A stretch of DNA of 64,000 nt, taken from Fischerella sp. JS2 (lineage in GTDB: Bacteria > Cyanobacteriota > Cyanobacteriia > Cyanobacteriales > Nostocaceae). Of the stretch, positions 1 to 64,000 are shown piece by piece; the first letter of the stretch is position 1, and each line of letters opens with the position of its first letter. Below the pieces are notes generated by a model that was not told the origin of the DNA, searched no databases, and saw only the letters and a program-made list of their open reading frames with translations. The stretch is taken from the NCBI RefSeq assembly GCF_032393985.1, contig NZ_CP135918.1:3720001-3784000 (forward strand), given 5' to 3'. A program made the translations under genes and the position numbers.

Positions 1-485
1 CCAAAGTTCATGGCTTGGCTTGAAGCATTCGTAGAGCGGCGTAGGAACAATAACATTAAAGCAACCAGTGGCAAAATCCACATGAGGTTGAGCAAAAGAC
101 CAACAGCAGCTCTACTGTTAGCAGAGGAAACTTCGTCAAACTCAACTCTTTTTGCTTTAAGTTGGGCAATTAACTCTGGGTTTTGATCCAAAAGCTTTAC
201 ACGCAGAGGTTGGGCATTTTCTGTCCCCTTTAAATACACATCTGCTACCTTTTCGGTTTCATCCAAATCTACCCTGGCGACTTCTCCATTTTCAATTTTT
301 TGGAGCAGTTTACCATAGGTAAGAGTGTTGTTGTCCTGCTGCTGTTCTGCTTTTTGTGCCAAGGCAGGAGGAGTACCCTCCACAAATCCTGGCAAAATCA
401 TTAAACCAGCTACCAACGCCCCTGCTAAAGCTGTACGTTTTGTCGGTCGCTGTTTTTTGGACACCTTTTTCTCAAAACTTCTCAT
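1..485 (-). CDS. ftsH: ATP-dependent zinc metalloprotease FtsH (N-terminal part, cut by window edge)
   Basis: Membrane-bound AAA+ protease; in cyanobacteria FtsH complexes act in thylakoid and plasma membrane protein quality control. Only the first 161 residues are in the window. It starts at ATG 485 with MRSFEKKVSKKQRPTKR, followed by a hydrophobic segment (about residues 19-42, ending PALAQ). Next comes the FtsH extracytoplasmic domain (LTYGKLLQKIENGEVARVDL, then VYLKGTENAQPLRVKLLDQ), and a second membrane helix near residues 132-147 (LLLNLMWILPLVALMLLF). The AAA and zinc-protease domains lie beyond position 1. The first helix followed by a cleavable-looking ALA-Q end is typical of cyanobacterial FtsH paralogues. 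Family assignment is firm; which paralogue is not resolved. Confidence 0.93.
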   Translation of the reverse strand, partial: MRSFEKKVSKKQRPTKRTALAGALVAGLMILPGFVEGTPPALAQKAEQQQDNNTLTYGKLLQKIENGEVARVDLDETEKVADVYLKGTENAQPLRVKLLDQNPELIAQLKAKRVEFDEVSSANSRAAVGLLLNLMWILPLVALMLLFLRRSTNASSQAMNF

Positions 486-1045
486 AAGAATTACCCTTTA
501 TCCGCTGCCACGAACTGAGCGCTGGTTTTGTATGGCTTTATTTTTAGAAAGAGTAGAAATAACCTTTTCTCACTCTAGTGTAGCTCTGACAAAAACTCAT
601 TCCCAAGTTTTTCTACTCATACTTGTAAACGTGAAATACTAACCACTAGTTCCAGGGCAAGCATCGCCCATAATGTTTGCAGCATCTTAATTTTACTTTG
701 CTCAAGAGTAATTAACTTACTATTTAAAGCTTTTTCCAATTGGAGCCAGAGATAAAAGTAACTTTTTTGACCAAAAAACTAGCTGATAAGAAATTATTAA
801 TTATTTGATCAGAAAAAATTGCCTGCAACCGGAATTTGACAAGCCAAATTATATATAGTTAAGATATACTCATAGTCGTAATGATTCCGTTTTTCAAGAT
901 ATATCTTCAGGTAGTTTAGCTAACCTCTGAAGGGGTGTAGGAGTGTATGGGTGAGGGGAGTGTGGGGAGTAGTGAACAACTAATTTTGGTAGATGCAGTT
1001 CATGATCACTGCTGATTGACGTTAATTAGTAGCTGGATAATTATT
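486..1045. other. Divergent intergenic region, ftsH / FMN reductase
   Basis: A 560-bp gap between divergently transcribed genes, so it should carry promoters for both. It is AT-rich in the middle. Around 930-975 it has a G-rich direct-repeat stretch built on GGGGAGTGTGGGGAG, a short motif that recurs near 50090 and 59940. I see no gene here. Confidence 0.5.
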
Positions 1046-1591
1046 ATGGTAAAAATAGTAGGCATTGGTGGCAGTTTAAGGGCAGACTCCTACAGTCAAA
1101 TAGCCTTACGTTTGGCAGCCCAACGGGTAGAAGCTTTAGGTGCAGAAGTGGAAATACTGGATTTACGGGAAATGCAGTTGCCGTTTTGTAACGGGGAACA
1201 GGAGTATCCAGATTATCCAGATGTGCAAAAGTTGCAATATGCTGTGAGTCGTGCTGATGGGTTAATTTTGGCGACACCAGAATATCATGGCAGTATCAGT
1301 GGTGTTTTAAAAAATGCCTTGGATTTGATGAGTTTTGAGCAATTGTCTGGTAAGGTAACAGGATTAATTAGTGTATTGGGGGGACAACCTAACAGCAACG
1401 CCTTGAATGATTTGAGAATCATTATGCGCTGGGTACACGGCTGGGTGATTCCCGAACAAATTGCTATTGGACAAGCGTGGAAAGCTTTCAGTCCTGAAGG
1501 GAAGTTGTTGGATGAAAAGCTTGCTCAAAGATTTGATCAGTTTGCTCAGAGTTTGGTGGATAATACCCGCAAGCTCCGAGAAGTTGATTAG
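1046..1591 (+). CDS. NADPH-dependent FMN reductase family protein
   Basis: Flavodoxin-like oxidoreductase of 181 aa that would reduce FMN or quinone-like substrates with NAD(P)H in the cytoplasm. The N-terminus IVGIGGSLRADSYSQIALRL carries the family's GSxRxxS flavin-phosphate loop (about residues 7-16). The second signature, ATPEYHGSISGVLKNALD, sits near residues 76-93. I chose ATG 1046 because the protein then starts directly at the first beta strand (MVKIVGIGG); the open frame extends to a TTG at 1016, but those extra ten residues do not fit the fold. It stands alone, with no operon partner. The exact substrate cannot be told from sequence. Confidence 0.85.
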   Translation: MVKIVGIGGSLRADSYSQIALRLAAQRVEALGAEVEILDLREMQLPFCNGEQEYPDYPDVQKLQYAVSRADGLILATPEYHGSISGVLKNALDLMSFEQLSGKVTGLISVLGGQPNSNALNDLRIIMRWVHGWVIPEQIAIGQAWKAFSPEGKLLDEKLAQRFDQFAQSLVDNTRKLREVD

Positions 1592-1644
1592 TAAGAAACC
1601 ACATAGGTTGGGTTTCTCAACCTAACCTATCTTTTATGATCCAA

Positions 1645-2556
1645 TTACATAGATATTGACTTTCGAGAAAAGGTAATTTTATCCACTGCAACCTTTGACA
1701 TAGGTATCACCTCTCCAGTTTCTATATCTACTGAAAAAAGAGAATTAGTTCCTTCATGTTTAGGATCAGCAAGTGCATAAACTTCTCCTGATGGAGAAAA
1801 GGTAAGGCTTAGTAAATCATTTCGCAAAGGCTGTTCCTCGAACATCAATGGCGATAAGGTGACAATGTTTCCCTTACCACTAAGCATAGACCTGTTATCC
1901 AGGTCTAGCTGTACCAATCTTGTAATACCTTCCCTACCAAGAGTGGTAGCATAGATTCTTCCATCCGGGCTGAGAGCTAGATTACTGAATCGTCTATCTG
2001 GTAATAGTTCTGGTAAAGATAAATCAGAACCAGAAGAAACTTTGCCATTTTCTGGATTAATTATTACCATTTCAAAAGGAGGTGTACCTCCATTTAGACT
2101 TGCTATACCGATCAGTTTGTCGTCTTTCGTAGCCAGCAGATTTTCAATTGTACAATTGGATTTTTTAAATCCTGAAATTTTTTTAGATTTAGAAGATTGA
2201 TTATCAAGAAATAGCAGTTTACTATAATTTCCCTGTTTAGTTAATGCTGTAGTGACAATCACAAACGTACCATTTGATAGGGCAGTCAAACCAGTTATTC
2301 GCTCATTCGGTTCAGTGTATAAAGCCAAGCTAGCTGTCTCAGCTTTGATATCAGTGTTATCTACTTTTGTAGGGAGAATCTCTTTAAAGGTTTTAGTTAT
2401 AATTTGGCTAGGCAAAGCCTGCCTACCAGTTGGTAAGTCTAAAGATACTAAGGAAATTGCTGGGGTAGTATTGGCGAAGTCAGTAGAGATTGTTTGACTG
2501 AGACTTTGCTTCTTATTAAATTTTGCTCCGATGAGCGAGGATGATCCATTTGCCAA
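1645..2556 (-). CDS. Hypothetical beta-propeller-like protein
   Basis: 303 aa, not assigned to a named family. The sequence alternates strands with phrases such as LTALSNGTFVIVTT, LALSPDGRIYATTLGREG and LTFSPSGEVYALADPKHEG, a spacing like WD40/SMP-30-type propeller blades. There is no clear signal peptide. The start is TTG 2556: a perfect GGAGGT lies six bases upstream, and no in-frame ATG is near. Residues about 42-47 read LPTGRQA, encoded by a short palindromic stretch (CCTGCCTACCAGTTGG, near 2418-2435) that looks like an interspersed repeat captured in frame. Function unknown; a secreted or cytoplasmic six-bladed propeller is a guess. Confidence 0.6.
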   Translation of the reverse strand: MANGSSSLIGAKFNKKQSLSQTISTDFANTTPAISLVSLDLPTGRQALPSQIITKTFKEILPTKVDNTDIKAETASLALYTEPNERITGLTALSNGTFVIVTTALTKQGNYSKLLFLDNQSSKSKKISGFKKSNCTIENLLATKDDKLIGIASLNGGTPPFEMVIINPENGKVSSGSDLSLPELLPDRRFSNLALSPDGRIYATTLGREGITRLVQLDLDNRSMLSGKGNIVTLSPLMFEEQPLRNDLLSLTFSPSGEVYALADPKHEGTNSLFSVDIETGEVIPMSKVAVDKITFSRKSISM

Positions 2557-2570
2557 TGTCTTACCTCCAA
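2550..2570 (-). promoter_or_regulatory. Strong ribosome binding site deciding a TTG start
   Basis: On the minus strand GGAGGT is followed by six bases (AAGACA) and then TTG GCA AAT. No ATG in this frame lies near, so the Shine-Dalgarno site fixes the unusual TTG start of the propeller-like gene. Confidence 0.6.
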
Positions 2571-2785
2571 ATTTGGCGATCGCTATTCATAGCGCCAACT
2601 GACCAAATTGTTGACATTTTAATTTTCAGATCATAGATTGGCAAACTTAGTATATGTTGGTTTGACGGCAAGCAATATTAATCTTTGCAAAATTGTGAAA
2701 GCGTACGGAAGTGCATAAGGTAGCAAATAAATGTATTGATGCTAATTGTTATCACCCAATTGTGCTAGGTATGGGAATTATGAAA

Positions 2786-2803
2786 TGAGGACTTTAGTCC
2801 TCA
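2786..2803 (-). terminator. Palindromic hairpin downstream of dacB
   Basis: TGAGGACT-tt-AGTCCTCA is a perfect 8-bp stem just past the dacB stop. Read on the minus strand it is followed by TTTCATAATT. It could end dacB transcription. Similar short palindromes are also dispersed elements in cyanobacteria, so the terminator role is inferred. Confidence 0.5.
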
Positions 2804-2816
2804 CTACGAACCTGTC

Positions 2817-4271
2817 TCATTCACAACGTTGCAACTGTGCTAATGACACAACTATTTCATCCATTGCTTTACGTACAATGCTGGCAGGTTGTTCGGTTTG
2901 ATTGACGATAATACTAAAAACCAAAGGCCTGTACTTGGGTGGATTTATGTAGCCGGAAAGGGAAATCGCACCAGTTAGAGTTCCGGTTTTTGCTTGGACA
3001 ATTCCTGCTGCTGGTGTATTGTGAAAGCGGTTTTTTAAAGTGCCACTTACACCTGCTACAGGTAGAGAAGCACGAAAAACAGCTGCTTGCGGTAATTTGG
3101 CCATTGCTTGCAAAGTTTGTACCAATGCTTCTGGACTAATTAAGTTTTTACGAGACAAGCCAGAACCATCTACCAAAGCATAACTAGAAGAATCAACTTC
3201 CATCTGAGTTAAAGTTGTTTTCAAAACTTCCAACGCTGCATCTGCTGTAGCTTGATTGGGAAGTGGGGGTTTTTTGATTGCTAATGCTCTTAATAATGCT
3301 TCAGCATAAAGATTATTACTATTCTGGTTTGTTTCTATTAACAATTGAGATAAAGGTGGGGAAAGTACGGCTGCTACTTCCTGTTGATTATTCGCATAAA
3401 TTCCTACTGATGTCCGTCCCAAGGTGATTTTTTCGGCTGCTAAAGCACTGCGAAAACGTCGCAAAAAGTAATAATTGGGGTCAACTACTGGCAAAGTCAC
3501 TAGATAAGGTTGAGAATTTGCAGCAACTTGTCCTTGAATTCGCAACACGTTTCCTGATAATTCCCGGGTAACGTTTATGGAGGTTGGTTGATTTTGTGCA
3601 GTTGTCACGGATTGATTAATTACCCGCCACTGTTTGGCTTCGTTAGCATCCGTCCACGAGATGAGTGCAGGTTTGCCTAAGGTTTGTGGTAGCAGGTTGA
3701 AGCTAAAAGTGTTTTGATTGAGAATGACACTGCTAACTGGTGCGCCGTAGTCTGAGTATATGTCTTCCCATTGCCAGCTGGAGGGAACAAGATCACCTCG
3801 AATTTGGCGATCGTCTATAACTAAGTGCTGAATTTGGGTAATACCTTTTTGTTTTAATTGCTTTGCCAATAATCTTAATTGGGCATCAGTGAGACTAGGA
3901 TCTCCTCTACCCACAACATATAAGAAATTATTGCTACCTCTATATATAGATGTGCGAAAGCGATAATTTTCACCCAGTTGTTCCAATGCTGCTGCGGTGG
4001 TTAGGAGCTTGGTGTTGGAAGCAGGGGTAAAATATTTCTGGGCATCTTGACTATAGAGTGTTTGGTTGGAACCAAGATTTTGAACTAAAATTCCCCAGCG
4101 TACACGATTGAAGAGGGGACGATTAGTGACAGCATCGATAGTGGTTTTTAGCTGGGCTGGGCAAAGTGGTGCTGTTGGCGTGGGTGTTTGTGCTTTTGCT
4201 AGTTGCTGGTTGATACCGATGTGGATACTAAAAAATAATAGTAGAAAAATACAAGAAGACTTTTGAGGCAT
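2817..4271 (-). CDS. dacB: D-alanyl-D-alanine carboxypeptidase/endopeptidase, DacB (PBP4) type
   Basis: Peptidase family S13 enzyme that trims or cleaves peptidoglycan cross-links in the periplasm. With the start at ATG 4271 the protein has 484 aa and opens with a signal peptide (about residues 1-27, ending QLAKAQ). All three penicillin-binding motifs are visible: SNTK (catalytic Ser85, Lys88), SNN in TNQNSNNLYAEALL (roughly residue 320), and KTG at 428-430 in VQAKTGTLTGAIS. The large insertion between the first two motifs is typical of class C PBP4. The open frame reaches 4370, but those 33 extra residues run through an ACACAGATG-type repeat and would bury the signal peptide, so I rejected that start. 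It is monocistronic. Confidence 0.92.
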   Translation of the reverse strand: MPQKSSCIFLLLFFSIHIGINQQLAKAQTPTPTAPLCPAQLKTTIDAVTNRPLFNRVRWGILVQNLGSNQTLYSQDAQKYFTPASNTKLLTTAAALEQLGENYRFRTSIYRGSNNFLYVVGRGDPSLTDAQLRLLAKQLKQKGITQIQHLVIDDRQIRGDLVPSSWQWEDIYSDYGAPVSSVILNQNTFSFNLLPQTLGKPALISWTDANEAKQWRVINQSVTTAQNQPTSINVTRELSGNVLRIQGQVAANSQPYLVTLPVVDPNYYFLRRFRSALAAEKITLGRTSVGIYANNQQEVAAVLSPPLSQLLIETNQNSNNLYAEALLRALAIKKPPLPNQATADAALEVLKTTLTQMEVDSSSYALVDGSGLSRKNLISPEALVQTLQAMAKLPQAAVFRASLPVAGVSGTLKNRFHNTPAAGIVQAKTGTLTGAISLSGYINPPKYRPLVFSIIVNQTEQPASIVRKAMDEIVVSLAQLQRCE

Positions 4272-4333
4272 TATTCTGAATTTGGGCAATTTTGATTTCT
4301 GAGAAAAACTATAGCGGTTTGCAGTTGGGTGTG

Positions 4334-4386
4334 GGGAGAGAAACGAACACAGATGCACACCGATGAACACAGATGAATACAGATAA
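4334..4386. repeat. Short tandem repeat, ACACAGATG family
   Basis: Imperfect copies of ACACAGATG with ACACCGATG variants lie just upstream of dacB. The same motif family recurs at 14143-14389 and, inverted, at 54360-54392, so it is dispersed in this genome. Confidence 0.6.
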
Positions 4387-4616
4387 AGCTTTACTTGTGT
4401 TAGTCAAGAGTCTTTGTTAAGAAAAAGTTTAGGACTTATACAAAAAACTTCTCAAACTCTTATTTCTCTGTGTCCTTTGCGTTCTCTGTGGTTCGTTTTT
4501 CCGGTAAGTATTAAATAAAAGAATAGAGAAACACCTTTTACCTTTACCCTTTTCCCCTTAACTGAATCATATTTAGGAGAAGTGCTATATTTGTTGATGC
4601 AAATGTCTGTTAAGCA

Positions 4617-5348
4617 ATGCCACAACTACAACGAATCACGATCGCATCTTCTCAATTCCACAATCAACACATCACTCTGACTACTGAACAACAACATTAT
4701 CTTTATCGGGTGTTGCGTCTTCAGTCAGGCGATCGCTTTATCGCTATGGATGGGATGGGTAAATGGTGGTTGGCACAGTTAGCAGATACGGAAGCACAAA
4801 TTTTACAATCAATTACTGTAAAAACAGAGCTACCTATAGCTGTAACGTTAATTATTGCATTGCCGAAAGGAAGCGGATTTGATGAAATTGTCCGATATTG
4901 TACGGAATTAGGTGTAACTTGTTTTGTTCCCGTGCTAAGCGATCGCACTTTACTCAATCCCAGTCCCCAAAAATTAGAACGCTGGCAGCGGATAGTGAAA
5001 GAAGCTGCGGAACAATCAGAACGGACTACAGTACCAACGATTCTTGAGCCAGTGTCTTTCTGTAGTAGTTTGTCATTGGTAGCTAAGCAGAAATATATCT
5101 GCGAGGCGCGTGGTGATTATCCGCATTTGCTCAGTTGCTTAGAAAACAAAGAAGACTGGGAAAGTAACTTTAATGAGGAGAAAACAATTGTAATTGCCAC
5201 TGGCCCTGAAGGAGGATGGACGGAAACAGAAATTGAGGATGCAATTAAGGCTGGATTCCAACCTGTTTCTTTAGGAAGGCGGATTCTGAGGGCTGTGACA
5301 GCACCAATTGTAGCTTTATCCTTGGTTGCGGCTGCTCATGAGATATAA
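4617..5348 (+). CDS. rsmE: 16S rRNA (uracil(1498)-N(3))-methyltransferase
   Basis: Methylates N3 of U1498 in the 16S rRNA decoding region, using S-adenosylmethionine. 243 aa, the usual RsmE length. The N-terminal PUA-like domain (HYLYRVLRLQSGDRFIAMDG, residues 27-46) is followed by the SPOUT methyltransferase domain with its trefoil-knot signature: VIATGPEGGWTETEIEDA and then SLGRRILRAVTAPIVALSLV at the C-terminus. The start at ATG 4617 matches the family N-terminus (MPQLQRITI). The TPR gene follows after 34 bases and is probably co-transcribed. Confidence 0.95.
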   Translation: MPQLQRITIASSQFHNQHITLTTEQQHYLYRVLRLQSGDRFIAMDGMGKWWLAQLADTEAQILQSITVKTELPIAVTLIIALPKGSGFDEIVRYCTELGVTCFVPVLSDRTLLNPSPQKLERWQRIVKEAAEQSERTTVPTILEPVSFCSSLSLVAKQKYICEARGDYPHLLSCLENKEDWESNFNEEKTIVIATGPEGGWTETEIEDAIKAGFQPVSLGRRILRAVTAPIVALSLVAAAHEI

Positions 5349-5382
5349 AGGATGTATAAAATTATAGATTTAAAATTTATAC

Positions 5383-6456
5383 ATGATTGAGCAAGTTGCT
5401 ATTGCTTTTCAGGAAAAAGACTATCAAAAAGCCGCAAAGTTACTTAAAGAATTGTCAAAAAAATCATCAACAGACCCTTGGGTACAATTTTATATCGGAC
5501 GGCTGTATGAAGTATCTGGAAAACGGCAAGAGGCAGAAAAAGTCTATCGACGACTGCTGCAAGATACAACTAATGCTAAAGTTGTCACCCAGGCTAGACA
5601 AGGATTGCAGCGACTGTCGGAAATAAAGCAAGAAGAAAGAATCCGCGCGATCGCTCAAGCAACAGTTCATCCTGATGATGCTGGACTAGGTGTATTGATT
5701 TTAGAACCCATAAGTAATGAACTGAAAACCCAAGCAGCATCAAAATTTGCTCAGATTATGCAACTAGACTCCTATAGCGCTCGCTTACTCCTACCTAGTC
5801 GCGGCTGGCGATTATATCGTAGTGGTGCAGTCGGAGAACTTAAATATTATGGTGAACAGTTGAAGAATGCAGGTATTCCTTGCTTTTGGGCAAAATTAAC
5901 TGATATCGCCAAAATTCAAGTTTTTCATGTCGAATATTTTACAGAATCAACCCCTACAGCTACTGTTATTTGTCGCAATCAGGCTCATCAACTTGGTTCT
6001 CTCAGCTTTGACTGGCAAGAAGTCAAAGGACGAGTACAGGGAATTTTACCAATTTTTGAAGAAGTTGTGGATGTTAATGCCCGCCGCCAATTAGAACGGA
6101 AAACTCAAACCCAAGATTATTTTCATTTTTACGATTTACATTTACCAAAAAGACGTTGTATTTTGCGTCTTTATGATCATGGTTACAAATTTCAACAAGG
6201 GATAGAAATTACTTCCCTGTCTAGCCAAAATACTATTAGAATTAATTGGAATAATTTACTTAGCTTTCTAGAACAAAAATTATTTCAAATAAAAATTTGG
6301 TCAGACTTCACACCATTTGCAGAAACAGCACTAAATCAAACAGAACTGCTGAATAATATTCAATCTCACATACATCTATTTCGCCAAGAAAAAAGTAATT
6401 GGGACTCAGCTTTTCAATTATATAGTGGATTAGCTTTTCTTTATGGAGAAGCATAA
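5383..6456 (+). CDS. TPR-containing conserved cyanobacterial protein
   Basis: 357 aa, cytoplasmic (no signal peptide or membrane helix). Residues about 1-75 form two to three tetratricopeptide-like helical pairs (AFQEKDYQKAAKLLKELSKK, then PWVQFYIGRLYEVSGKRQEAEKVYRRLL). The remaining 280 residues are a conserved-looking mixed domain with no motif I can name (LQLDSYSARLLLPSRGWRLYR-like segment, then YDLHLPKRRCILRLYDHGYKF). It starts 34 bases after rsmE, which suggests an operon and hints at a partner role in RNA or protein handling, but that is inference. Only the TPR call is supported. Confidence 0.7.
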   Translation: MIEQVAIAFQEKDYQKAAKLLKELSKKSSTDPWVQFYIGRLYEVSGKRQEAEKVYRRLLQDTTNAKVVTQARQGLQRLSEIKQEERIRAIAQATVHPDDAGLGVLILEPISNELKTQAASKFAQIMQLDSYSARLLLPSRGWRLYRSGAVGELKYYGEQLKNAGIPCFWAKLTDIAKIQVFHVEYFTESTPTATVICRNQAHQLGSLSFDWQEVKGRVQGILPIFEEVVDVNARRQLERKTQTQDYFHFYDLHLPKRRCILRLYDHGYKFQQGIEITSLSSQNTIRINWNNLLSFLEQKLFQIKIWSDFTPFAETALNQTELLNNIQSHIHLFRQEKSNWDSAFQLYSGLAFLYGEA

Positions 6457-6465
6457 ACACAAAAT

Positions 6466-6494
6466 AATAGTAGGTGTATTCTTCACCTACTATT
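6466..6494 (+). terminator. Hairpin after the rsmE-TPR unit
   Basis: An 11-bp perfect stem (AATAGTAGGTG at 6466-6476 pairing with CACCTACTATT at 6484-6494) with a 7-nt loop begins ten bases after the stop codon. The downstream T-run is weak (GTTAAAGTCTTATTTC). Confidence 0.6.
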
Positions 6495-6520
6495 GTTAAA
6501 GTCTTATTTCGCTTATATTA

Positions 6521-6650
6521 ATTAGGTAAGTGGAAACAAGCGTAATGTGAGTTACGAGAAGTCAACAAGCCTGTAAAGGCAAAGCATTTGTATGTGTATC
6601 TTGACATCAAAACTGAATGTAATAGTACAAATGCTTTGATCCTACCTAAT
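6521..6650. repeat. Nested inverted repeat (possible small RNA or MITE)
   Basis: The outer arms ATTAGGTA (6521-6528) and TACCTAAT (6643-6650) enclose a perfect 13-bp inner pair, CAAAGCATTTGTA (6580-6592) and TACAAATGCTTTG (6626-6638). It lies between convergent genes and no coding frame explains it. Confidence 0.45.
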
Positions 6651-6681
6651 AATCAATGACAAATGACAGATGACGACCTAC

Positions 6682-7278
6682 TTATTTTGATTTACTAGCA
6701 GGGGTTTTTACCTGACGTGCCATCTCCAGGAAAGAATTCATATTCGCTCCGGGACGACGACGACCATTTGTACTAGTAGGCATCAAGTACTTGGGTGCGA
6801 AGGTTGTTTCTGTTGGTTGTACATTAGCAACTGCGGGTGCTTTATTTTCTTTTGGCTCTACCGTCACGCCTTCAGCTGTTTGTACTAACTCAACCTGAGC
6901 TGCGGGTTCAGGCTTCGCTTCTGCTTTAGCTTTTTTCGCTGACTTAATTGAGGTTTTACGAGAAGGCTTCTTAACATCTTTTGCTCCGTTAGATGTTTCT
7001 GGAGCAGCTGCAACTGGTGCTGGTGATTCTTTTGCACCATTACTGTCAGCAACGGCTTTATCAGCTTCACTCTCAGTTAGCTCAGTGACTTTCTCAGCTG
7101 CATTCTTTGCAACAGCGGCAACTTTTTCCGCAGCAGCTTTAGCCGCTGCAACTGGTGGTGTAGTTTCTGCGTCTTCCTTAAGTTCCAGATAATAACCATT
7201 GTCTTTTTTCTTGCCAGGGAGAAGCCCAGTGATGAATTTCATAATTCCAGTAATTAAATTTTTGATAAAACCGAACAT
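6682..7278 (-). CDS. Ala/Lys-rich conserved protein with N-terminal amphipathic helix
   Basis: 198 aa. The N-terminus MFGFIKNLITGIMKFITGLL can form an amphipathic, membrane-skimming helix and is followed by PGKKK and YYLEL. Residues about 40-155 are low complexity (Ala, Lys, Glu, Pro and Thr repeats such as AAAKAAAEKVAAVAKNAAEKV), probably disordered or coiled. The C-terminal tail is ordered-looking again (FAPKYLMPTSTNGRRRPGANMNSFLEMARQ) and is probably the conserved part. It resembles small cyanobacterial membrane-associated proteins of unknown role. I do not recognise a family. Confidence 0.65.
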   Translation of the reverse strand: MFGFIKNLITGIMKFITGLLPGKKKDNGYYLELKEDAETTPPVAAAKAAAEKVAAVAKNAAEKVTELTESEADKAVADSNGAKESPAPVAAAPETSNGAKDVKKPSRKTSIKSAKKAKAEAKPEPAAQVELVQTAEGVTVEPKENKAPAVANVQPTETTFAPKYLMPTSTNGRRRPGANMNSFLEMARQVKTPASKSK

Positions 7279-7876
7279 TACAATTTCTCCTGTCTTTTAT
7301 ACCTGAAATTTGAGTACTTTCATTAAAAATTAGAGAAAATTATTACATTTCTTCGAGTTATTACTAGGTTGACCTCAAACTTTTGCAATCAATAATTTTT
7401 TTAGGCTCTTCTTACGCGTGAAAGCTAAATCCAGCACCGTTTATCATTTGTTTTTACAAATGACCAAAAAGTAAGTCACGGCGGTCTGGAAAATGCTATA
7501 AACTTTTTATCTCAAGGGTTTGGAATTGTTGATACTTAAAATCAATTATTAAATTTTTCGGGATATGAGAGCAACATTCTGAAAGCCAGTTTAACAAAAT
7601 TTAACATTTACTCTCATTATACGTAATATAAGGGAATAGGCAGGAGAGAACAGGAAACAGGGAACAGAAAAAAAGGATGTAGGCGTGTAGACGATGTTGA
7701 TTAGGGATATTTCAAAGATATGAATTTCAAAATACTCTTATTTCCTCTTACACCCTCACACCTGATCTGGCAAATCGACTAATTAAACCAGTAACAGGAG
7801 TGTCATCGCTAGTATAGGGATAGTGGTAAAGCTCAGTTAGATTTTTTCTAAATTGTATACAATCCTGATTTTGCAG
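7279..7876. other. Intergenic region between divergent genes
   Basis: About 600 bp, AT-rich, separating divergent genes. I see no coding frame, tRNA or strong hairpin; it presumably holds both promoters. Confidence 0.4.
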
Positions 7877-8548
7877 ATGGATAAATTAACTGACAGACGT
7901 AATCCCGTTGTATTGGTACATGGCATTTTTGACACAGGTCGAGTTTTTGACAAAATGATTCCTTACTTAACCCAAAAGGGTTGGAGTGTATATGACCTGG
8001 ATTTGATTCCTAATACTGGTCATGGGAGTTTAGATAGTTTGGCCCAGCAAGTTGCTGATTTTGTTGATACTACCTTTGCACCACAACAACTAATAGATTT
8101 AGTTGGCTTTAGTATGGGTGGCATTGTCAGCCGTTACTATATCCAACGATTAGGGGGGATAAATAGAGTCCAGAGGTTTGTAACTATTTCCTCACCTCAC
8201 AATGGTACTTGGGTTGCCTACTGTAATCCAGGTCTTGGCTGTTTACAGATGCGTCCTGACAGTGCTTTTTTACAAGATTTGAATCAGGACGTTGAGATGC
8301 TTTCGCAGATCAATTTTACATCTATTTGGACGCCCTATGATTTGATGATTATCCCAGCGAATAGTTCACAAGTACCTGTGGGTCGAGAGGTGATTGTTCC
8401 TGTAATGACTCATGCGTGGATGCTAAGTGATGTGCGAAGTTTGTCAGCAGTGGCAGAAGCTTTAACACAACCAGTTGGGGCGATCGCTACACAGCAATTT
8501 CCATCAAGTTGGTTACATACCCAGATCGCTAGCAAACCGGGAAAATAG
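7877..8548 (+). CDS. Alpha/beta hydrolase, lipase-like (triacylglycerol lipase family)
   Basis: 223-aa alpha/beta hydrolase. The N-terminus NPVVLVHGIFDTG supplies the oxyanion-hole HG dipeptide (residues 15-16). The nucleophile elbow is GFSMGG (Ser79), followed by the lipase-like SSPHNGT (about residues 105-111). The likely triad is Ser79, Asp155 (WTPYDLMIIP) and His179 (VMTHAWML). This matches esterases/lipases of the LipA/EstA type; there is no signal peptide, so it is likely cytoplasmic or peripheral. I chose ATG 7877 because the first family strand starts soon after it; the upstream TTG at 7853 adds only eight unlikely residues. Substrate unknown. Confidence 0.85.
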   Translation: MDKLTDRRNPVVLVHGIFDTGRVFDKMIPYLTQKGWSVYDLDLIPNTGHGSLDSLAQQVADFVDTTFAPQQLIDLVGFSMGGIVSRYYIQRLGGINRVQRFVTISSPHNGTWVAYCNPGLGCLQMRPDSAFLQDLNQDVEMLSQINFTSIWTPYDLMIIPANSSQVPVGREVIVPVMTHAWMLSDVRSLSAVAEALTQPVGAIATQQFPSSWLHTQIASKPGK

Positions 8549-9128
8549 AAAAACTTTACTTTATAGTGAGTAACTATTTTAATCGCTTAATTATAAACTT
8601 ATAGATAAATCTTGCTATCTCTCAAAGAGATATAAATAGATAAATAAAGATTTTACCTAATTTGAGTCCGAAAAAGTAGTTACAGAAATTGATTAATAAA
8701 TATATATATCCTTGTACTTATTTACTGAATGTATTAATTAATATTTTTTTTATATTTGTAGATTCTTTTTCCAAGAAAAAATAAGAAAATCTCTCTATAG
8801 GGAGATGAAAACGGGAACGCCAATTTTCAGTTGCACGTCTTTTTTCTCTGTTTAGATTTTAGAATAGTCTAGACTTTGGGGAAAAGTGAAGAACTGATTG
8901 GACAGTGCCAATTTTGGATTGAGGTAAATTTAAAGTCTGTCTTGAAATGCTTTGAACCTCGCAATCGCTTTCGGGGCTGACGCCAACGCCCCAAGCCCTA
9001 GCACCCTAGCGGAAAGCCACTCCGTGTCTACAAACTTTTCGCAAAATCCAAAATTGTTTGACCCCTAATTATTGTCACCATTTTATTTTCTCATCAACCG
9101 AAAACTCTAAATATAGGCTTTATTTGTC
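8549..9128. other. Intergenic region before the GH65 gene
   Basis: 580 bp, AT-rich up to 8800. Around 8955-9025 a GC-rich stretch (GGGGCTGACGCCAACGCCCC and AAGCC...GGAAAGCC) looks like an interspersed palindromic repeat. No gene seen. Confidence 0.4.
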
Positions 9129-11333
9129 ATGCTAGACTTGACCATCGAAAATTCCCAACTAAATCAGCGACTAGTTGACTCTGGCGATTGGAATATTGTT
9201 GAGACGGAGTTTAACTTCACTCAGCTACATCATCAAGAAACAGTTTTCACACTCAGTAATGGATATTTAGGAACCCGGGGGACGTTTGAAGAAGGGTATC
9301 CCCAGGATTGTCCAGCAACTTTGATTCATGGGGTGTATGATGACGTGGCGATCGCTTCAACAGAGTTGGTAAACTGCCCCAATTGGCTACCCCTAACCAT
9401 CAAAGTAGCTGGAGAAAAATTTCGCATGGACTGTGGTGAAATTCTCTGCTACGAACGTCGACTTGATTTACGTTTGGGTATAGTGAGTCGGGACGTACGA
9501 TGGCGTAGTCCGGCTGGGCATACCTTAGAATTTCATTTTGAAAGGTTTGCCAGTCTAGCAAATCAACATTTTTTAGCAATCAGATGTCAGATTACATCAG
9601 TAGATTTTGAAGGTGAAGTTGAAGTAGAAGTTGGATTTCACCCCGAACCCCACACCCAAGGAGTCAAACATTGGCAAACCTTGAAACAAGGTGGTTTAGA
9701 TAATACTATTTGGTTGCACAGTAAAACTCTCCATTCTGCTATTGAACTAGGGATGGCAGCTAAACTGGTGGTAGAAGCTGAAGAAACTGCAACCGTGCAT
9801 GTACATCAGCTTGACCAGCATAGCCCAACACTTGTAACTAAATTAGCAGTTACACCAGACAAAACCGTCACCCTGGAAAAAATTATCACCGTTTACACCT
9901 CACGGGAAATATCAACTCCGGCGGAAGCTGCAATCATTCGTTTAGTTGCTGCACCCAGCTATTCAACTTTGCTAGCAGCTCACATAGCCGCTTGGGATCA
10001 AGTTTGGCAAGAAAGTGATATCGTCATTGAAGGCGATCGCTTGGCTCAGTTGAGTGTCCGTTACAATCTCTTTCAGATACTAGCTGTAGCACCACGTCAT
10101 GACGACAGAGTTAGTATTCCTCCCAAAACCCTTTCCGGCTTTGCTTATAGCGGACATATATTTTGGGATACAGAAATCTTTATCCTCCCCTTGCTGATTC
10201 ATACCCAACCAGCATTGGCACGGAACTTGCTAAACTACCGCTACCGTACCTTACGTGGGGCGCGACGTAAAGCCCAGGAAATGGGATACAAGGGGGCTTT
10301 TTATGCTTGGGAAAGTGCCAGCACAGGGGATGAAGTCACTCCTCGCTGGGTTCCAACTCCGAATGGTGAACAAGTCCGGATTTGGTGCGGTGATATTGAA
10401 GTCCATATTAATACCGATGTTGCTTACGGTGCTTGGCAGTACTGGCAAACAACAGGAGATGATCAATGGATGCGTAACTATGGCGCAGAGATGATTTTAG
10501 ATACGGCAATTTTCTGGGAAAGCCGGGTGGAGTGGAACCAAAAACGTCACAGTTACGATATCCGTGATGTTATAGGTCCAGATGAAAATCACGATCGCAT
10601 CGATAATAATGCCTTCACTAACTTATTTGTACAGTGGCACTTGCAAACTGCCCTGACATTATGGGATTGGCTAGTGAAGTCCTATCCTGACACAGCAGCA
10701 CAACTAGCAGAAAAACTTGACTTGCAGCCAGAACAAAGACAACTGTGGGCGAAGATAGCTAAACACATCTACATTAACCAGGATTTAGAAACTGGTTTGA
10801 TTGAACAATTTGAAGGCTTTTACAACTTAGAGTATGTCAACCTGGCTGACTACGAACCCCGTAGCAAATCCATGCAAGGATTGTTGGGAGTAGAAGCGAC
10901 TAGCCAAAAGCAAATTCTCAAGCAGCCAGATGTATTAATGTTAATGTACCTGTTGCGCGATCGCTTTGATCGGCAAACTTTACAAACCAACTGGGACTAC
11001 TATAGCCCCCGTACCGATCATACCTATGGTTCTTCTCTCGGCCCAGCAATTCATGCAATCTTAGCTTGCGACCTCAACCAAAGTGCAGAAGCCTACACTC
11101 ACTTTACACGAGCAGCGATGGTAGACTTAGCAGACGTGCGACGTAACGCCCATGAAGGTATTCACGCAGCTAGTGCAGGCGGAGTATGGCAAGCAGTCAT
11201 CTTTGGGTTTGGTGGTGTACGGATGACAAACTTCGGCCCCATTGCTTGTCCTAATCTCCCAGCTAACTGGACACGCTTGCAGTTCAAGTTGAAGTGGCGT
11301 AACCAAACTTATGAGTTTGATCTCATGAAATAA
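9129..11333 (+). CDS. Glycoside hydrolase family 65 phosphorylase (kojibiose/trehalose/maltose phosphorylase-like)
   Basis: 734 aa, full length for GH65. Such enzymes use phosphate to split an alpha-linked disaccharide into beta-glucose-1-phosphate and a sugar, or run in reverse. The N-terminal domain has the signature VFTLSNGYLGTRGTFEEGYP (residues 37-56). The (alpha/alpha)6 barrel follows, with GHIFWDTEIFILPLL and STGDEVTPRW. The catalytic region is GPDENHDRIDNNAFTN, with Glu486 as the expected general acid. The phosphate-binding stretch is YGSSLGPAIHAI near residues 637-648. The usual partner, beta-phosphoglucomutase, is not adjacent. ATG 9129 gives the expected N-terminus. Disaccharide specificity (kojibiose, trehalose or maltose) cannot be read from sequence alone. 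Confidence 0.9.
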   Translation: MLDLTIENSQLNQRLVDSGDWNIVETEFNFTQLHHQETVFTLSNGYLGTRGTFEEGYPQDCPATLIHGVYDDVAIASTELVNCPNWLPLTIKVAGEKFRMDCGEILCYERRLDLRLGIVSRDVRWRSPAGHTLEFHFERFASLANQHFLAIRCQITSVDFEGEVEVEVGFHPEPHTQGVKHWQTLKQGGLDNTIWLHSKTLHSAIELGMAAKLVVEAEETATVHVHQLDQHSPTLVTKLAVTPDKTVTLEKIITVYTSREISTPAEAAIIRLVAAPSYSTLLAAHIAAWDQVWQESDIVIEGDRLAQLSVRYNLFQILAVAPRHDDRVSIPPKTLSGFAYSGHIFWDTEIFILPLLIHTQPALARNLLNYRYRTLRGARRKAQEMGYKGAFYAWESASTGDEVTPRWVPTPNGEQVRIWCGDIEVHINTDVAYGAWQYWQTTGDDQWMRNYGAEMILDTAIFWESRVEWNQKRHSYDIRDVIGPDENHDRIDNNAFTNLFVQWHLQTALTLWDWLVKSYPDTAAQLAEKLDLQPEQRQLWAKIAKHIYINQDLETGLIEQFEGFYNLEYVNLADYEPRSKSMQGLLGVEATSQKQILKQPDVLMLMYLLRDRFDRQTLQTNWDYYSPRTDHTYGSSLGPAIHAILACDLNQSAEAYTHFTRAAMVDLADVRRNAHEGIHAASAGGVWQAVIFGFGGVRMTNFGPIACPNLPANWTRLQFKLKWRNQTYEFDLMK

Positions 11334-11430
11334 ATGAGGGCAGAAGGGACTTATCCCAACTTGGGCGTGGCTTTCGTTCAGGTGGGGTTTGAATTCCCAT
11401 CTGAGCGAAATCTTCTGCCTTCTGCCTTCT

Positions 11431-14112
11431 TTATTGCCAATTTCCCACCAAAACGTAAGAAGCCCAAAAATAAGGATGAGGTGGTAAAGACTTCAATTGC
11501 TTGAATAAAGGCTGACTGCGAATAGACTCAAGTTGTGATAATTGGGCTGTCCGCAAAGCACTTAATTTTTGCACTCCTGGTTTTTTCAACTCTTGATAAA
11601 ATTTACCCATGAGTTGAGCGGTGGAAGCATCACTCACAGGCCAGAGAGTAGCAAGAGTACTGCGTGCGCCCGAACGCACAGCTGTTCCTGCTAAACCTAA
11701 CATAGCTCTTTCATCACCAGTGGCAGTTTCACAAGCACTTAACACTAGTAATTCTAGATTGTTTTCTTGTTCTTTTAATAAAGTACTCAACTCATTAATA
11801 CTAATACTTTTGCCATCTCCGGTAATAATAAAATTCTTTTCGGGATTAGAACTAAATAACCCGTGAGTTGCAAGGTGAACAACAGGGAAATTGGATTTGA
11901 GTTCATTTTCAATTGTTGTCGCAGTAAATTCTTGATTGAGAAGTTTTTGAGAAGCTGGAAAAGCTTGTTGAATTTCCTCTAATTCTTTTGGCACATTTAC
12001 CAGCGCCGGAAAAATTTCTCCTTGGATTTGGATTTGCTTGCTAACTCCAGCAGCTAAGACTTTGAGATTTTGCCGCTTCAGTAATTTGGTGTCAATTAGT
12101 TGCAAACTGGGAACCAGAGCAATACCATATTTTTCAATGAGATATTTTTTATTATTATAGAGGGCTGCCATTGGGACTCTTTGCAATCTTCCATTCAACA
12201 CAAAGACTAAATTTTTAATTTGATTTGCATTCAACTGTGTTTCAATCGGTTGAATTAACCAATTATAAAGCTGTCCCAAAATTGGTAGAATTGCTTGAAT
12301 ATTTTCTTTTAATTCATCTGGATCTGGGTTAGCAGTGGCTAGAATATTGCGAGCAGAGTTATTGATGGTGACATTATCTAAGTAGTCATAAAGTTGATCA
12401 AGAGTGTTATTAACTTTTTCTTCACTGATCGCAATGGTAGCTTGCTGTAAAGTTTTTCCTGGTAAAGAAAGGATAATTTCTAAGCGGTCTTTAAAAATAA
12501 TTGGATAGATAACGGCTGCTTGGGAGTCGATATCATCAATCTGAACTGCAACATCTGTTTCTTGAGAACAGGGGTCTTGGAAGAAGTTATCAAGTTCTGC
12601 CAATTGCCAAGACTCTATCACCCGGCGGGCAAATTCTAAGCGATTTTTTGGCTGGTTTTGCTCATATTTTGCTTGGTTAATATTGGGATTGGCAACTACT
12701 AGAGAATTAAGTTCACGTTCACTCAGTTTTGATTTGAGTAATAAATCCGCTAGTTCCAAATAAACAGGTTTAACCTCTTGGACAAAATTAAACTGCACAT
12801 CTCGATTGTTGGCAGTTAAATCGGTACGCAAGGATTGGAGAGTATTATAAGCTGCGGTGTAAGCTGCGATCGCTCCTTTGTTCTCTCCCTTTTCTCGCAA
12901 TAACCTGCCTAACTGAGATTGCCAAAGATACGTAATTTCACGAGTATTATCTGTATAATTTTGTGTTTGAGATAACAGCAAGGCTTGCTGAGTGAGTGCG
13001 ATCGCCTCACTTAAGTTGCTTTGTTGGTCATAAAATTTCCCCAGATAGCCTAAGACATAAGTTTCTGCACGCTGGTCTTTTAAAGTACGTGCTTGTTGCA
13101 GTGCTGTATCCAAAATAGGTTTAGCTTTGTTTGCTTGTTCATTTTTGAGCAGAATATCAGCAAAGTGAATCTGAGCGTAAATGGTTGCACGGGATGGAGG
13201 AAGATTAACTAAGGAAGATGCAATTTGACTTTGCAAAGTTTGCCCATCCCGACTCAGCTTGAGTTCCAACTCAGACAAAAAATCTTTGGCCCGTGCGATT
13301 AACTTAGATTCACCAAATCTTGACCAAGAAGCAATGCGTCGATCAGTTTGTTCTCGCCACCAACTTTGATTTTCGAGTAAAAGCTTGTAGTGATTGAGTT
13401 GGGCTTGAATTTTGACAATTACTGGTGCTGATGCTGTGGCTGCTTGTTTATAGTATTTAAAAGCTTGCTGTAATGGTGCTAAAGCAGCATCCTCGGACTT
13501 TTGATCAATAATTGCTGTTATCTGTTCATAATCCCAGCGATCGCGCATTTGGTTGCCTAAAGTCCGTTCGGTGTTGCCCAAACTTAACAACACAGCACCA
13601 GACTGAGGTGATTTCTCCAGTACTGTTAAACTTAATTGCAAAACTTTTTGGGATTCTTCTAGTAACCCTTGTTTACGCAGAACTTCACCAAGACTACGTA
13701 AACCAGTAGCTTGGGTGAGTGAAAGGGAATTTTGTTGTTGGGAAATAGTTGTGAGGAATTTGTTTATTTGGGCTGGGTTACATGTGGGGTGATCAACAGC
13801 AAAGACTTGGAGTAAAGTTTTACAAGCTTTGGGATATAATCCTAATTCTTGCAGAGCTTGGGATTGATTGATTAAGCTCTTTGTCATCCCTTCTTTATCA
13901 CCCATTTGCTGATAAGCTTTAGCAGCTGCTTGCCAAAGCTGGATTGCTTGATCAAAGTTACCGGCGTTGTAACTTTGTTGACCTTGCTGTGCAAGTTGTA
14001 GCGCTTGATTTGATTGGGAATTCGACCAAGCCGGCAGGCTTAAACTGGAAAGAAGTCCAAATAGGGCTGAAATCAGTAAGATAATTAGACGACGGTATTT
14101 GTTGGTTATCAT
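11431..14112 (-). CDS. Secreted CHAT-domain protein with TPR repeats
   Basis: 893 aa. The N-terminal signal peptide (residues 1-30: YRRLIILLISALFGLLSSLSL...AWS) directs export. Residues about 35-480 are tetratricopeptide repeats (QQGQQSYNAGNFDQAIQLWQ, then YVLGYLGKFYDQQSNLSEAI). The C-terminal CHAT domain is a caspase-like cysteine protease fold: His750 in HLATHGLF and Cys794 in LVLSACETATGDERAMLGLAG form the expected dyad, so it is probably catalytically competent. It lies downstream of tpsB on the same strand with a 314-bp repeat-filled gap. Adjacency to TpsA/TpsB suggests it processes or anchors the exoprotein; this is inference. Confidence 0.88.
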   Translation of the reverse strand: MITNKYRRLIILLISALFGLLSSLSLPAWSNSQSNQALQLAQQGQQSYNAGNFDQAIQLWQAAAKAYQQMGDKEGMTKSLINQSQALQELGLYPKACKTLLQVFAVDHPTCNPAQINKFLTTISQQQNSLSLTQATGLRSLGEVLRKQGLLEESQKVLQLSLTVLEKSPQSGAVLLSLGNTERTLGNQMRDRWDYEQITAIIDQKSEDAALAPLQQAFKYYKQAATASAPVIVKIQAQLNHYKLLLENQSWWREQTDRRIASWSRFGESKLIARAKDFLSELELKLSRDGQTLQSQIASSLVNLPPSRATIYAQIHFADILLKNEQANKAKPILDTALQQARTLKDQRAETYVLGYLGKFYDQQSNLSEAIALTQQALLLSQTQNYTDNTREITYLWQSQLGRLLREKGENKGAIAAYTAAYNTLQSLRTDLTANNRDVQFNFVQEVKPVYLELADLLLKSKLSERELNSLVVANPNINQAKYEQNQPKNRLEFARRVIESWQLAELDNFFQDPCSQETDVAVQIDDIDSQAAVIYPIIFKDRLEIILSLPGKTLQQATIAISEEKVNNTLDQLYDYLDNVTINNSARNILATANPDPDELKENIQAILPILGQLYNWLIQPIETQLNANQIKNLVFVLNGRLQRVPMAALYNNKKYLIEKYGIALVPSLQLIDTKLLKRQNLKVLAAGVSKQIQIQGEIFPALVNVPKELEEIQQAFPASQKLLNQEFTATTIENELKSNFPVVHLATHGLFSSNPEKNFIITGDGKSISINELSTLLKEQENNLELLVLSACETATGDERAMLGLAGTAVRSGARSTLATLWPVSDASTAQLMGKFYQELKKPGVQKLSALRTAQLSQLESIRSQPLFKQLKSLPPHPYFWASYVLVGNWQ

Positions 14113-14142
14113 GAGCTTTTAAATCTCAATCAGTTATAAAAA

Positions 14143-14389
14143 TCGAACACCGATGCATACAGATGCACACAGATAGACACAGATAGATTATCCATATGCA
14201 TTAATTTCACTGTTCGTCATTGATTATGAGAAAGTCGAACACCGATACACCAGATGCACACAGATAGACACAGATGGATTATCCGTAGGCATTAATTTCA
14301 CTTTTTATCATTCATCATTGATTATGAGAAAGTCGAACACCGATACACACAGATGCACACAGATAGATTATCCATATACATTAATTTCA
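14143..14389. repeat. Tandem repeat, about 2.6 copies of a 92-98 bp unit
   Basis: Units begin at 14143, 14235 and 14333, each with TCGAACACCGAT, followed by ACACAGATG-type short repeats, a GATTATCC motif and TTAATTTCA. Copies are nearly identical, so the expansion is recent. It fills the gap between the CHAT gene and tpsB. Confidence 0.8.
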
Positions 14390-14390
14390 T

Positions 14391-14425
14391 CCTTCTGCCT
14401 TCTGCCTTCTGCCTTCTGCCTTCTG
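14391..14425. repeat. Heptamer repeat (CCTTCTG)x5
   Basis: Five perfect tandem copies of CCTTCTG (35 bp) abut the tpsB stop codon. This is a classic STRR-type heptamer of heterocystous cyanobacteria; partial copies recur near 11412 and 56613. Confidence 0.85.
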
Positions 14426-14426
14426 T

Positions 14427-16244
14427 TCAAAATGCTTTGTATTCTAATTGAAAATACACACCGTTTTCTTGCCATGTTTCTCCCCGTGAATTTGGAAGAT
14501 CGACTAAAGGAATACCCCAGTCCAAACGAGCGGAAAAATTTTCTCCCATCTGCCAGAGTAAACCAAATCCTAAACCCACTAAGGTATTAGGATCTGGTCT
14601 GTCTCTACCTGTGTTCCAACCGATGCCAAAGTCAATAAATGGTGCGATTTGTAAAGTTCCTTTAGCTTGTGGTAGCTGGAAGATTGGTATACGTGCTTCT
14701 ACGGAGGCAAGAATACCATTGTCTGTGACTAAAGCATCTTGACGGTAGCCTCGTACGGTTGTGGGTCCACCGATACTAAACTGCTCAATGGGAACTAAAG
14801 CATCGCTGGCTAATTGCACGCTGGAACGCACTAGCAGGGTAGGACTAATTGGTGATGGGGGTGTTGCTTGTGCCAGTCGGCGCAAGTATAGCATTTGTCC
14901 GCGCCAAACTAAAAATTGGCTATCCGGTTCGTCGTCATCACTAATAGTGGCATTAAAAGCACCAACACCCAAGCTAATTTCGGAATTGGCAGCGAGGACG
15001 GCTTGATTGCCCCGTTGCAACCATTCTTGAGTGAAGGATAATTCTGAGATACGGGTTTGTCCATTGTCGTCTGCGCCTGGGAAGACGGGAAAGTCTACTC
15101 CGAGAATAGAGGAGTTGGTTTCTCGTCGGGCAAACCCAAAACTAAGGGCAAGTTCTTGACTAAGTTTGGGGGTTGCTTTTTGAATGACTGGTTGACGAAA
15201 GGTGAATTCGTACTCGCGAGAGTTTACTTTAATGTCCAATTCATCGAAAGGTGCTTCGATGATTCTGTTGTTGGTGATGCGGTAGTTGAAGCCGACAGTG
15301 CCATTACGAGGATTGACAGGGAAAGTATAACTGCCCTCAAACCTGTTGCTACCATCGGTGTTGCGATAACCAAAAGTAAATTCATCTCCCAATCCCAAAA
15401 GACTAGCTTCTGAGATGTCAATACCACGCTCAAAACTACCGATACTGGGGTTGCGCTGATTATCTAGAATCAGGCGGGTGTTAAAGGTATCTGCACTGAC
15501 AACTGTTACTTCTAGCGAATTAGTACCGGGTTTAGTACCAGCAGTTAGTTCGGCATTTAATCTTTCAATCCGGGGATTGAGTTGTAACAATTGCAGTGCT
15601 TCTTGCAGGCGATTAATATTTAGTGGTTTATTGCCAGCAACAGCAATGCGATCGCGGACATAATTGGGATTTAACCGCCCTTTGACAATGTTGACTTTGA
15701 TGTTTTCTAGACTACCTTCCAATACCTGAATTTTGACGATTCCCGATTGGATCTGTTGGCTGGGAATGTAGGCCCCTGAGGTGATATACCCTTGTTGGAG
15801 ATAAAGTTGAGTGACTTGATTGGCAGCTTGCAATAGTTCCGCAAAAGTGACCGACTTACCGACAAAATCAGCTGTTGCCTGCTCTAACTCTTGTTGACTA
15901 AAAACAGTACTACCAATAAACTCAAATTTTTGCACAACAATTGTCCCTGGTACATTCTGGATTTCCTCAGGGGTTGGTGGTGTTGTCGGTGGAACCTGGA
16001 GTGGTTTTTCTAAAGGAGGTAGGGGAGTAGGACTAGGTTGTTCTGGTGTTGGCGTCACCGGATTAATTGGCTGTCCCCAGGCAGAGGATGTATTAGAGAG
16101 TAGGGGGATGAGAGGCAGTAGGGGAAGTAGGGAAAGCAGGGAAACAGTGGTAGATGAAGAGAATTTTTGTCCCTGTATTTTTGTGTCTTTGCGTCCCGGT
16201 ATCCCCACCTGTTTAAATCTCAGTGACTTCTTTTTAATTAGCAT
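14427..16244 (-). CDS. TpsB/ShlB-type outer-membrane transporter of a two-partner secretion system
   Basis: 605 aa Omp85-superfamily pore that exports its TpsA partner across the outer membrane. It has an N-terminal basic region and hydrophobic stretch (signal peptide to about residue 56, SSAWGQ) and a proline-rich linker (about 60-93). A POTRA_2 domain follows (VQKFEFIGSTVFSQQELEQA through GIVKIQVLEGSLENI, about 103-180), then the 16-strand barrel. The conserved loop-6 motif VRGYRQ is at about 497-502. The protein ends in Phe (YFQLEYKAF), the Omp85 C-terminal signature. Its ATG overlaps the 3' end of tpsA by 11 bp, so the two are translationally linked. Confidence 0.92.
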   Translation of the reverse strand: MLIKKKSLRFKQVGIPGRKDTKIQGQKFSSSTTVSLLSLLPLLPLIPLLSNTSSAWGQPINPVTPTPEQPSPTPLPPLEKPLQVPPTTPPTPEEIQNVPGTIVVQKFEFIGSTVFSQQELEQATADFVGKSVTFAELLQAANQVTQLYLQQGYITSGAYIPSQQIQSGIVKIQVLEGSLENIKVNIVKGRLNPNYVRDRIAVAGNKPLNINRLQEALQLLQLNPRIERLNAELTAGTKPGTNSLEVTVVSADTFNTRLILDNQRNPSIGSFERGIDISEASLLGLGDEFTFGYRNTDGSNRFEGSYTFPVNPRNGTVGFNYRITNNRIIEAPFDELDIKVNSREYEFTFRQPVIQKATPKLSQELALSFGFARRETNSSILGVDFPVFPGADDNGQTRISELSFTQEWLQRGNQAVLAANSEISLGVGAFNATISDDDEPDSQFLVWRGQMLYLRRLAQATPPSPISPTLLVRSSVQLASDALVPIEQFSIGGPTTVRGYRQDALVTDNGILASVEARIPIFQLPQAKGTLQIAPFIDFGIGWNTGRDRPDPNTLVGLGFGLLWQMGENFSARLDWGIPLVDLPNSRGETWQENGVYFQLEYKAF

Positions 16245-16899
16245 GACAAGACGATGAACTTAATCCAGAACCATAGGGGGTAGATGTGGGGGTAGCTGCT
16301 GTGAGGATGACTGCACCTTTGGAATTAACATACCAACCTCTAGCAATTGGTGGTAACTGTTGGCTTTGGTTGCGGTTGGTAGTGATTTCTGCACCAGAAA
16401 TTTTTGCTGCTTGAGTAGGAGAAGACTCGAAACTCAACAATGCTTCACTACTGAGTGGTTCGCTTGGCCGGGGTGGTAAACCTCCACGCCCAGTAATGAT
16501 AAACTCGCTCTGTCCCTGTTTTCTTTCTGCCGGACAGACTTGTGCTACCACTTCTTCAGGTTTCGCTATTTCTTGCGGCAAGTCAAGAACTTCTTGATTT
16601 GTACTAGTATCCGGTGTCAGTATTTCTATTTCACCATCTACTCCCAATTGAGAACTGGCAGTAATCTGGCATTCTGGACAAACAAACAGAGCTTGTGTAT
16701 TAATACTGATATTTCCTCCGTTGCCTTCAAATGCGTTAGCAGTAATTTTGCTACCTTCTAGCAGCACAACAAAATCAGTAGGACTAAAGCCAGTAATCGT
16801 AATGTTACCGCCGTTACCACTACCGCCTGCTTCCGCAGATATTTGGCTACCGTGGCGCATTTTTAAAGACTCTGTCTGCAAGAAAATGTTACCACCTTC

Positions 16900-18900
16900 A
16901 CCAGATGCGGTTGCGGCTGTGATTCTACCTCCTTGATCCAAAAAAGTAGAACGAGCATTAATCTTTACACTGCCCGCGTTGCCGGTTCCCTCATTCTTAG
17001 CTGTCACTTCTCCATTATTTGTGACTTTTAATTGGGGTGTATTAATTGTTAAGTCTCCCGATGAGCCACTCGGCACAGGTGGTAGTCTAAAAAGCTGTTG
17101 GGCGATTTCACTCTCAATGTTTGCACCAGCACTGATCAGACTGGAAACACCATCTACCTCTACAAATTTAGAGGCATTAATTGTCACATCCCCTGCTGAA
17201 CCACTGGCAGCAGTGGAAGAATCAACTCTACCTCCATCTTGAACGATCAGTTTTGGTGTATTGATAGTTAAGTTACCACCGTTACCACCATTCAGGGTCG
17301 AAACACCAATTAAACTGCCTACTGATTGGCTTGGTTCTTTGCCAATGACTTCTACAGATTCTGTGGCATTACTACAGATTCTGTGGCATTAATGGTCATG
17401 TCTCCACTAGAACCAGTTCCAAAAGTACCAGCACCTATCCTAGCCCCATTGAGAACCCGCAACTGCCCGGTGGAAATATTGACATTTCCTGACTTTCCCG
17501 AACCAAAGGTAGAACTACCAATAAAACTCAGGGCGTTAGGACTAAAAGAGGCAAATCCGTCTACTTGCACTAAGTCCGAGACATCGACATTGATGTTACC
17601 ACCTGCTGCATTCGTAAAGGTAGCAGTTGAAATACTAGATCCTCCCTGAACAGTTAACTGCTGAGCTGAAATATCAATTCCTCCGCCCATGTCACCGCCG
17701 ATAGTGAAAGGAGAAAAGAAATTAACCTGTCCTCCTCTGAAGCTTCCTCCCAATTCTGATGTAATGCCACCGCCACCATTAAGAAAAATAGACTGAGCAT
17801 TAATTTTGATGCTACCGGAGATTCCTGAACCTTGATTACTCGTTGTCACCAATGCTCCATCAGTAACGCTCAATTTACCTGTGTTAATGATCAAGTCTCC
17901 GGAGGCTCCACTCGGGACAGACGGTACTCCCAGAATCTGTTGGATGACTTCATTCTCAACAATGGCTCCAGAGCCAATGAGACTGGGATTGCGATTCCCT
18001 GGGGCCGTACCAGTCACCTCGACAGATTTAGGGGCGTTGATGGTAACGTTTCCTGCTGAACCCGTCGAAAATGTGGAAGCATCTATTTTGCCACCATCCC
18101 GAACTACTACTTGGGGCGAGGTGATAGTCAAGTTGCCGGCATTTCCAGCATTGAACGTTGAAACTCCAAGAATGCTTGGTATGAACTGGGATGGTTCTAC
18201 TCCAATAACTTCTACTGTTTCAGTGGCATTAACGGTTACATCTCCTCCAGAACCTGTGCCAAAGGTGCCGGCGGTGATGAATCCCCCATTAACAATACTC
18301 AATCGCCCTGTTGAAACAGTCACATTTCCCGAATTGCTAGGGCCGAAAGTTGAAGCACTAATCAAGCTCTGCGATGCAGGATTAATGAGTGAAACTCCAA
18401 CCACTTGCACAAAGTCAGAGGCATCCACATTGATATTGCCACCGATTGCATCTCTGAAGGTGCTAGTGGATATTTTAGCCCCACCCCGGATATCTAGTTG
18501 CTGGGTTGAGATTGTAATGTCCCCACCCTTGATACTTGGTAAAGTTACAGGGGAAAAAATAGCAGGCTGTCCTATTGCATTTGCTGTACCTAATTCTGAT
18601 GTGATACTTGCTCCGTTGTCCAGAAAAACCGAGCGAGCATTAATTCTGATGTTTCCAGAGGTTCCAAACCCACTATTGCTTGCTGTAATGAGAGCGCCAT
18701 CTGTAACAAGCAAATTACCTGTGTTAATTGTTACATTACCAGAGTTCCCAGAAGGATAGGGAGGCAATCTCAATAATTGTTGCAAAGTAGGATCAACGAT
18801 ATTGGCAGAGGAGACGATGAGACTGGGATTGACAGATCCTGGTACTGTGCCACTCACTTCGACTGCATCTTTGGCGTTAATTGTGATACTTCCGGCTGAA
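16900..18900 (-). repeat. Three degenerate coding modules of about 0.82 kb within tpsA
   Basis: The beta-helix repeats a long module. Each copy has SAG(S/N/D)xTIN, then a stretch ending in PPYPSGNSG, PSVPSGASG or PPVPSGSSG, then (N/D)xxINT. The matching DNA lies near 18740, 17897 and 17057. Copies are diverged at the DNA level. Approximate bounds only. Confidence 0.65.
17352..17391. repeat. Exact 20-bp tandem duplication disrupting tpsA
   Basis: Two head-to-tail copies of a 20-mer beginning CTACAGATTCTG and ending GGCATTA. Twenty is not a multiple of three, so the second copy shifts the tpsA frame and brings in a stop. It could be a slippage mutation, a phase-variable switch or an assembly error. 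Confidence 0.9.
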
Positions 18901-20399
18901 CCACTAGCCAAGGTAGAAGCATCTACCCTACCTCCATCTTTAACTACCAAACGTTGGGTATTAATCGTTACGTTACCTGCTGTTCCGGGGCCTCCTGTTC
19001 CAGCAGTGATCTGACTAGGTGTAAATACAAATGGTGTGAAGCCAACCAATTCGACTAATTCAGATGCATTTACAACTACGTTTCCGCCTGAACCAGTTCC
19101 AGCTGTAATAGATGCAATATTACCTCCATTTGTTGCTGTAACGCGTTTGGTAGAGACTGTGAGTGTCCCCGCATTTCCATCACCGTAGGTAGCAGCAGAA
19201 ATTACACTAAAACGATTTGGGTTTACAGATGAATATCCAAGTACTTCTAAAGATTCAGTAGCATTGATACTGACATTACCACTTGGCGCAGGTGTGTAGG
19301 TAGCAGCAGATATGACGGCTCCATCTCGAACAAATAAACTGGGGGTGGTAATGTTAATATTCCCGCTTTTGCCGCCCCCAATGGTTTCGGTAAATATGTT
19401 AGTAGAAATCTGCCCATCTGGTGTGGTGCCAATCAGTTGCAAAGATTCAGATGCATTGACGTCGATGTTTCCTGCTGATTCTGTTCCCTGAGTTTGAATT
19501 AATACGGCTGATCCATCTTGAAGCGTGATGTTTCTGCCTTGTAATTGGATAGAACCGCTACCAGTACCACTTGTATCTGCGATCGCGCGCGATCGCATTT
19601 CGATATCTTGAAAACTAGGCACTCCTTCATAGCCCAATGTCCAAACTTGACCAGGATTAGCAACAAGATTAACTAAAGAATTCCCACCTACACTGCCTAA
19701 CTCTAGGCGTCCTCCTTCGGCTGTGAGAACACCACCATCTAAGGTGATATCCCCTCCTACTAAGGCTAAAGTTTGACCAGGCTGTACTTTGAGACCAGCA
19801 GTCTCTCCCCTTGTAAAAGGTGAGAAAATTTGACTTTCAACAGATAAATTATGACCTTGCCCTTGGACGTTGATTGCTGCTGGATTTTGGCCAAATTGCA
19901 AACCGACTGGAACACTAATTGTCAATAAGGGAGAATTTTGAATATTTGTAGCACTAAATTCTGTACCATCGGCAAATTTCAGGCTACTAGCTGTACTTCC
20001 TAAAAAAGAGCCACCTATACTTAATTGAGCATTAGGTCCAAAATTAATCCCACTCGGATTAATCAAAATTAAATTTGCACCGTAATTTTCTTTAATTAAT
20101 CCATCAATATTAGAAACTGAGCCACCAGTAACGCGATTGATAATATTGACAATATTTATGTTCCCAATGTTCTTAAAAAAAGCTTCACTGCCATTAGGCA
20201 CAGAAAATTCTCTAAAGCTGTGGAATAAATTACTACCAGCTTGTGTTCCTCCGGTAATTTCAAAGACATTATTAATTTGATTTACATTTGTTGGCAACGT
20301 TGCATCTGGTGAAATTTGTGCCTGACTGATACTGCTTGCAAATATATAGCAAATAACAGTACTACTAAGAAATAAAATTTGCTGAGCAACTTGTTTCAT

Positions 20400-20536
20400 C
20401 TTGAAAAATTAATAAAATTAACAGATGAACTTTATTGAAACTCACCTAAGTTCTCTTTTTATGTAAAGCTTAAGTAAAATTAACTAAAAAATAGTATATT
20501 AAGACTGAAATTTTGGTCAACAAAGGAAGTAACTTT
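20400..20536. promoter_or_regulatory. Divergent promoter region, tpsA / COP23 gene
   Basis: 137 AT-rich bases separate the tpsA start (minus) from the COP23-domain gene (plus), so both promoters must lie here. AAGGAAG at 20523-20529 is the likely ribosome binding site of the plus-strand gene. Confidence 0.5.
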
Positions 20537-21082
20537 ATGAACAAAACCCGAAGTTGGGTCACTATGCTAGGGATGGCTTCTATCTTTGCATCTCCAGTTC
20601 TAGAAGCAGTTGCTCAACCTAATACAGTTACATCTACCATGAATGTCACTTGTAAAGCAAATACTAGTGTACCAAAAGTAGTTGCGAGTTTTGCTAATCA
20701 AGAAAATGCAAGAGATTTGACAATTCTGAGTTTTCTGTCTCAGTATTTCTCATCTCCAGAAGCTTTAAAAAACTGTGAAAATACTGCTAAAACTTTGCAA
20801 AAACTTTATACATCTGGTCGTGCCAATTACTTAACTAATGACAAATTAAATACTCAACCTGTAGTTTGTGCTGTGGAGCGCAGAGGTATTGGTTGCAGTC
20901 ATTACAGCGCTCAAGTATTATTTACTTTCAATGAAAAGGTAAATGCTTCTCAAGCTTTGTACGAAATGCTTGGTAGTGATTTTAAACAACCCAATCCCCC
21001 CGACTCTAGAACTGTGAGTCGAATTTATTCTGATATCAAGTTGTCAAAGAAGAAGAAACTGATTCCGTTTTTACCATTTTAA
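20537..21082 (+). CDS. COP23-domain secreted protein
   Basis: 181 aa with a signal peptide (residues 1-26, ending LEAVAQ). The mature part matches the cyanobacterial COP23 (circadian oscillating polypeptide) pattern: a first Cys (TCKANTSVPKVVASF), then ILSFLSQYFSSPEALKNCENTAKTLQKLY, NYLTNDKLNTQPVVCAVERRGIGC and LLFTFNE-like VLFTFNEKVNASQALYEMLG. The four cysteines at conserved-looking spacing suggest disulfides. The start is ATG 20537, preceded by AAGGAAG at about eight bases; the upstream start at 20513 would bury the signal peptide. COP23 was first described as a peripheral membrane protein; its role is unknown. Divergent from tpsA. Confidence 0.75.
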   Translation: MNKTRSWVTMLGMASIFASPVLEAVAQPNTVTSTMNVTCKANTSVPKVVASFANQENARDLTILSFLSQYFSSPEALKNCENTAKTLQKLYTSGRANYLTNDKLNTQPVVCAVERRGIGCSHYSAQVLFTFNEKVNASQALYEMLGSDFKQPNPPDSRTVSRIYSDIKLSKKKKLIPFLPF

Positions 21083-21468
21083 ATTGATAAGACATTTAGA
21101 ACTAGCTCTTTCAAAGTGGATATACAACCAACTATTATCTGAGTTAAGAAGCTAGATTTTCTCTTAGTGTTTTAGTGTTTACTTTGCGGGTAGTTACTGA
21201 CGCATTTAAGGTGTTTAAAATTTTATTTTTTACCACTAAGACACTAAGATACCAAGAAATTTTCCATTTGCTGGTTTATTCAATTAAGTTTTCAATCTGC
21301 ACTTAATGATAGCAACACAGAATCTCTTCAGCCAATTTGAAGAAGGCAGAGGAGGCGTGGGTTGCAAAGCTGCGGGCGAACAAAGAACGGCGTGGCAGAA
21401 GGGTTGACAAATAACTATAACCTACACACATTTTGTTTCCTTGTCCCCCCTTTTTCCCTCTTCCTTGA
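21083..21468. other. Intergenic region with interspersed repeats
   Basis: 386 bp between convergent genes. It contains CACTAAGACACTAAGA-like direct repeats near 21233 and a GC-rich element (AGAAGGCAGAGGAGGCGTGG, near 21340-21400) related to the one at 63390-63445. No gene seen. Confidence 0.45.
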
Positions 21469-24027
21469 TTATCTACATTTACCTTTTGCTTCTTCTGCTG
21501 CTTGGTAGTCTGGTTTAAGTTTGAGTGCTGCTTCTAAAGCCCCAATTCCGTCTGAAAATTGGGATAACTGACAATAAGTCTGTCCCATGTAATACCAAGT
21601 TTCTGCTTTTTGAGTATCTGTCAAAGGAGATTCATTGAGCATCTGCTGAAATTGAGCGATCGCTTGTTCATATTGCTTTAAACCTTGAAGTGCTAAACCC
21701 CGACCCCGCAAAGCAGTAAAATATTTTGGATCATGAATTAAAGCCTGATCAAAAGCAGCAAGAGCTTCTTTATATTGTTTTTTTTGCCATAGTACCTTAC
21801 CTTTATGGCTAAAAGCAATTGCTAATTCTTTGGTAATATTTTGTTGCGGATTAGCTTGCTGCATTTTTTGCAAAAGACTAATTGCTTCATCAATAGTGAG
21901 CAGTGCAGTATCAACCTGTTTTAATGCTAATAATGATTCGGTTTTATTAATCCAAAATATCGGGTCTTTTGTATCAAGAGCGATCGCTGTATCAAAAGCA
22001 GAGATCGCCTCATAGTACTGCTGGAGATTATAAAGTGCCTCTCCTTGACAATTCCAAGCATACACAGCTTTTGGTTCTATAATCGTAGCTGTCGAGCAGG
22101 ACTCTAGCATCTTGTTATATTCTTGCAAACCAGCGAGTGCATAACCTCGGTTAGTCCAAGCTTGATAGTAATTGCTATCAATATTGAGAAGTTTATCGAA
22201 TTTAGCGATCGCCTTTTTATATTCTCCTTGATTGAAGAGTTTATTTCCGTCTTGAAAAAGAATGTTTACTTCTATATTTTTATAAAAACTCCAGCAAAGG
22301 GCGCTGAATCCAAGTATGGCTAGTAAAATCCAAATACCTCTAAATATTAAGACTATTGGATGAGAAATTAAATTTTTGACCTGAAATATAGATGCTGGAA
22401 ATAAACTGTGCGAGGTCATTATAGGTGTGCTTGCAGGTGGAACTTCAAGCATGTTTGCTAATTGTTGGTCAACCCAGTTTAAATTAAAAACAGATTGGTA
22501 GATACGGTTAGATATCTTTAATTTATTTTCTTGTTCAACTACTAAGCCTAAATGCAATAACTCTGTTTGGGCTGGGCTATCGTGTACTGGTAATTCTTCT
22601 TGTTGCAAAATTCGCTGATACAATCTCAACAGCCATATTGAGTCACATCTTGGATTTGCAACTAAACTGTCGTGAATTGTCTGTAAATATTCCGCAGCTA
22701 CCTGAGTTTGCCAATTTGCAATCAGGTGATTTTCTACCAACTGCTCGACTACGGCTGCTTCTTCACCAGCAACAATAAAACTTTCATGCTCACACAGCAA
22801 TTGACAAACCTTTTGGGTCAGAAAAGGTTGAGCGCTTGTCCACGCCAGTACCTGTTGCACTAATATTTCTGGGCAATTTGCTTTTTCATGTAGCTGGAAA
22901 GTTTTAATTGTATTTTGGATTAAAGGTTGTAACCGTTCTAATTGTTGATTTACCCAATCCAAATTAAACACAGATTGGTAAATGCGGTTGGCTACTTTTA
23001 ATTTATCTTCTTGTTTAACGACTAATCCTAAATTTAATAATTCGGTTTCAACTGGAGTGTCTTGAATGGAAAACTCCGGATATTGTAATATTTGCTGATA
23101 CAGTTTCAGCAGTTGAATGGGATTGCAAAATTGATTTTTGACCAGACTTTCCTGAATTGCTTGCAAATGTTCAGCAGCTATCTGAGTTTGCCAATTTGCA
23201 ATCAGGTGATTTTGTACCAACTGCTCGACTACTGTTGCTTCTTCACCAGTGGCAATAAAATTTTCATGCTCACAAAGCAATTGACAAACCTTTTGCGTTA
23301 GGAAAGGTTGAGCGTTTGTCCATAACAATACTTGTTCCAGAACTATATCTGGATGAGTTGCTTTTTCATCTAGTTTAAATAATTTGGTGGTGTTGTAAAT
23401 AATCGGTCGCAAACGCCCTAATTCATGTTCAACCCAATTCAAATTAAAAACAGATTGGTAGATGCGGTTAGCTACTTTTAATTTATTTTCTTGTTTAGCT
23501 ACTAAACCTAAATGCAATAATTCTGTTTGGACTAGGCTGTCGTGTACTGCTACTTCTCCTTGTTGCAAAATTTGCTGATACAATCTCAACAGCCATATTG
23601 AGTCACATCTGGAATTCGCAACTAAACCGTCGTGAATTGTTTGTAAATGTTCCGCAGCTACCTGAGTTTGCCAATTTGCAATCAAGCGATTTTCTACCAA
23701 CTGCTCGACTACGGCTGCTTCTTCACCAGCAACAACAAAATTTTCATGCTCACACAGCAATTGACAAACCTTTTGGGTCAGAAAAGATTGAGCGCCTGTC
23801 CACGCCAGCACCTCTTGTACTAATATTTCTGGGCAACTAGCTTTATCTGCTAACTTGAACAATTTGACGGTGCTGCGAATAAAAGGTCGCAAATGCACTA
23901 AATCTTGGTGAACCCAACTCAATTTTACAATCGATGGGTGAGGAGAATTAGATTCTCTGATGTTGTCCTGTTGCACTGCTAACCCCAGATTCAATAACTC
24001 TGTTTGTTTTGAGAAGCGATATGCCAT
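21469..24027 (-). CDS. Membrane protein with tandem 160-aa repeats and C-terminal TPRs
   Basis: 852 aa from ATG 24027. The N-terminal half has about 3.5 copies of a 160-residue unit. Each has TELLxLGLVxxQExKLK, then NRIYQSVFNLxWVxxxLxRLRP, then ILVQxVLAWTxAQPFLTQKV and CQLLCEHExFxxxGEEAxVVEQLV. This unit resembles the domain that follows AAA-like domains in cyanobacterial WD40/TPR proteins (NRIYxxVFNxxWVxxxL), here free-standing and multiplied. A single membrane helix (IVLIFRGIWILLAILGFSALCW, about 555-585) separates it from six to eight TPRs (YYQAWTNRGYALAGLQEYNK and others). The open frame extends to 24270, but residues before MAYRFSKQTELL look non-coding and cross a repeat. Start uncertain; function unknown, scaffold likely. 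Confidence 0.72.
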   Translation of the reverse strand: MAYRFSKQTELLNLGLAVQQDNIRESNSPHPSIVKLSWVHQDLVHLRPFIRSTVKLFKLADKASCPEILVQEVLAWTGAQSFLTQKVCQLLCEHENFVVAGEEAAVVEQLVENRLIANWQTQVAAEHLQTIHDGLVANSRCDSIWLLRLYQQILQQGEVAVHDSLVQTELLHLGLVAKQENKLKVANRIYQSVFNLNWVEHELGRLRPIIYNTTKLFKLDEKATHPDIVLEQVLLWTNAQPFLTQKVCQLLCEHENFIATGEEATVVEQLVQNHLIANWQTQIAAEHLQAIQESLVKNQFCNPIQLLKLYQQILQYPEFSIQDTPVETELLNLGLVVKQEDKLKVANRIYQSVFNLDWVNQQLERLQPLIQNTIKTFQLHEKANCPEILVQQVLAWTSAQPFLTQKVCQLLCEHESFIVAGEEAAVVEQLVENHLIANWQTQVAAEYLQTIHDSLVANPRCDSIWLLRLYQRILQQEELPVHDSPAQTELLHLGLVVEQENKLKISNRIYQSVFNLNWVDQQLANMLEVPPASTPIMTSHSLFPASIFQVKNLISHPIVLIFRGIWILLAILGFSALCWSFYKNIEVNILFQDGNKLFNQGEYKKAIAKFDKLLNIDSNYYQAWTNRGYALAGLQEYNKMLESCSTATIIEPKAVYAWNCQGEALYNLQQYYEAISAFDTAIALDTKDPIFWINKTESLLALKQVDTALLTIDEAISLLQKMQQANPQQNITKELAIAFSHKGKVLWQKKQYKEALAAFDQALIHDPKYFTALRGRGLALQGLKQYEQAIAQFQQMLNESPLTDTQKAETWYYMGQTYCQLSQFSDGIGALEAALKLKPDYQAAEEAKGKCR
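22440..23910 (-). repeat. Three near-identical 480-bp coding repeats
   Basis: The segment encoding NRIYQSVFNL recurs at about 22470, 22952 and 23431, an exact 480-bp period (160 codons). DNA identity between copies is high, with long identical blocks, indicating recent duplication or gene conversion. Confidence 0.8.
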
Positions 24028-24611
24028 CCGGCACGCTTTGCGAACGCCTGTGACTTGTGTCGGGTGCAAACTTAATTGTACAAGTTTGTCTTTCAAAGAT
24101 AGTGTAATAGATAACTTGTAAAATCTATGATTAGACTCTTTTATGGTGAAGCCAAACAAGAAAAAAATTCCTGGCAAACTATTCCTTTGATACCAGTTGC
24201 ATTGACACCCGGATTTCCCTAAAAGCGTACTACCTCCCCTTGAGCTTGCTTTGACAACAAGTGTAGTCAACAGTTATGTCAAGTTATATGACTGATTCTA
24301 AGCGTCTGTTTTAGAGAATTCGTCAGACAATTTTGATTAATAATGATTAAGCATTTTGAGATACTATGTATTTAGTATTTTCATCATCTCGCTAATTAAA
24401 ACCATATAGCTATTTGTTATGAATCTTAAACATACTTACGTATATAGAAAAAGCTACAAAAAATTATTGACTAACTATTCATAATGAGCATTGAGATTTG
24501 AAACTCAGGAACTAGGCACTGCCTATTATCTGTGTGCAACTAAAGCTTGAAGTGGAGTGCTAATTTATTTGTCTACTCAGATGTTATTGAAACATCAGCA
24601 TAGGGAATCTT
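24028..24611. other. Divergent intergenic region
   Basis: 584 bp between the TPR protein and the phytochrome kinase. The first 240 bp stay open on the minus strand but include a repeat-like segment (CCATCCGGCACGCTTTGCG) and do not look coding. The rest is AT-rich and probably carries promoters. Confidence 0.4.
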
Positions 24612-27527
24612 ATGTGTAAGACTGATCGCAACTACGAACCTATGCTAAGTACAGATGATACCCAATCCCCTCTGCAATCGCAGCATCGTCAAGATTTGCT
24701 GCATCGAATCACATTAAGGATTCGCCAGTCACTGGAGTTACAGGAAATTCTAGAAACGACTGCGGCAGAAGTGCGATCGCTATTAGAAACAGATCGCGTC
24801 AAAATTTATCGATTTCATGCGGATGGGAGTGGTGAGGTAATCGCCGAATCAATTCATGGCGATCGCCTACCTTCACTTTTGGGTTTGAATTTTCCAGCTG
24901 ATGATATTCCGCCCTATGCGCGCGAACTCTTCATCAAATCGCGTCAGCGTGTTGTTGTTGATATAGTTGCCCAAACAACAACAGGCATGGGCTTAATAGA
25001 ATATCTAAACCAATCCACCACACAAGAACCAGAACAGCAGTTGCGCTATCGTCCTGTTGATCCTTGTCATGTGGAATATTTAACAGCAATGGGGGTGCGC
25101 TCATCAGTCGTAGTCCCTATTGTGCATGATCATCGCCTCTGGGGTCTGTTAGTATCACATCACTCCCAGCAGCGTCATGTCAGCGAAGCCGAACTGCAAT
25201 TTATTCAAGCTGTTACCGATCAAGTTGAAGTGGCGATCGCTCAATCAACCTTGCTGAGCCAAATGCGCGAACAGGCAGAAAGAGAAGCTAAAGTCAATCA
25301 ACTTACCACCGTGTTACATCGTTTACCAACCGTGCAACTCCAAGCTGCTTTGGAAACAGTAATGGAAATTTTTCAAGCATCGGGTGGACGACTATATTTA
25401 ATGTCTGAAACAGCCGATCAAGCTGATCAATTTTACGTGTGTGGTGAACAGCCTACCGAACTAGTCAACGGTGGTGGACGGCAAATTGAACAACATTTAC
25501 TTTGGCAGCAATACCTGCGATCGCCTGGTCAGGAGATTTGCAAAGTTGCAGCAACTCAAGATTCGGGGCAAGAACTGTGGTCAGCACAGCAGATGCAGTC
25601 AATGTACCTGTCTGGGAGTGAACGCCCCAATCCTAACTGCTGGGCAATTAACGACATTTACCAAGAACCCATCTTTCGCACGATTGTCACTTCCTTTGCG
25701 TCCACCCAAGTCCGAGGTTTGTTGATTGTCCCCTTACGCTATGGTAAGCAAGCGATTGGCTGTCTTACTGTTTTCCGTAACGAAATTGAAACAGAACGGC
25801 TATGGGCAGGGCGTTGTGACAACGACACCCGACAAATCATGACGCAAATCTCATTTGAGACTTGGCGAGAACTTAGGCGCGGACAGGCAAAACCCTGGAC
25901 TGAAAATGAGAAGAAACTCGCTGAGGTGATTGCGGGCCATTTAGTCATGGCAGTACAGCAATATCGCCTATATAGCCAAGTGCAATCGCTCAATGCTAAT
26001 CTGGAACGACAGGTAGAAGAACGCACAGCCGAACTACAACATCTGTTAGAACAACAACAAGCTCTTTCCAACGGAATTGCTAAAATTCGCGCTTCGCTCA
26101 AACTAGGTGAAATTTTCCAAACTACGACCGAAGAAGTGTATCGGCTGTTGCAAGTTGATCGTGTAGTGATCTATCAGTTCAATCCAGACTGGAGTGGTGG
26201 CTTTGTTGCCGAGGCTGTTGGAGAGAATTGGACTAGCCTGCGGCAAGTCCAAACCACTAATAAACATATCCAAACTTACATATCACGAAGCGATCGCTGT
26301 ATTGTCAGTAGCTTTATAGATGCACCTGTTCCCAACATTGATACCTATCTCCAGGAAACCCAAGGAGGAGATTTTAGCCAAAGTCGTGCAGTCAAACGGG
26401 TTGATGATGTTGATGCTATGAACTTTCCAGACTGCTATCGAGCAGTGCTGCAACAATTCCACTGCCAGGCATACGTGATTGTTCCCATTTTCCAAGCAGA
26501 CAATTTATGGGGACTACTGGCAGTTTACCAAAATTCTGGTCCTCGCCAATGGAAAGATATAGACATTGCCTTAGTGATGCAAACCTCAGATCAATTAGGG
26601 GTTGCTATTCAACAAGCAGAACTCTTGGAACAAACTCAATCGCGAACTCAGCAGTTAACTAAAACCCTAGAAGACCTAAAACAGACCCAAACCCAACTGG
26701 TACAAACTGAAAAAATGTCTAGTCTTGGACAATTGGTGGCTGGTGTTGCCCATGAGATCAACAACCCTATCAACTTTATTTATGGCAATGTTATCCATGC
26801 TACAGAATATATCCAGCAATTACTAGAGGTGATTCGTCTTTATCAACAAAGCTATCCAGAACCAGACACAGAATTACGCACTTACCTGAAAAAGATTGAC
26901 CTAGATTTTATTACAGAAGATTTACCTAATTTACTGTCATCCATGCAAGTTGGTACTGAACGAATTCAGGAAATTGTCCAATCTTTGCGTACATTCTCGC
27001 GGCTTGATGAAGCTGAGTTCAAATCTGTGGACATTCATGCAGGTATTGACAGCACACTAATGATTTTAAGCCACCGCCTCAAAGCCCAGCCAAATCGGCA
27101 GGCAATCCAAATCATTAAAGATTACGGTCAATTGCCTTTGGTTGATTGCTATCCAGGTCAACTCAATCAAGTATTTATGAATCTTCTGTCCAATGCAATT
27201 GATGCTTTAGAAGAACACAGCAACCAAAGATCACCCGAACACAAATACACCAGCCAAATTAAAATCAGCACCCGTGTGATTGCCGAACAACAGGTTCGGA
27301 TTTGCATTGCTGACAACGGTATTGGCATGAGTGAAAGTGTGCGATCGTGTCTGTTTAACCCCTTCTTCACAACTAAACCCATAGGTAAAGGTACAGGTTT
27401 GGGCTTATCTATTAGTTACCAAATCATCACTGATGGACACAAGGGAAAACTCTCCTGCCAATCTACTCCAGGCAAAGGTACAGAATTTACGATCAATATT
27501 CCAATTCGGCACTCTTCTAAACTTTGA
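24612..27527 (+). CDS. Cph2-like (knotless) phytochrome hybrid: GAF-PHY-GAF histidine kinase
   Basis: 971-aa soluble light-sensing histidine kinase. GAF1 (about 30-205) has NFPADDIPPYARELF and the bilin-anchoring Cys152-His153 in DPCHVEYLTAMGVRSS. The next domain (about 225-445) carries a PHY tongue: WAGR at 398 and, about 20 residues on, ISFETWRE. With no N-terminal PAS domain this is a group II, Cph2-type photosensor. GAF3 (about 475-680) has Cys608 but Tyr609 where His is normal. A linker coiled coil leads to HisKA (His714 in GVAHEINNP) and HATPase_c (N box NQVFMNLLSNAIDAL, G1 DNGIGM, G2 GKGTGLGLSIS). No response regulator is adjacent. Kinase motifs are intact. Bilin type and photocycle are not predictable here. 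Confidence 0.88.
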   Translation: MCKTDRNYEPMLSTDDTQSPLQSQHRQDLLHRITLRIRQSLELQEILETTAAEVRSLLETDRVKIYRFHADGSGEVIAESIHGDRLPSLLGLNFPADDIPPYARELFIKSRQRVVVDIVAQTTTGMGLIEYLNQSTTQEPEQQLRYRPVDPCHVEYLTAMGVRSSVVVPIVHDHRLWGLLVSHHSQQRHVSEAELQFIQAVTDQVEVAIAQSTLLSQMREQAEREAKVNQLTTVLHRLPTVQLQAALETVMEIFQASGGRLYLMSETADQADQFYVCGEQPTELVNGGGRQIEQHLLWQQYLRSPGQEICKVAATQDSGQELWSAQQMQSMYLSGSERPNPNCWAINDIYQEPIFRTIVTSFASTQVRGLLIVPLRYGKQAIGCLTVFRNEIETERLWAGRCDNDTRQIMTQISFETWRELRRGQAKPWTENEKKLAEVIAGHLVMAVQQYRLYSQVQSLNANLERQVEERTAELQHLLEQQQALSNGIAKIRASLKLGEIFQTTTEEVYRLLQVDRVVIYQFNPDWSGGFVAEAVGENWTSLRQVQTTNKHIQTYISRSDRCIVSSFIDAPVPNIDTYLQETQGGDFSQSRAVKRVDDVDAMNFPDCYRAVLQQFHCQAYVIVPIFQADNLWGLLAVYQNSGPRQWKDIDIALVMQTSDQLGVAIQQAELLEQTQSRTQQLTKTLEDLKQTQTQLVQTEKMSSLGQLVAGVAHEINNPINFIYGNVIHATEYIQQLLEVIRLYQQSYPEPDTELRTYLKKIDLDFITEDLPNLLSSMQVGTERIQEIVQSLRTFSRLDEAEFKSVDIHAGIDSTLMILSHRLKAQPNRQAIQIIKDYGQLPLVDCYPGQLNQVFMNLLSNAIDALEEHSNQRSPEHKYTSQIKISTRVIAEQQVRICIADNGIGMSESVRSCLFNPFFTTKPIGKGTGLGLSISYQIITDGHKGKLSCQSTPGKGTEFTINIPIRHSSKL

Positions 27528-28665
27528 AAAAGCACTAGGCGACGGTCATCCGGACGCCAAGTGGGTTCTTGTAATACCAAATAGGCACGCGGGAGTCTTG
27601 TTTCAAGATTCTGGAATAGCCTATTAATCAATAGTTTTAATCCAAAATCCAAAATTGGCATGAGCCGTAACTCCAATCAAAATGTAGCCATTGTTGTGAC
27701 AGATTAATTTAGCTATGGAGAAAAGAGGCTACATTTTTAACTTGACTACAAAATTTTGAGTTCACAAAACTTGCACCTTGTTTTGGTGCAAGATATCGGC
27801 TTCCCACAGGCGCTATTAACACTCCCGCAAAATTATGAAACAAGCACATTTTTGTAATATTTCTCAAAGGCTTGCTATATTACGGTTCTAAAATGTGCAA
27901 TTTAAAAGCTAAGCAGACTTTATGTGTAATTTTGGGTTCTATGTATGGAAATTGAGAATGTTTCCATTTAGACCTGTTTATCCTATTGACAGTTTTTCTG
28001 ACACATGAAACTATTAGTTAAACTTCATATTGGCTTTGTCTTAAGTAAGTAATTATATTTTTAATAGGTTGCTATTTTAACAACATTTATTGCAAAAGTT
28101 AATTATTAAGAAAAACAATTTATAAAACACTTGCAAAAAATTTCAAAAATACTTTAAAATCAAAATTCATGTAAAATGATACATAATTAATTTTCAAGCA
28201 CAAGATAAAAGCTTAACATAGCTAAAAAGTACCAAAATTGGGTGTGCCTACTTGTTACTTAATCGTGTGTTTCCCTCTAGTATAGTTTCAATTATTTTGG
28301 CTCGGCAAAAAATTCCTTAACATTTAGATGTTGATTTGAGGAGTTGGGTTGATAATTTATAGCTCAAATCAAAGATTTGAGTTTGCTTTCCATACTCTTA
28401 GTAAGGAATAGTATGTTGCTGAATTGGCTGAAATAATTTTAGTTAGTATTGCATTTATCTATATTTGTTCAGTTTGATCAAAGCAACAAGAAAAGAAAAA
28501 TACAAAGGTTTGTTTTTGTATTCCCATTGATTACAAGACCGAATACATGTTATAGATTATTCCTTTTGAAAATTAAAAATCTTGGAATCTGCTGAACATA
28601 ATTGATGAATGAAAATTATTTGCAGCCTCATGAAGTAGTGATAGTTTACTTGAGAAACACGAGCA
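27528..28665. other. Long AT-rich intergenic region
   Basis: 1.1 kb without a credible gene. The first 150 bp are repeat-like (GGCGACGGTCATCCGGACGCC). A hairpin lies at 27770-27792. From 27850 on it is strongly AT-rich up to the chemoreceptor start; a long 5' UTR is possible. Confidence 0.45.
27770..27792. terminator. Hairpin CTTGCACC/GGTGCAAG
   Basis: Perfect 8-bp stem with a T-rich 7-nt loop, 240 bp after the kinase stop. No clear T-run follows on the plus strand. Possible terminator or dispersed element. Confidence 0.35.
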
Positions 28666-31566
28666 ATGCTGAAAATTGATCGCAAGAATTACCAACATGT
28701 TTTTAAAACTAGACAAACAAATGCAACAGCTACCCCAAAAGTACAAAAATCTCTATGGCAGCAATTTGTAAGTCTACCAATCAGCAGCAAGAATTTGACA
28801 GTTTTCATTTTGTCTCAGTTAAGTCTGATTCTGGGGTTAGGTATTAGCTCGACTATCATAACTAATCACAGTTTTCAAAGCCAATCACTTAAACAGACCA
28901 AGTCAGAACTCAATATTGCAGATTTAAATTATAATTTCAAATTGAATCAAGTCAACTTAAATTTGCGTAGTCAGGCACATAATGCTGTTATCATTAATGC
29001 GGCGGAAGTTCATTTATTAGACAATCAGTTTAATCAGTCTAAACAAAATCACAACGCCAGAGTTAGACAAATTCTCAAAAATGAAGCTGAAAATTTAAAT
29101 ATAGAATATCTCTCCTTAGTGAGTATAGATAGACAGATAATTGCTGATAATAACTCAAATCATCAAGGTAAAGTTTTTGATCCCCAAGGCTTAGTCAGTA
29201 AGGTATTAAAAAATCCTCGACAAATTCAAGCTCACGCTGTTATTAAGTATTCAGAATTAAGTCAACAAGTGCCTTTGATTAGTAGTAGCTTAGCTAATCA
29301 ATTTGCTCTGATGAATTACACTTTAACTCCTATAAAATCTCTAGAAAATAATCAAGTGATTGGAGTTTTAGTGGCTGGGGATATAGTAAACGAAAAAGAG
29401 GACAACGCACAGCCAACCCAAGAAGCAACAGATAATGCTTACAGTGCTGTTTACATAAATAAAGGATCAGGGGAATTTGTTCTCGCAACAATCTTGGCTA
29501 AAAGTAATGAAACAGATTTAACTAAAGCTATACCAAATCTAAATTTACCTGATAAATCAATACTTGCACAAGCAGCAGTACGTTCAGGTGAAATTGTTAC
29601 TGGTCAAATAACTATTGATCAACAACCCTATGCGATCGCAGCAAAAGCGATTCCTAACCTCACGATTACCACAGCTAAAGGAAATACCCCTGTAGTTACA
29701 GGTCAGCCTGTGGCTATTTTAGTGCAGATTACAAAAGAAACTGAACTGCAAACTTTACTTCGACAAAATCGATTGCACTACGCCCTAGCAGCAGTTTTGG
29801 CTTTAATTGTGATTGGAATTTGGACGTATATATTTAAGCGGACTACTATTCAACAAATAGAAAAACTCAAAGACGCAATCCAAAAATTTACTCATGGCGA
29901 TCGCTTGGCTAGAGTTAGGATTTACACAAAAGACGAAGTAGGGCAATTAGCTGTAGCTTTTAATCAAATGGCAGAAACAATTGCTCAAAAAGCTTACCAG
30001 CAAGAAAATGAAGGCAAGATTGCCAAACAAGTCAATAGTATAAATTTACGAATTCGCGGATTGCTCAACACTGCCCAAATTTTGAACGTAGCAGTCATAA
30101 CCATGCGAGAAGTCATCAAAGTAGATAGAGTCGTTGTCTACCGCTTTGATGAAAATTGGGTAGGAACAATTGTCGCTGAGTGCGTTGATGATGAATGGCC
30201 AAGCGCTTTGGGTGCAGACATTGCAGATCCTTGTTTTGCAAAAGACTATATTGACAAATATCAAAAAGGTCGTGTTCAAGCAATAGAAAATATTTACGAA
30301 GCAGGTTTAACTCAATGTCACATTGGTCAACTAGAAGCCTTTGCAGTCAAAGCAAATTTAGTCGCACCGATTTTGCTCAACAATAAGCTATATGGTTTAC
30401 TAATAGCCCATGAGTGTTCTAGTCCCCGCCAATGGCAAGAATCAGAAATTGATTTGTTTAAGCAAGTGGCAATTCCCATTGGTTACGCATTAGAACAAGC
30501 ATACGTGTTGGAACAGTCTGAAAAAGCCCGTTCGCGTGCAGAATTACTCGCGATCGAACAAAGTCAACAAAAAGAAGCATTGCAACAGCAAATCATCAAA
30601 TTGCTGCGAGAAGTAGAAGGCGCATCCAAAGGTGATTTGACGGTATACGCAGAAGTTACCCACGGGGAAATTGGTACAGTTGCAGACTTCTTCAACTGCA
30701 TAGTTGAGAACCTCAGAGAAATAGTCACTAAAGTTAAAACATCGGCAATTCAGGTGAATACAGCCCTTGGAGAAAACGAAGGCGCAATTCGCCAACTCGC
30801 TAACGAAGCTATCAAACAAGCAGTGGAAATCAACCGTACCCTCGATAGTGTCGAACGCATGACACTTTCCATTGCAGATGTAGCAGATAATGCTCAAAAA
30901 GCCGCTCAAATTGCTCATACAGCTTCTCGTACTGCTCAAAAAAGCGAGTTAGCAATGGATTTGACAGTAGAAAAAATCTTTAACTTACGCTCCACAATTG
31001 ACGACACAGCCAAAAAAGTCAAGCGTCTCGGTGATTCTTCCCAACAAATTTCTCGAATTGTCTCTTTAATTAACGAAATTGCTGTGCAAACCAACTTACT
31101 AGCAGTCAATGCTGGACTAGAGGCTTCTAGGGCTGGTGAAAGTAGCCGGGGTTTTATGGTGGTTGCAACAGAAGTGGGTGAATTAGCAGCCCGTTGTTCT
31201 GACGCCACTCAAGAAATTAAGCAGATTGTCGAAAATATTCAACGGGAAACCAACGAAGTAATCAAAGCAATGGAACAAGGAACTACTCAGGTAGTTGAAG
31301 GTTCTCGCATTGTAGAAGATGCCAAAATTTCCCTGAACCAAATTCTCACAGTCTCTCGGCAAATTGACGAGTTAGTCCAATCAATTTCCCAAACGACAGT
31401 TTCTCAAGTAGAAACATCACAAGCAGTTACTAAATTAATCACAGAAATTTCCCAAGTGTCAGAGATTACTAGTGAATCCTCACGTTCTATTTCTCAATCA
31501 TTACAGGAAACCGTAGAAATTTCTCGGGAATTGGAAGCAACTGTGGAGAAATTTAAAGTGAAGTGA
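28666..31566 (+). CDS. PixJ-like methyl-accepting chemoreceptor with a DXCF-type cyanobacteriochrome GAF
   Basis: 966-aa membrane chemoreceptor. TM1 is at about 44-66, an extracytoplasmic sensor at about 67-370, TM2 at about 371-390 ([20 protein letters not shown]), HAMP at about 390-450 and GAF at about 470-640. The MCP signalling domain has the hairpin tip [20 protein letters not shown]. The GAF contains DPCF (Cys523) and CH (Cys551-His552, [11 protein letters not shown]). The 28-residue gap is the same as between the two bilin-linking cysteines of TePixJ (Cys494/Cys522, from memory). A blue/green-type photoreceptor for phototaxis is therefore plausible. It stands alone; a pix-type operon begins 30 kb downstream at 61891. 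Bilin binding itself is inference. Confidence 0.88.
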
Positions 31567-31792
31567 TGGGATTGGGGATCAGGGAGGTAGGGAGATGGGG
31601 AGTGTGAGGGGTAGTAACAACCACCGCACTGGTTCACCGTTTGCGCGTCTACGCCCCTACTAATACCATTTCACGTTAATCACGATCCATATAAATTTGT
31701 AGAGATGCACCATGGCGCGTCTCTACACGCCTGTATTTGTATCAAGGTTTTAGTGAAATGGTATAACTACTAACCCATTACCCTTTCCCCTT

Positions 31793-33079
31793 TCACCTTT
31801 CCCCTTGTCTTACCTTGTGCCAAATTAATCCAGCAACAATCAATCCTAAACCTACTTGCCAGATTGAGGATTCCACCCAAAATGCCAAGAACAGGCAAGA
31901 TAAAAGACCCAGAACAGCTATCCATCTGGGATATAGTCGTTCTTGGGGACTCAATTTTAAAGCTGCTAAGTTAGTAATTGCGTAGTAAATCAAGACGCTA
32001 AAAGCACTAAAAGACCATGTTGTCTTAACATTACCAACTAGAACAAGTAGAGCGATCGCTACTCCCACTACTATTACAGACCAATAGGGAGTTGTTTGTT
32101 GTTGGTTCAAACGTGCTAAAAACCTAGGGGCGTCGTGGCGACGTCCCATCGCCAGCAACACGCGGGATAACCCCAAAATCAAGTTCAGCAGTACACCCAA
32201 CATCGCTGTCACTGCGCCAATGGCTAGCACCAATGCACCGCCGACACCAGTTACATCCCGGGCTACCACCTCTAATGGCGCAGCCTTTGTCTGCTGGGTA
32301 GCACCAGCTAGAACATCTACCCCCACAGCCCCAATCGTAACTGTCGCCACTGCTATGTAAAGCAGCATTGTCACCGAAAGACAAACTATCATCGCTTTGG
32401 GAATAGTCTGTCGTGGCGATCGCGCTTCCTCTCCCAAGGTAGCAATGCGACCATAACCTGTATAGGCAACAAACATCAGCGCGCTAGCATGGAGAACATC
32501 AGCTACAGAACCTGTAAAAAAAGGTGTAAAGTTCTCATTTCCTCCTTGAATAGTACCGGGAAGACAAGCCAGAATCAAATACCCTAAAGATAAAACAGTG
32601 ACAGATACAATCGCGATATTGGCAAAATTTGAGCGGCGGATACCATTCAAGACAATCAGTGTCATCATCACCACAGCCAAAAAAGCTGTCGGAACCACCC
32701 AGCCAGAATTTACACCCAAAATATTTAATAAATAGGCAGCAAAACCTAAAGCAGCAGTAGCAGCAGAGGCCGTTTTGGCCACCAAAAACATCCAGCCTGC
32801 CGTAAAACCAAAGCTAGGAGTCAGATATTTATAACCATATTCGTAACTACCACCACTCAGGGGGTGATTTGCTGCAAGTTGGGCGCTGCTGAGTCCATTA
32901 AAAATGGCAACGAGTGCGCCAATTGCTACGGACAAAATTACCGCAGGCCCAGCAATGCCAGCCGCAATCCCAATACTAACAAATACACCAGTACCAATAA
33001 TTGAACCTAGTCCCATGAGAGTAGCACCAAACACCCCTAACTCTCGTTTCAATTTTGGCTGTAGATTGCTTACAGACAT
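31793..33079 (-). CDS. APC-superfamily amino acid permease
   Basis: 428 aa, about 12 predicted membrane helices, almost no soluble domain. The N-terminal helix 1 has the APC signature GLGSIIGTGVFVSIGIAAGIAGPAV (unwound glycine stretch that binds the amino acid backbone), then LSGGSYEYGYKYLTPSFGFTAGW in helix 3. FVAYTGYGRIATLGEEARSPRQTIPKA is the typical helix-6/loop motif, with E in GEE. It would import an amino acid or polyamine across the cytoplasmic membrane. ATG 33079 gives a short cytoplasmic N-terminus (MSVSNLQPKLKREL), as is usual. Substrate not predictable. Flanked by intergenic DNA on both sides; monocistronic. Confidence 0.88.
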   Translation of the reverse strand: MSVSNLQPKLKRELGVFGATLMGLGSIIGTGVFVSIGIAAGIAGPAVILSVAIGALVAIFNGLSSAQLAANHPLSGGSYEYGYKYLTPSFGFTAGWMFLVAKTASAATAALGFAAYLLNILGVNSGWVVPTAFLAVVMMTLIVLNGIRRSNFANIAIVSVTVLSLGYLILACLPGTIQGGNENFTPFFTGSVADVLHASALMFVAYTGYGRIATLGEEARSPRQTIPKAMIVCLSVTMLLYIAVATVTIGAVGVDVLAGATQQTKAAPLEVVARDVTGVGGALVLAIGAVTAMLGVLLNLILGLSRVLLAMGRRHDAPRFLARLNQQQTTPYWSVIVVGVAIALLVLVGNVKTTWSFSAFSVLIYYAITNLAALKLSPQERLYPRWIAVLGLLSCLFLAFWVESSIWQVGLGLIVAGLIWHKVRQGER

Positions 33080-34065
33080 GCTTTTTCCTATCTCCCTGTC
33101 CAGATTAGGTAACTACAGGAACGCTAACAGATATTTCTATTATTCGAGATTTTCGTCTAATATTTGTCATCCTTCCTCAGATGGTAATTTTTATTTCTTA
33201 GCCATCCTGCTTAAGTCATAATTTTTTCTTCTTTTAAGGAATAGGAATATCTCAAATTATTAATATTCACTAAACCAAAAAGCAGAGAAAGCAACAAATT
33301 TATTTTCAACTGTATAAATCTTTGATGTTGTTTTTATAAAATTAGTTTGTAGAATAGTTTATTTACTAGTTCTTTATGTTCATTTAGTTTTTTATAGAAT
33401 TTGTGAAATTTGTCTAATTGAACGATTTTTACTTGCTTATTTAGAGGCAATCACTTATATATTTTTATTTATTGATATTTACAAAAAAAGGTAGAGGGTA
33501 GAGGGCAGTCCTGATGAAAAAATTTCACTATCAAGCATGAAAAAACCTCACCCCGTCAAGAGAGGACACCCCTCTTTGCGGGTTCGCCAGAGGGGGTTGG
33601 GGGTGAGGTTACTTTCAAGTCAGAAGGCAAAAGATATTCAAAGGTATAAAGGATAACTTAGGTTATGGATTGAAAGCTCACTTATAAAAGAGAATTATAC
33701 CGAGACTCCTAGAGTGAGTTTTGCTTGGCGAGGAGGACAGTCACGTGGCTGTTTCAAGTATAGATATCTACCTAAATAGGTATTTTTCAAGCCTCCTGAT
33801 TTTGCTAACAAGTAGATAGCTATGAATAAATCTAATTTAGTTTTAGACGATGATGTTTAATTTATACCTATCTACTTTATTTAACTACTTATGACTATCA
33901 AATTTGTTGATTTTTATTTAACAGCTTTTTAACCAGAACAACTAATTTTCTAATTCTTGTTATGCATAAATTTATCCTATATATTGGCTATTTTTGTTTA
34001 TTTTGGGACTTATTACTTATATATTTTTAAGTGGTGATATCAATATGAAGAGAGCACTACTTGTT
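33080..34065. other. Long intergenic region between divergent genes
   Basis: Nearly 1 kb, AT-rich, with no gene I can support. It holds the dispersed inverted repeat at 33544-33610, and the rest is probably promoter DNA for the APC transporter and the glycosyltransferase. Confidence 0.4.
33544..33610. repeat. Interspersed inverted repeat AACCTCACCC / GGGTGAGGTT
   Basis: Ten-bp perfect terminal arms (33544-33553, 33601-33610), with an inner CCCCTCT/AGAGGGG pair. This type of CTCACCCC...GGGGTGAG element is scattered through cyanobacterial genomes. Confidence 0.7.
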
Positions 34066-34932
34066 ATGAAGCTAAGTGTCATCATACCGTGTTTAAATGC
34101 AGCAAAGACTATAGGTGTTCAACTAGAAGCACTTGCAAATCAACAGTGGTCGCAGCCTTGGGAAGTGATTATTGCTGATAATGGTTCCACTGACAACACA
34201 GCATCCATAGTAAAACAATATCAAACACGCATACCCAATCTCCGCATTGTTGATGCATCTGACCGCCAAGGTGCATCCCATGCTCGCAATGTTGGTGCAA
34301 AAGCGGCTGAAGGTGAGTCACTATTATTCATTGATGCCGATGATGAAGTTGCACCTGGATGGTTAGCAGCGATGGGTGAAGCACTTGCAAAATATGACTT
34401 TGTCACTGGTCATAATGATTACAATAAATTAAGTAATCCTTGGGTAGTAAAGTGTTACCAACTAGAAAATGGTACAGGGATCATGGAAAACACCTACTAC
34501 CTACCATTTGCAGGTAGCGGCAATTTGGGTATCAAACGTGCCATTCACGAAAAGATTGGTGGTTTTGATGAAGCCCTATACCAAAGCGAAGATGTAGATT
34601 ATTGCTGGAGAGCTTATTATGTAGGAATTAAACTTCACTACGTACCGGATGCGATCGCTTATATCCGCTTACGTGGCAGTTTAGGTAGTATCTATCGTCG
34701 CAGTTGGGCTGTGGGTAAAGGCGGAATTCTTGTGTATAAAAAACACAGACCACTTGGTATGCCTCAGATGGTGTCATGGAAAACTTTTTTAAAAACCTCA
34801 GTCACTTTGACTATACAACTTCTACTTTTACAAATCCGGGACAAAGAAAGTTTAGCTAAATGGTTAATGAGTTTTGCGTGGCGGGGAGGACAATTGTGGG
34901 GTTGTATTAAGTATCAATACTTACCAATCTAG
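34066..34932 (+). CDS. Family 2 glycosyltransferase
   Basis: 288-aa GT-A fold transferase that would add a sugar from a nucleotide donor to a lipid- or polysaccharide-linked acceptor at the inner membrane. MKLSVIIPCLNAAKTIGVQL opens the Rossmann-like fold; DNGSTDNT (38-45) is the donor-binding loop; LLFIDADDE carries the DxD-like metal site (Asp90, Asp92). SEDVDYCWRAYYVG is the ED/W acceptor-site motif near residue 185. Start: ATG 34066 matches the family; ATG 34045 (MKRALLVMKLS) is a real alternative, and the open frame to 33994 is unlikely. A PIG-L deacetylase gene follows after about 150 bp, suggesting a glycan-building pair. Confidence 0.85.
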   Translation: MKLSVIIPCLNAAKTIGVQLEALANQQWSQPWEVIIADNGSTDNTASIVKQYQTRIPNLRIVDASDRQGASHARNVGAKAAEGESLLFIDADDEVAPGWLAAMGEALAKYDFVTGHNDYNKLSNPWVVKCYQLENGTGIMENTYYLPFAGSGNLGIKRAIHEKIGGFDEALYQSEDVDYCWRAYYVGIKLHYVPDAIAYIRLRGSLGSIYRRSWAVGKGGILVYKKHRPLGMPQMVSWKTFLKTSVTLTIQLLLLQIRDKESLAKWLMSFAWRGGQLWGCIKYQYLPI

Positions 34933-35080
34933 ATGTTCCTAAAAGTTCGATATTTTAAACAGAATTTTAACTGTCTCATAGCTAAACTTTGGATAGACTT
35001 CAAATTCAACGAGTAGAGGTTTAGATATACTAAATCTCTACAATACTTTCTTGACAACTAATCTTTTGCCCATCTGTAGT

Positions 35081-35842
35081 ATGTACCTACAAAAAATTTT
35101 TTCTCTACAGGGAAAGCTATCAAATATATTGCAATTTATTCAAGCAGAAATATTATTTGATTGGATTTTACCTAAAAAAAGTCAACCTTTAACAGTAACT
35201 CAAAAACCAACATTGGTGTTTTCTCCCCACCAAGATGATGAAACTTTAGGTTGTGGTGGTTTAATTGCTCTTAAACGTGAACTTGGAGTTCCAGTAAAAG
35301 TAGTTTTTATTACCGATGGGCAGAAATCATATTTAGACATTAAACCAGAGGATATAGTTCAAGTCCGCAAGCAAGAGGCCCAAGAAGCACTAAATATATT
35401 GGGTGTCGCCTCAGCAGACATATACTTTATCGACCAGCCAGATGGTGAATTACGGCAAATATCTGGTGAACAGCAACTGCATACTATTAATCAGTTAGTG
35501 CAAATATTGCAGTCTTTTCAACCAGAGGAGATCTACGTTCCTCATCAAAATGATAAACACCCGGATCATGAAGCTACTTATGATTTGGTGAAAGATGCAC
35601 TCAACAAGTCTGGAATTAAAGCTCAACTTTTTCAATATACAGTCTGGTTATTTTGGGGAATGCCACTGCTGCTTTTTCGGCTAAATTTAGAAAAGCTAGG
35701 TCAGTCTTATGTGGTATCTATTAAGTCTGTACTAGAAAAAAAACAACGAGCTTTCCAAGTTTATCGTTCTCAACATCACATCTTTGCTCGTAGCTTTATT
35801 GGGCGATTTTTTAAACCTAGTGAAATATTTTTTAAAAGTTAA
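35081..35842 (+). CDS. PIG-L family (LmbE-like) deacetylase
   Basis: 253-aa zinc hydrolase that removes acetyl groups from N-acetylglucosamine-type sugars. The zinc/catalytic motif HQDDE is at residues 50-54 (VFSPHQDDETLGCGG), matching PHPDDE of the family. The second metal/catalytic motif HQNDKHPDHEATYD gives the HxxDH element, and PDGEL is also present. The start is ATG 35081 (MYLQKIFSL); the frame extends to a TTG at 35051. It follows the GT2 gene in the same orientation, so the pair probably modifies one glycan. A 12-bp hairpin terminator ends the unit. Confidence 0.88.
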   Translation: MYLQKIFSLQGKLSNILQFIQAEILFDWILPKKSQPLTVTQKPTLVFSPHQDDETLGCGGLIALKRELGVPVKVVFITDGQKSYLDIKPEDIVQVRKQEAQEALNILGVASADIYFIDQPDGELRQISGEQQLHTINQLVQILQSFQPEEIYVPHQNDKHPDHEATYDLVKDALNKSGIKAQLFQYTVWLFWGMPLLLFRLNLEKLGQSYVVSIKSVLEKKQRAFQVYRSQHHIFARSFIGRFFKPSEIFFKS

Positions 35843-35865
35843 TTTCACACATTAAGAATAAATTC

Positions 35866-35895
35866 AATGACACCAACTACCTTGTTGGTGTCATT
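35866..35895. terminator. Bidirectional hairpin terminator
   Basis: AATGACACCAAC pairs perfectly with GTTGGTGTCATT (12 bp) around a 6-nt loop. It lies 24 bases after the PIG-L stop and 8 bases from the convergent DUF427 stop, with T-rich DNA on both sides, so it can serve both genes. Confidence 0.8.
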
Positions 35896-35902
35896 GTTTA
35901 TA

Positions 35903-36187
35903 CTAAGCCTCGACTTTTACACCCCGCCAGAAAGCAACATAACCCTCAATTTGTTTTGCTTTCTCTTTAGTAGTGGGATAGTACCACGCTGCATCTTTGT
36001 TAACTTGTCCATCAACTTCAACGCTGTAGTAGCTAGCAACACCTTTCCAAGGACAAGTGGTGTGGGTGTCACTCTCTTTGAAATACTGTTGATTAATCGA
36101 TTCAGGGGGGAAGTAATGGTTGCCTTCCACAACAACAGTATTATCACTTTCAGCTAGAACAGCACCATTCCAAATTGCTTTTGGCAT
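35903..36187 (-). CDS. DUF427 domain protein
   Basis: 94-aa protein of the DUF427 family, a small beta-barrel fold of unknown function widespread in bacteria. Visible motifs: MPKAIWNGAVLAESD at the start, VVVEGNHYFPPESI, the invariant TTCPWKGVASYYSVEVDG and a final DAAWYYPTTKEKAKQIEGYVAFWRGVKVE. The length and order match single-domain members. Start at ATG 36187, because the five upstream residues (MRSLV) fall outside the family. Convergent with the PIG-L gene. Confidence 0.88.
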   Translation of the reverse strand: MPKAIWNGAVLAESDNTVVVEGNHYFPPESINQQYFKESDTHTTCPWKGVASYYSVEVDGQVNKDAAWYYPTTKEKAKQIEGYVAFWRGVKVEA

Positions 36188-36390
36188 AACTAAAGAACGC
36201 AAATAAACTTTACATATATAATTATGCTTTTTGTTGTCGGTGTCTGGGAAATGGGGGTAAAATCAGCGAACAGTTATCAGTAAACAGTGAATATAACTGA
36301 TAACTGACCACTAATCACTGTGAAAGGGTGGGATTTTAGGCGAATGAAATCTATCAAACTCGTCTTAAATCAAGTACATTTCTAGCAAGA

Positions 36391-37053
36391 TTGGTATTGA
36401 AATCAGCTTTGTCTACTGAATTGGAACATCTCGACCCCAAAAGATACGGTTTAGCACTGCATACCACAACTCCTGAATTAGGTTTGGCAATTAGTAACTT
36501 TGCTGGAGATGCACGTTTTGGTGTCTGGAATTTAGAACGTGAATTATCCAGTCTCATGCATCAACACTTAATACAATTTATTCAACCCCAAAATTGGGGA
36601 GACTTGGCTTTTATTGCCGTAGCTAGAGGACCGGGTGGTTTTACTGGAACTCGTATTGGAGTAGTTGCTGCTAGGACTTTGGGACAACAGTTAAATATTC
36701 CTGTATTTGCCATCTCCACATTGGCGGCGGTAGCTTTCTCACAAGCAAGCACACGTGTGATTGCTGTCCAAATGCCAGCACAAAGGGGTCAAATTTTTGC
36801 TGCTATTTATCAACCTGCACTAGATGGTTTGGGATTAAAAGCCTTATTGCCAGATACTGTATTGACACCAGAGGCGTGGCAGAAAAAGTTAGAAACCTGG
36901 AATAGCGATGTTCAGCTGGTTGAAGCCACATCACAATTAGCTGCAACAGTAACAAGTATTTTGCAGCTAGCGTATTTAGACTGGCAAGCAGGAAAGCGCC
37001 TTCATTGGTCACAAGCGCTTCCTTTTTATGGTCAGCATCCTGTTGAGGTGTAG
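36391..37053 (+). CDS. tsaB: tRNA threonylcarbamoyladenosine biosynthesis protein TsaB
   Basis: Non-catalytic ASKHA-fold partner of TsaD, needed for t6A37 formation on ANN-decoding tRNAs. YGLALHTTTPELGLAISNF opens the fold; the hallmark AVARGPGGFTGTRIGVVAARTLGQ follows at about residues 85-108. No ATG exists near the N-terminus in this frame. TTG codons at 36391, 36397, 36409 and 36421 are possible starts; 36421 (LEHLDPKRYGLAL) would best match the usual length. I list the longest reading. The C-terminus (SQALPFYGQHPVEV) resembles the end of cyanobacterial TsaB proteins. A sequencing error upstream cannot be excluded. Confidence 0.88.
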   Translation: MVLKSALSTELEHLDPKRYGLALHTTTPELGLAISNFAGDARFGVWNLERELSSLMHQHLIQFIQPQNWGDLAFIAVARGPGGFTGTRIGVVAARTLGQQLNIPVFAISTLAAVAFSQASTRVIAVQMPAQRGQIFAAIYQPALDGLGLKALLPDTVLTPEAWQKKLETWNSDVQLVEATSQLAATVTSILQLAYLDWQAGKRLHWSQALPFYGQHPVEV

Positions 37054-37292
37054 GTAAAGTTAAGATTAGTTATTGCGATCGCTCAAAAATACTCTCACAA
37101 CAGAGAGCATCAGTACATCGCTCGCAAAAGTAGATTTTCTACTTTACAGGAAAAGATAAAGAAGAAATACAAGAAAGTCTTCCAATTTCTTGAGTTCTTT
37201 ATCCTTCACCTTTTCCCAATTCTGCAAGCAATTTATTCTTTTCGCGCGTCCCCTGTTCTGTAATTGAGACAAATGATATTGGATGGCTGAAA

Positions 37293-37739
37293 TTACCCTC
37301 TATTTTTAATCAACATCACTTGTACTATTTGTGTGGCGATATCACTGGAGATGCCCAAAGCTTGATATAAATCATTCAAAAAGTCTCGTTCTTCCTGAGA
37401 AACAACTCCATCAGCTAATACTAAATCTGTTGCTACTGCAAAAGCCGCTTCCCGCAAATCATCTGGTAAAGACTCCTTTGCAGCGTTAAACAAAACATCA
37501 ATACCCTCACGCCTCAGAATCCCTAGAAGTTTGTCAAACATTCTGATAATGACATCATTGGAATAACTTCTGAAAAGTCTCATTCGAGACAGGGTAGATG
37601 AGATAGCACGCGCCTCCTCTTCAGAAAGATAACCGTCTGAGGCTATTGCAGCCAGAGTAATAGCGGCAAATGCTTCTGCTGGACTGAATGCGTCTTGAAC
37701 TTGGCTTTGTGTGCCGAACATTTTGTCGAATAAACCCAT
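37293..37739 (-). CDS. TerB-like tellurite resistance family protein
   Basis: 148 aa, all-helical. It shows the TerB-type paired acidic motifs LAAIASDGYLSEEEARAISSTL (about 30-51) and LVLADGVVSQEERDFLNDLYQAL (about 107-129), which form metal-binding surfaces in TerB/DjlA-like folds. N-terminal MGLFDKMFG is typical. ATG 37739 is preceded by AAAGGAGCAAAC, a good ribosome binding site. Role in this organism unknown; these proteins often work in stress or membrane-associated complexes. Confidence 0.82.
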   Translation of the reverse strand: MGLFDKMFGTQSQVQDAFSPAEAFAAITLAAIASDGYLSEEEARAISSTLSRMRLFRSYSNDVIIRMFDKLLGILRREGIDVLFNAAKESLPDDLREAAFAVATDLVLADGVVSQEERDFLNDLYQALGISSDIATQIVQVMLIKNRG

Positions 37740-37914
37740 TGTTGTTTGCTCCTTTGCTCTGGTCTCAAGCTCAGTATATTTACTGCTAAGCTTTCAGTAT
37801 CTTGGTAGCTATTGAGACTTGTTGAGACTCTTGACCTTAGTGTTCCCAGGATTTTTGTCTAGCGAACACAACACTCAATGGTTTTCGACAATTGGTTAAA
37901 TTTTTAGCTTGTAG

Positions 37915-38076
37915 TTAGCGAAACTGCCTGGGGGAGATTTGGCGATCGCCTGTTTTTTCGATTGTTTCAATTACTGCCAAACCAATACCAGAAACTGTAA
38001 TTAGCAGAGCTACTGATATCAAAAAGGCATTTACAAGTATGTGGAGGGCTTCGTCGAAGAAAATGTAGGTGGTCAT
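37915..38076 (-). CDS. Small single-helix membrane protein (53 aa)
   Basis: ATG 38076 follows AGAGAG by about seven bases. The product reads MTTYIFFDEALHILVNAF, then LISVALLITVSGIGLAVIET as one membrane helix, and ends in a charged tail (EKTGDRQISPRQFR). Codons are ordinary and the frame stops cleanly at TAA. It lies between tandem minus-strand genes. I do not recognise a family; single-helix subunits of this size occur in photosynthetic and respiratory complexes. Confidence 0.5.
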   Translation of the reverse strand: MTTYIFFDEALHILVNAFLISVALLITVSGIGLAVIETIEKTGDRQISPRQFR

Positions 38077-38538
38077 AGCTTTGCTCTCTTTAACTCTGTT
38101 GTGCTAGTACTATTTGTTTCTTCACACCTTGATGGTTGATTTTCGGTCTTTAAAGTACCAGCATATGCATCTTAACAAAACTTTAGGTCTTTAGCGAGAT
38201 GCCTAACTATTTTTCTTTTGAAAGATTTGAATAATTTTTGCCAATCTTTTATTAAGACATATAGTTAACAGTAAGTAGATGTAAAAAATATATTCAACAA
38301 ATTTACCTAAATTTTTCTTGTAATCATTTGTTGAACCAAGAATCTCCCCTCCCAAATTTAACAACGAAGTTCACAATACTCTGTTGCACAAATATTTTCA
38401 CGCCACCCTAACCCTAAGCAAGATCGGGGAGGGAACTAAATCTTGGGAGATTGAGGGCAGTTTTTAGGATTAATACAACAGACACCATCAACAAAGTTCA
38501 CACTGAAAAACTAAATTTCTCTTTCCCCACACCCGTCT
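38077..38538. other. Intergenic region
   Basis: 460 bp with no gene seen. It contains an imperfect inverted repeat (AATCTCCCCTCCC near 38340, GATCGGGGAGGGAA near 38422), probably a dispersed element. Confidence 0.35.
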
Positions 38539-39456
38539 TTAAGCTAGACATTGATTAACAGTTGCTACCACCGATTGAGAAAGTGCTGGCAAATCGTAAC
38601 CACCTTCTAACCCAAATAAAATCCGCCGAGTTATACCCAAACAGTAGTTAGTAAATATACCGTAATCTTGAGGTTGGAGATTAATCATTGCTAGTGGATC
38701 AGCAGCATTGGCATCATAGCCAGCACTAACTATCAATAAATCTGGTTGAAAGTCTGACAGAAAGGGTACAACCTTTTTGGCAAAAATAGGTTCATATATT
38801 CCAATATCATTACCTGGTGGTATGGGTATATTGAGAACATTATTATGAAAACCCCTTTCTGTAGCTTTACCAGTACCTGGATAGCAGGGATACTGATGCA
38901 GCGAACAATAGGCAATTTGGGGGTTCATCTCCACAATTGCTTGGGTTCCATTTCCATGATGCACATCCCAATCTAAGATGGCGACGCGGTTAGTATCTGG
39001 TTGTTCTAGGGCGTAGAAAGCAGCGATCGCCGCATTCGCAAATAAGCAAAACCCCATCCCGTAATCTCTTTCAGCATGGTGTCCTGGTGGACGTGCTAAA
39101 ACAAAAGCAGGTTCACCAGTTTCGATGACAATATCTACGCCATCCAACCAAGCACTCACTGCCAGTAATGCTACATCGTAACTGCGGGGAGAAACAGCTG
39201 TGTCTGTATCCAAATAACCACCGCCACCAGAGGCTAATTCTTGGACTGTTTTGATATAACTTGGGCTGTGTGCCTCTTCCATTAACGATATTAAAGGACG
39301 CTTTGCCACTGGCGTAGGCGATCGCCATTCAATTTGCGAAGCAAACGGCGCAGATTTCAAGGCGCTAGTTATAGCACTCAACCGTTCTGGTTTTTCAGGA
39401 TGGAGATAGCCAGTTTTGTGATCGAGAAATTCATCAGAGTAGATTACTGTAAACAT
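38539..39456 (-). CDS. Histone deacetylase-like amidohydrolase (AcuC/HDAC superfamily)
   Basis: 305-aa zinc-dependent deacetylase of the arginase/deacetylase fold. It would hydrolyse acetyl groups from lysine or polyamine substrates. The key motifs are present: HPEKPERL (19-26), FVLARPPGHHAERDYGMGFCLFAN (charge-relay histidines near 130-131), ILDWDVHHGNGTQ (zinc ligands Asp and His) and LIVSAGYDANAADPL (third zinc ligand Asp). The C-terminal LEGGYDLPALSQS is the conserved substrate-pocket glycine-tyrosine. Full length for class II bacterial members. An 80-aa gene lies 48 bp upstream in the same direction. Confidence 0.92.
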   Translation of the reverse strand: MFTVIYSDEFLDHKTGYLHPEKPERLSAITSALKSAPFASQIEWRSPTPVAKRPLISLMEEAHSPSYIKTVQELASGGGGYLDTDTAVSPRSYDVALLAVSAWLDGVDIVIETGEPAFVLARPPGHHAERDYGMGFCLFANAAIAAFYALEQPDTNRVAILDWDVHHGNGTQAIVEMNPQIAYCSLHQYPCYPGTGKATERGFHNNVLNIPIPPGNDIGIYEPIFAKKVVPFLSDFQPDLLIVSAGYDANAADPLAMINLQPQDYGIFTNYCLGITRRILFGLEGGYDLPALSQSVVATVNQCLA

Positions 39457-39504
39457 AGCCCAAGCAAGATTGGCAACGGGATACTGATTGAAATTGTATC
39501 CTCC

Positions 39505-39747
39505 CTATTCTTTTGTAAAACCAATGATTTCGTCACTTGGTTCATCAAGCATTTCTGGCACAACTGCTTGGTTACTCTTGAGTTCGTCTGGTGGTAACTC
39601 CCGCAAAACATCATCCATTTTAGGAGGATGTTTGATTTTGTCAAGCACCTCTGGACTCAGTTGTGTTTCATCGCCTCCTGAACTTGATGTTTTTGCTTGT
39701 CCAGGAATATCTGCCTTACTCTTGGGATTAATTTTTTTATCATCCAT
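39505..39747 (-). CDS. Small hydrophilic conserved protein
   Basis: 80 aa, acidic and probably largely disordered (MDDKKINPKSKADIPGQAK..., then LSPEVLDKIKHPPKMDDVLRELPPDELKSNQ). No signal peptide, helix or named motif. The start ATG 39747 and its position 48 bp before the deacetylase gene suggest co-transcription. Not recognised. Confidence 0.55.
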   Translation of the reverse strand: MDDKKINPKSKADIPGQAKTSSSGGDETQLSPEVLDKIKHPPKMDDVLRELPPDELKSNQAVVPEMLDEPSDEIIGFTKE

Positions 39748-39985
39748 CAGTTTTTACCCAAATCTTACATGCCAAGCATCTTAGTCTGTGCTGGGATGAT
39801 ATCTACACTATCTTGAGTCTTAAGTTAGCTTTACAAAAAAGGGAATAGGCAATAGGTGTAATATCCCCTGAAAGTAAACTCACCCCAGCGGCGCCACAAG
39901 GAACCGGATTTATTGTTTCCCCCGTTTCGGGGGGATTAAGGGGGGTTAATTCAGTCTGATCTTAGTCAGTTGATAGTCTTTAGAT
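39748..39985. other. Intergenic region with C/G palindrome
   Basis: Holds a hairpin TCCCCCCGAAAC-type stretch (CCCCCGTTTCGGGGG, near 39922-39936) followed by GGGGGGTTAATT. This looks like a dispersed palindromic element or a terminator of the gene on the minus strand. Confidence 0.4.
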
Positions 39986-40201
39986 TCATATGTCCTCTTT
40001 AGCCTTCTTTGTTTTGGAGGTTTTTGGTTTTTCTGGAAACTCACCACTTTCTTTAGCTTGTCTGATACCAATTTCAATCAAAAAAGCTGCCAGGTTAGCT
40101 GTTGGCCTGCCTTGTATATCTGCCAACACCTCTAAATCTTCAAATACTGAGTCCGGGAGAGTTACTGTAAATCGTTTGCTCACGTCATCACTCATCATCA
40201 C
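39986..40201 (-). CDS. Ribbon-helix-helix (CopG-like) DNA-binding protein
   Basis: 71 aa. Residues 8-45 match an RHH fold: the DNA-contacting strand KRFTVTLP, then helix A VFEDLEVLADIQGR and helix B TANLAAFLIEIGIRQAKE. The tail is Lys/Pro rich. It could repress its own promoter as a dimer. The start has three consecutive ATGs (40201, 40198, 40195), and the initiating one cannot be fixed. No toxin partner is adjacent. Confidence 0.75.
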   Translation of the reverse strand: MMMSDDVSKRFTVTLPDSVFEDLEVLADIQGRPTANLAAFLIEIGIRQAKESGEFPEKPKTSKTKKAKEDI

Positions 40202-40270
40202 TTTCGCATCCTATAGTAAGCCCAAAGATTCGCAAAGACAGAATAAACATCTGAAAATATGCTAAAAAGA

Positions 40271-40299
40271 TTGCAATAAAATGCAGATTCAGTTATAAT
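40271..40299 (+). promoter_or_regulatory. Sigma70-type promoter of the first 56-aa unit
   Basis: TTGCAA (40271-40276), exactly 17 bases, then TATAAT (40294-40299). Transcription would start near 40306 and read through the leader of the first small gene. Confidence 0.6.
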
Positions 40300-40333
40300 A
40301 TGAAAAAGTTGCAGTGTTATGGCTGTAACAAAA

Positions 40334-40383
40334 GAAAAAGCGATCGCTCTTGTGGCGTTAACCAGAAAAGCGATCGCTTTTTC
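40334..40383 (+). terminator. HIP1-based hairpin with T-run (possible attenuator)
   Basis: A perfect 15-bp stem: GAAAAAGCGATCGCT (40334-40348) with AGCGATCGCTTTTTC (40369-40383), 20-nt loop. It ends in five T, so it resembles an intrinsic terminator, placed between the promoter at 40271 and the gene at 40456. Confidence 0.55.
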
Positions 40384-40389
40384 AAACGC

Positions 40390-40450
40390 CCCCAGTGCTG
40401 GGAACACTGGGGACTTCCCAACCAACAGACAGGCCTGTAGGAGGGCATTA
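40390..40450 (+). ncRNA. Structured leader of small gene 1 (copy 1)
   Basis: Hairpin CCCCAGTG...CACTGGGG, then GGACTTCCCAACCAACAGA, then an ACAG/CTGT mini-stem ending directly at the Shine-Dalgarno AGGAGGG. The same layout recurs at 41465-41524 with compensatory stem changes, which supports a folded RNA. Confidence 0.6.
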
Positions 40451-40455
40451 ATATT

Positions 40456-40626
40456 ATGTCAGTAAGCAGCAAAGAAGTGTTTGTTCCAGAAGTAATAGAC
40501 TTAAAAGCTAGTGAGGATAAAACTTCTGGAAGAATACATAAGCATATGTTAGCAAGAGCAAAAATGCTTACAAGTTTGCTTCACCTACAGATATCACTGA
40601 TGTCAGAAAATGCTGAGTTCTATTAA
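40456..40626 (+). CDS. Unrecognised 56-aa protein, copy 1
   Basis: 56 aa from ATG 40456, with Shine-Dalgarno TAGGAGGG about ten bases upstream. It reads MSVSSKEVFVPEVIDLKASE, then a basic helix GRIHKHMLARAKMLTSLLHL and QISLMSENAEFY. It is 39/56 identical to copy 2 at 41531 and has the same length. Differences fall largely at variable positions, while EVFVPEV, DLKAS, KHMLA and AKMLT stay fixed, so the frame is under protein-level selection. Small, basic, helical: a DNA/RNA-binding or regulatory role is possible but unproven. A terminator follows at 40664. Confidence 0.72.
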   Translation: MSVSSKEVFVPEVIDLKASEDKTSGRIHKHMLARAKMLTSLLHLQISLMSENAEFY

Positions 40627-40663
40627 CTAGACTTAGCATACGTTTCTTGCACAGTGAAGTTTT

Positions 40664-40688
40664 GTGGTAGTCAATTACTTGCTACCAC
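40664..40688 (+). terminator. Terminator of small gene 1
   Basis: GTGGTAG (40664-40670) pairs with CTACCAC (40682-40688) around an 11-nt loop TCAATTACTTG, followed by TTTCTTG. The loop is the reverse complement of that in copy 2. Confidence 0.65.
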
Positions 40689-41096
40689 TTTCTTGTCCTG
40701 TTTCAATCTCTCATATCCACATATGAAGTAATTCTTGCTATGTATTTGCTAGTTGTTGAACAGTCAAACAATTTTAGATTTTAGATTTTGGATTGACTCT
40801 AGGGATAAATCGGCTTTCTTGTAACATCAAAAAATCATTGGTCAAAATTTTAAGCACAACATCCCGCCCTCAAATAAATTTGGGGCTAATAGCTTAAGTC
40901 TACTAAAGTAGACTAATTTTGATCATTGAGTCATCCTAAGATAACTTTGTACTATCAGCTTTTAGATCTTAATCCTTAACTATTTTTGAGAATGGGATAA
41001 AATTCTCACGGGGAATTACACCCCCAACGAGGAATGAAAATCTCTTGCCCAATCCCCAGTCCCTTTTTCAAGATATTCATCATGGTTTTTATTAGT
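40689..41096. other. Intergenic region between copy 1 and the RHH-like gene
   Basis: About 400 bp, AT-rich, with the dispersed motif AATTTTAGATTTTAGATTTT near 40769 (also at 53489). No gene seen. Confidence 0.4.
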
Positions 41097-41351
41097 TTAT
41101 TTTTCTAACTGTTTTTTGATTCTTTCTCGCAGGTGTTTGTTGACTAGTCGCTTATTGCTACCTTCAGCATGAACTGCAAATCCTTTCTCCCAAAATATCC
41201 GGTGCAATTCTGCTGGCTTCCAACCCTCGGCTTCTGCTAACTCTAAAGCTTCTTGATAAAGGGCTTCTGGTACAGAAAAATCTATTCTGATCATTCTAGG
41301 TGCGTTAGTCCCTGGCATGGTTACTTGAATTTGAACACTCTCTGTTTCCAT
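41097..41351 (-). CDS. Small RHH-like regulator candidate
   Basis: 84 aa from ATG 41351. A beta-strand-like RMIRIDFSVP is followed by two helices, EALYQEALELAEAEGWKP and AELHRIFWEKGFAVHAEGSNKR, the strand-helix-helix order of ribbon-helix-helix proteins. A basic tail ends the protein (HLRERIKKQLEK). Its promoter lies inside a 15-bp inverted repeat (41360-41416), as expected for an autoregulator. The open frame starts at 41384, but the upstream residues lie inside the inverted repeat. It sits between the two 56-aa units in the opposite direction. RHH membership is a likely but unproven reading. Confidence 0.6.
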   Translation of the reverse strand: METESVQIQVTMPGTNAPRMIRIDFSVPEALYQEALELAEAEGWKPAELHRIFWEKGFAVHAEGSNKRLVNKHLRERIKKQLEK

Positions 41352-41359
41352 AAATTTAA

Positions 41360-41416
41360 ACCCCCTAGTAGTCCTTTTTAACAAGAATTTTATACTATCA
41401 GGGACTACTAAGGGGT
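41360..41416 (-). promoter_or_regulatory. Operator-like inverted repeat around a -10 element
   Basis: Arms ACCCCCTAGTAGTCC (41360-41374) and GGACTACTAAGGGGT (41402-41416) match in 14 of 15 positions as an inverted repeat. On the minus strand they enclose TATAAAAT. A repressor bound to both arms would cover the promoter of the 84-aa gene. Confidence 0.6.
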
Positions 41417-41464
41417 TACTATGGGGCAGGTACTCACTTTTTGGGTAGAATTATAGTTAGTACC

Positions 41465-41524
41465 TCCGGTGCTAGCACACCGGGGGACTTCCCAACCAAC
41501 AGATACAGCCTGTAGGAGGGCATT
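41465..41524 (+). ncRNA. Structured leader of small gene 2 (copy 2)
   Basis: CCGGTG...CACCGG hairpin, then GGACTTCCCAACCAACAGA and ACAG...CTGT before AGGAGGG. The stem pairs differ from copy 1 (A-T to G-C) yet pairing is kept. Confidence 0.6.
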
Positions 41525-41530
41525 AACATT

Positions 41531-41701
41531 ATGTTAGTAAGCAGCAATAAAGTGTTTGTTCCAGAAGTAAGGGACTTAAAAGCTAGTAACTACAAAGCGA
41601 CTGGAAGAATGCGTAAGCATATGTTGGCAAAAGCAAAAATGCTTACAGATTTGCTTCACCTTCAAATTTTTTTAACTTCAGAAAATGTTGAGTCTGGTTA
41701 G
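41531..41701 (+). CDS. Unrecognised 56-aa protein, copy 2
   Basis: 56 aa from ATG 41531, preceded by the same TAGGAGGGCATTAA as copy 1. It reads MLVSSNKVFVPEVRDLKASN, then GRMRKHMLAKAKMLTDLLHL and QIFLTSENVESG. Same length as copy 1, 70% identical, with the same C-terminal SEN motif. Copy 2 lacks the HIP1 hairpin upstream. Its 3' UTR shares CATACGTTTCTTGCACAGTG with copy 1. The CRISPR array begins about 480 bp downstream. I do not recognise the family. Confidence 0.72.
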   Translation: MLVSSNKVFVPEVRDLKASNYKATGRMRKHMLAKAKMLTDLLHLQIFLTSENVESG

Positions 41702-41740
41702 TAGAACTCAACATACGTTTCTTGCACAGTGAACCGTTCT

Positions 41741-41765
41741 GTGGTAGTAAGTAATTGACTACCAC
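41741..41765 (+). terminator. Terminator of small gene 2
   Basis: GTGGTAGT (41741-41748) pairs with ACTACCAC (41758-41765), 9-nt loop, followed by TTTTTTG. A strong intrinsic terminator. Confidence 0.8.
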
Positions 41766-41776
41766 TTTTTTGTGTT

Positions 41777-41813
41777 TTTTAAATCCCTAATAGGGGTTTG
41801 TTTAGAAAAAATT
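41777..41813. repeat. Decayed CRISPR repeat
   Basis: AATCCCTAATAGGGGTTTGT matches the core of the array repeat (AATCCCTAATAGGG) with several substitutions after it. It stands alone about 370 bp outside the array. Confidence 0.6.
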
Positions 41814-42017
41814 TCCATGCTTTAAGTTTCTTTTTAAACACACCAGTTAGCAGAAGTTTACGCAAAGGATCGCAGAGTATTAAGCAGAATTACTTCGTTT
41901 TGTGTTTTGATAAAATTGGTATTTTCCTTTTATTTAGTGGTAAAAAATGTCTGTTAGAATTGAATCTTGGGTGTTATGTTTTAATCTCTAAGAGACTAAT
42001 TATAAAGTAAATATTAA

Positions 42018-42131
42018 GTAGGGTGTGTTATGGCTTTAGCCTAACACACCGCCAATAACATGGTGCGTTAGGCACTCAAATCATATTTTGCATAAAAAAT
42101 GATATTAAAATACGCGCCTAACACACCCTAC
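42018..42131. repeat. MITE-like 114-bp element
   Basis: Perfect 13-bp inverted ends: GTAGGGTGTGTTA (42018-42030) and TAACACACCCTAC (42119-42131). Inner TAGGCTAAAGCC-type palindromes and GCGTTAGGC are typical of the dispersed GTAGGGTGCGTTA family in cyanobacteria. No coding content. Confidence 0.65.
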
Positions 42132-42184
42132 AGTGATTTTATTTTTACTTTATATGGGATTGTTCATGGTTTTAAGTTAGTACT

Positions 42185-45100
42185 TTTTCAATCCCTAATA
42201 GGGATTTATTTAAGTTGCAACAAAGGAGCATTTAGAAACAGCGATCGCATTATCTCGTTTCAATCCCTAATAGGGATTTATTTAAGTTGCAACCCTAGTC
42301 AGTGTGGTGGCTGACCAAGGCAATGGTGTTTCAATCCCTAATAGGGATTTATTTAAGTTGCAACCTCGTTTGTCAACCCCCTCCACAGGCCTTTTCCACA
42401 CGTTTCAATCCCTAATAGGGATTTATTTAAGTTGCAACAAAACACAATTTGCCTTCACTACAATACTTCTGGTTTCAATCCCTAATAGGGATTTATTTAA
42501 GTTGCAACTAGTGGTTTGGTCGCAATCTAGCTTTCCTGAAGATTTGTTTCAATCCCTAATAGGGATTTATTTAAGTTGCAACGAGATTTGTATCACCTAC
42601 CGCCCGCCCATAAATAGTGGTTTCAATCCCTAATAGGGATTTATTTAAGTTGCAACTTTGAGCGGTCGCAAAAGCGCAAGGGTCACAGCCTACCTGGTTT
42701 CAATCCCTAATAGGGATTTATTTAAGTTGCAACCTGGTATCTCAGCATGGATTCAGGATTCAGCGCTGTTTCAATCCCTAATAGGGATTTATTTAAGTTG
42801 CAACATGTGAGCAGGTCGAACTCATGGAACAAGTACTGTTTCAATCCCTAATAGGGATTTATTTAAGTTGCAACTTAAGCATTATGTAGTTGGCGATCGC
42901 GCCCTACTAGAAGAGTTTCAATCCCTAATAGGGATTTATTTAAGTTGCAACTTCAGATTTGAAGCCTGAACACGCTAAAGATGCTGTTTCAATCCCTAAT
43001 AGGGATTTATTTAAGTTGCAACGTTTTGGTGCTATGCGTACTCAATTTAGAGAAGCATTGTTTCAATCCCTAATAGGGATTTATTTAAGTTGCAACAATT
43101 GGGATACAAGAAGCAATACAAGAAACTCCTGTTTCAATCCCTAATAGGGATTTATTTAAGTTGCAACTACAATGCAGAGCGTCACTTTTATGCACGTAGT
43201 TTCAATCCCTAATAGGGATTTATTTAAGTTGCAACTAATTGGTTAGTTCGTATACGTATGTGTTTATTAAGTTTCAATCCCTAATAGGGATTTATTTAAG
43301 TTGCAACTTTACGACGCCACTACCAAACAACGATACAGGGCGTTTCAATCCCTAATAGGGATTTATTTAAGTTGCAACTTTGCATCCTGACAGCGATAGC
43401 TTTGCTAGCCGTTTCAATCCTTAATAGGGATTTATTTAAGTTGCAACTTTATCGGGCGATCGCTCCTCCTTTAAAAAAGCGCTGTTTCAATCCCTAATAG
43501 GGATTTATTTAAGTTGCAACTTATTAGCTGAGTATCCTTCCTTAGTAAATAGGGGTTTCAATCCCTAATAGGGATTTATTTAAGTTGCAACGGAGTGTCA
43601 ATGTCGTCAAATTCCATCTGTATCTGTCGTTTCAATCCCTAATAGGGATTTATTTAAGTTGCAACCCTATTGAAGTCAGGCATTTTGATAGCCGCGTTGT
43701 TTCAATCCCTAATAGGGATTTATTTAAGTTGCAACGCCCTCGGTCTGATTGCTGCCCCAGCTTCTACGACGTTTCAATCCCTAATAGGGATTTATTTAAG
43801 TTGCAACCAAAGTAGAAGGCAAAGTCCTGACCAAAAGGCGAGTTTCAATCCCTAATAGGGATTTATTTAAGTTGCAACAGGATTAATTAAATGTTGTTGA
43901 CACCCATAATTAGTTTCAATCCCTAATAGGGATTTATTTAAGTTGCAACCCCATTGTATTTGTGAAATACAATTTTTACGGGTTTCAATCCCTAATAGGG
44001 ATTTATTTAAGTTGCAACTCTGTGGCAAAGAAGTTAAGAAAAGCCTCAGTACTAGGTTTCAATCCCTAATAGGGATTTATTTAAGTTGCAACGTGACGCT
44101 TCCAGAGGGTTCCATCGTCTTTGGTATAGTTTCAATCCCTAATAGGGATTTATTTAAGTTGCAACGCATAAGTGGTTTACCGTTTTTGTCTAATACTGGG
44201 TTTCAATCCCTAATAGGGATTTATTTAAGTTGCAACAAGAGTGATCGCAACGGTAGTGGAATATCTAGGGGCGCTTTGTTTCAATCCCTAATAGGGATTT
44301 ATTTAAGTTGCAACGATTACTGCGTGTTGCCTATAATCAAAGCCTAGTTGTTTCAATCCCTAATAGGGATTTATTTAAGTTGCAACGAGTTTAAGCTGAG
44401 AGACGAAAACGTTAGCTGTTCTGTTTCAATCCCTAATAGGGATTTATTTAAGTTGCAACAAATAAACCACACTCACATGAGAACCGCTTACCAAGTTTCA
44501 ATCCCTAATAGGGATTTATTTAAGTTGCAACTGCGTAAGCATCAGAGTCGGGAGTATGTCACGCGGGGTTTCAATCCCTAATAGGGATTTATTTAAGTTG
44601 CAACGTGTTGCCGCAGATCCAATGCGAACATGAACCGCGTTTCAATCCCTAATAGGGATTTATTTAAGTTGCAACTTGATGCAGCATTGATAACCTCATC
44701 TTTGACAAAAGTCCCCGTTTCAATCCCTAATAGGGATTTATTTAAGTTGCAACTCACCTCAGTTACCGCTTCACTAAAGCTCATAACGTTTCAATCCCTA
44801 ATAGGGATTTATTTAAGTTGCAACGAGACTCGTTTTGGAGCAGTCTCTTGAGACTTTAGGGTTTCAATCCCTAATAGGGATTTATTTAAGTTGCAACGCA
44901 CTGGGCGCGGTCAAGCAGTTAATTGGCGCTGTTTCAATCCCTAATAGGGATTTATTTAAGTTGTAACCTGTCCAGCCTCCTATGGCTTCTGGGTCTAAAT
45001 AAGCGTCGGGTTTCAATCCCTAATAGGGATTTATTTAAGTTGCAACCAACTGCTGAGAGAAACAAAGGAAGTGAGAGTTTGTTTCAATCCCTAATAGGGA

Positions 45101-47087
45101 TTTATTTAAGTTGCAACTTTATTCGGACTTAAAAGGATTAATCCTTCAAAAAATCAATGTTTCAATCCCTAATAGGGATTTATTTAAGTTGCAACTTTTT
45201 AGGTAATCTCGGAACAATAGCGGAGAAAGATTGGTTTCAATCCCTAATAGGGATTTATTTAAGTTGCAACTCCAAATTCAGCTAACCAAACGCGCAAAAG
45301 AGGAGTTTCAATCCCTAATAGGGATTTATTTAAGTTGCAACGAGTAATCAAGTTTTTGACCTAGCAAAGATTACCAAGTTTCAATCCCTAATAGGGATTT
45401 ATTTAAGTTGCAACTGGGTGTCATCGAACCCTCATTGGGGATGCTCCAAGGTTTCAATCCCTAATAGGGATTTATTTAAGTTGCAACCTATCATCCTGGT
45501 TATCTGTCACCAGGTTAAGGACTGTTTCAATCCCTAATAGGGATTTATTTAAGTTGCAACGCTAGCCGACTGCTGGATGACAGCCCTGCTCATGCTGTTT
45601 CAATCCCTAATAGGGATTTATTTAAGTTGCAACTTATTAACTTTATTGTCTCGCCCCTAGATGCCCTTGTTTCAATCCCTAATAGTGATTTATTTAAGTT
45701 GCAACTTCACTGTAGTTTCAGACTTCTAAACGAGTTGTTATCGTTTCAATCCCTAATAGGGATTTATTTAAGTTGCAACTCATGTTCACTTGCTGATTCA
45801 GTACACGCCTCAAACTGGTTTCAATCCCTAATAGGGATTTATTTAAGTTGCAACCTTACAATTTCGCAGGTAATAGAGCCGAAATCGTTTCAATCCCTAA
45901 TAGGGATTTATTTAAGTTGCAACGCAATGGATTAAAAGATTATTCCGACGAAGAAAACGAGTTTCAATCCCTAATAGGGATTTATTTAAGTTGCAACTCA
46001 ACCGATAATCTTAGTCTTGTTGGATTGCCAGTTTCAATCCCTAATAGGGATTTATTTAAGTTGCAACCAATCATCATCACAAGTGACCACGAAATTAACA
46101 GGTTTCAATCCCTAATAGGGATTTATTTAAGTTGCAACCCTACGTTCATCTACCAGCCAAAAGTATAACCGCCTGTTTCAATCCCTAATAGGGATTTATT
46201 TAAGTTGCAACCATTTAAAACATTTGACGAAACAATAGATTTAATCAGTTTCAATCCCTAATAGGGATTTATTTAAGTTGCAACAATTGAATCGCATTCT
46301 CAATCAATAGCCAAATCAGTGTTTCAATCCCTAATAGGGATTTATTTAAGTTGCAACCAACCCAACTGTTGTAAACGATTGCACCACTTTTGAACGTTTC
46401 AATCCCTAATAGGGATTTATTTAAGTTGCAACCTCAGTAATCCTGGTATCAGCTCTAGTTTGAGCATTATCGTTTCAATCCCTAATAGGGATTTATTTAA
46501 GTTGCAACTTGCGATCGCTCCTTTCATAGACTCGCTGACTAAGTTTCAATCCCTAATAGGGATTTATTTAAGTTGCAACGTCATTTAGTTTAGCATTAGA
46601 TACGGTATAGACCCGTTTCAATCCCTAATAGGGATTTATTTAAGTTGCAACCTCCAGTCACTAGTGAATTCTCAATTAGCCAAGGGTATTGTTTCAATCC
46701 CTAATAGGGATTTATTTAAGTTGCAACTCAATGATAAAGGGAAAGAAAAACCCTACGGAGTTTCAATCCCTAATAGGGATTTATTTAAGTTGCAACTATC
46801 ACTCGTAGGTTCAAATCTGTGTCTATACCTGTTTCAATCCCTAATAGGGATTTATTTAAGTTGCAACTCAGGGTATTTGGAGGAACAGGACAACAAGGTG
46901 ATATGTTTCAATCCCTAATAGGGATTTATTTAAGTTGCAACATTGTCTACTCTCGCATACTAATCTGGGGGCCGTTGTTTCAATCCCTAATAGGGATTTA
47001 TTTAAGTTGCAACATGTGGAACTGAAATTGGTGCTCTGCCATCTCTCCACGTTTCAATCCCTAATAGGGATTTATTTAAGTTGCAAC
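42185..47087 (-). CRISPR. CRISPR array, 68 repeats of 37 bp and 67 spacers
   Basis: The repeat starts GTTTCAATCCC and ends GTTGCAAC on the plus strand, with an internal stem AATCCC/GGGATT. Spacing is 68-79 bp, so spacers are 31-42 bp. I counted 68 starts from 42185 to 47051. Reversed, the repeat ends ATTGAAAC, the usual 8-nt crRNA handle of type I/III systems, so transcription on the minus strand is likely. The leftmost repeat (42185) has a changed first base, which fits the trailer end. Other variants are at 43411 (CCTTAAT), 44931 (TTGTAAC) and 45669 (AGTGAT). No cas genes are in the window, so the subtype is undetermined. Confidence 0.97.
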
Positions 47088-47111
47088 TATTATCAAAAAT
47101 AAAAAATACAT
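47088..47111. other. 24-bp remnant between the array and the IS element
   Basis: Only 24 AT-rich bases (TATTATCAAAAATAAAAAAT, then ACAT) separate the last repeat from the IS end. If the array is transcribed on the minus strand, this is all that remains next to it of the leader. Confidence 0.6.
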
Positions 47112-47867
47112 GGCGTTGCATAATAGCGGTATGAATTGAGGTCAATTAATCATGGAATGTCCACGCTGTGGATCTTGTCATAACCGTAAGAATGGAAAGA
47201 AAAGAGGTAAACAGAATCACATTTGCTGTGATTGTGGTCGTCAATTCATTGATGTCTATAAACCACCCAGGGGCTACTCGGATGAAATCAAACAAGAATG
47301 CCTAAAAATGTACGTCAATGGTATGGGATTTCGTGGAATTGAAAGGGTGAAAAACGTTCATCATACTACCATTATTCATTGGGTTAAACGAGTGGGTACA
47401 CAATTGGCGGATACACCAAATTCAAAGGAAATTCCGCAGGTGGGAGAACTAGATGAATTAGAAACATTTATTGGTTCAAAAAAAATAAAATCTGGTTGTG
47501 GACGGCGGTAAATCACTTTACTCAAGGTATTCTTGCTTGGGTTTTAGGTGATCGTAGTTCGACTACTTTCCAACAGTTATGGAACATTGTCCAGTGTTGG
47601 CAGAGTTATTTTTACGTCACAGATGGATACCCTGTTTACCCTTGTTTTGTTCCTGATGGTGACCAAATTGTGAGTAAGACCTACATGACACGAGTCGAAA
47701 ATGAAAACACAAGGCTTAGACATTATTTGGCTCGTCTTCATCGTAAAACTTTATGTTATTCCAAAACCGAGGAAATGCTGAGATACTCTGTTCGATTGTT
47801 ATTGCACTACCTCAAATATCGTTCTGTTCCCTTACCTGCCTAAAACATACCTTTATTCAGCAACGCC
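47112..47867 (+). mobile_element. IS1-family insertion sequence, 756 bp
   Basis: Terminal inverted repeats GGCGTTGCATAATAGCGGTA and, reversed at the right end, GGCGTTGCTGAATAAAGGTA agree at most positions. Between them lies a complete IS1-type transposase in two overlapping frames. No 8-9 bp target duplication is visible (AAATACAT left, CATCTCAG right), so the flanks may have been rearranged. Confidence 0.85.
47152..47843 (+). CDS. IS1-family transposase (InsA/InsB, made by -1 frameshift)
   Basis: Cut-and-paste/copy DDE transposase. The first frame (47152-47511, 119 aa) has the InsA zinc finger CPRCGS...HICCDCGRQF and a helix-turn-helix (GFRGIERVKNVHHTTIIHW). The second frame (47496-47843) is InsB. 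An A8 run at 47478-47485 is the slip site; after a -1 shift the join reads KKNKIWLWTAVNHF, the normal IS1 sequence. Catalytic residues are Asp101 (GELDELETF), the Asp in VTDGYPVYP and the Glu in RVENENTRLRHYLARLHRK. All are present, so the element may be active. Confidence 0.88.
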
Positions 47868-48163
47868 CATCTCAGTAACTCAAAAACTTTTTCTGGTTCC
47901 TGTTGACGTAAACTATTCAAAATTAAGTACCATTACAAAATTAATTACGCATTCTTCAAGCTATTCCCCGTTCTTTGACCTCCCCTAAATTTATTTATGG
48001 GGATTCCCTTGTGCTTTCTGCCTTCCTCTTACCACAAAGTTTAGGAAATGTCTAAAAAATAGAAAAACTCTTATATAAGAAGTTAATAAGCACAAATCTA
48101 CTTGCAGCTGTGGTTAGCAGTGGTATCATTCGGGTATTACAAAAAGTAAAGGGCAATTTTATT
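47868..48163. other. Region between IS1 and gpmI
   Basis: About 300 AT-rich bases. If the IS landed in the CRISPR leader, the distal leader and its promoter would lie here on the minus strand; it also must hold the gpmI promoter. No gene seen. Confidence 0.4.
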
Positions 48164-49762
48164 ATGACCAAAGCACCTGTTGCTCCCGTGGTGCTAGTCA
48201 TTTTAGACGGATGGGGCTACTGCGAGGAGACAAAAGGAAATGCTATTGCCGCTGCTAAGACTCCGGTAATGGATAGCTTATGGGCAGCATATCCGCATAC
48301 CCTTATCCGCACATCAGGAAAAGCGGTAGGGTTGCCAGAGGGTCAAATGGGTAACTCTGAAGTTGGTCACTTGAACATTGGCGCTGGTAGGGTTGTACCC
48401 CAAGAGTTGGTACGCATTTCTGATGCAGTAGAAGATGGTTCCATCCTCAAAAACTCAGCACTTATCAGCATTTGTGAAGAAGTCCGAAGTCGCAATGGTA
48501 AATTGCACATCATCGGGCTTTGTTCTGAGGGTGGTGTACACTCGCACATTAGCCATCTGTTTGGACTACTTGACTTAGCAAAAAGTCAGGAAATATCAGA
48601 CATTTGCATCCATGCAATCACAGATGGTCGCGATACCACCCCTACAGACGGTGTTAACTCCATCGCACTGCTCCAAGACTACATTGACCGAATCGGAGTC
48701 GGACGCATAGTGACCCTCAGTGGTCGCTACTATGCAATGGATCGCGATCGCCGTTGGGATCGGGTTCAACGTGCCTATGATGTGATGACAAAAGACAGCT
48801 CTGGCAATGGGCATTCTGCGGTAGAAGTTCTGCAAGCATCCTACGCAGAAGGTGTGACAGACGAGTTTATAGTTCCAGTCAGAATAGCACCTGGAGCCAT
48901 AGAACCAGGAGATGGGGTCATATTTTTCAACTTCCGTCCTGATCGCGCCAGACAACTCACCCAAGCTTTCGTTAGTCCAGAATTTAATGGTTTTGAAAGA
49001 AAGCTGATCACGCCACTATCCTTTGCTACCTTTACACAGTACGACCCTGAATTACCAGTAAAGGTTGCCTTTGAACCGCAAAATTTAAGTAATATTCTCG
49101 GAGAAGTAATTTCTCAGCATGATCTCAAACAGTTTCGTACCGCCGAAACTGAAAAATACGCCCACGTTACCTACTTCTTCAATGGTGGGCTAGAAGAACC
49201 CTTCCCGGGAGAAGACAGAGAACTAGTTAATAGTCCTATGGTTGCTACCTACGACAAAGCTCCGATGATGTCGGCCCAAGCAGTTACAGATGTGGCAACA
49301 GCAGCTATTGAAAAGGGTATTTATTCCTTAGTTGTAATTAACTATGCTAATCCAGACATGGTAGGACACACTGGTCAGATCCCAGCTACAGTAGAAGCCA
49401 TTGAAGCTGTAGATCAGTGTTTAGGTCGCCTGCTGAACAGCATCAGTAAAGCTGGAGGTACAGCAATTATTACTGCTGATCACGGCAACGCTGAACACAT
49501 GATAGATGAGAATGGCAACCCCTGGACGGCTCATACTACTAACCCAGTCCCTCTAATTCTTGTCGAAGGAGAACAGGCGAAAATCCCTGGTCATGGCGGC
49601 AATGTTACCTTGCGTAATGATGGCAAACTAGCTGACATCGCTCCTACGATTTTGCAGATTTTACAGCTGCCTCAACCACCAGAAATGACCGGGCGATCGC
49701 TTGTGCAATCAACAGAGTACGATGTGGAACTTTCTCGCACACCCGTGCAAGTGGGGCTGTAA
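48164..49762 (+). CDS. gpmI: 2,3-bisphosphoglycerate-independent phosphoglycerate mutase
   Basis: Interconverts 3- and 2-phosphoglycerate in glycolysis with two Mn2+ ions. 532 aa from ATG 48164, full length. APVVLVILDGWGY gives the first metal Asp; the phosphoserine nucleophile is Ser65 in QMGNSEVGHLNIGAGR. The alkaline-phosphatase-like domain follows, with NYANPDMVGHTG and TADHGNAE supplying the remaining metal ligands. The longer frame to 48110 adds residues not found in the family. secG follows after 88 bp, an arrangement common in cyanobacteria. Confidence 0.96.
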   Translation: MTKAPVAPVVLVILDGWGYCEETKGNAIAAAKTPVMDSLWAAYPHTLIRTSGKAVGLPEGQMGNSEVGHLNIGAGRVVPQELVRISDAVEDGSILKNSALISICEEVRSRNGKLHIIGLCSEGGVHSHISHLFGLLDLAKSQEISDICIHAITDGRDTTPTDGVNSIALLQDYIDRIGVGRIVTLSGRYYAMDRDRRWDRVQRAYDVMTKDSSGNGHSAVEVLQASYAEGVTDEFIVPVRIAPGAIEPGDGVIFFNFRPDRARQLTQAFVSPEFNGFERKLITPLSFATFTQYDPELPVKVAFEPQNLSNILGEVISQHDLKQFRTAETEKYAHVTYFFNGGLEEPFPGEDRELVNSPMVATYDKAPMMSAQAVTDVATAAIEKGIYSLVVINYANPDMVGHTGQIPATVEAIEAVDQCLGRLLNSISKAGGTAIITADHGNAEHMIDENGNPWTAHTTNPVPLILVEGEQAKIPGHGGNVTLRNDGKLADIAPTILQILQLPQPPEMTGRSLVQSTEYDVELSRTPVQVGL

Positions 49763-49801
49763 AAAGTTAATAATAGTGAATTATGAATGAGAATTTCATA
49801 C

Positions 49802-49836
49802 AATTCATAATTCATAATTCATAATTCATAATTCAC
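49802..49836. repeat. Heptamer repeat (AATTCAT)x5
   Basis: Four perfect copies and one variant (AATTCAC) of AATTCAT between gpmI and secG. STRR-type sequence. Confidence 0.8.
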
Positions 49837-49850
49837 AAACATTTTCTACT

Positions 49851-50084
49851 ATGACCGTTTATAACGTTGTACAAGGTATCTGGGTTTTTTCTGCAATAGC
49901 TTTAATAGTCCTAGTGTTGTTGCATAGCCCCAAAGGTGATGGTATTGGAGCCATTGGTGGACAAGCCCAATTATTTAGCAGCACTAAAAGTGCAGAAAAA
50001 ACATTAAACCAAGTGACTTGGGCTTTAACAGTTATTTTTCTTGGTTTATCTGTGGTTTTGAGCGCCGGTTGGCTCCCTAAATAG
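49851..50084 (+). CDS. secG: Preprotein translocase subunit SecG
   Basis: 77-aa SecYEG channel subunit. Two membrane helices are visible: VQGIWVFSAIALIVLVLLH (about 7-25) and LNQVTWALTVIFLGLSVVLSAG (about 51-72). The intervening SPKGDGIGAIGGQAQLFSSTKSAEK is the conserved SecG loop. The length is normal for cyanobacteria. It follows gpmI with 88 bp between, so it may be co-transcribed. Confidence 0.95.
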   Translation: MTVYNVVQGIWVFSAIALIVLVLLHSPKGDGIGAIGGQAQLFSSTKSAEKTLNQVTWALTVIFLGLSVVLSAGWLPK

Positions 50085-50089
50085 AAGTG

Positions 50090-50175
50090 TGGGGAGTGGG
50101 GGAAGTGTGAGAAGTGGTGAGGAAGACAAGAGAGACAAGGGAGACAAGGAGGACAAGGAAGACGAGGGGGATAAA
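50090..50175. repeat. G/A-rich short repeat tract
   Basis: GTGGGGGAAGTGTGAGAAG-type repeats followed by tandem AGACAAGGG/AGACAAGGA units. A low-complexity STRR-like tract between secG and the protease gene. Confidence 0.6.
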
Positions 50176-50234
50176 AAATTCAAAATTCACGCATTAAGAT
50201 TTTTTGACTTGTTTGCCTCAATGCTCATTGACAA

Positions 50235-51086
50235 TTGACCATCAACAACCAACAACCAACTACTAACATTTCAATAAGTTTAGTTTGGCGACGTTTACTA
50301 GCATTTACTGGATTAGCTGTAATCACGGGACTGCTCGTTATCCTAACTAACATGCAGTCCTTTGCTATTTCCCCCTCATCTCCCTCCACTCCCCACCTCC
50401 CTAACTCCCTACCTCTTCCCCAACCCCATCTTCTACCCCCCACACTGACACGGTGGCAAGATACAACTAATAGCGGTGACTACTTTTCTCAAGTTACACC
50501 AACGCCAGTAGGCTATTTAGTTTGGTCAGAATTTCCAGTTAAGGTATATATAGAAACACCGCAAACAATAGCTCCAAAGCAAGCCCAAGCATGGGTTAAT
50601 AGTGTCTTACAGGCTGTACACGAGTGGAATGCTTATTTACCTTTACAGGTTGTCGAGAAACGAGAAGTAGCTGATATTACTGTTATACGAAAAAACCCAC
50701 CACTACAAAAGTTGCCTAATAGCAATATTCCTCGGGCGCGTTCCGCACAAACTACTTACGATTTCTACAGTAATAAAAATATTTTATACCATCGCGTTAC
50801 TATCCTGCTCAGTCCTAGCCAAACAGGACAATACCTATTAGCTGCTGCTCGCCACGAACTAGGTCATGCTTTAGGAATATGGGGACATAGTCAGTTACAG
50901 AGTGATGCTTTATACTTTTCCCAAGTTCGTAATCCCCCACCAATTTCTGCTAGAGATGTAAATACACTGAAGCGAGTTTACGAACAACCAACTAGTTTGG
51001 GATGGACTTTACAGACTAGAGCAAGTTCAAAGAGCTTTAGAAGTTTGCTAAAATCTAAAATCCAAAATGGTTTACCTTATAGTTAG
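50235..51086 (+). CDS. Membrane-anchored metzincin-type zinc metalloprotease
   Basis: 283 aa with the zinc-binding sequence HELGHALGIWGH (His207, Glu208), which fits HExxHxxGxxxH of matrixin/metzincin proteases. An N-terminal hydrophobic segment (LAFTGLAVITGLLVIL, about 25-40) acts as signal or anchor, so the protease domain is outside. Residues about 47-75 (PSSPSTPHLPNSLPLPQPHL) are a Pro/Ser-rich linker whose DNA is a pyrimidine-rich version of nearby intergenic repeats. The start is uncertain: TTG 50235 is the only standard codon before the hydrophobic segment. The Met-turn region is not obvious. Substrate unknown. Confidence 0.75.
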   Translation: MTINNQQPTTNISISLVWRRLLAFTGLAVITGLLVILTNMQSFAISPSSPSTPHLPNSLPLPQPHLLPPTLTRWQDTTNSGDYFSQVTPTPVGYLVWSEFPVKVYIETPQTIAPKQAQAWVNSVLQAVHEWNAYLPLQVVEKREVADITVIRKNPPLQKLPNSNIPRARSAQTTYDFYSNKNILYHRVTILLSPSQTGQYLLAAARHELGHALGIWGHSQLQSDALYFSQVRNPPPISARDVNTLKRVYEQPTSLGWTLQTRASSKSFRSLLKSKIQNGLPYS

Positions 51087-51293
51087 CCCACTAACTAAAT
51101 TTAAAATTTCTTCAAGTGTATCCCACTCAGATGAAATCTGCTGTATATTATCCGTTGAGTTCAGTCATTGGTAATGGGTAATTGGTATAGCTGGTTATTT
51201 TTTTACTATGCCAAAAATTACCATAGATTTTTAACCTATGGCTAATAGCATGAATTTCTCTTAAGAACTATACGCTCCTACTCACCAACAATA

Positions 51294-52112
51294 TTATTTA
51301 TCTTCATTTTTAAACACTTGTCGAGAAGCCCACTGAAGTAAACCAGGAAATAAACGATAAACTGCCTGTGATAAATTAGCAGAACCAACAAATACTTCAG
51401 ACTTGTGATTTTTAACAGCATCCCAAATTGCATTTGCTACATCTTCAGGTTTCTCGATCACTGGATTTTGGAAAAGATTTTCAATCTGTTGGCGACGCTT
51501 TTGCATATCTTGCTCATCTTTTCCCCGAAAAATAGCCCGTTCTAAGAAACTACTTTTAATCAAATTTGGATATATGCCACAAACAGAAATTCCTTTTGGT
51601 TTTAATTCTGCATGTAGCGATTCTGTTAAGCCAGTGACTGCAAACTTAGTTGTACAATATGGTACTAAATAAGGATTAGGTACTTTACCACCGATAGAAC
51701 TCACATTCACAATAGTTCCTTTTCCTCGGTGCAGAAAATGAGGTAAAAGTTCATTGATTGTGTGAATATAACCCCACAAATTTGTATCGATAACTTTGTG
51801 CCAATCTTCTAAAGAAAATTGCTCTATCGGCCCTTCCACAAATATACCTGCATTATTTATCAGCACATCAATGTAACTATAATGCTCTAATGCTTTTCCT
51901 ACTAGTGTTTTTACTTGAGATGGATCTGTCACATCACACGTAACTATTAGTGGTGCTATGCCACTATTACTTTGGATTTGCTGTGCTGTAGTCTCTAATC
52001 TGTCAGTATGACGAGCTGTAAGTACGAGGTTATATCCTTTAGTAGCAAATAATAAAGCTGTTGCTTTACCAATGCCTTCAGAACCGCCTGTAATCAGTGC
52101 TGTAGGAGTCAT
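51294..52112 (-). CDS. Short-chain dehydrogenase/reductase
   Basis: 272-aa SDR with a Rossmann fold. The NAD(P)-binding motif is TGGSEGIG (8-15), then TCDVTDPSQV and NNAGIF. The catalytic Ser is in VSSIGGKVP, and Tyr/Lys in YCTTKFAVTGLTESLHAEL (YxxxK). R38 after the second strand (TARHTDRLE) suggests preference for NADPH. C-terminal residues (SANLSQAVYRLFPGLLQW) resemble bacterial SDRs of the DltE/YqjQ type. Substrate unknown. It stands alone and is divergent from the HLIP gene. Confidence 0.9.
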   Translation of the reverse strand: MTPTALITGGSEGIGKATALLFATKGYNLVLTARHTDRLETTAQQIQSNSGIAPLIVTCDVTDPSQVKTLVGKALEHYSYIDVLINNAGIFVEGPIEQFSLEDWHKVIDTNLWGYIHTINELLPHFLHRGKGTIVNVSSIGGKVPNPYLVPYCTTKFAVTGLTESLHAELKPKGISVCGIYPNLIKSSFLERAIFRGKDEQDMQKRRQQIENLFQNPVIEKPEDVANAIWDAVKNHKSEVFVGSANLSQAVYRLFPGLLQWASRQVFKNEDK

Positions 52113-52462
52113 ATCTTAAATCTAGAACAAACTATTCACTGTTTTTTAGTTTGGTTAAAATTTTCGATAAAAACTTCTGACTTCTGTTAGATTTTGTTAG
52201 CAAATTTAGAGTTAGTATGATGCTTTTACTCAATTATATCTCTACTTCAATGATTATATTGTTTTATTTAACTACTTTATTAACGATAAAAAACTCTATA
52301 TAATAACGTATTTATAAAAAATCTTTGTGAGTAACATAACTATCTTAAATCTATAAAATATCATTCTTTAGAATTGTTTCCAGTTTTACACTATAGATAG
52401 ATAGCACTAAGTTAATGGGTAAATACTATGAAAAGGTAATTATTTATCAAGGAAAATTAACA
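52113..52462. other. Divergent intergenic region upstream of HLIP
   Basis: 350 very AT-rich bases without a gene. It should carry promoters for the SDR and for the HLIP/crtW genes. Confidence 0.4.
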
Positions 52463-52654
52463 ATGGGACCTTATCCTACTGACGCAACTGAAAAAGCATA
52501 CAACGGTAGCGATCGCAATGCAGTTAAATTTGGCTTTACTCCACAATCGGAATTGTGGCAAGGACGTCTAGCAATGATCGGTTTTGTTGCATATCTGCTT
52601 TGGGATTTAAAAGGTTATAGCGTTCTACGTGACTTACTCCAACTCAATCAGTAG
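52463..52654 (+). CDS. High-light-inducible protein (HLIP, one-helix Cab-like)
   Basis: 63-aa thylakoid protein that binds chlorophyll and carotenoid for photoprotection and photosystem assembly. The single helix carries ELWQGRLAMIGFVAYLLWD, matching ExxxGRxAMxGF with the chlorophyll-ligating Glu and Arg. The start is ATG 52463, with AAGGA about eight bases before; ATG 52415 would add sixteen residues not usual for the family. The crtW gene follows after 73 bp, in the same direction. Induction by high light is expected from the family. Confidence 0.9.
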   Translation: MGPYPTDATEKAYNGSDRNAVKFGFTPQSELWQGRLAMIGFVAYLLWDLKGYSVLRDLLQLNQ

Positions 52655-52676
52655 AGTTTATTCTGCAACTATTTGT

Positions 52677-52708
52677 CTTGGCTTATTGTAAATGTTGTGC
52701 TAGCCAAG
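52677..52708 (+). terminator. Weak hairpin between HLIP and crtW
   Basis: CTTGGCT (52677-52683) pairs with AGCCAAG (52702-52708) around an 18-nt loop. It may attenuate, not end, transcription into crtW. Confidence 0.35.
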
Positions 52709-52727
52709 GCAACTAGTTAAATTTTAT

Positions 52728-53504
52728 ATGTTATGTACTGGATTAAAATTTATGCAGTCAGAACAGTTTTCTCATGAACTTATTGATAGCGTTATCGGAC
52801 TTTCTCTTGCTACTTTCATTATAAGTGTATGGACAGCTAGTTTAATCTTCTTATTTACAGTAAACATTTCAGAAATAAATATTCTAACGTTATTGCTTGC
52901 TACCTTCTTCCAAACTTTTCTCTTTACAGGATTATTTATCACTGCCCATGACGCTATGCATGGAGTAGCATTTACTCGCAATCTCAAAATCAATCACGTT
53001 GTTGGGACAATATCTTTATTTTTTTATGGTTTTTTATCTTACAAAACACTATTGAAAAAGCATTGGATGCATCACAACCATCCTGCAAGTGAACTAGACC
53101 CCGATTTCCACGATGGTGAGCATAAAAATTTCTTTGCCTGGTATTTTTATTTTATGAAAAATTACTGGAGTTGGGAACAAATTATCATTTGGATAATTGC
53201 TTATAACGGAATTCGTTATATATTTCATATTCCAATAGCTAATCTCACTTTATTTTGGGCATTACCTTCGCTGTTGAGTTCATTACAGTTATTTTATTTT
53301 GGTACATTTCTGACTCATCGCGAACCTCCAAGAGGTTATAGTAAGCCTCACTACGCTGAAACTATCTCACTACCAATTTGGTTATCTTTTATTACTTGTT
53401 ATCACTTTGGCTACCATCGAGAACATCACGAATATCCTCATTTGGCTTGGTGGCAACTACCTGGAATTTATAAACTCAGACAGTCATCCAATTTTAGATT
53501 TTAG
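52728..53504 (+). CDS. crtW: Beta-carotene 4-ketolase (CrtW type)
   Basis: Di-iron membrane oxygenase that makes echinenone/canthaxanthin from beta-carotene. Histidine boxes are intact: FITAHDAMHG, HWMHHNHPASELDPDFH, and CYHFGYHREHHEYPHLAWWQLP near the C-terminus. FGTFLTHREPPRGYSKPHYA is also diagnostic. There are four hydrophobic segments. The resemblance to Nostoc CrtW is strong. ATG 52728 gives 258 aa; ATG 52752 is an alternative. The last residues (SSNFRF) come from the dispersed repeat AATTTTAGATTTTAGATTTT and replace the usual end, probably harmlessly. Pairs with the HLIP gene. Confidence 0.93.
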   Translation: MLCTGLKFMQSEQFSHELIDSVIGLSLATFIISVWTASLIFLFTVNISEINILTLLLATFFQTFLFTGLFITAHDAMHGVAFTRNLKINHVVGTISLFFYGFLSYKTLLKKHWMHHNHPASELDPDFHDGEHKNFFAWYFYFMKNYWSWEQIIIWIIAYNGIRYIFHIPIANLTLFWALPSLLSSLQLFYFGTFLTHREPPRGYSKPHYAETISLPIWLSFITCYHFGYHREHHEYPHLAWWQLPGIYKLRQSSNFRF

Positions 53505-53757
53505 ATTTTGGATTGGTTCTACACATAAATCTCGGGGCTTGTACCATTAAGGAATTATCGGTCAATGTAGCAATCCTATTTGATTCGTGAGGATAGAGAG
53601 ACGAGGGGGAGATTTTCACAAATCGATAGAGGAGTGCTATAGTCTATTGTTAATACATACTGCGGACTGTTGATCTCTGCTCGTTAGCTACCCTCATATT
53701 TTCTGATAGCGACGGACGCAGACAAAGATAGCCAAGGGGGCTAATTGAAGAAGGCAG

Positions 53758-54300
53758 CTATGCTGGAGGCAGGGGCAGAAGGAGCGATGTTCCTGGGGGA
53801 TTCATACCCACCAGCAATTCGTATCCGCTAAACTTTGTTTTAGCGGGGGTCTTAAACCCAAAAGCTCGGACGGCAATAGGGCTGCTCAACCGACAACTCA
53901 ACATAGATGCCTCCTGCCCTGGTGCCCTCTGCCTTCCTCGCGCAGCGAGATAACCTGTCCAATCACCAAAAAATAAAGCGTAAGCAAACAAACCAATTGT
54001 CGTTAAACTCAGACCAATACCAAAAAAGCGAGAATCTACTAGTTGCAACAAACCATCCTTCTGCCCAGCAAATTCTTGATTAGATTCGCGTAACGCCGAA
54101 TAAGGTAATAAACCCAGCACCCCCGAACTCACTGTTGCTAAAGCAAAAGGCCAAAAAGGAAGCCATTGCATCCTACCATCAAAAAACAGAAGACCACAAT
54201 AAATAAACAGCCAAATACCAACCAAAGAAAACAAAGATAAGATGACAGGATTTACCTCTGTCCAATTAAGCGTCAAAATATTTTTTAGCAAAGCGATCAA
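53758..54300 (-). pseudogene. Truncated paralogue of the 54412-55062 membrane protein
   Basis: 180 codons open, starting at TTG 54300. Residues 1-118 match the neighbour's residues about 30-145 (NPVILSLFSLVGIWLF...GRMQWLPFWPFALATVSSGVLGLLPYSALRE...GDWTGYL). The neighbour's first helix and its last 70 residues are missing. The C-terminal 60 residues (AARGRQRAPGQEA..., FGFKTPAKTKFSGYELLVGM) come from an interspersed repeat. Both ends are therefore eroded. A residual product is possible but I treat it as a remnant. Confidence 0.65.
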
Positions 54301-54359
54301 TTTAGTAACCCATAACCCATCAGTGTACCCTGCCTTAAGCCATCCTTACAGGCGTCTAC

Positions 54360-54392
54360 ATCTGTGTTTATCTGTGTTTATCTGTGTTCGAT
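54360..54392. repeat. Tandem ATCTGTGTTT repeat
   Basis: Three copies of ATCTGTGTTT (last ends TTCG). It is the inverted form of the ACACAGAT family seen at 4334 and 14143. Confidence 0.75.
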
Positions 54393-54411
54393 ATCTCAAA
54401 AATTCAACTAC

Positions 54412-55062
54412 TCACGAATAATCCACCTGTAGTTCTGGCAAAGATGGACGTATGCACAGATATAACAAAGGGCCAAATAACGGAATTAAAGCTATCAGCC
54501 AAAATATTCTAGAACTTTTCCAACCACGCCGCGTCATATCATCCCCCAATAAAGCAGGAAATAATACACACAGTAGGCAAAAATCACAACTCATTACGTT
54601 AATAAAGCGGCTAGTTTGCCATTGCTGGACAAAATTACTCCAATCTCCTTGTCTAATACCATAGCCAACCAAAATAGCCGTCCCAATACTCAGGAAAACA
54701 CCCGTCCAACGAGAATCTAAGATTTTGATCAAAATACTCTTTTCACCATAAAATTGCGGATTTGGTTCCCTGAGAACCAAATAGGGTAACAAAGCAAACG
54801 CCCCTACAGCAAAAGAAGCAGCAATAAATGGCCAAGCTGGAACTTTTTGTCCTCTACCATCAACAAACAGGACTGCACTGTAAATAATAGGCCAGATACC
54901 CATAATATTGAACAATGCAATCACTAAGGGGTTAATACCTTGCCATTGACCAGTAGATAGATTTTTAATTAACTCAAAAGTATCGGGTTGATTGGGAGGA
55001 GTAAACAAGAAAGCATACGCAATCAATCCTATCCAAAGCAACCCAAAGGCAATTTTTCTCAT
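54412..55062 (-). CDS. Conserved multi-pass membrane protein
   Basis: 216 aa with about six hydrophobic segments: [93 protein letters not shown] and [19 protein letters not shown]. No enzyme motif. It resembles unnamed membrane proteins conserved in cyanobacteria and plants. Its ATG (55062) overlaps the hrcA stop by four bases, so it is translated as a downstream partner of hrcA. Function unknown. Confidence 0.75.
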
Positions 55063-56150
55063 GAGGGATTTAGATAACTGAAAGCCTCTGATAAATACTC
55101 AGCAGCAGCAGCAACGAGTGCGATCGCTCCTTCGTAATCTAGGCGTGTTGGCCCCAAAACTCCCACGCTTCCTACCTGTGATGAACCACGGCGGTAGGTG
55201 GAAGAAATTAGACTACAGTTGCGAATTGGTTCAAGAGGATTCTCTGAGCCAATCCTCACTGTTACCGGTGGTTTACCCACTTCCTCAGTCTCATTTTCCT
55301 CAAATATTAATCGCCACAGTTGTTCTTGTTCTTCCTCCAATAGTTGGATGATAGTTTGCACTTGTTGTAGTTGGGCAAATTCTGGTTGTCGCAAAACTTC
55401 TGCCATCCCACGCACCATGATCTGTGTAACGCCTGGCGTCAAACTGCGACGACTAAATTCTGCCAGGGAATTTTTTAAGTACTCACCATAGTGCTGAAAT
55501 TCCCGATCTAAATCACTCCAATCGAGATTAGCCACCTCTAACAAACTGCGCCCACGTAATTGGTTATTTAAAAAGTTAGAAACAAGTTGCAACTCTCGAT
55601 CTATCACTTCTGGATCAAATTGTATGTCTTTGCCTTTTGGTGGCAAATCTAATAATGCTGAATGTGTTTCATAACTATCCGTGACTACGATCAGCATGAC
55701 TCGTCCGACTTCAATTTGCACCAATTGCAAATGCCGCACCATAGCACTAACATTTTGTGGTATTGTAATCAAGCTGATGCAGCCACTTAGGGTCGCTAAA
55801 ATTTGGGCTGCCCCTTGCAGTAAGCTTTCTAGACTACTGTCTTCCCAGTTCAGGCGCTTTTGCAGTGTTGCTTCTACTTGTCTGGCTAGAGTTTCCGAAG
55901 GTGTGATCAACTGATCAACATAAATTCGATAGCCAGAGTCAGAAGGAACTCGCCCAGCAGAAGTGTGTGGTTGATAAAGTAGCCCGGCTTTTTCTAACAC
56001 ACCCATAGCGTTGCGAATCGTGGCTGAGCTAACACCCAGATTGTACTCTTCTAGCAGGGCTTTGGAGCCAACAGGCTCTGCTGTGGCGATGTAGTGACGT
56101 ACTGTTGCCCAAAGAATGTGCTGTTGACGATTGGTTAGCTGGACTTGCAT
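55059..56150 (-). CDS. hrcA: Heat-inducible transcription repressor HrcA
   Basis: Repressor of groESL/dnaK-type operons that binds CIRCE elements and needs GroEL for activity. 363 aa, normal length. The N-terminal winged helix is clear: [28 protein letters not shown], then [40 protein letters not shown]. The central GAF-like domain and C-terminal [31 protein letters not shown] match HrcA. It forms a two-gene unit with the downstream membrane protein by a 4-bp overlap. I found no CIRCE sequence (TTAGCACTC and its partner) in the window. Confidence 0.96.
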
Positions 56151-56743
56151 AGCTAAATGTTTACCAAAGCAAAATTTTAATTAGTTTTTAAAAATCAAAA
56201 ATTTATTAAGATGAGAAGCAAAAAGCATTAATATTAGTTAAGCAAAATACTAAATAATTGAAGTATCTGAAAATACGTTACAACAAATCTATTTTTTTAT
56301 CTCTCAACAAAAGTATCTTGAAAAAGACTTTGATATACATGTGAAAAATTGCTCACTGCAAAATCCTTCTGAATCTCAGTAATTCTTACCGAAGAAAGGC
56401 AGAGGGCAGAGGAGCCAGTGCGGTGGACTCTTCTCCCGGCATAAAGAAAGAGGCGTCACCTGGCATGGCAGAAGGAAAAAAGTATATTATTTGATACAAA
56501 AGTTAAGTCCTCTGTTCTTTGCCATATGGTTTAAAGAAAGTGAATTTATCTATATAAAATAAACAAACGCGTAGGAACTTTATTAAATTCCCGGAATTTA
56601 TTCGTGAGGATGTCCTTCTGCCATCTGCCTTCTTAACTATATTTACGCAAATTCATAGATCAAGAGTATTGCTAATTACTCAGTAAAATATATTAACTCT
56701 TGAGTTCACAATAGCAGAAAAGACTTACAATCGTCATTTACGG
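56151..56743. other. Intergenic region upstream of hrcA
   Basis: About 590 bp, AT-rich, with repeat copies at 56396-56465 (one arm of the inverted pair with 59266-59313) and CCATCTGCCTTCTT near 56618. No gene seen. Confidence 0.4.
56416..56463. repeat. Dispersed 48-bp repeat, arm 1
   Basis: Matches the reverse complement of 59266-59313 at 47 of 48 positions. Begins CAGTGCGGTGGACTC and ends GGCGTCACCTGG. Confidence 0.8.
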
Positions 56744-57091
56744 TTAATACATAGGAATTGAAGGGTCAATTAACATTGAGTAGGCATCAATACCACCAGA
56801 AATATTTTTCACATTTGTAAATCCTTGATTAACCAGCCACTGACACATCTGAGCAGAACGAATGCCATGATGACAAAGTACCAAGGTTTCAACATCAGGA
56901 TCTAGGCACGTGTGGATTTCATTTCCCCATTCAGCAAATTCACTTAGAGGTAAGTTAACAAAACCCTCAATGTGAGCGATCGCGACTTCCTGTGGTTCAC
57001 GCACGTCCACAAGCTGAAGATTAGACTCACCTTTAGATAAACGTTGGGCGAGTTCTTCTACACTAATTTGGGTAATAGCTTGACCTTTCAT
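56744..57091 (-). CDS. Rhodanese-like domain protein
   Basis: 115-aa single-domain sulfurtransferase-like protein. The domain starts at ISVEELAQRLSKGES and has LVDVREPQEVAIAHIEGFVNLPL. The active-site loop is CHHGIRS with Cys73, so it may carry persulfide sulfur. SGGIDAY and a C-terminal PxxxY end (PSIPMY) match the cyanobacterial single-domain type. Start at ATG 57091; the upstream 19 codons (to 57148) run through a dispersed repeat (CCAAAATCTCAAATCCC). Alone on the minus strand. Confidence 0.9.
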   Translation of the reverse strand: MKGQAITQISVEELAQRLSKGESNLQLVDVREPQEVAIAHIEGFVNLPLSEFAEWGNEIHTCLDPDVETLVLCHHGIRSAQMCQWLVNQGFTNVKNISGGIDAYSMLIDPSIPMY

Positions 57092-57411
57092 TCCGATTTT
57101 AAATTTGGGATTTGAGATTTTGGATGAAACAAAGCAAGTATGAAGCATATAGGTAAGACCTCTAAGAAAGTTTTCACAAACAATCTCAGACGTTTCCTAG
57201 ATACTATTTATGTTTGCAGAAAATAGTCATCTTGACCAGGAAAAAATACTTAGAGGACTTTGAGCAATAATTTCAGTATCAGGAAACAGGGAACAGCTTG
57301 AAGAATGTGTAATTAATTTTGTAATCTTACTTATTTCTCTATTCCTTATCCCCTATACCCTATACCTTATACCCTCATAATTGATAATTGGTAACTGAAA
57401 ATAGGTATTTT
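57092..57411. other. Divergent intergenic region
   Basis: 320 bp with dispersed repeats (CCCTATACCCTATACCTTAT, 57350-57370). Contains promoters for the rhodanese and DUF3352 genes. No gene seen. Confidence 0.4.
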
Positions 57412-59085
57412 ATGAAACAAGTTTTATTCTTTCGTTCTCTAGCAGCTATTGCGATGATGCTGCTATTTATCACTATTTCTGGCTGTAGTAACTTATCCGG
57501 TGCAAATTCTCTTATGGGAATTAGTGGAACTAGACAACAGCCTGGTGCGGCAATTTTTGTATCTCAACAAGCACCAGTGATGATATCAATGCTGGTAAAT
57601 CCTGATAAATTACAACCATTGGAACGTGAAGGAGAACTATCCAAACTTAAAACCAGCTTATTAGCCAACACAAGCCTAGATTATAAACAAGACATTCAAC
57701 CTTGGTTGGGCAGTGAAATTACCTTAGCTGTCACAACCCAAGACATTGATCGCGATCCTAGTAACGGACAACAGCCGGGGTATCTAATGGCACTAGCAAC
57801 CAAAAACTCAGAGAAAAGCCGTGAATTTGTGGATTTGTTATTTTCCAAACGGGCGATCGCTGGGTCAAACTTAACTACAGAACAATACGAAGGCATCAAA
57901 CTGATTTTTGACTCTCAACAAGTAGATACAAAATCCAAAATCCAAAATTCTTTGGCTGGCGCTGCTGTTGGTGATGATTTTGTCTTGTTTGCCAACGATC
58001 CCAAAGTACTACGAGAAGCAATTAATAATGTCCAGGCTCCTGACCTCAATATAACTACCTTTAGTCAATACCAGCAAGCTGTCAAACAAATACCCAAAGG
58101 TGCATTAGCTATAGCGTTTCTCAATCTTCCTAATATCGCTCAATGGCAAGGTCTAAAACTGCCAGAACCAGCAACTTATGACAGCGAAATAGTGTCGGTC
58201 ATCCTAACCAACAAAGGATTACTAGCAGAAACTAGCTTACTAGCACAAGCCGATACAGCACCATCTTTAGAGCCATTATCTCAACCTGTAGGAGCATTAC
58301 AATATATTCCTACCTCAGCAGGTTTAGCGATCACTGGAAAAAATTTGAGTAGCTTACCTAACAGCAATTTAACTCAAGTCTGGGAACAACTCAAAGTCGC
58401 CATATCCGGTTCAGAAAAAGATGTGGTTTCTGACTTAATCAAACCTGTGGTAGATGTGCAAGCAGAGTCAGACATCAATTTAAAAGAAGATATTTTTAGC
58501 TGGGTACAGGGAGAATACGCCATTGGATTATTACCCCGTCCAGGACAAGCAAATCCCGATTTTGTGTTTGTAGTTGAAAAAACTGAAACAACACCAGCAG
58601 GAATTTCTCATTTAGATGAAATAGCATCCTCAAAGGGATTGTCACTGAATACTTTTGATATAGACAAACAAAAAATCTCAGCTTGGACACAATTAAAAGC
58701 CACAAAAGTAGCTGATCCGCAACAGCGAGAAAAATACACAATTGAAGCAAATGTTTCCGGAGTGCATATTAGCCAAGGAAATTACGAAATTTTGGCTTCC
58801 AACCTCGAAACAATGAATGAAGTTCTCAATGCTAAGAACAATTCCTTAATTAGCGATCGCCAATTTAAAAATAGTATTGCTGCCATTCCCCAACCAAACC
58901 AAGGTTACGTGTATTTAGATTGGGCAAAAAGCCGAGAAATATTAGAAAGCCAATTTCCAATTCTCAAACTAGCAGAAATACTCGCAAAACCCATCTTCGA
59001 GAACTTGCGATCGCTCACCATTAGCAGTTACGGTAGCGACACAGAAATATTCAAAGGTGGCGTGTTCTTTCAATTAGGTAAATAG
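57412..59085 (+). CDS. DUF3352-type lipoprotein
   Basis: 557 aa. Lipoprotein signal: SLAAIAMMLLFITISGC, with the lipobox Cys25, so it is anchored in a membrane. The rest is one long alpha/beta domain of the DUF3352 kind, common in cyanobacteria: AAIFVSQQAPVMISMLVNPDKLQ near the start, LGSEITLAVTTQDIDRD, and VYLDWAKSREILESQFPIL near the end. ATG 57412 (MKQVLFFRS) puts the signal at the N-terminus; the longer frame (57388) does not. No catalytic motif is known for this family. It stands alone. Confidence 0.82.
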   Translation: MKQVLFFRSLAAIAMMLLFITISGCSNLSGANSLMGISGTRQQPGAAIFVSQQAPVMISMLVNPDKLQPLEREGELSKLKTSLLANTSLDYKQDIQPWLGSEITLAVTTQDIDRDPSNGQQPGYLMALATKNSEKSREFVDLLFSKRAIAGSNLTTEQYEGIKLIFDSQQVDTKSKIQNSLAGAAVGDDFVLFANDPKVLREAINNVQAPDLNITTFSQYQQAVKQIPKGALAIAFLNLPNIAQWQGLKLPEPATYDSEIVSVILTNKGLLAETSLLAQADTAPSLEPLSQPVGALQYIPTSAGLAITGKNLSSLPNSNLTQVWEQLKVAISGSEKDVVSDLIKPVVDVQAESDINLKEDIFSWVQGEYAIGLLPRPGQANPDFVFVVEKTETTPAGISHLDEIASSKGLSLNTFDIDKQKISAWTQLKATKVADPQQREKYTIEANVSGVHISQGNYEILASNLETMNEVLNAKNNSLISDRQFKNSIAAIPQPNQGYVYLDWAKSREILESQFPILKLAEILAKPIFENLRSLTISSYGSDTEIFKGGVFFQLGK

Positions 59086-59446
59086 GCAATAGTCAATTGT
59101 CATTGGTCATTTGTTAGGGGTTAGAAATCAGTGTAGACGCGTAGCGGCTTGCCGCAGGCTACAGTTAACTGTTAACTGTTAGTAATGTAATTTAATAACT
59201 GATCACTGAATTACACTCCTCCCACTCCACCCTTACAAGAAGCCACTTGCGCACGGCAGGTGACACCAGGTGACGCCTCTTTCTTTATGCCAGGAGAAGA
59301 GTCCACCGCACTGCCTCGTCTACACACTCCCCACACTCTCTCTTGTGTCACCTTCCAATGTGGCACAGCACCGAAATGACTCAAAGGTTATTTTTGTTAC
59401 AATAATGTATACAATATAACTATAATTTCTGCGTTGGAGGGCTTCT
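59086..59446. other. Intergenic region with dispersed repeats
   Basis: 360 bp holding GTCTAGACGCGTAGCGG-like elements (59127-59160) and the second arm of the 48-bp inverted pair (59266-59313). TATAAT-like DNA near 59412 could serve the next gene. Confidence 0.4.
59266..59313. repeat. Dispersed 48-bp repeat, arm 2
   Basis: Inverted copy of 56416-56463, one mismatch. Begins CCAGGTGACGCC and ends CCACCGCACTG. Confidence 0.8.
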
Positions 59447-59935
59447 ATGGATAAACGTTGCCCCCGACTTCTCTTTAGAGGAGGTTGGATCTTAGTTACA
59501 CTGTCATTTCTGATCTCCCTGCCTGTATCAGCAGATACTTCTAATTTTGGTAAAATTACTTTATCACCCAACTTTGAACCAGCACAAGGGACAGTAACAG
59601 GTTATACTGGCGGCTCTTATTCTCTATCAGCAATTAGCAATCGCGATCGCCACAAAAATGCCTGTATTGGCTTTGCCGATCCAACTCCAGATCACATCTT
59701 AATTTTGAAAAAAAACTTTCCCCGTCTGAAAATAGTGGTCAACAGTGGCGGCTACGATACCACCTTACTCATTCAAGGGCCAGATAATAACACTATTCGC
59801 TGTGGTGATGATACAGGTAACAGTAAAGATGCCAGTATCGAAGACAAAGATTGGAAAGCAGGAACTTATAAAGTTTGGGTAGCAACCTTTAACTCGCAAG
59901 TCAAAAAGAACTACACGCTTTCTGTAGAGGAGTAG
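59447..59935 (+). CDS. Small secreted beta-sandwich-like protein
   Basis: 162 aa with a signal peptide (residues 1-30, RGGWILVTLSFLISLPVSA-D). The mature part resembles the PPC-like beta-sandwich of cyanobacterial exported proteins: SLSAISNRDRHKNACIGFADPTPDHILIL, VVNSGGYDTTLLIQGPDNNTIRCGDDTGNS and DWKAGTYKVWVATFNSQVKKNYTLSV. Two cysteines may form a disulfide. GGAGGG lies six bases before ATG 59447. Function unknown. Isolated on the plus strand. Confidence 0.75.
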   Translation: MDKRCPRLLFRGGWILVTLSFLISLPVSADTSNFGKITLSPNFEPAQGTVTGYTGGSYSLSAISNRDRHKNACIGFADPTPDHILILKKNFPRLKIVVNSGGYDTTLLIQGPDNNTIRCGDDTGNSKDASIEDKDWKAGTYKVWVATFNSQVKKNYTLSVEE

Positions 59936-59937
59936 GG

Positions 59938-60035
59938 ATTGGGGAGTGTGGGGAACTCACCGGCCCCTGGTGGGGATTAGGGGCAATGGGGGGAGTGGGA
60001 GAAGTGTGGGAGTGTGGGGAGTGTGAGGAGTAATA
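59938..60035 (+). repeat. G-rich repeat tract
   Basis: Many G3-G6 runs on the plus strand (GGGGAGTGTGGGGA, GGTGGGGATTAGGGG, GGGGGGAGTGGGAG). Same motif family as 930-975 and 50090. It could fold into quadruplexes. Confidence 0.6.
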
Positions 60036-60186
60036 TAAATAACCACTAACTACTAACTACTAATGTACAGACGCGATGTTCCTCGCGTCTCTACCCAACA
60101 ATCAACAATCAACAATCAACAACAAACAACCAACAAATATTAAGATAGAGTGTAGCTTGTTTGGCAAAACAGAGGGTACATTGAGC

Positions 60187-60954
60187 GTGCTGTCTACACT
60201 CCTTGCTGATTTTCGCATTATTTTTGAACGTGACCCAGCTGCCCGTAACTGGTTGGAAGTATTGTTTTGCTACCCTGGTTTACAAGCTTTGCTATTTCAT
60301 CGGCTGGCTCATTGGCTGCATCATGTTGGTATTCCCTTTATTCCTCGTTTGATCTCCCATTTTGCCCGATTTTTAACCGGAATCGAAATTCACCCCGGTG
60401 CTGTGATTGGTAAAAGTGTATTTATTGATCATGGGATGGGGGTAGTCATTGGTGAAACAGCAATTGTGGGAGATTATGCGCTGATTTATCAAGGCGTTAC
60501 TCTGGGTGGTACTGGTAAAGAAAGCGGTAAACGCCACCCGACTTTGGGTGAAAATGTTGTAGTTGGTGCAGGTGCAAAAGTATTAGGTAATATCCAAATT
60601 GGTAATAACGTTCGTATTGGTGCTGGCTCAGTTGTTTTGAGGGATGTACCTTCTAATTGCACTGTTGTTGGTATACCCGGTCGCATTATTTATCGGTCTG
60701 GTGTGCGAGTCGCCCCATTGGAACACAATAATTTACCAGACTCAGAAGCAGAAGTAATTCGCGCTTTAGTAGACCGAATTGAATTGTTAGAACAACAAAT
60801 ACAAAGCCTACAGCAAAATCAATCTGACACCAAAACTCTTGTTTTTGTAAATCAATTGCCCGTTCATAAAGAAAGTGAAAATTTACAAGATGGTCTGTCT
60901 TGCAATCTCAGAGATAAGGCCATTCAAGAGTTTCTAGATGGGGCTGGAATTTGA
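60187..60954 (+). CDS. cysE: Serine O-acetyltransferase
   Basis: Acetylates L-serine with acetyl-CoA, the first committed step of cysteine synthesis. The N-terminal helical part ([31 protein letters not shown]) precedes the left-handed beta-helix of hexapeptide repeats. The catalytic segment is [63 protein letters not shown] is also diagnostic. The C-terminus has a coiled-coil tail ([20 protein letters not shown]). I chose GTG 60187 (MLSTLLADF); TTG 60181 is an alternative. ATG 60076 lies in repeat DNA (AACAATCAACAATCAAC). Length 255 aa. Confidence 0.93.
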
Positions 60955-61890
60955 GACTTTGTAGATAGTTGAAAAAATTATTCAATTAATCTACTTAAAG
61001 TAGTACTCAACCATTGCTGGAGTACTTAGGCTATTAGCCCGCACTTAGGTTGCGGGCTTTCACTGATCAGTGAGCAGTGTTAAATGATAGCTGATTGAAG
61101 CAGTTGATGTGCGGCGAATTCATTGCTTCATTCGATAATATTTATCTAATTCATCTTAAAATCATTGATATTTTTATAAGCAAATACCGTACCTAAATTT
61201 CAGTAATTTATACTAAAGAAAATTTTTATCATTGGTATATCTTTCACAATTTTGCTGATCAAAGTAATTTATAATACTAAATATCTTCAAATACTTAATG
61301 TTGTTGATGAATGCTCGACGCTGTGCAGTCAAATATATCAACAATTTTCTGCGATCTCAGCATTAAATAACTTGATAATTGCCTGATAATTAGTGCCTAA
61401 TCTATTAAATACACATGATATTAACTTGGTAATTGATAATCTTTAATTTTGGCTATATACTTATGGTTTAGATAAATAAGTCATATGATTTGCTTGAAGA
61501 ACTGAATTTACAATTTCAAATCCAAAATTAAGGGGTGCCAAGTCATTAAACTTCAAGGGTGCCAAAACAATTTAATACAGTAGTAGGGTTTTTAGGTAAA
61601 CTCACCTCAAGGGTAGGATGAGAAAAATTTTTGTTTGCCTACACAGATGATTGAGCATATAAAGCAAAGCATGGTAGAAAAACTAGTCTCATGCCTGAAT
61701 TTTATGCAAAAAACTATCTACTGCTACAAGTAGTGGTTTATGTCATTAGTTTTGATGAGTAATAAAAGTTCGTAGTTAGGGCTTTAGCCCTTAAAATTGA
61801 GCGATAAATCGCTCACTACAAACCTCTCATAATTAATGAGATAGACAACTAGGGACAAGGTTCAATAATTACAACTATAAATTTTGAACA
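60955..61890. other. Long intergenic region upstream of the pix-type operon
   Basis: 935 bp, AT-rich. It holds the cysE terminator (61036-61058), a GGTGCCAA direct repeat (61535, 61559) and a dispersed hairpin pair (AGGGCTTTAGCCCT near 61776, GAGCGATAAATCGCTC near 61799). No gene seen. Confidence 0.45.
61036..61058 (+). terminator. cysE terminator
   Basis: AGCCCGCA (61036-61043) pairs with TGCGGGCT (61051-61058), a GC-rich 8-bp stem with a 7-nt loop, 82 bp after cysE. Confidence 0.7.
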
Positions 61891-63144
61891 ATGTTGACTC
61901 CTTCATCTGTCAGATCAATAGATCTGCCAATCACGCTTTACAAAATAGAAAATAGTGATGAGCTAGCAAAATACATTCAGATTTGTAGTAGGGATAAAGT
62001 TTCCGGTCGGCTAGATTTCAGTTTTTCAGGCAACCAAGGAGCAATCTGGAGTTTGTTTTTTCATCAAGGTTGTTTAACTTGGGGTGCTGGTGAGTTGCAT
62101 CCGTTGCGTCGTTGGAATCGACAACTACGTCAGCACTGTCCACATTTGGCTGCTGACTCTTGTCAACAAAAAACAGAGCGTCCTCAAAATTGGGACTATA
62201 GTTCTCTGCTAAATCAGGTGAAACAGGGAAAATTGCCGCAAGCAAAACTAGCAGCAATCGTCGGAGGAAATATTTTAGAAATTCTGTTTGATCTGATCCA
62301 GGCTGTACACCTACCTCGCCAGAATGCAGAAATGCAACTAGCTTACAGTAAATTTCCACAAGACCTGATTGACTCTACATTGGTTTCACTCCAGCTTGAG
62401 CAGGTTTGGCAGCAAGCATGGAAAGCTTGGAAAATTTGGCAACAAGCTGGTTTAGCAGGCTTTTCTCCTAATCTGGCTCCTGTCATATGGGATAACGAAG
62501 GACTGCGACAACAGACTTCACAGCCTGTCTACCAAAATCTTACTACGATGGCAAACGGCAATTGGACACTGAGAGATTTAGCAGTCAAGCTGAGACAACC
62601 ACTAGTGCCTTTAACGCAGTCCATCATGCCTTATGTCAACCAAGGAATGATAGGATTAATCCACGTTGCAGACATCAGCTTCTATGTTAAACCTGTAATC
62701 GGTTCCCTAATTGCCTATATCGAAGATAGTCGATTTGATAGCGAGATGATGGGGCGTATTCTCGCTCCGGCTGGTTATCGATTTATCAATATTAGAGACT
62801 CTATCCAGGCACTACCGATGTTGCTAGAGCATAAACCTGATTTGATTTTTTTAGATTTACTTATGCCTGTGGCAAACGGGTATGAAGTGTGCGCGCAAAT
62901 CCGCCGGATTTCAGCCTTTAAAAACACCCCAATAATTATTATTACCAGCAGCGACGGCATTGTTGATCGGGTGCGGGCAAAAATAGTTGGTTCTTCAGGC
63001 TTTTTAGCAAAGCCAATCGAAGCGGGAAAAGTCCTATCTGTTGTGCGGCAATATCTACCAGTTTCGCCCTTATCTGCTTCCGGGGACTCAACAACAGCCT
63101 CATATCAATTTGGGGATAAGGAATCATCTGTAATTGGCTTTTAG
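61891..63144 (+). CDS. PATAN-REC response regulator (PatA/PixG-like)
   Basis: 417 aa. The N-terminal PATAN (DUF4388-like) domain spans about 1-250 (GRLDFSFSGNQGAIWSLFFHQGCLTWGAG, then LEILFDLIQAVH). The C-terminal receiver domain (about 270-395) has the acceptor Asp322 in LIFLDLLMP, with TSSDG and Lys375-like KPI in FLAKPIEAGK. PatA-type regulators control phototaxis, pilus activity or heterocyst patterning. A CheY-like gene and the start of a further gene follow, the order of pixG-pixH-pixI. A 431-bp gap separates it from the CheY gene. Confidence 0.9.
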   Translation: MLTPSSVRSIDLPITLYKIENSDELAKYIQICSRDKVSGRLDFSFSGNQGAIWSLFFHQGCLTWGAGELHPLRRWNRQLRQHCPHLAADSCQQKTERPQNWDYSSLLNQVKQGKLPQAKLAAIVGGNILEILFDLIQAVHLPRQNAEMQLAYSKFPQDLIDSTLVSLQLEQVWQQAWKAWKIWQQAGLAGFSPNLAPVIWDNEGLRQQTSQPVYQNLTTMANGNWTLRDLAVKLRQPLVPLTQSIMPYVNQGMIGLIHVADISFYVKPVIGSLIAYIEDSRFDSEMMGRILAPAGYRFINIRDSIQALPMLLEHKPDLIFLDLLMPVANGYEVCAQIRRISAFKNTPIIIITSSDGIVDRVRAKIVGSSGFLAKPIEAGKVLSVVRQYLPVSPLSASGDSTTASYQFGDKESSVIGF

Positions 63145-63575
63145 AAAGTTGGATTTAGATTTTGGATTTGACATTAAGAGCTTTTACGAAAAACTTTTTC
63201 TAGATATCTAGAGTAATTCTAATCCTCTTTCCTTCTATCTTGAAAATAGCGATCGGGGATTAACTTAACAGCAAACCCATAATCCATCTGTGTGCATCGG
63301 TGTACCTTACGGAAGCCGCTACGCGTCTACGTTATATTTTTCATCCCCTCGTTGTGGGCAATTGCCCGTGAGGGGCTAGCTTGAAAAATAGGCGGAGGAG
63401 GCGCGGGTTCGCTACCTGCGGACGAACAAGAAGCGCCGTGGAAGAAGGAATTAAAGACTTTTATACTTTGTTGTCTGAGAAATCACATGGTGGGCTGACT
63501 TGCAAGAAAGGTGTAGGGGTATAAGGGTATAGGGAAAAATTTGCAGGACTTTGTATCACGTATCAAAAGAAAAAT
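63145..63575. other. Gap inside the pix-type cluster
   Basis: 431 bp with dispersed repeats: GGTGTACCTTACGG (near 63300), a palindrome CCCCTCGTTGTGGGC/GCCCGTGAGGGG (63353-63378), and a GC-rich element (GGAGGAGGCGCGGG, near 63392). No gene seen. A separate promoter for the CheY gene is possible. Confidence 0.45.
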
Positions 63576-63941
63576 ATGATCACGGTTCTTTTAGTTGAAG
63601 ATAGTTTGACAGAAACTAAGGTAATGACTTACTACCTTAGACAAGCTGGTCTATCAGTAGTTAGCGCTACAAATTGTGAAGAAGCTCGGATCAAGCTTAG
63701 TCAACAAAAACCGGATCTGGTAATTGTCGATGTCATCTTACCTGGACAGAGCGGCTTTGAACTGTGCCGTGAACTAAAGACCCATGCCAATACTTCGCAA
63801 ATTCCAGTCGTGATTTGCTCAACAAAGGGAACAGAAGTTGACAAACTTTGGGGTGCAATGCTAGGAGCAGATGCTTATCTCCCCAAACCAGTAGACCAAA
63901 GAGAGTTGACAAACACGGTCTTGCGCTTAACCGCCGTATAG
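63576..63941 (+). CDS. CheY-like response regulator (PixH-like)
   Basis: 121-aa single receiver domain. The acidic pair is in VLLVEDSLTE, the phospho-acceptor is Asp52 in LVIVDVILPG, the Ser/Thr is in VICSTKG, and Lys in YLPKPVDQREL. It carries no output domain, so it would act like PixH/CheY on pilus motors. Start at ATG 63576. The next gene starts 11 bases after the stop. Confidence 0.92.
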   Translation: MITVLLVEDSLTETKVMTYYLRQAGLSVVSATNCEEARIKLSQQKPDLVIVDVILPGQSGFELCRELKTHANTSQIPVVICSTKGTEVDKLWGAMLGADAYLPKPVDQRELTNTVLRLTAV

Positions 63942-63952
63942 GAACCAACGCG

Positions 63953-64000
63953 ATGACGCAATCATCTGATTCACAGCTAATAGCAACCAACAGCCTTGAA
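63953..64000 (+). CDS. Start of a further operon gene (probably CheW/PixI-like), cut by window edge
   Basis: ATG 63953 lies 11 bases after the CheY stop and reads MTQSSDSQLIATNSLE before the window ends. Sixteen residues are too few for a family call. By operon order (PATAN-REC, CheY, then CheW) a CheW-like PixI is expected; this is inference. Confidence 0.5.
   Translation, partial: MTQSSDSQLIATNSLE

Follow-up and report, generated by a model that had tools for sequence, protein, structure and literature searches.

The 64,000-nucleotide stretch of Fischerella sp. JS2 DNA analysed here, termed the window (contig NZ_CP135918.1, positions 3,720,001 to 3,784,000), belongs to a genome of 7.02 Mb represented by a single contig. 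It contains two similar plus-strand units, copy A and copy B, each comprising a structured leader with two hairpins (P1 and P2), a Shine-Dalgarno (SD) sequence, a 56-codon gene and a conserved 3' part, and each preceded by a small divergent gene. The features are as follows.

39986..40201, minus strand: divergent ribbon-helix-helix gene RHH_5 (PF07878) upstream of copy A; Pfam E 1.4e-15.
40388..40455, plus strand: leader RNA of copy A; model match 40388-40458, ATG included.
40390..40412, plus strand: P1 hairpin of copy A, CCCCAGTG / CACTGGGG with a 7-nt loop; from folding, the helix covarying in 57 leaders.
40417..40445, plus strand: P2 hairpin of copy A, CCC..CC.ACAG / CTGT.GG.GGG, with the SD AGGAGG at 40439-40444; from folding and covariation.
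40456..40626, plus strand: 56-aa gene of copy A; open reading frame (ORF).
40637..40690, plus strand: 3' UTR and terminator-like stem of copy A; exact 20-mer common with copy B, stem by eye.
41097..41351, minus strand: divergent small gene of the RMIRIDFSVPEALYQEALELAEAEGW family upstream of copy B; start taken at METESVQ.
41462..41530, plus strand: leader RNA of copy B; model match 41462-41533, ATG included.
41463..41486, plus strand: P1 hairpin of copy B, CCTCCGGTG / CACCGGGGG with a 6-nt loop; from folding and covariation.
41491..41520, plus strand: P2 hairpin of copy B, with the SD AGGAGG at 41514-41519; from folding and covariation.
41531..41701, plus strand: 56-aa gene of copy B; ORF, paralogue of A, 72% identical over residues 1-54.
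41712..41765, plus strand: 3' UTR and terminator-like stem of copy B; exact 20-mer, stem by eye.

The initial annotation had described these as twin units with a shared upstream block, a conserved 3' UTR and a leader stem in which pairing is kept by paired changes, a description that the present analysis reproduces. The start codons of copies A (40456) and B (41531) lie 1075 bp apart, and the two proteins are identical at 39 of 56 residues. The block GGACTTCCCAACCAACAGA is found exactly at 40411-40429 and 41485-41503, with no third site in the window when up to three mismatches are allowed (0.01 expected), and the 20-mer CATACGTTTCTTGCACAGTG is found exactly at 40637-40656 and 41712-41731 (0 expected in the window); as exact repeats against such expectations, both blocks are shared beyond chance. 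The P1 stem reads CCCCAGTG/CACTGGGG in copy A and CCTCCGGTG/CACCGGGGG in copy B, and in both window leaders an ACAG/CTGT mini-stem directly abuts AGGAGGG. The terminators claimed for the two units are present by eye as a GTGGTAG/CTACCAC stem with a T-rich tail and are missing from the output of the terminator scanner, whose limit is exceeded by the loop of this stem. A 3' region like that of copy A also lies behind a small gene in genome G006. Promoter scanning called a sigma-70-like site at 40271-40299, upstream of copy A, and none just upstream of copy B; the three sigma-70-like sites in the scanned stretch are not above the 4.1 found in shuffles. Among 56 leaders, TAnnnT shows no clear pile-up at one distance from the leader start (maximum 6 of 56, with 1.9 expected per position).

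Directly downstream of copy B lies a CRISPR array (42185-47087, minus strand) with 68 CRISPR-DR5 repeats by Rfam, four lower-scoring. Among 96 sources, most with ~1.5 kb of flank, the only large arrays are the window's own, seen in the window and at the same place in L046; a 3-copy repeat is present in L176. The CRISPR neighbourhood to which the initial annotation had drawn attention thus looks incidental.

The leader extends beyond the twin units. By blastn it was found on a plasmid of Fischerella NIES-4106 before a different gene, and in G006 leader and 3' UTR flank another ORF. Three covariance models were used: R1, from three leaders (B, NIES-4106 and G006, with A outside the seed); R2, from 34 leaders with A in the seed; and R3, from 57 leaders with both A and B in the seed. 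Copy A scores 65.3 bits against R1, independently of the seed, 71.5 bits against R2 and E 2.1e-18 per genome with R3, while the values for copy B (96.7 bits against R1; E 1.5e-21 per genome with R3) are high by construction, B being in both seeds. Building and running such a model, as initially suggested, yielded leader matches in family, order and class samples, which overlap and in which the majority of genomes have no match. In the family sample, R1 (E <= 0.01) has matches in 35 of 217 genomes and 20 of 56 genera; in the order sample, R2 (E <= 0.001) has them in 38 of 388 genomes and 27 of 149 genera; in the class sample, the R3 matches fall in 17 of 291 genomes and 14 of 131 genera, with families from outside the order among them. 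Six chosen genomes searched at E <= 1 gave 2, 0, 1, 3, 5 and 5 places, the weakest at chance level, and at the same threshold the window genome holds just two leaders, A and B. Thirty of the 45 R1 places were taken as loci, plus two later (L088, L096), as were 30 of the 52 R2 places, 25 of them new. Duplicates and L116 (weak, no ORF) were dropped before counting; L049 is in alignment A7 and outside the 57-leader gene-context set, which holds L076 instead.

Plasmid-borne leaders occur in Fischerella NIES-4106, Nostoc MS1 and Nostoc UHCC 0302. Two leader matches lie ~160 nt apart on one strand in G060 (G060:C152:24921-25004 and 25163-25229; the second with E 0.0015), possibly a tandem arrangement. 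A motif search with GACTTCCCAACCAACAGA at one mismatch returned an extra match, GACTTCCCAACCAAAAGA, in four genomes inside an apparent coding gene (by eye), which is unrelated. CACCGGAGGACTTCC is present in 38 IMG/VR contigs; the sole R3 match over 43 sources from the viral route was the plasmid locus L076, and a second sequence pattern gave none in viral contigs, as did the phage records. A phage origin of the leader is therefore unsupported, the viral searches being without a leader match.

The leader spans ~70 nt and consists of hairpin P1, an unpaired, nearly invariant ACU joint plus U/A, and hairpin P2. The 5' arm of P2 pairs with the SD bases, with CCC/GGG exchanging with CUC/GAG and CC/GG pairs changing to A-U and U-A, and a 4-bp stem, likewise covarying, closes the top of the hairpin. 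Beyond it, at almost constant spacing, comes the start codon of a small ORF. Nearly invariant unpaired positions are A67, C68 and T69, and also C118, after the SD. Covariation was assessed on 57 leaders (56 distinct) in a model-fitted alignment, which favours the model and includes several near-copies that are not independent. In this set 88.8% of cells pair, against 68.8% in shuffles, and 187 cells carry compensatory changes, against 50.6 +/- 5.2; none of 500 shuffles reaches the observed value on any of five measures, and the signal is lost when the partners are slid. When all column pairs of this fitted alignment are ranked by strength, the first 13 belong to the model; the P2 model pairs 76-115, 81-110, 86-106, 87-105 and 88-104 covary, and pairing of the SD, likewise measured there, is seen in 93.9% of cells for helix 3 and 79.8% for helix 4, with compensatory changes. 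Because a model-fitted alignment favours the model and related leaders are not independent, 56 leaders were realigned with structure-blind MAFFT; among the ~2450 pairs of columns scored, the 8 best under genafpair and the 6 best under globalpair all belong to the model and span P1, the P2 stem and the SD-side helices, with one SD-side pair per list. A lack of covarying pairs among further leaders had been named at the outset as grounds for rejecting the proposal; in the 57 leaders, 17 of 18 base pairs carry compensatory changes. The conserved pairing of the SD with an upstream strand that defines an SD-sequestering leader is thus found.

RNAalifold applied to a first MAFFT alignment of 27 leaders recovered the 4-bp P2 stem and none of the SD pairs, the other helices being out of register in that alignment (by eye). 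Fold z-scores of four single leaders are -1.5 (A), -3.3 (B), -1.8 and -1.7; the folding energy of copy B is unusual, the values of the other three are modest, and 16 of 200 shuffles fold as well as copy A. The SD is predicted to be unpaired at 0.345, against 0.361 in shuffles that keep the SD and the composition (lower in 30 of 57 leaders; Wilcoxon p 0.38). The case for SD occlusion therefore comes from covariation only, since predicted accessibility is no lower than in shuffles. Riboregulated translation, as initially proposed, is plausible, with support from covariation and not from folding energies.

An alternative fold, in which the 5' arm of P1 pairs with the SD, is unsupported by the alignment columns. 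This bears on the reading that the leader is not switched and holds translation at a constant low level or shields the mRNA. No mutually exclusive covarying fold was seen and SD occlusion is moderate, as an unswitched leader would have it, but a conserved joint and an elaborate two-hairpin fold maintained across the class would then seem unneeded, and we consider this reading unlikely. Far less probable is that the conserved block works as DNA, be it an operator, a recombination site or a miniature mobile element, with the RNA fold a by-product of inverted repeats: the repeats themselves and several mobile contexts would fit, but in P2 covariation with the SD spans bulges, and the element runs up to a start codon in the same orientation.

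For 71 of 75 leaders, a start codon no more than 9 nt from the model end opens a frame of 30 codons or more, and in 64 an ATG coincides with the model end; the contig stops within two of the 71 ORFs (L072, L108), and four leaders have no such ORF. The leader ORFs measure 30-175 codons (median 73), while 1026 of 3192 control ATGs (32%) open at least 30 codons; because the model itself includes ATG and SD, a start codon at its end is in part expected by construction, which does not apply to ORF length. Nineteen of 57 directly downstream ORFs fall in one BLAST-linked group of putative, Cro-like helix-turn-helix (HTH) genes, a further HTH ORF situated 1.2-1.4 kb upstream of its leader being uncounted; some of the Cro-like genes are close to integrases or plasmid-borne. 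When 10 downstream proteins were compared with Pfam, that of L053 reached 23.1 bits against the HTH_3 cut-off of 23.0, three gave weak matches below the cut-off and six had no HTH match. The remaining leader genes encode unrelated small proteins, including a YGWxL-type family found across several taxonomic families and, behind leaders L159 and L173, secreted-looking proteins with ANPA..CxTGxGC. Many unrelated genes thus stand behind the leader, while the 56-aa family was seen in one genus only (3 of 100 related genomes, the window's own included), so the leader is not tied to the 56-aa protein. The initial view of the leader as part of a 56-aa gene unit changes accordingly: the leader is more general than the twin genes and precedes many unrelated small genes.

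The secreted-looking family (ANPA..APAxCxTGxGCxLxGxxxxGGxxYYVW) has no Pfam match and is also present without a leader at L090-L095; TnpB-like genes (by eye) adjoin three of its copies (L093, L159, L173). Relatives of its 175-aa gene occur in 4 of 388 genomes, and at six loci of such relatives there is no leader match better than E 0.059. At 10 loci (L052, L054, L056, L061, L062, L064, L065, L069, L076 and L096) the same second gene (MMKEWRNRLF..RTWKRWHELAM) lies ~0.4 kb downstream of leader and small gene. At these loci the gene directly behind the leader varies among dissimilar families, like an exchangeable specificity cassette.

The genes for the 56-aa proteins are 81% identical, and a relative of copy A in Fischerella muscicola PCC 7414 is 94% identical over residues 1-54. 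A dN/dS near 1 had been named as contrary evidence; the ratio is 0.45 between A and B, and comparison with the copy of F. muscicola PCC 7414 gives 0.50 and 0.60; over few sites, these values are mild evidence of purifying selection on the 56-aa genes. Homologues elsewhere, sought by the initial annotation, exist within the single genus; the query matches one locus in GTDB contigs, and none was found in plasmids. As already supposed, the protein has no known family: Pfam gave none and NCBIfam a single chance-level match for copy B (E 0.14), which was disregarded. A third paralogue at G000:C1:1078884 (L003; L006/L007 in two genomes) retains the terminator-like part behind it, has no leader match and no start codon in place, shows a dN/dS of 1.41 over 42 codons and looks decayed.

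The AlphaFold model of the 56-aa protein, with three sequences as input, is a long helix over residues 16-55 (mean pLDDT 75, pTM 0.42), and hydropathy indicates no membrane segment, the maximum 19-residue Kyte-Doolittle means being 1.01 and 0.95. It may act as a small regulator, as first suggested. The tandem copies, very short ORF, structured leader and conserved 3' UTR recall a type I toxin-antitoxin system in which the SD is masked within the mRNA of the toxin, here the 56-aa protein, and an antisense RNA silences that mRNA. We regard this as highly improbable, because with a best 19-residue mean of ~1.0 the product is not a membrane peptide, and the same leader precedes HTH-like and other genes.

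A YRASGR-like motif, encoded by differing codons, recurs in other small genes (relatives): in a 39-aa protein in G006, where it reads RGSSR, in a 36-aa protein in G009, and near the N-terminus of the 175-aa protein in G228 and of a near-copy on plasmid3 of Fischerella NIES-4106. At L073 (1501-1570 and downstream) the core of the secreted family lies in an ORF just behind a 36-aa YRASGR ORF and in a different frame; this may be a disrupted gene. The hosts are heterocyst-forming, which, together with retention of the motif under different codons, would suit a PatS/PatX-like inhibitor of HetR in which KTSGR, KATGR and, in relatives, RASGR replace RG(S/T)GR. PatS, PatX and HetN are, like the 56-aa protein, small proteins with an xxSGR-like motif. 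The RG(S/T)GR pentapeptide itself is absent from the window proteins, which have KTSGR and KATGR instead. Known HetR inhibitors have RG(S/T)GR in common (PMC7761841), and against that pattern position 2 is here T or A, not G. The motif is moreover internal, and the G006 relative departs from it, so that this identity is the most doubtful of those considered.

Divergent genes upstream are a recurrent feature. One of three families lies divergently within 900 nt upstream of 19 of 57 leaders. The RHH_5 gene type of copy A is also divergent upstream of leaders L047 and L048. That of copy B (RIDFSVPEALYQ type), whose window member has no Pfam family (best match E 0.14), is also found upstream of leaders L045 (89%), L050 (85%), L062 and L065. 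At six plasmid loci with this RIDF-type divergent gene of copy B, a leader is present at two (L045, L078) and absent at four (L077, L079, L080, L081). One HTH-type leader locus lies near genes for a phage integrase, a phage lysozyme and a sigma factor; many order- and class-level loci are outside the set typed for mobile context. At L163, a gene ending ~160 nt before the start of the leader gene resembles a plasmid relaxase by eye (DQEHHHIHIIASRIN).

Divergent repressor or cro-like switch regions are known in phages and integrative elements, and the loci described here likewise have a divergent small gene followed by a small HTH-like gene, first in the forward direction. In contrast to such regions, the forward gene here has a structured leader, and the HTH gene is replaceable by unrelated small genes such as that of the 56-aa protein.

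Rfam 15, run on the window at the gathering threshold, returned CRISPR-DR5 only. With E up to 5, nothing matched on the leaders' strand within either window leader; the best match there, below gathering, covers an upstream palindrome on the minus strand (40330-40389) and touches the first two bases of leader A. At 20 other loci (8 searched at E up to 0.5, 12 at E up to 1) no match overlaps a leader, a below-gathering L20_leader match lying 4 nt from the leader in L105. Downstream-peptide RNA (RF01704) and glnA RNA (RF01739) are not among the matches at the window leaders (E up to 5) or at these 20 loci (E up to 0.5 or 1). No description of the element was found in the literature searched, which includes passages of PMC4734099 and in which few subscription journals are represented. 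The leader thus appears to be an RNA family so far unlisted in Rfam and class-wide in cyanobacteria.

RNA thermometers, translational riboswitches and protein-repressed leaders are SD-sequestering leaders, in which the SD, close to the start codon, is taken up in a hairpin. The leader described here likewise has an SD hairpin beside the start codon, although a thermometer would need less than its conserved P1 and ACU joint outside the SD helix. Downstream-peptide RNA and glnA RNA, which are glutamine riboswitches, are found, as is the leader (71 of 75 cases), in front of small cyanobacterial ORFs, the 5' UTR status of the leader being presumed; the likeness is one of working and not of membership, and the new leader differs in having two consecutive hairpins with the SD in the second. 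Downstream-peptide RNA is described as a cyanobacterial 5' element before small ORFs (17-100 aa) of no known family, with mixed gene content (PMC2864571).

The leader could accordingly be a small riboswitch, with P1, the ACU joint and the P2 loop forming a pocket for a metabolite or ion whose binding exposes or masks the SD. The nearly invariant, unpaired A67, C68, T69 and C102 beside covarying helices would suit such a pocket, as would a class-wide spread with unrelated genes, comparable to that of Downstream-peptide RNAs (PMC2864571). However, the conserved unpaired positions are few, the top covarying pairs include no pseudoknot helix, the genes have no common pathway hinting at a ligand, and no Rfam riboswitch matches at the leaders searched. 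We hold this reading to be rather unlikely.

Taken together, the twin units probably belong to a new family of cis-acting leaders that control translation initiation of small, often accessory genes. That the leader acts at translation initiation is inferred from the almost constant spacing of SD and ATG and from covariation in the helix at the SD. In the proposed mechanism, P2 would compete with the ribosome for the SD, while P1 and the joint would be read by a trans-acting factor (protein, RNA or metabolite) that shifts the balance. As the energetic test gave no unusual occlusion, the helix at the SD may act less as a lock than as a metastable competitor. The two leaders of the window would regulate the paralogous 56-aa proteins, each mostly a single helix by prediction, and a divergent small gene lies upstream of each copy (RHH_5 for A). 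The layout of the leader-HTH units in mobile elements of Nostocales suggests that a switch at transcription and a leader acting at translation may be combined in series.

A broader interpretation, which we offer tentatively as a possibility, is that the leader is an orphan sensor RNA of Cyanobacteriia, either a riboswitch of a new class or the RNA on which a single conserved trans regulator acts. Small accessory genes would repeatedly have acquired it, the first gene in the Cro-like switch regions of integrative elements and plasmids among them, such that mobile elements and chromosomal small-protein genes would answer one host signal at translation. If the leader family is upheld, a structured regulatory RNA present in 27 of 149 sampled genera of one order, and also outside it, would have been missing from the public RNA library. 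It would then provide a way into the study of many small genes that lack annotation, and of the timing of early genes in cyanobacterial mobile elements.
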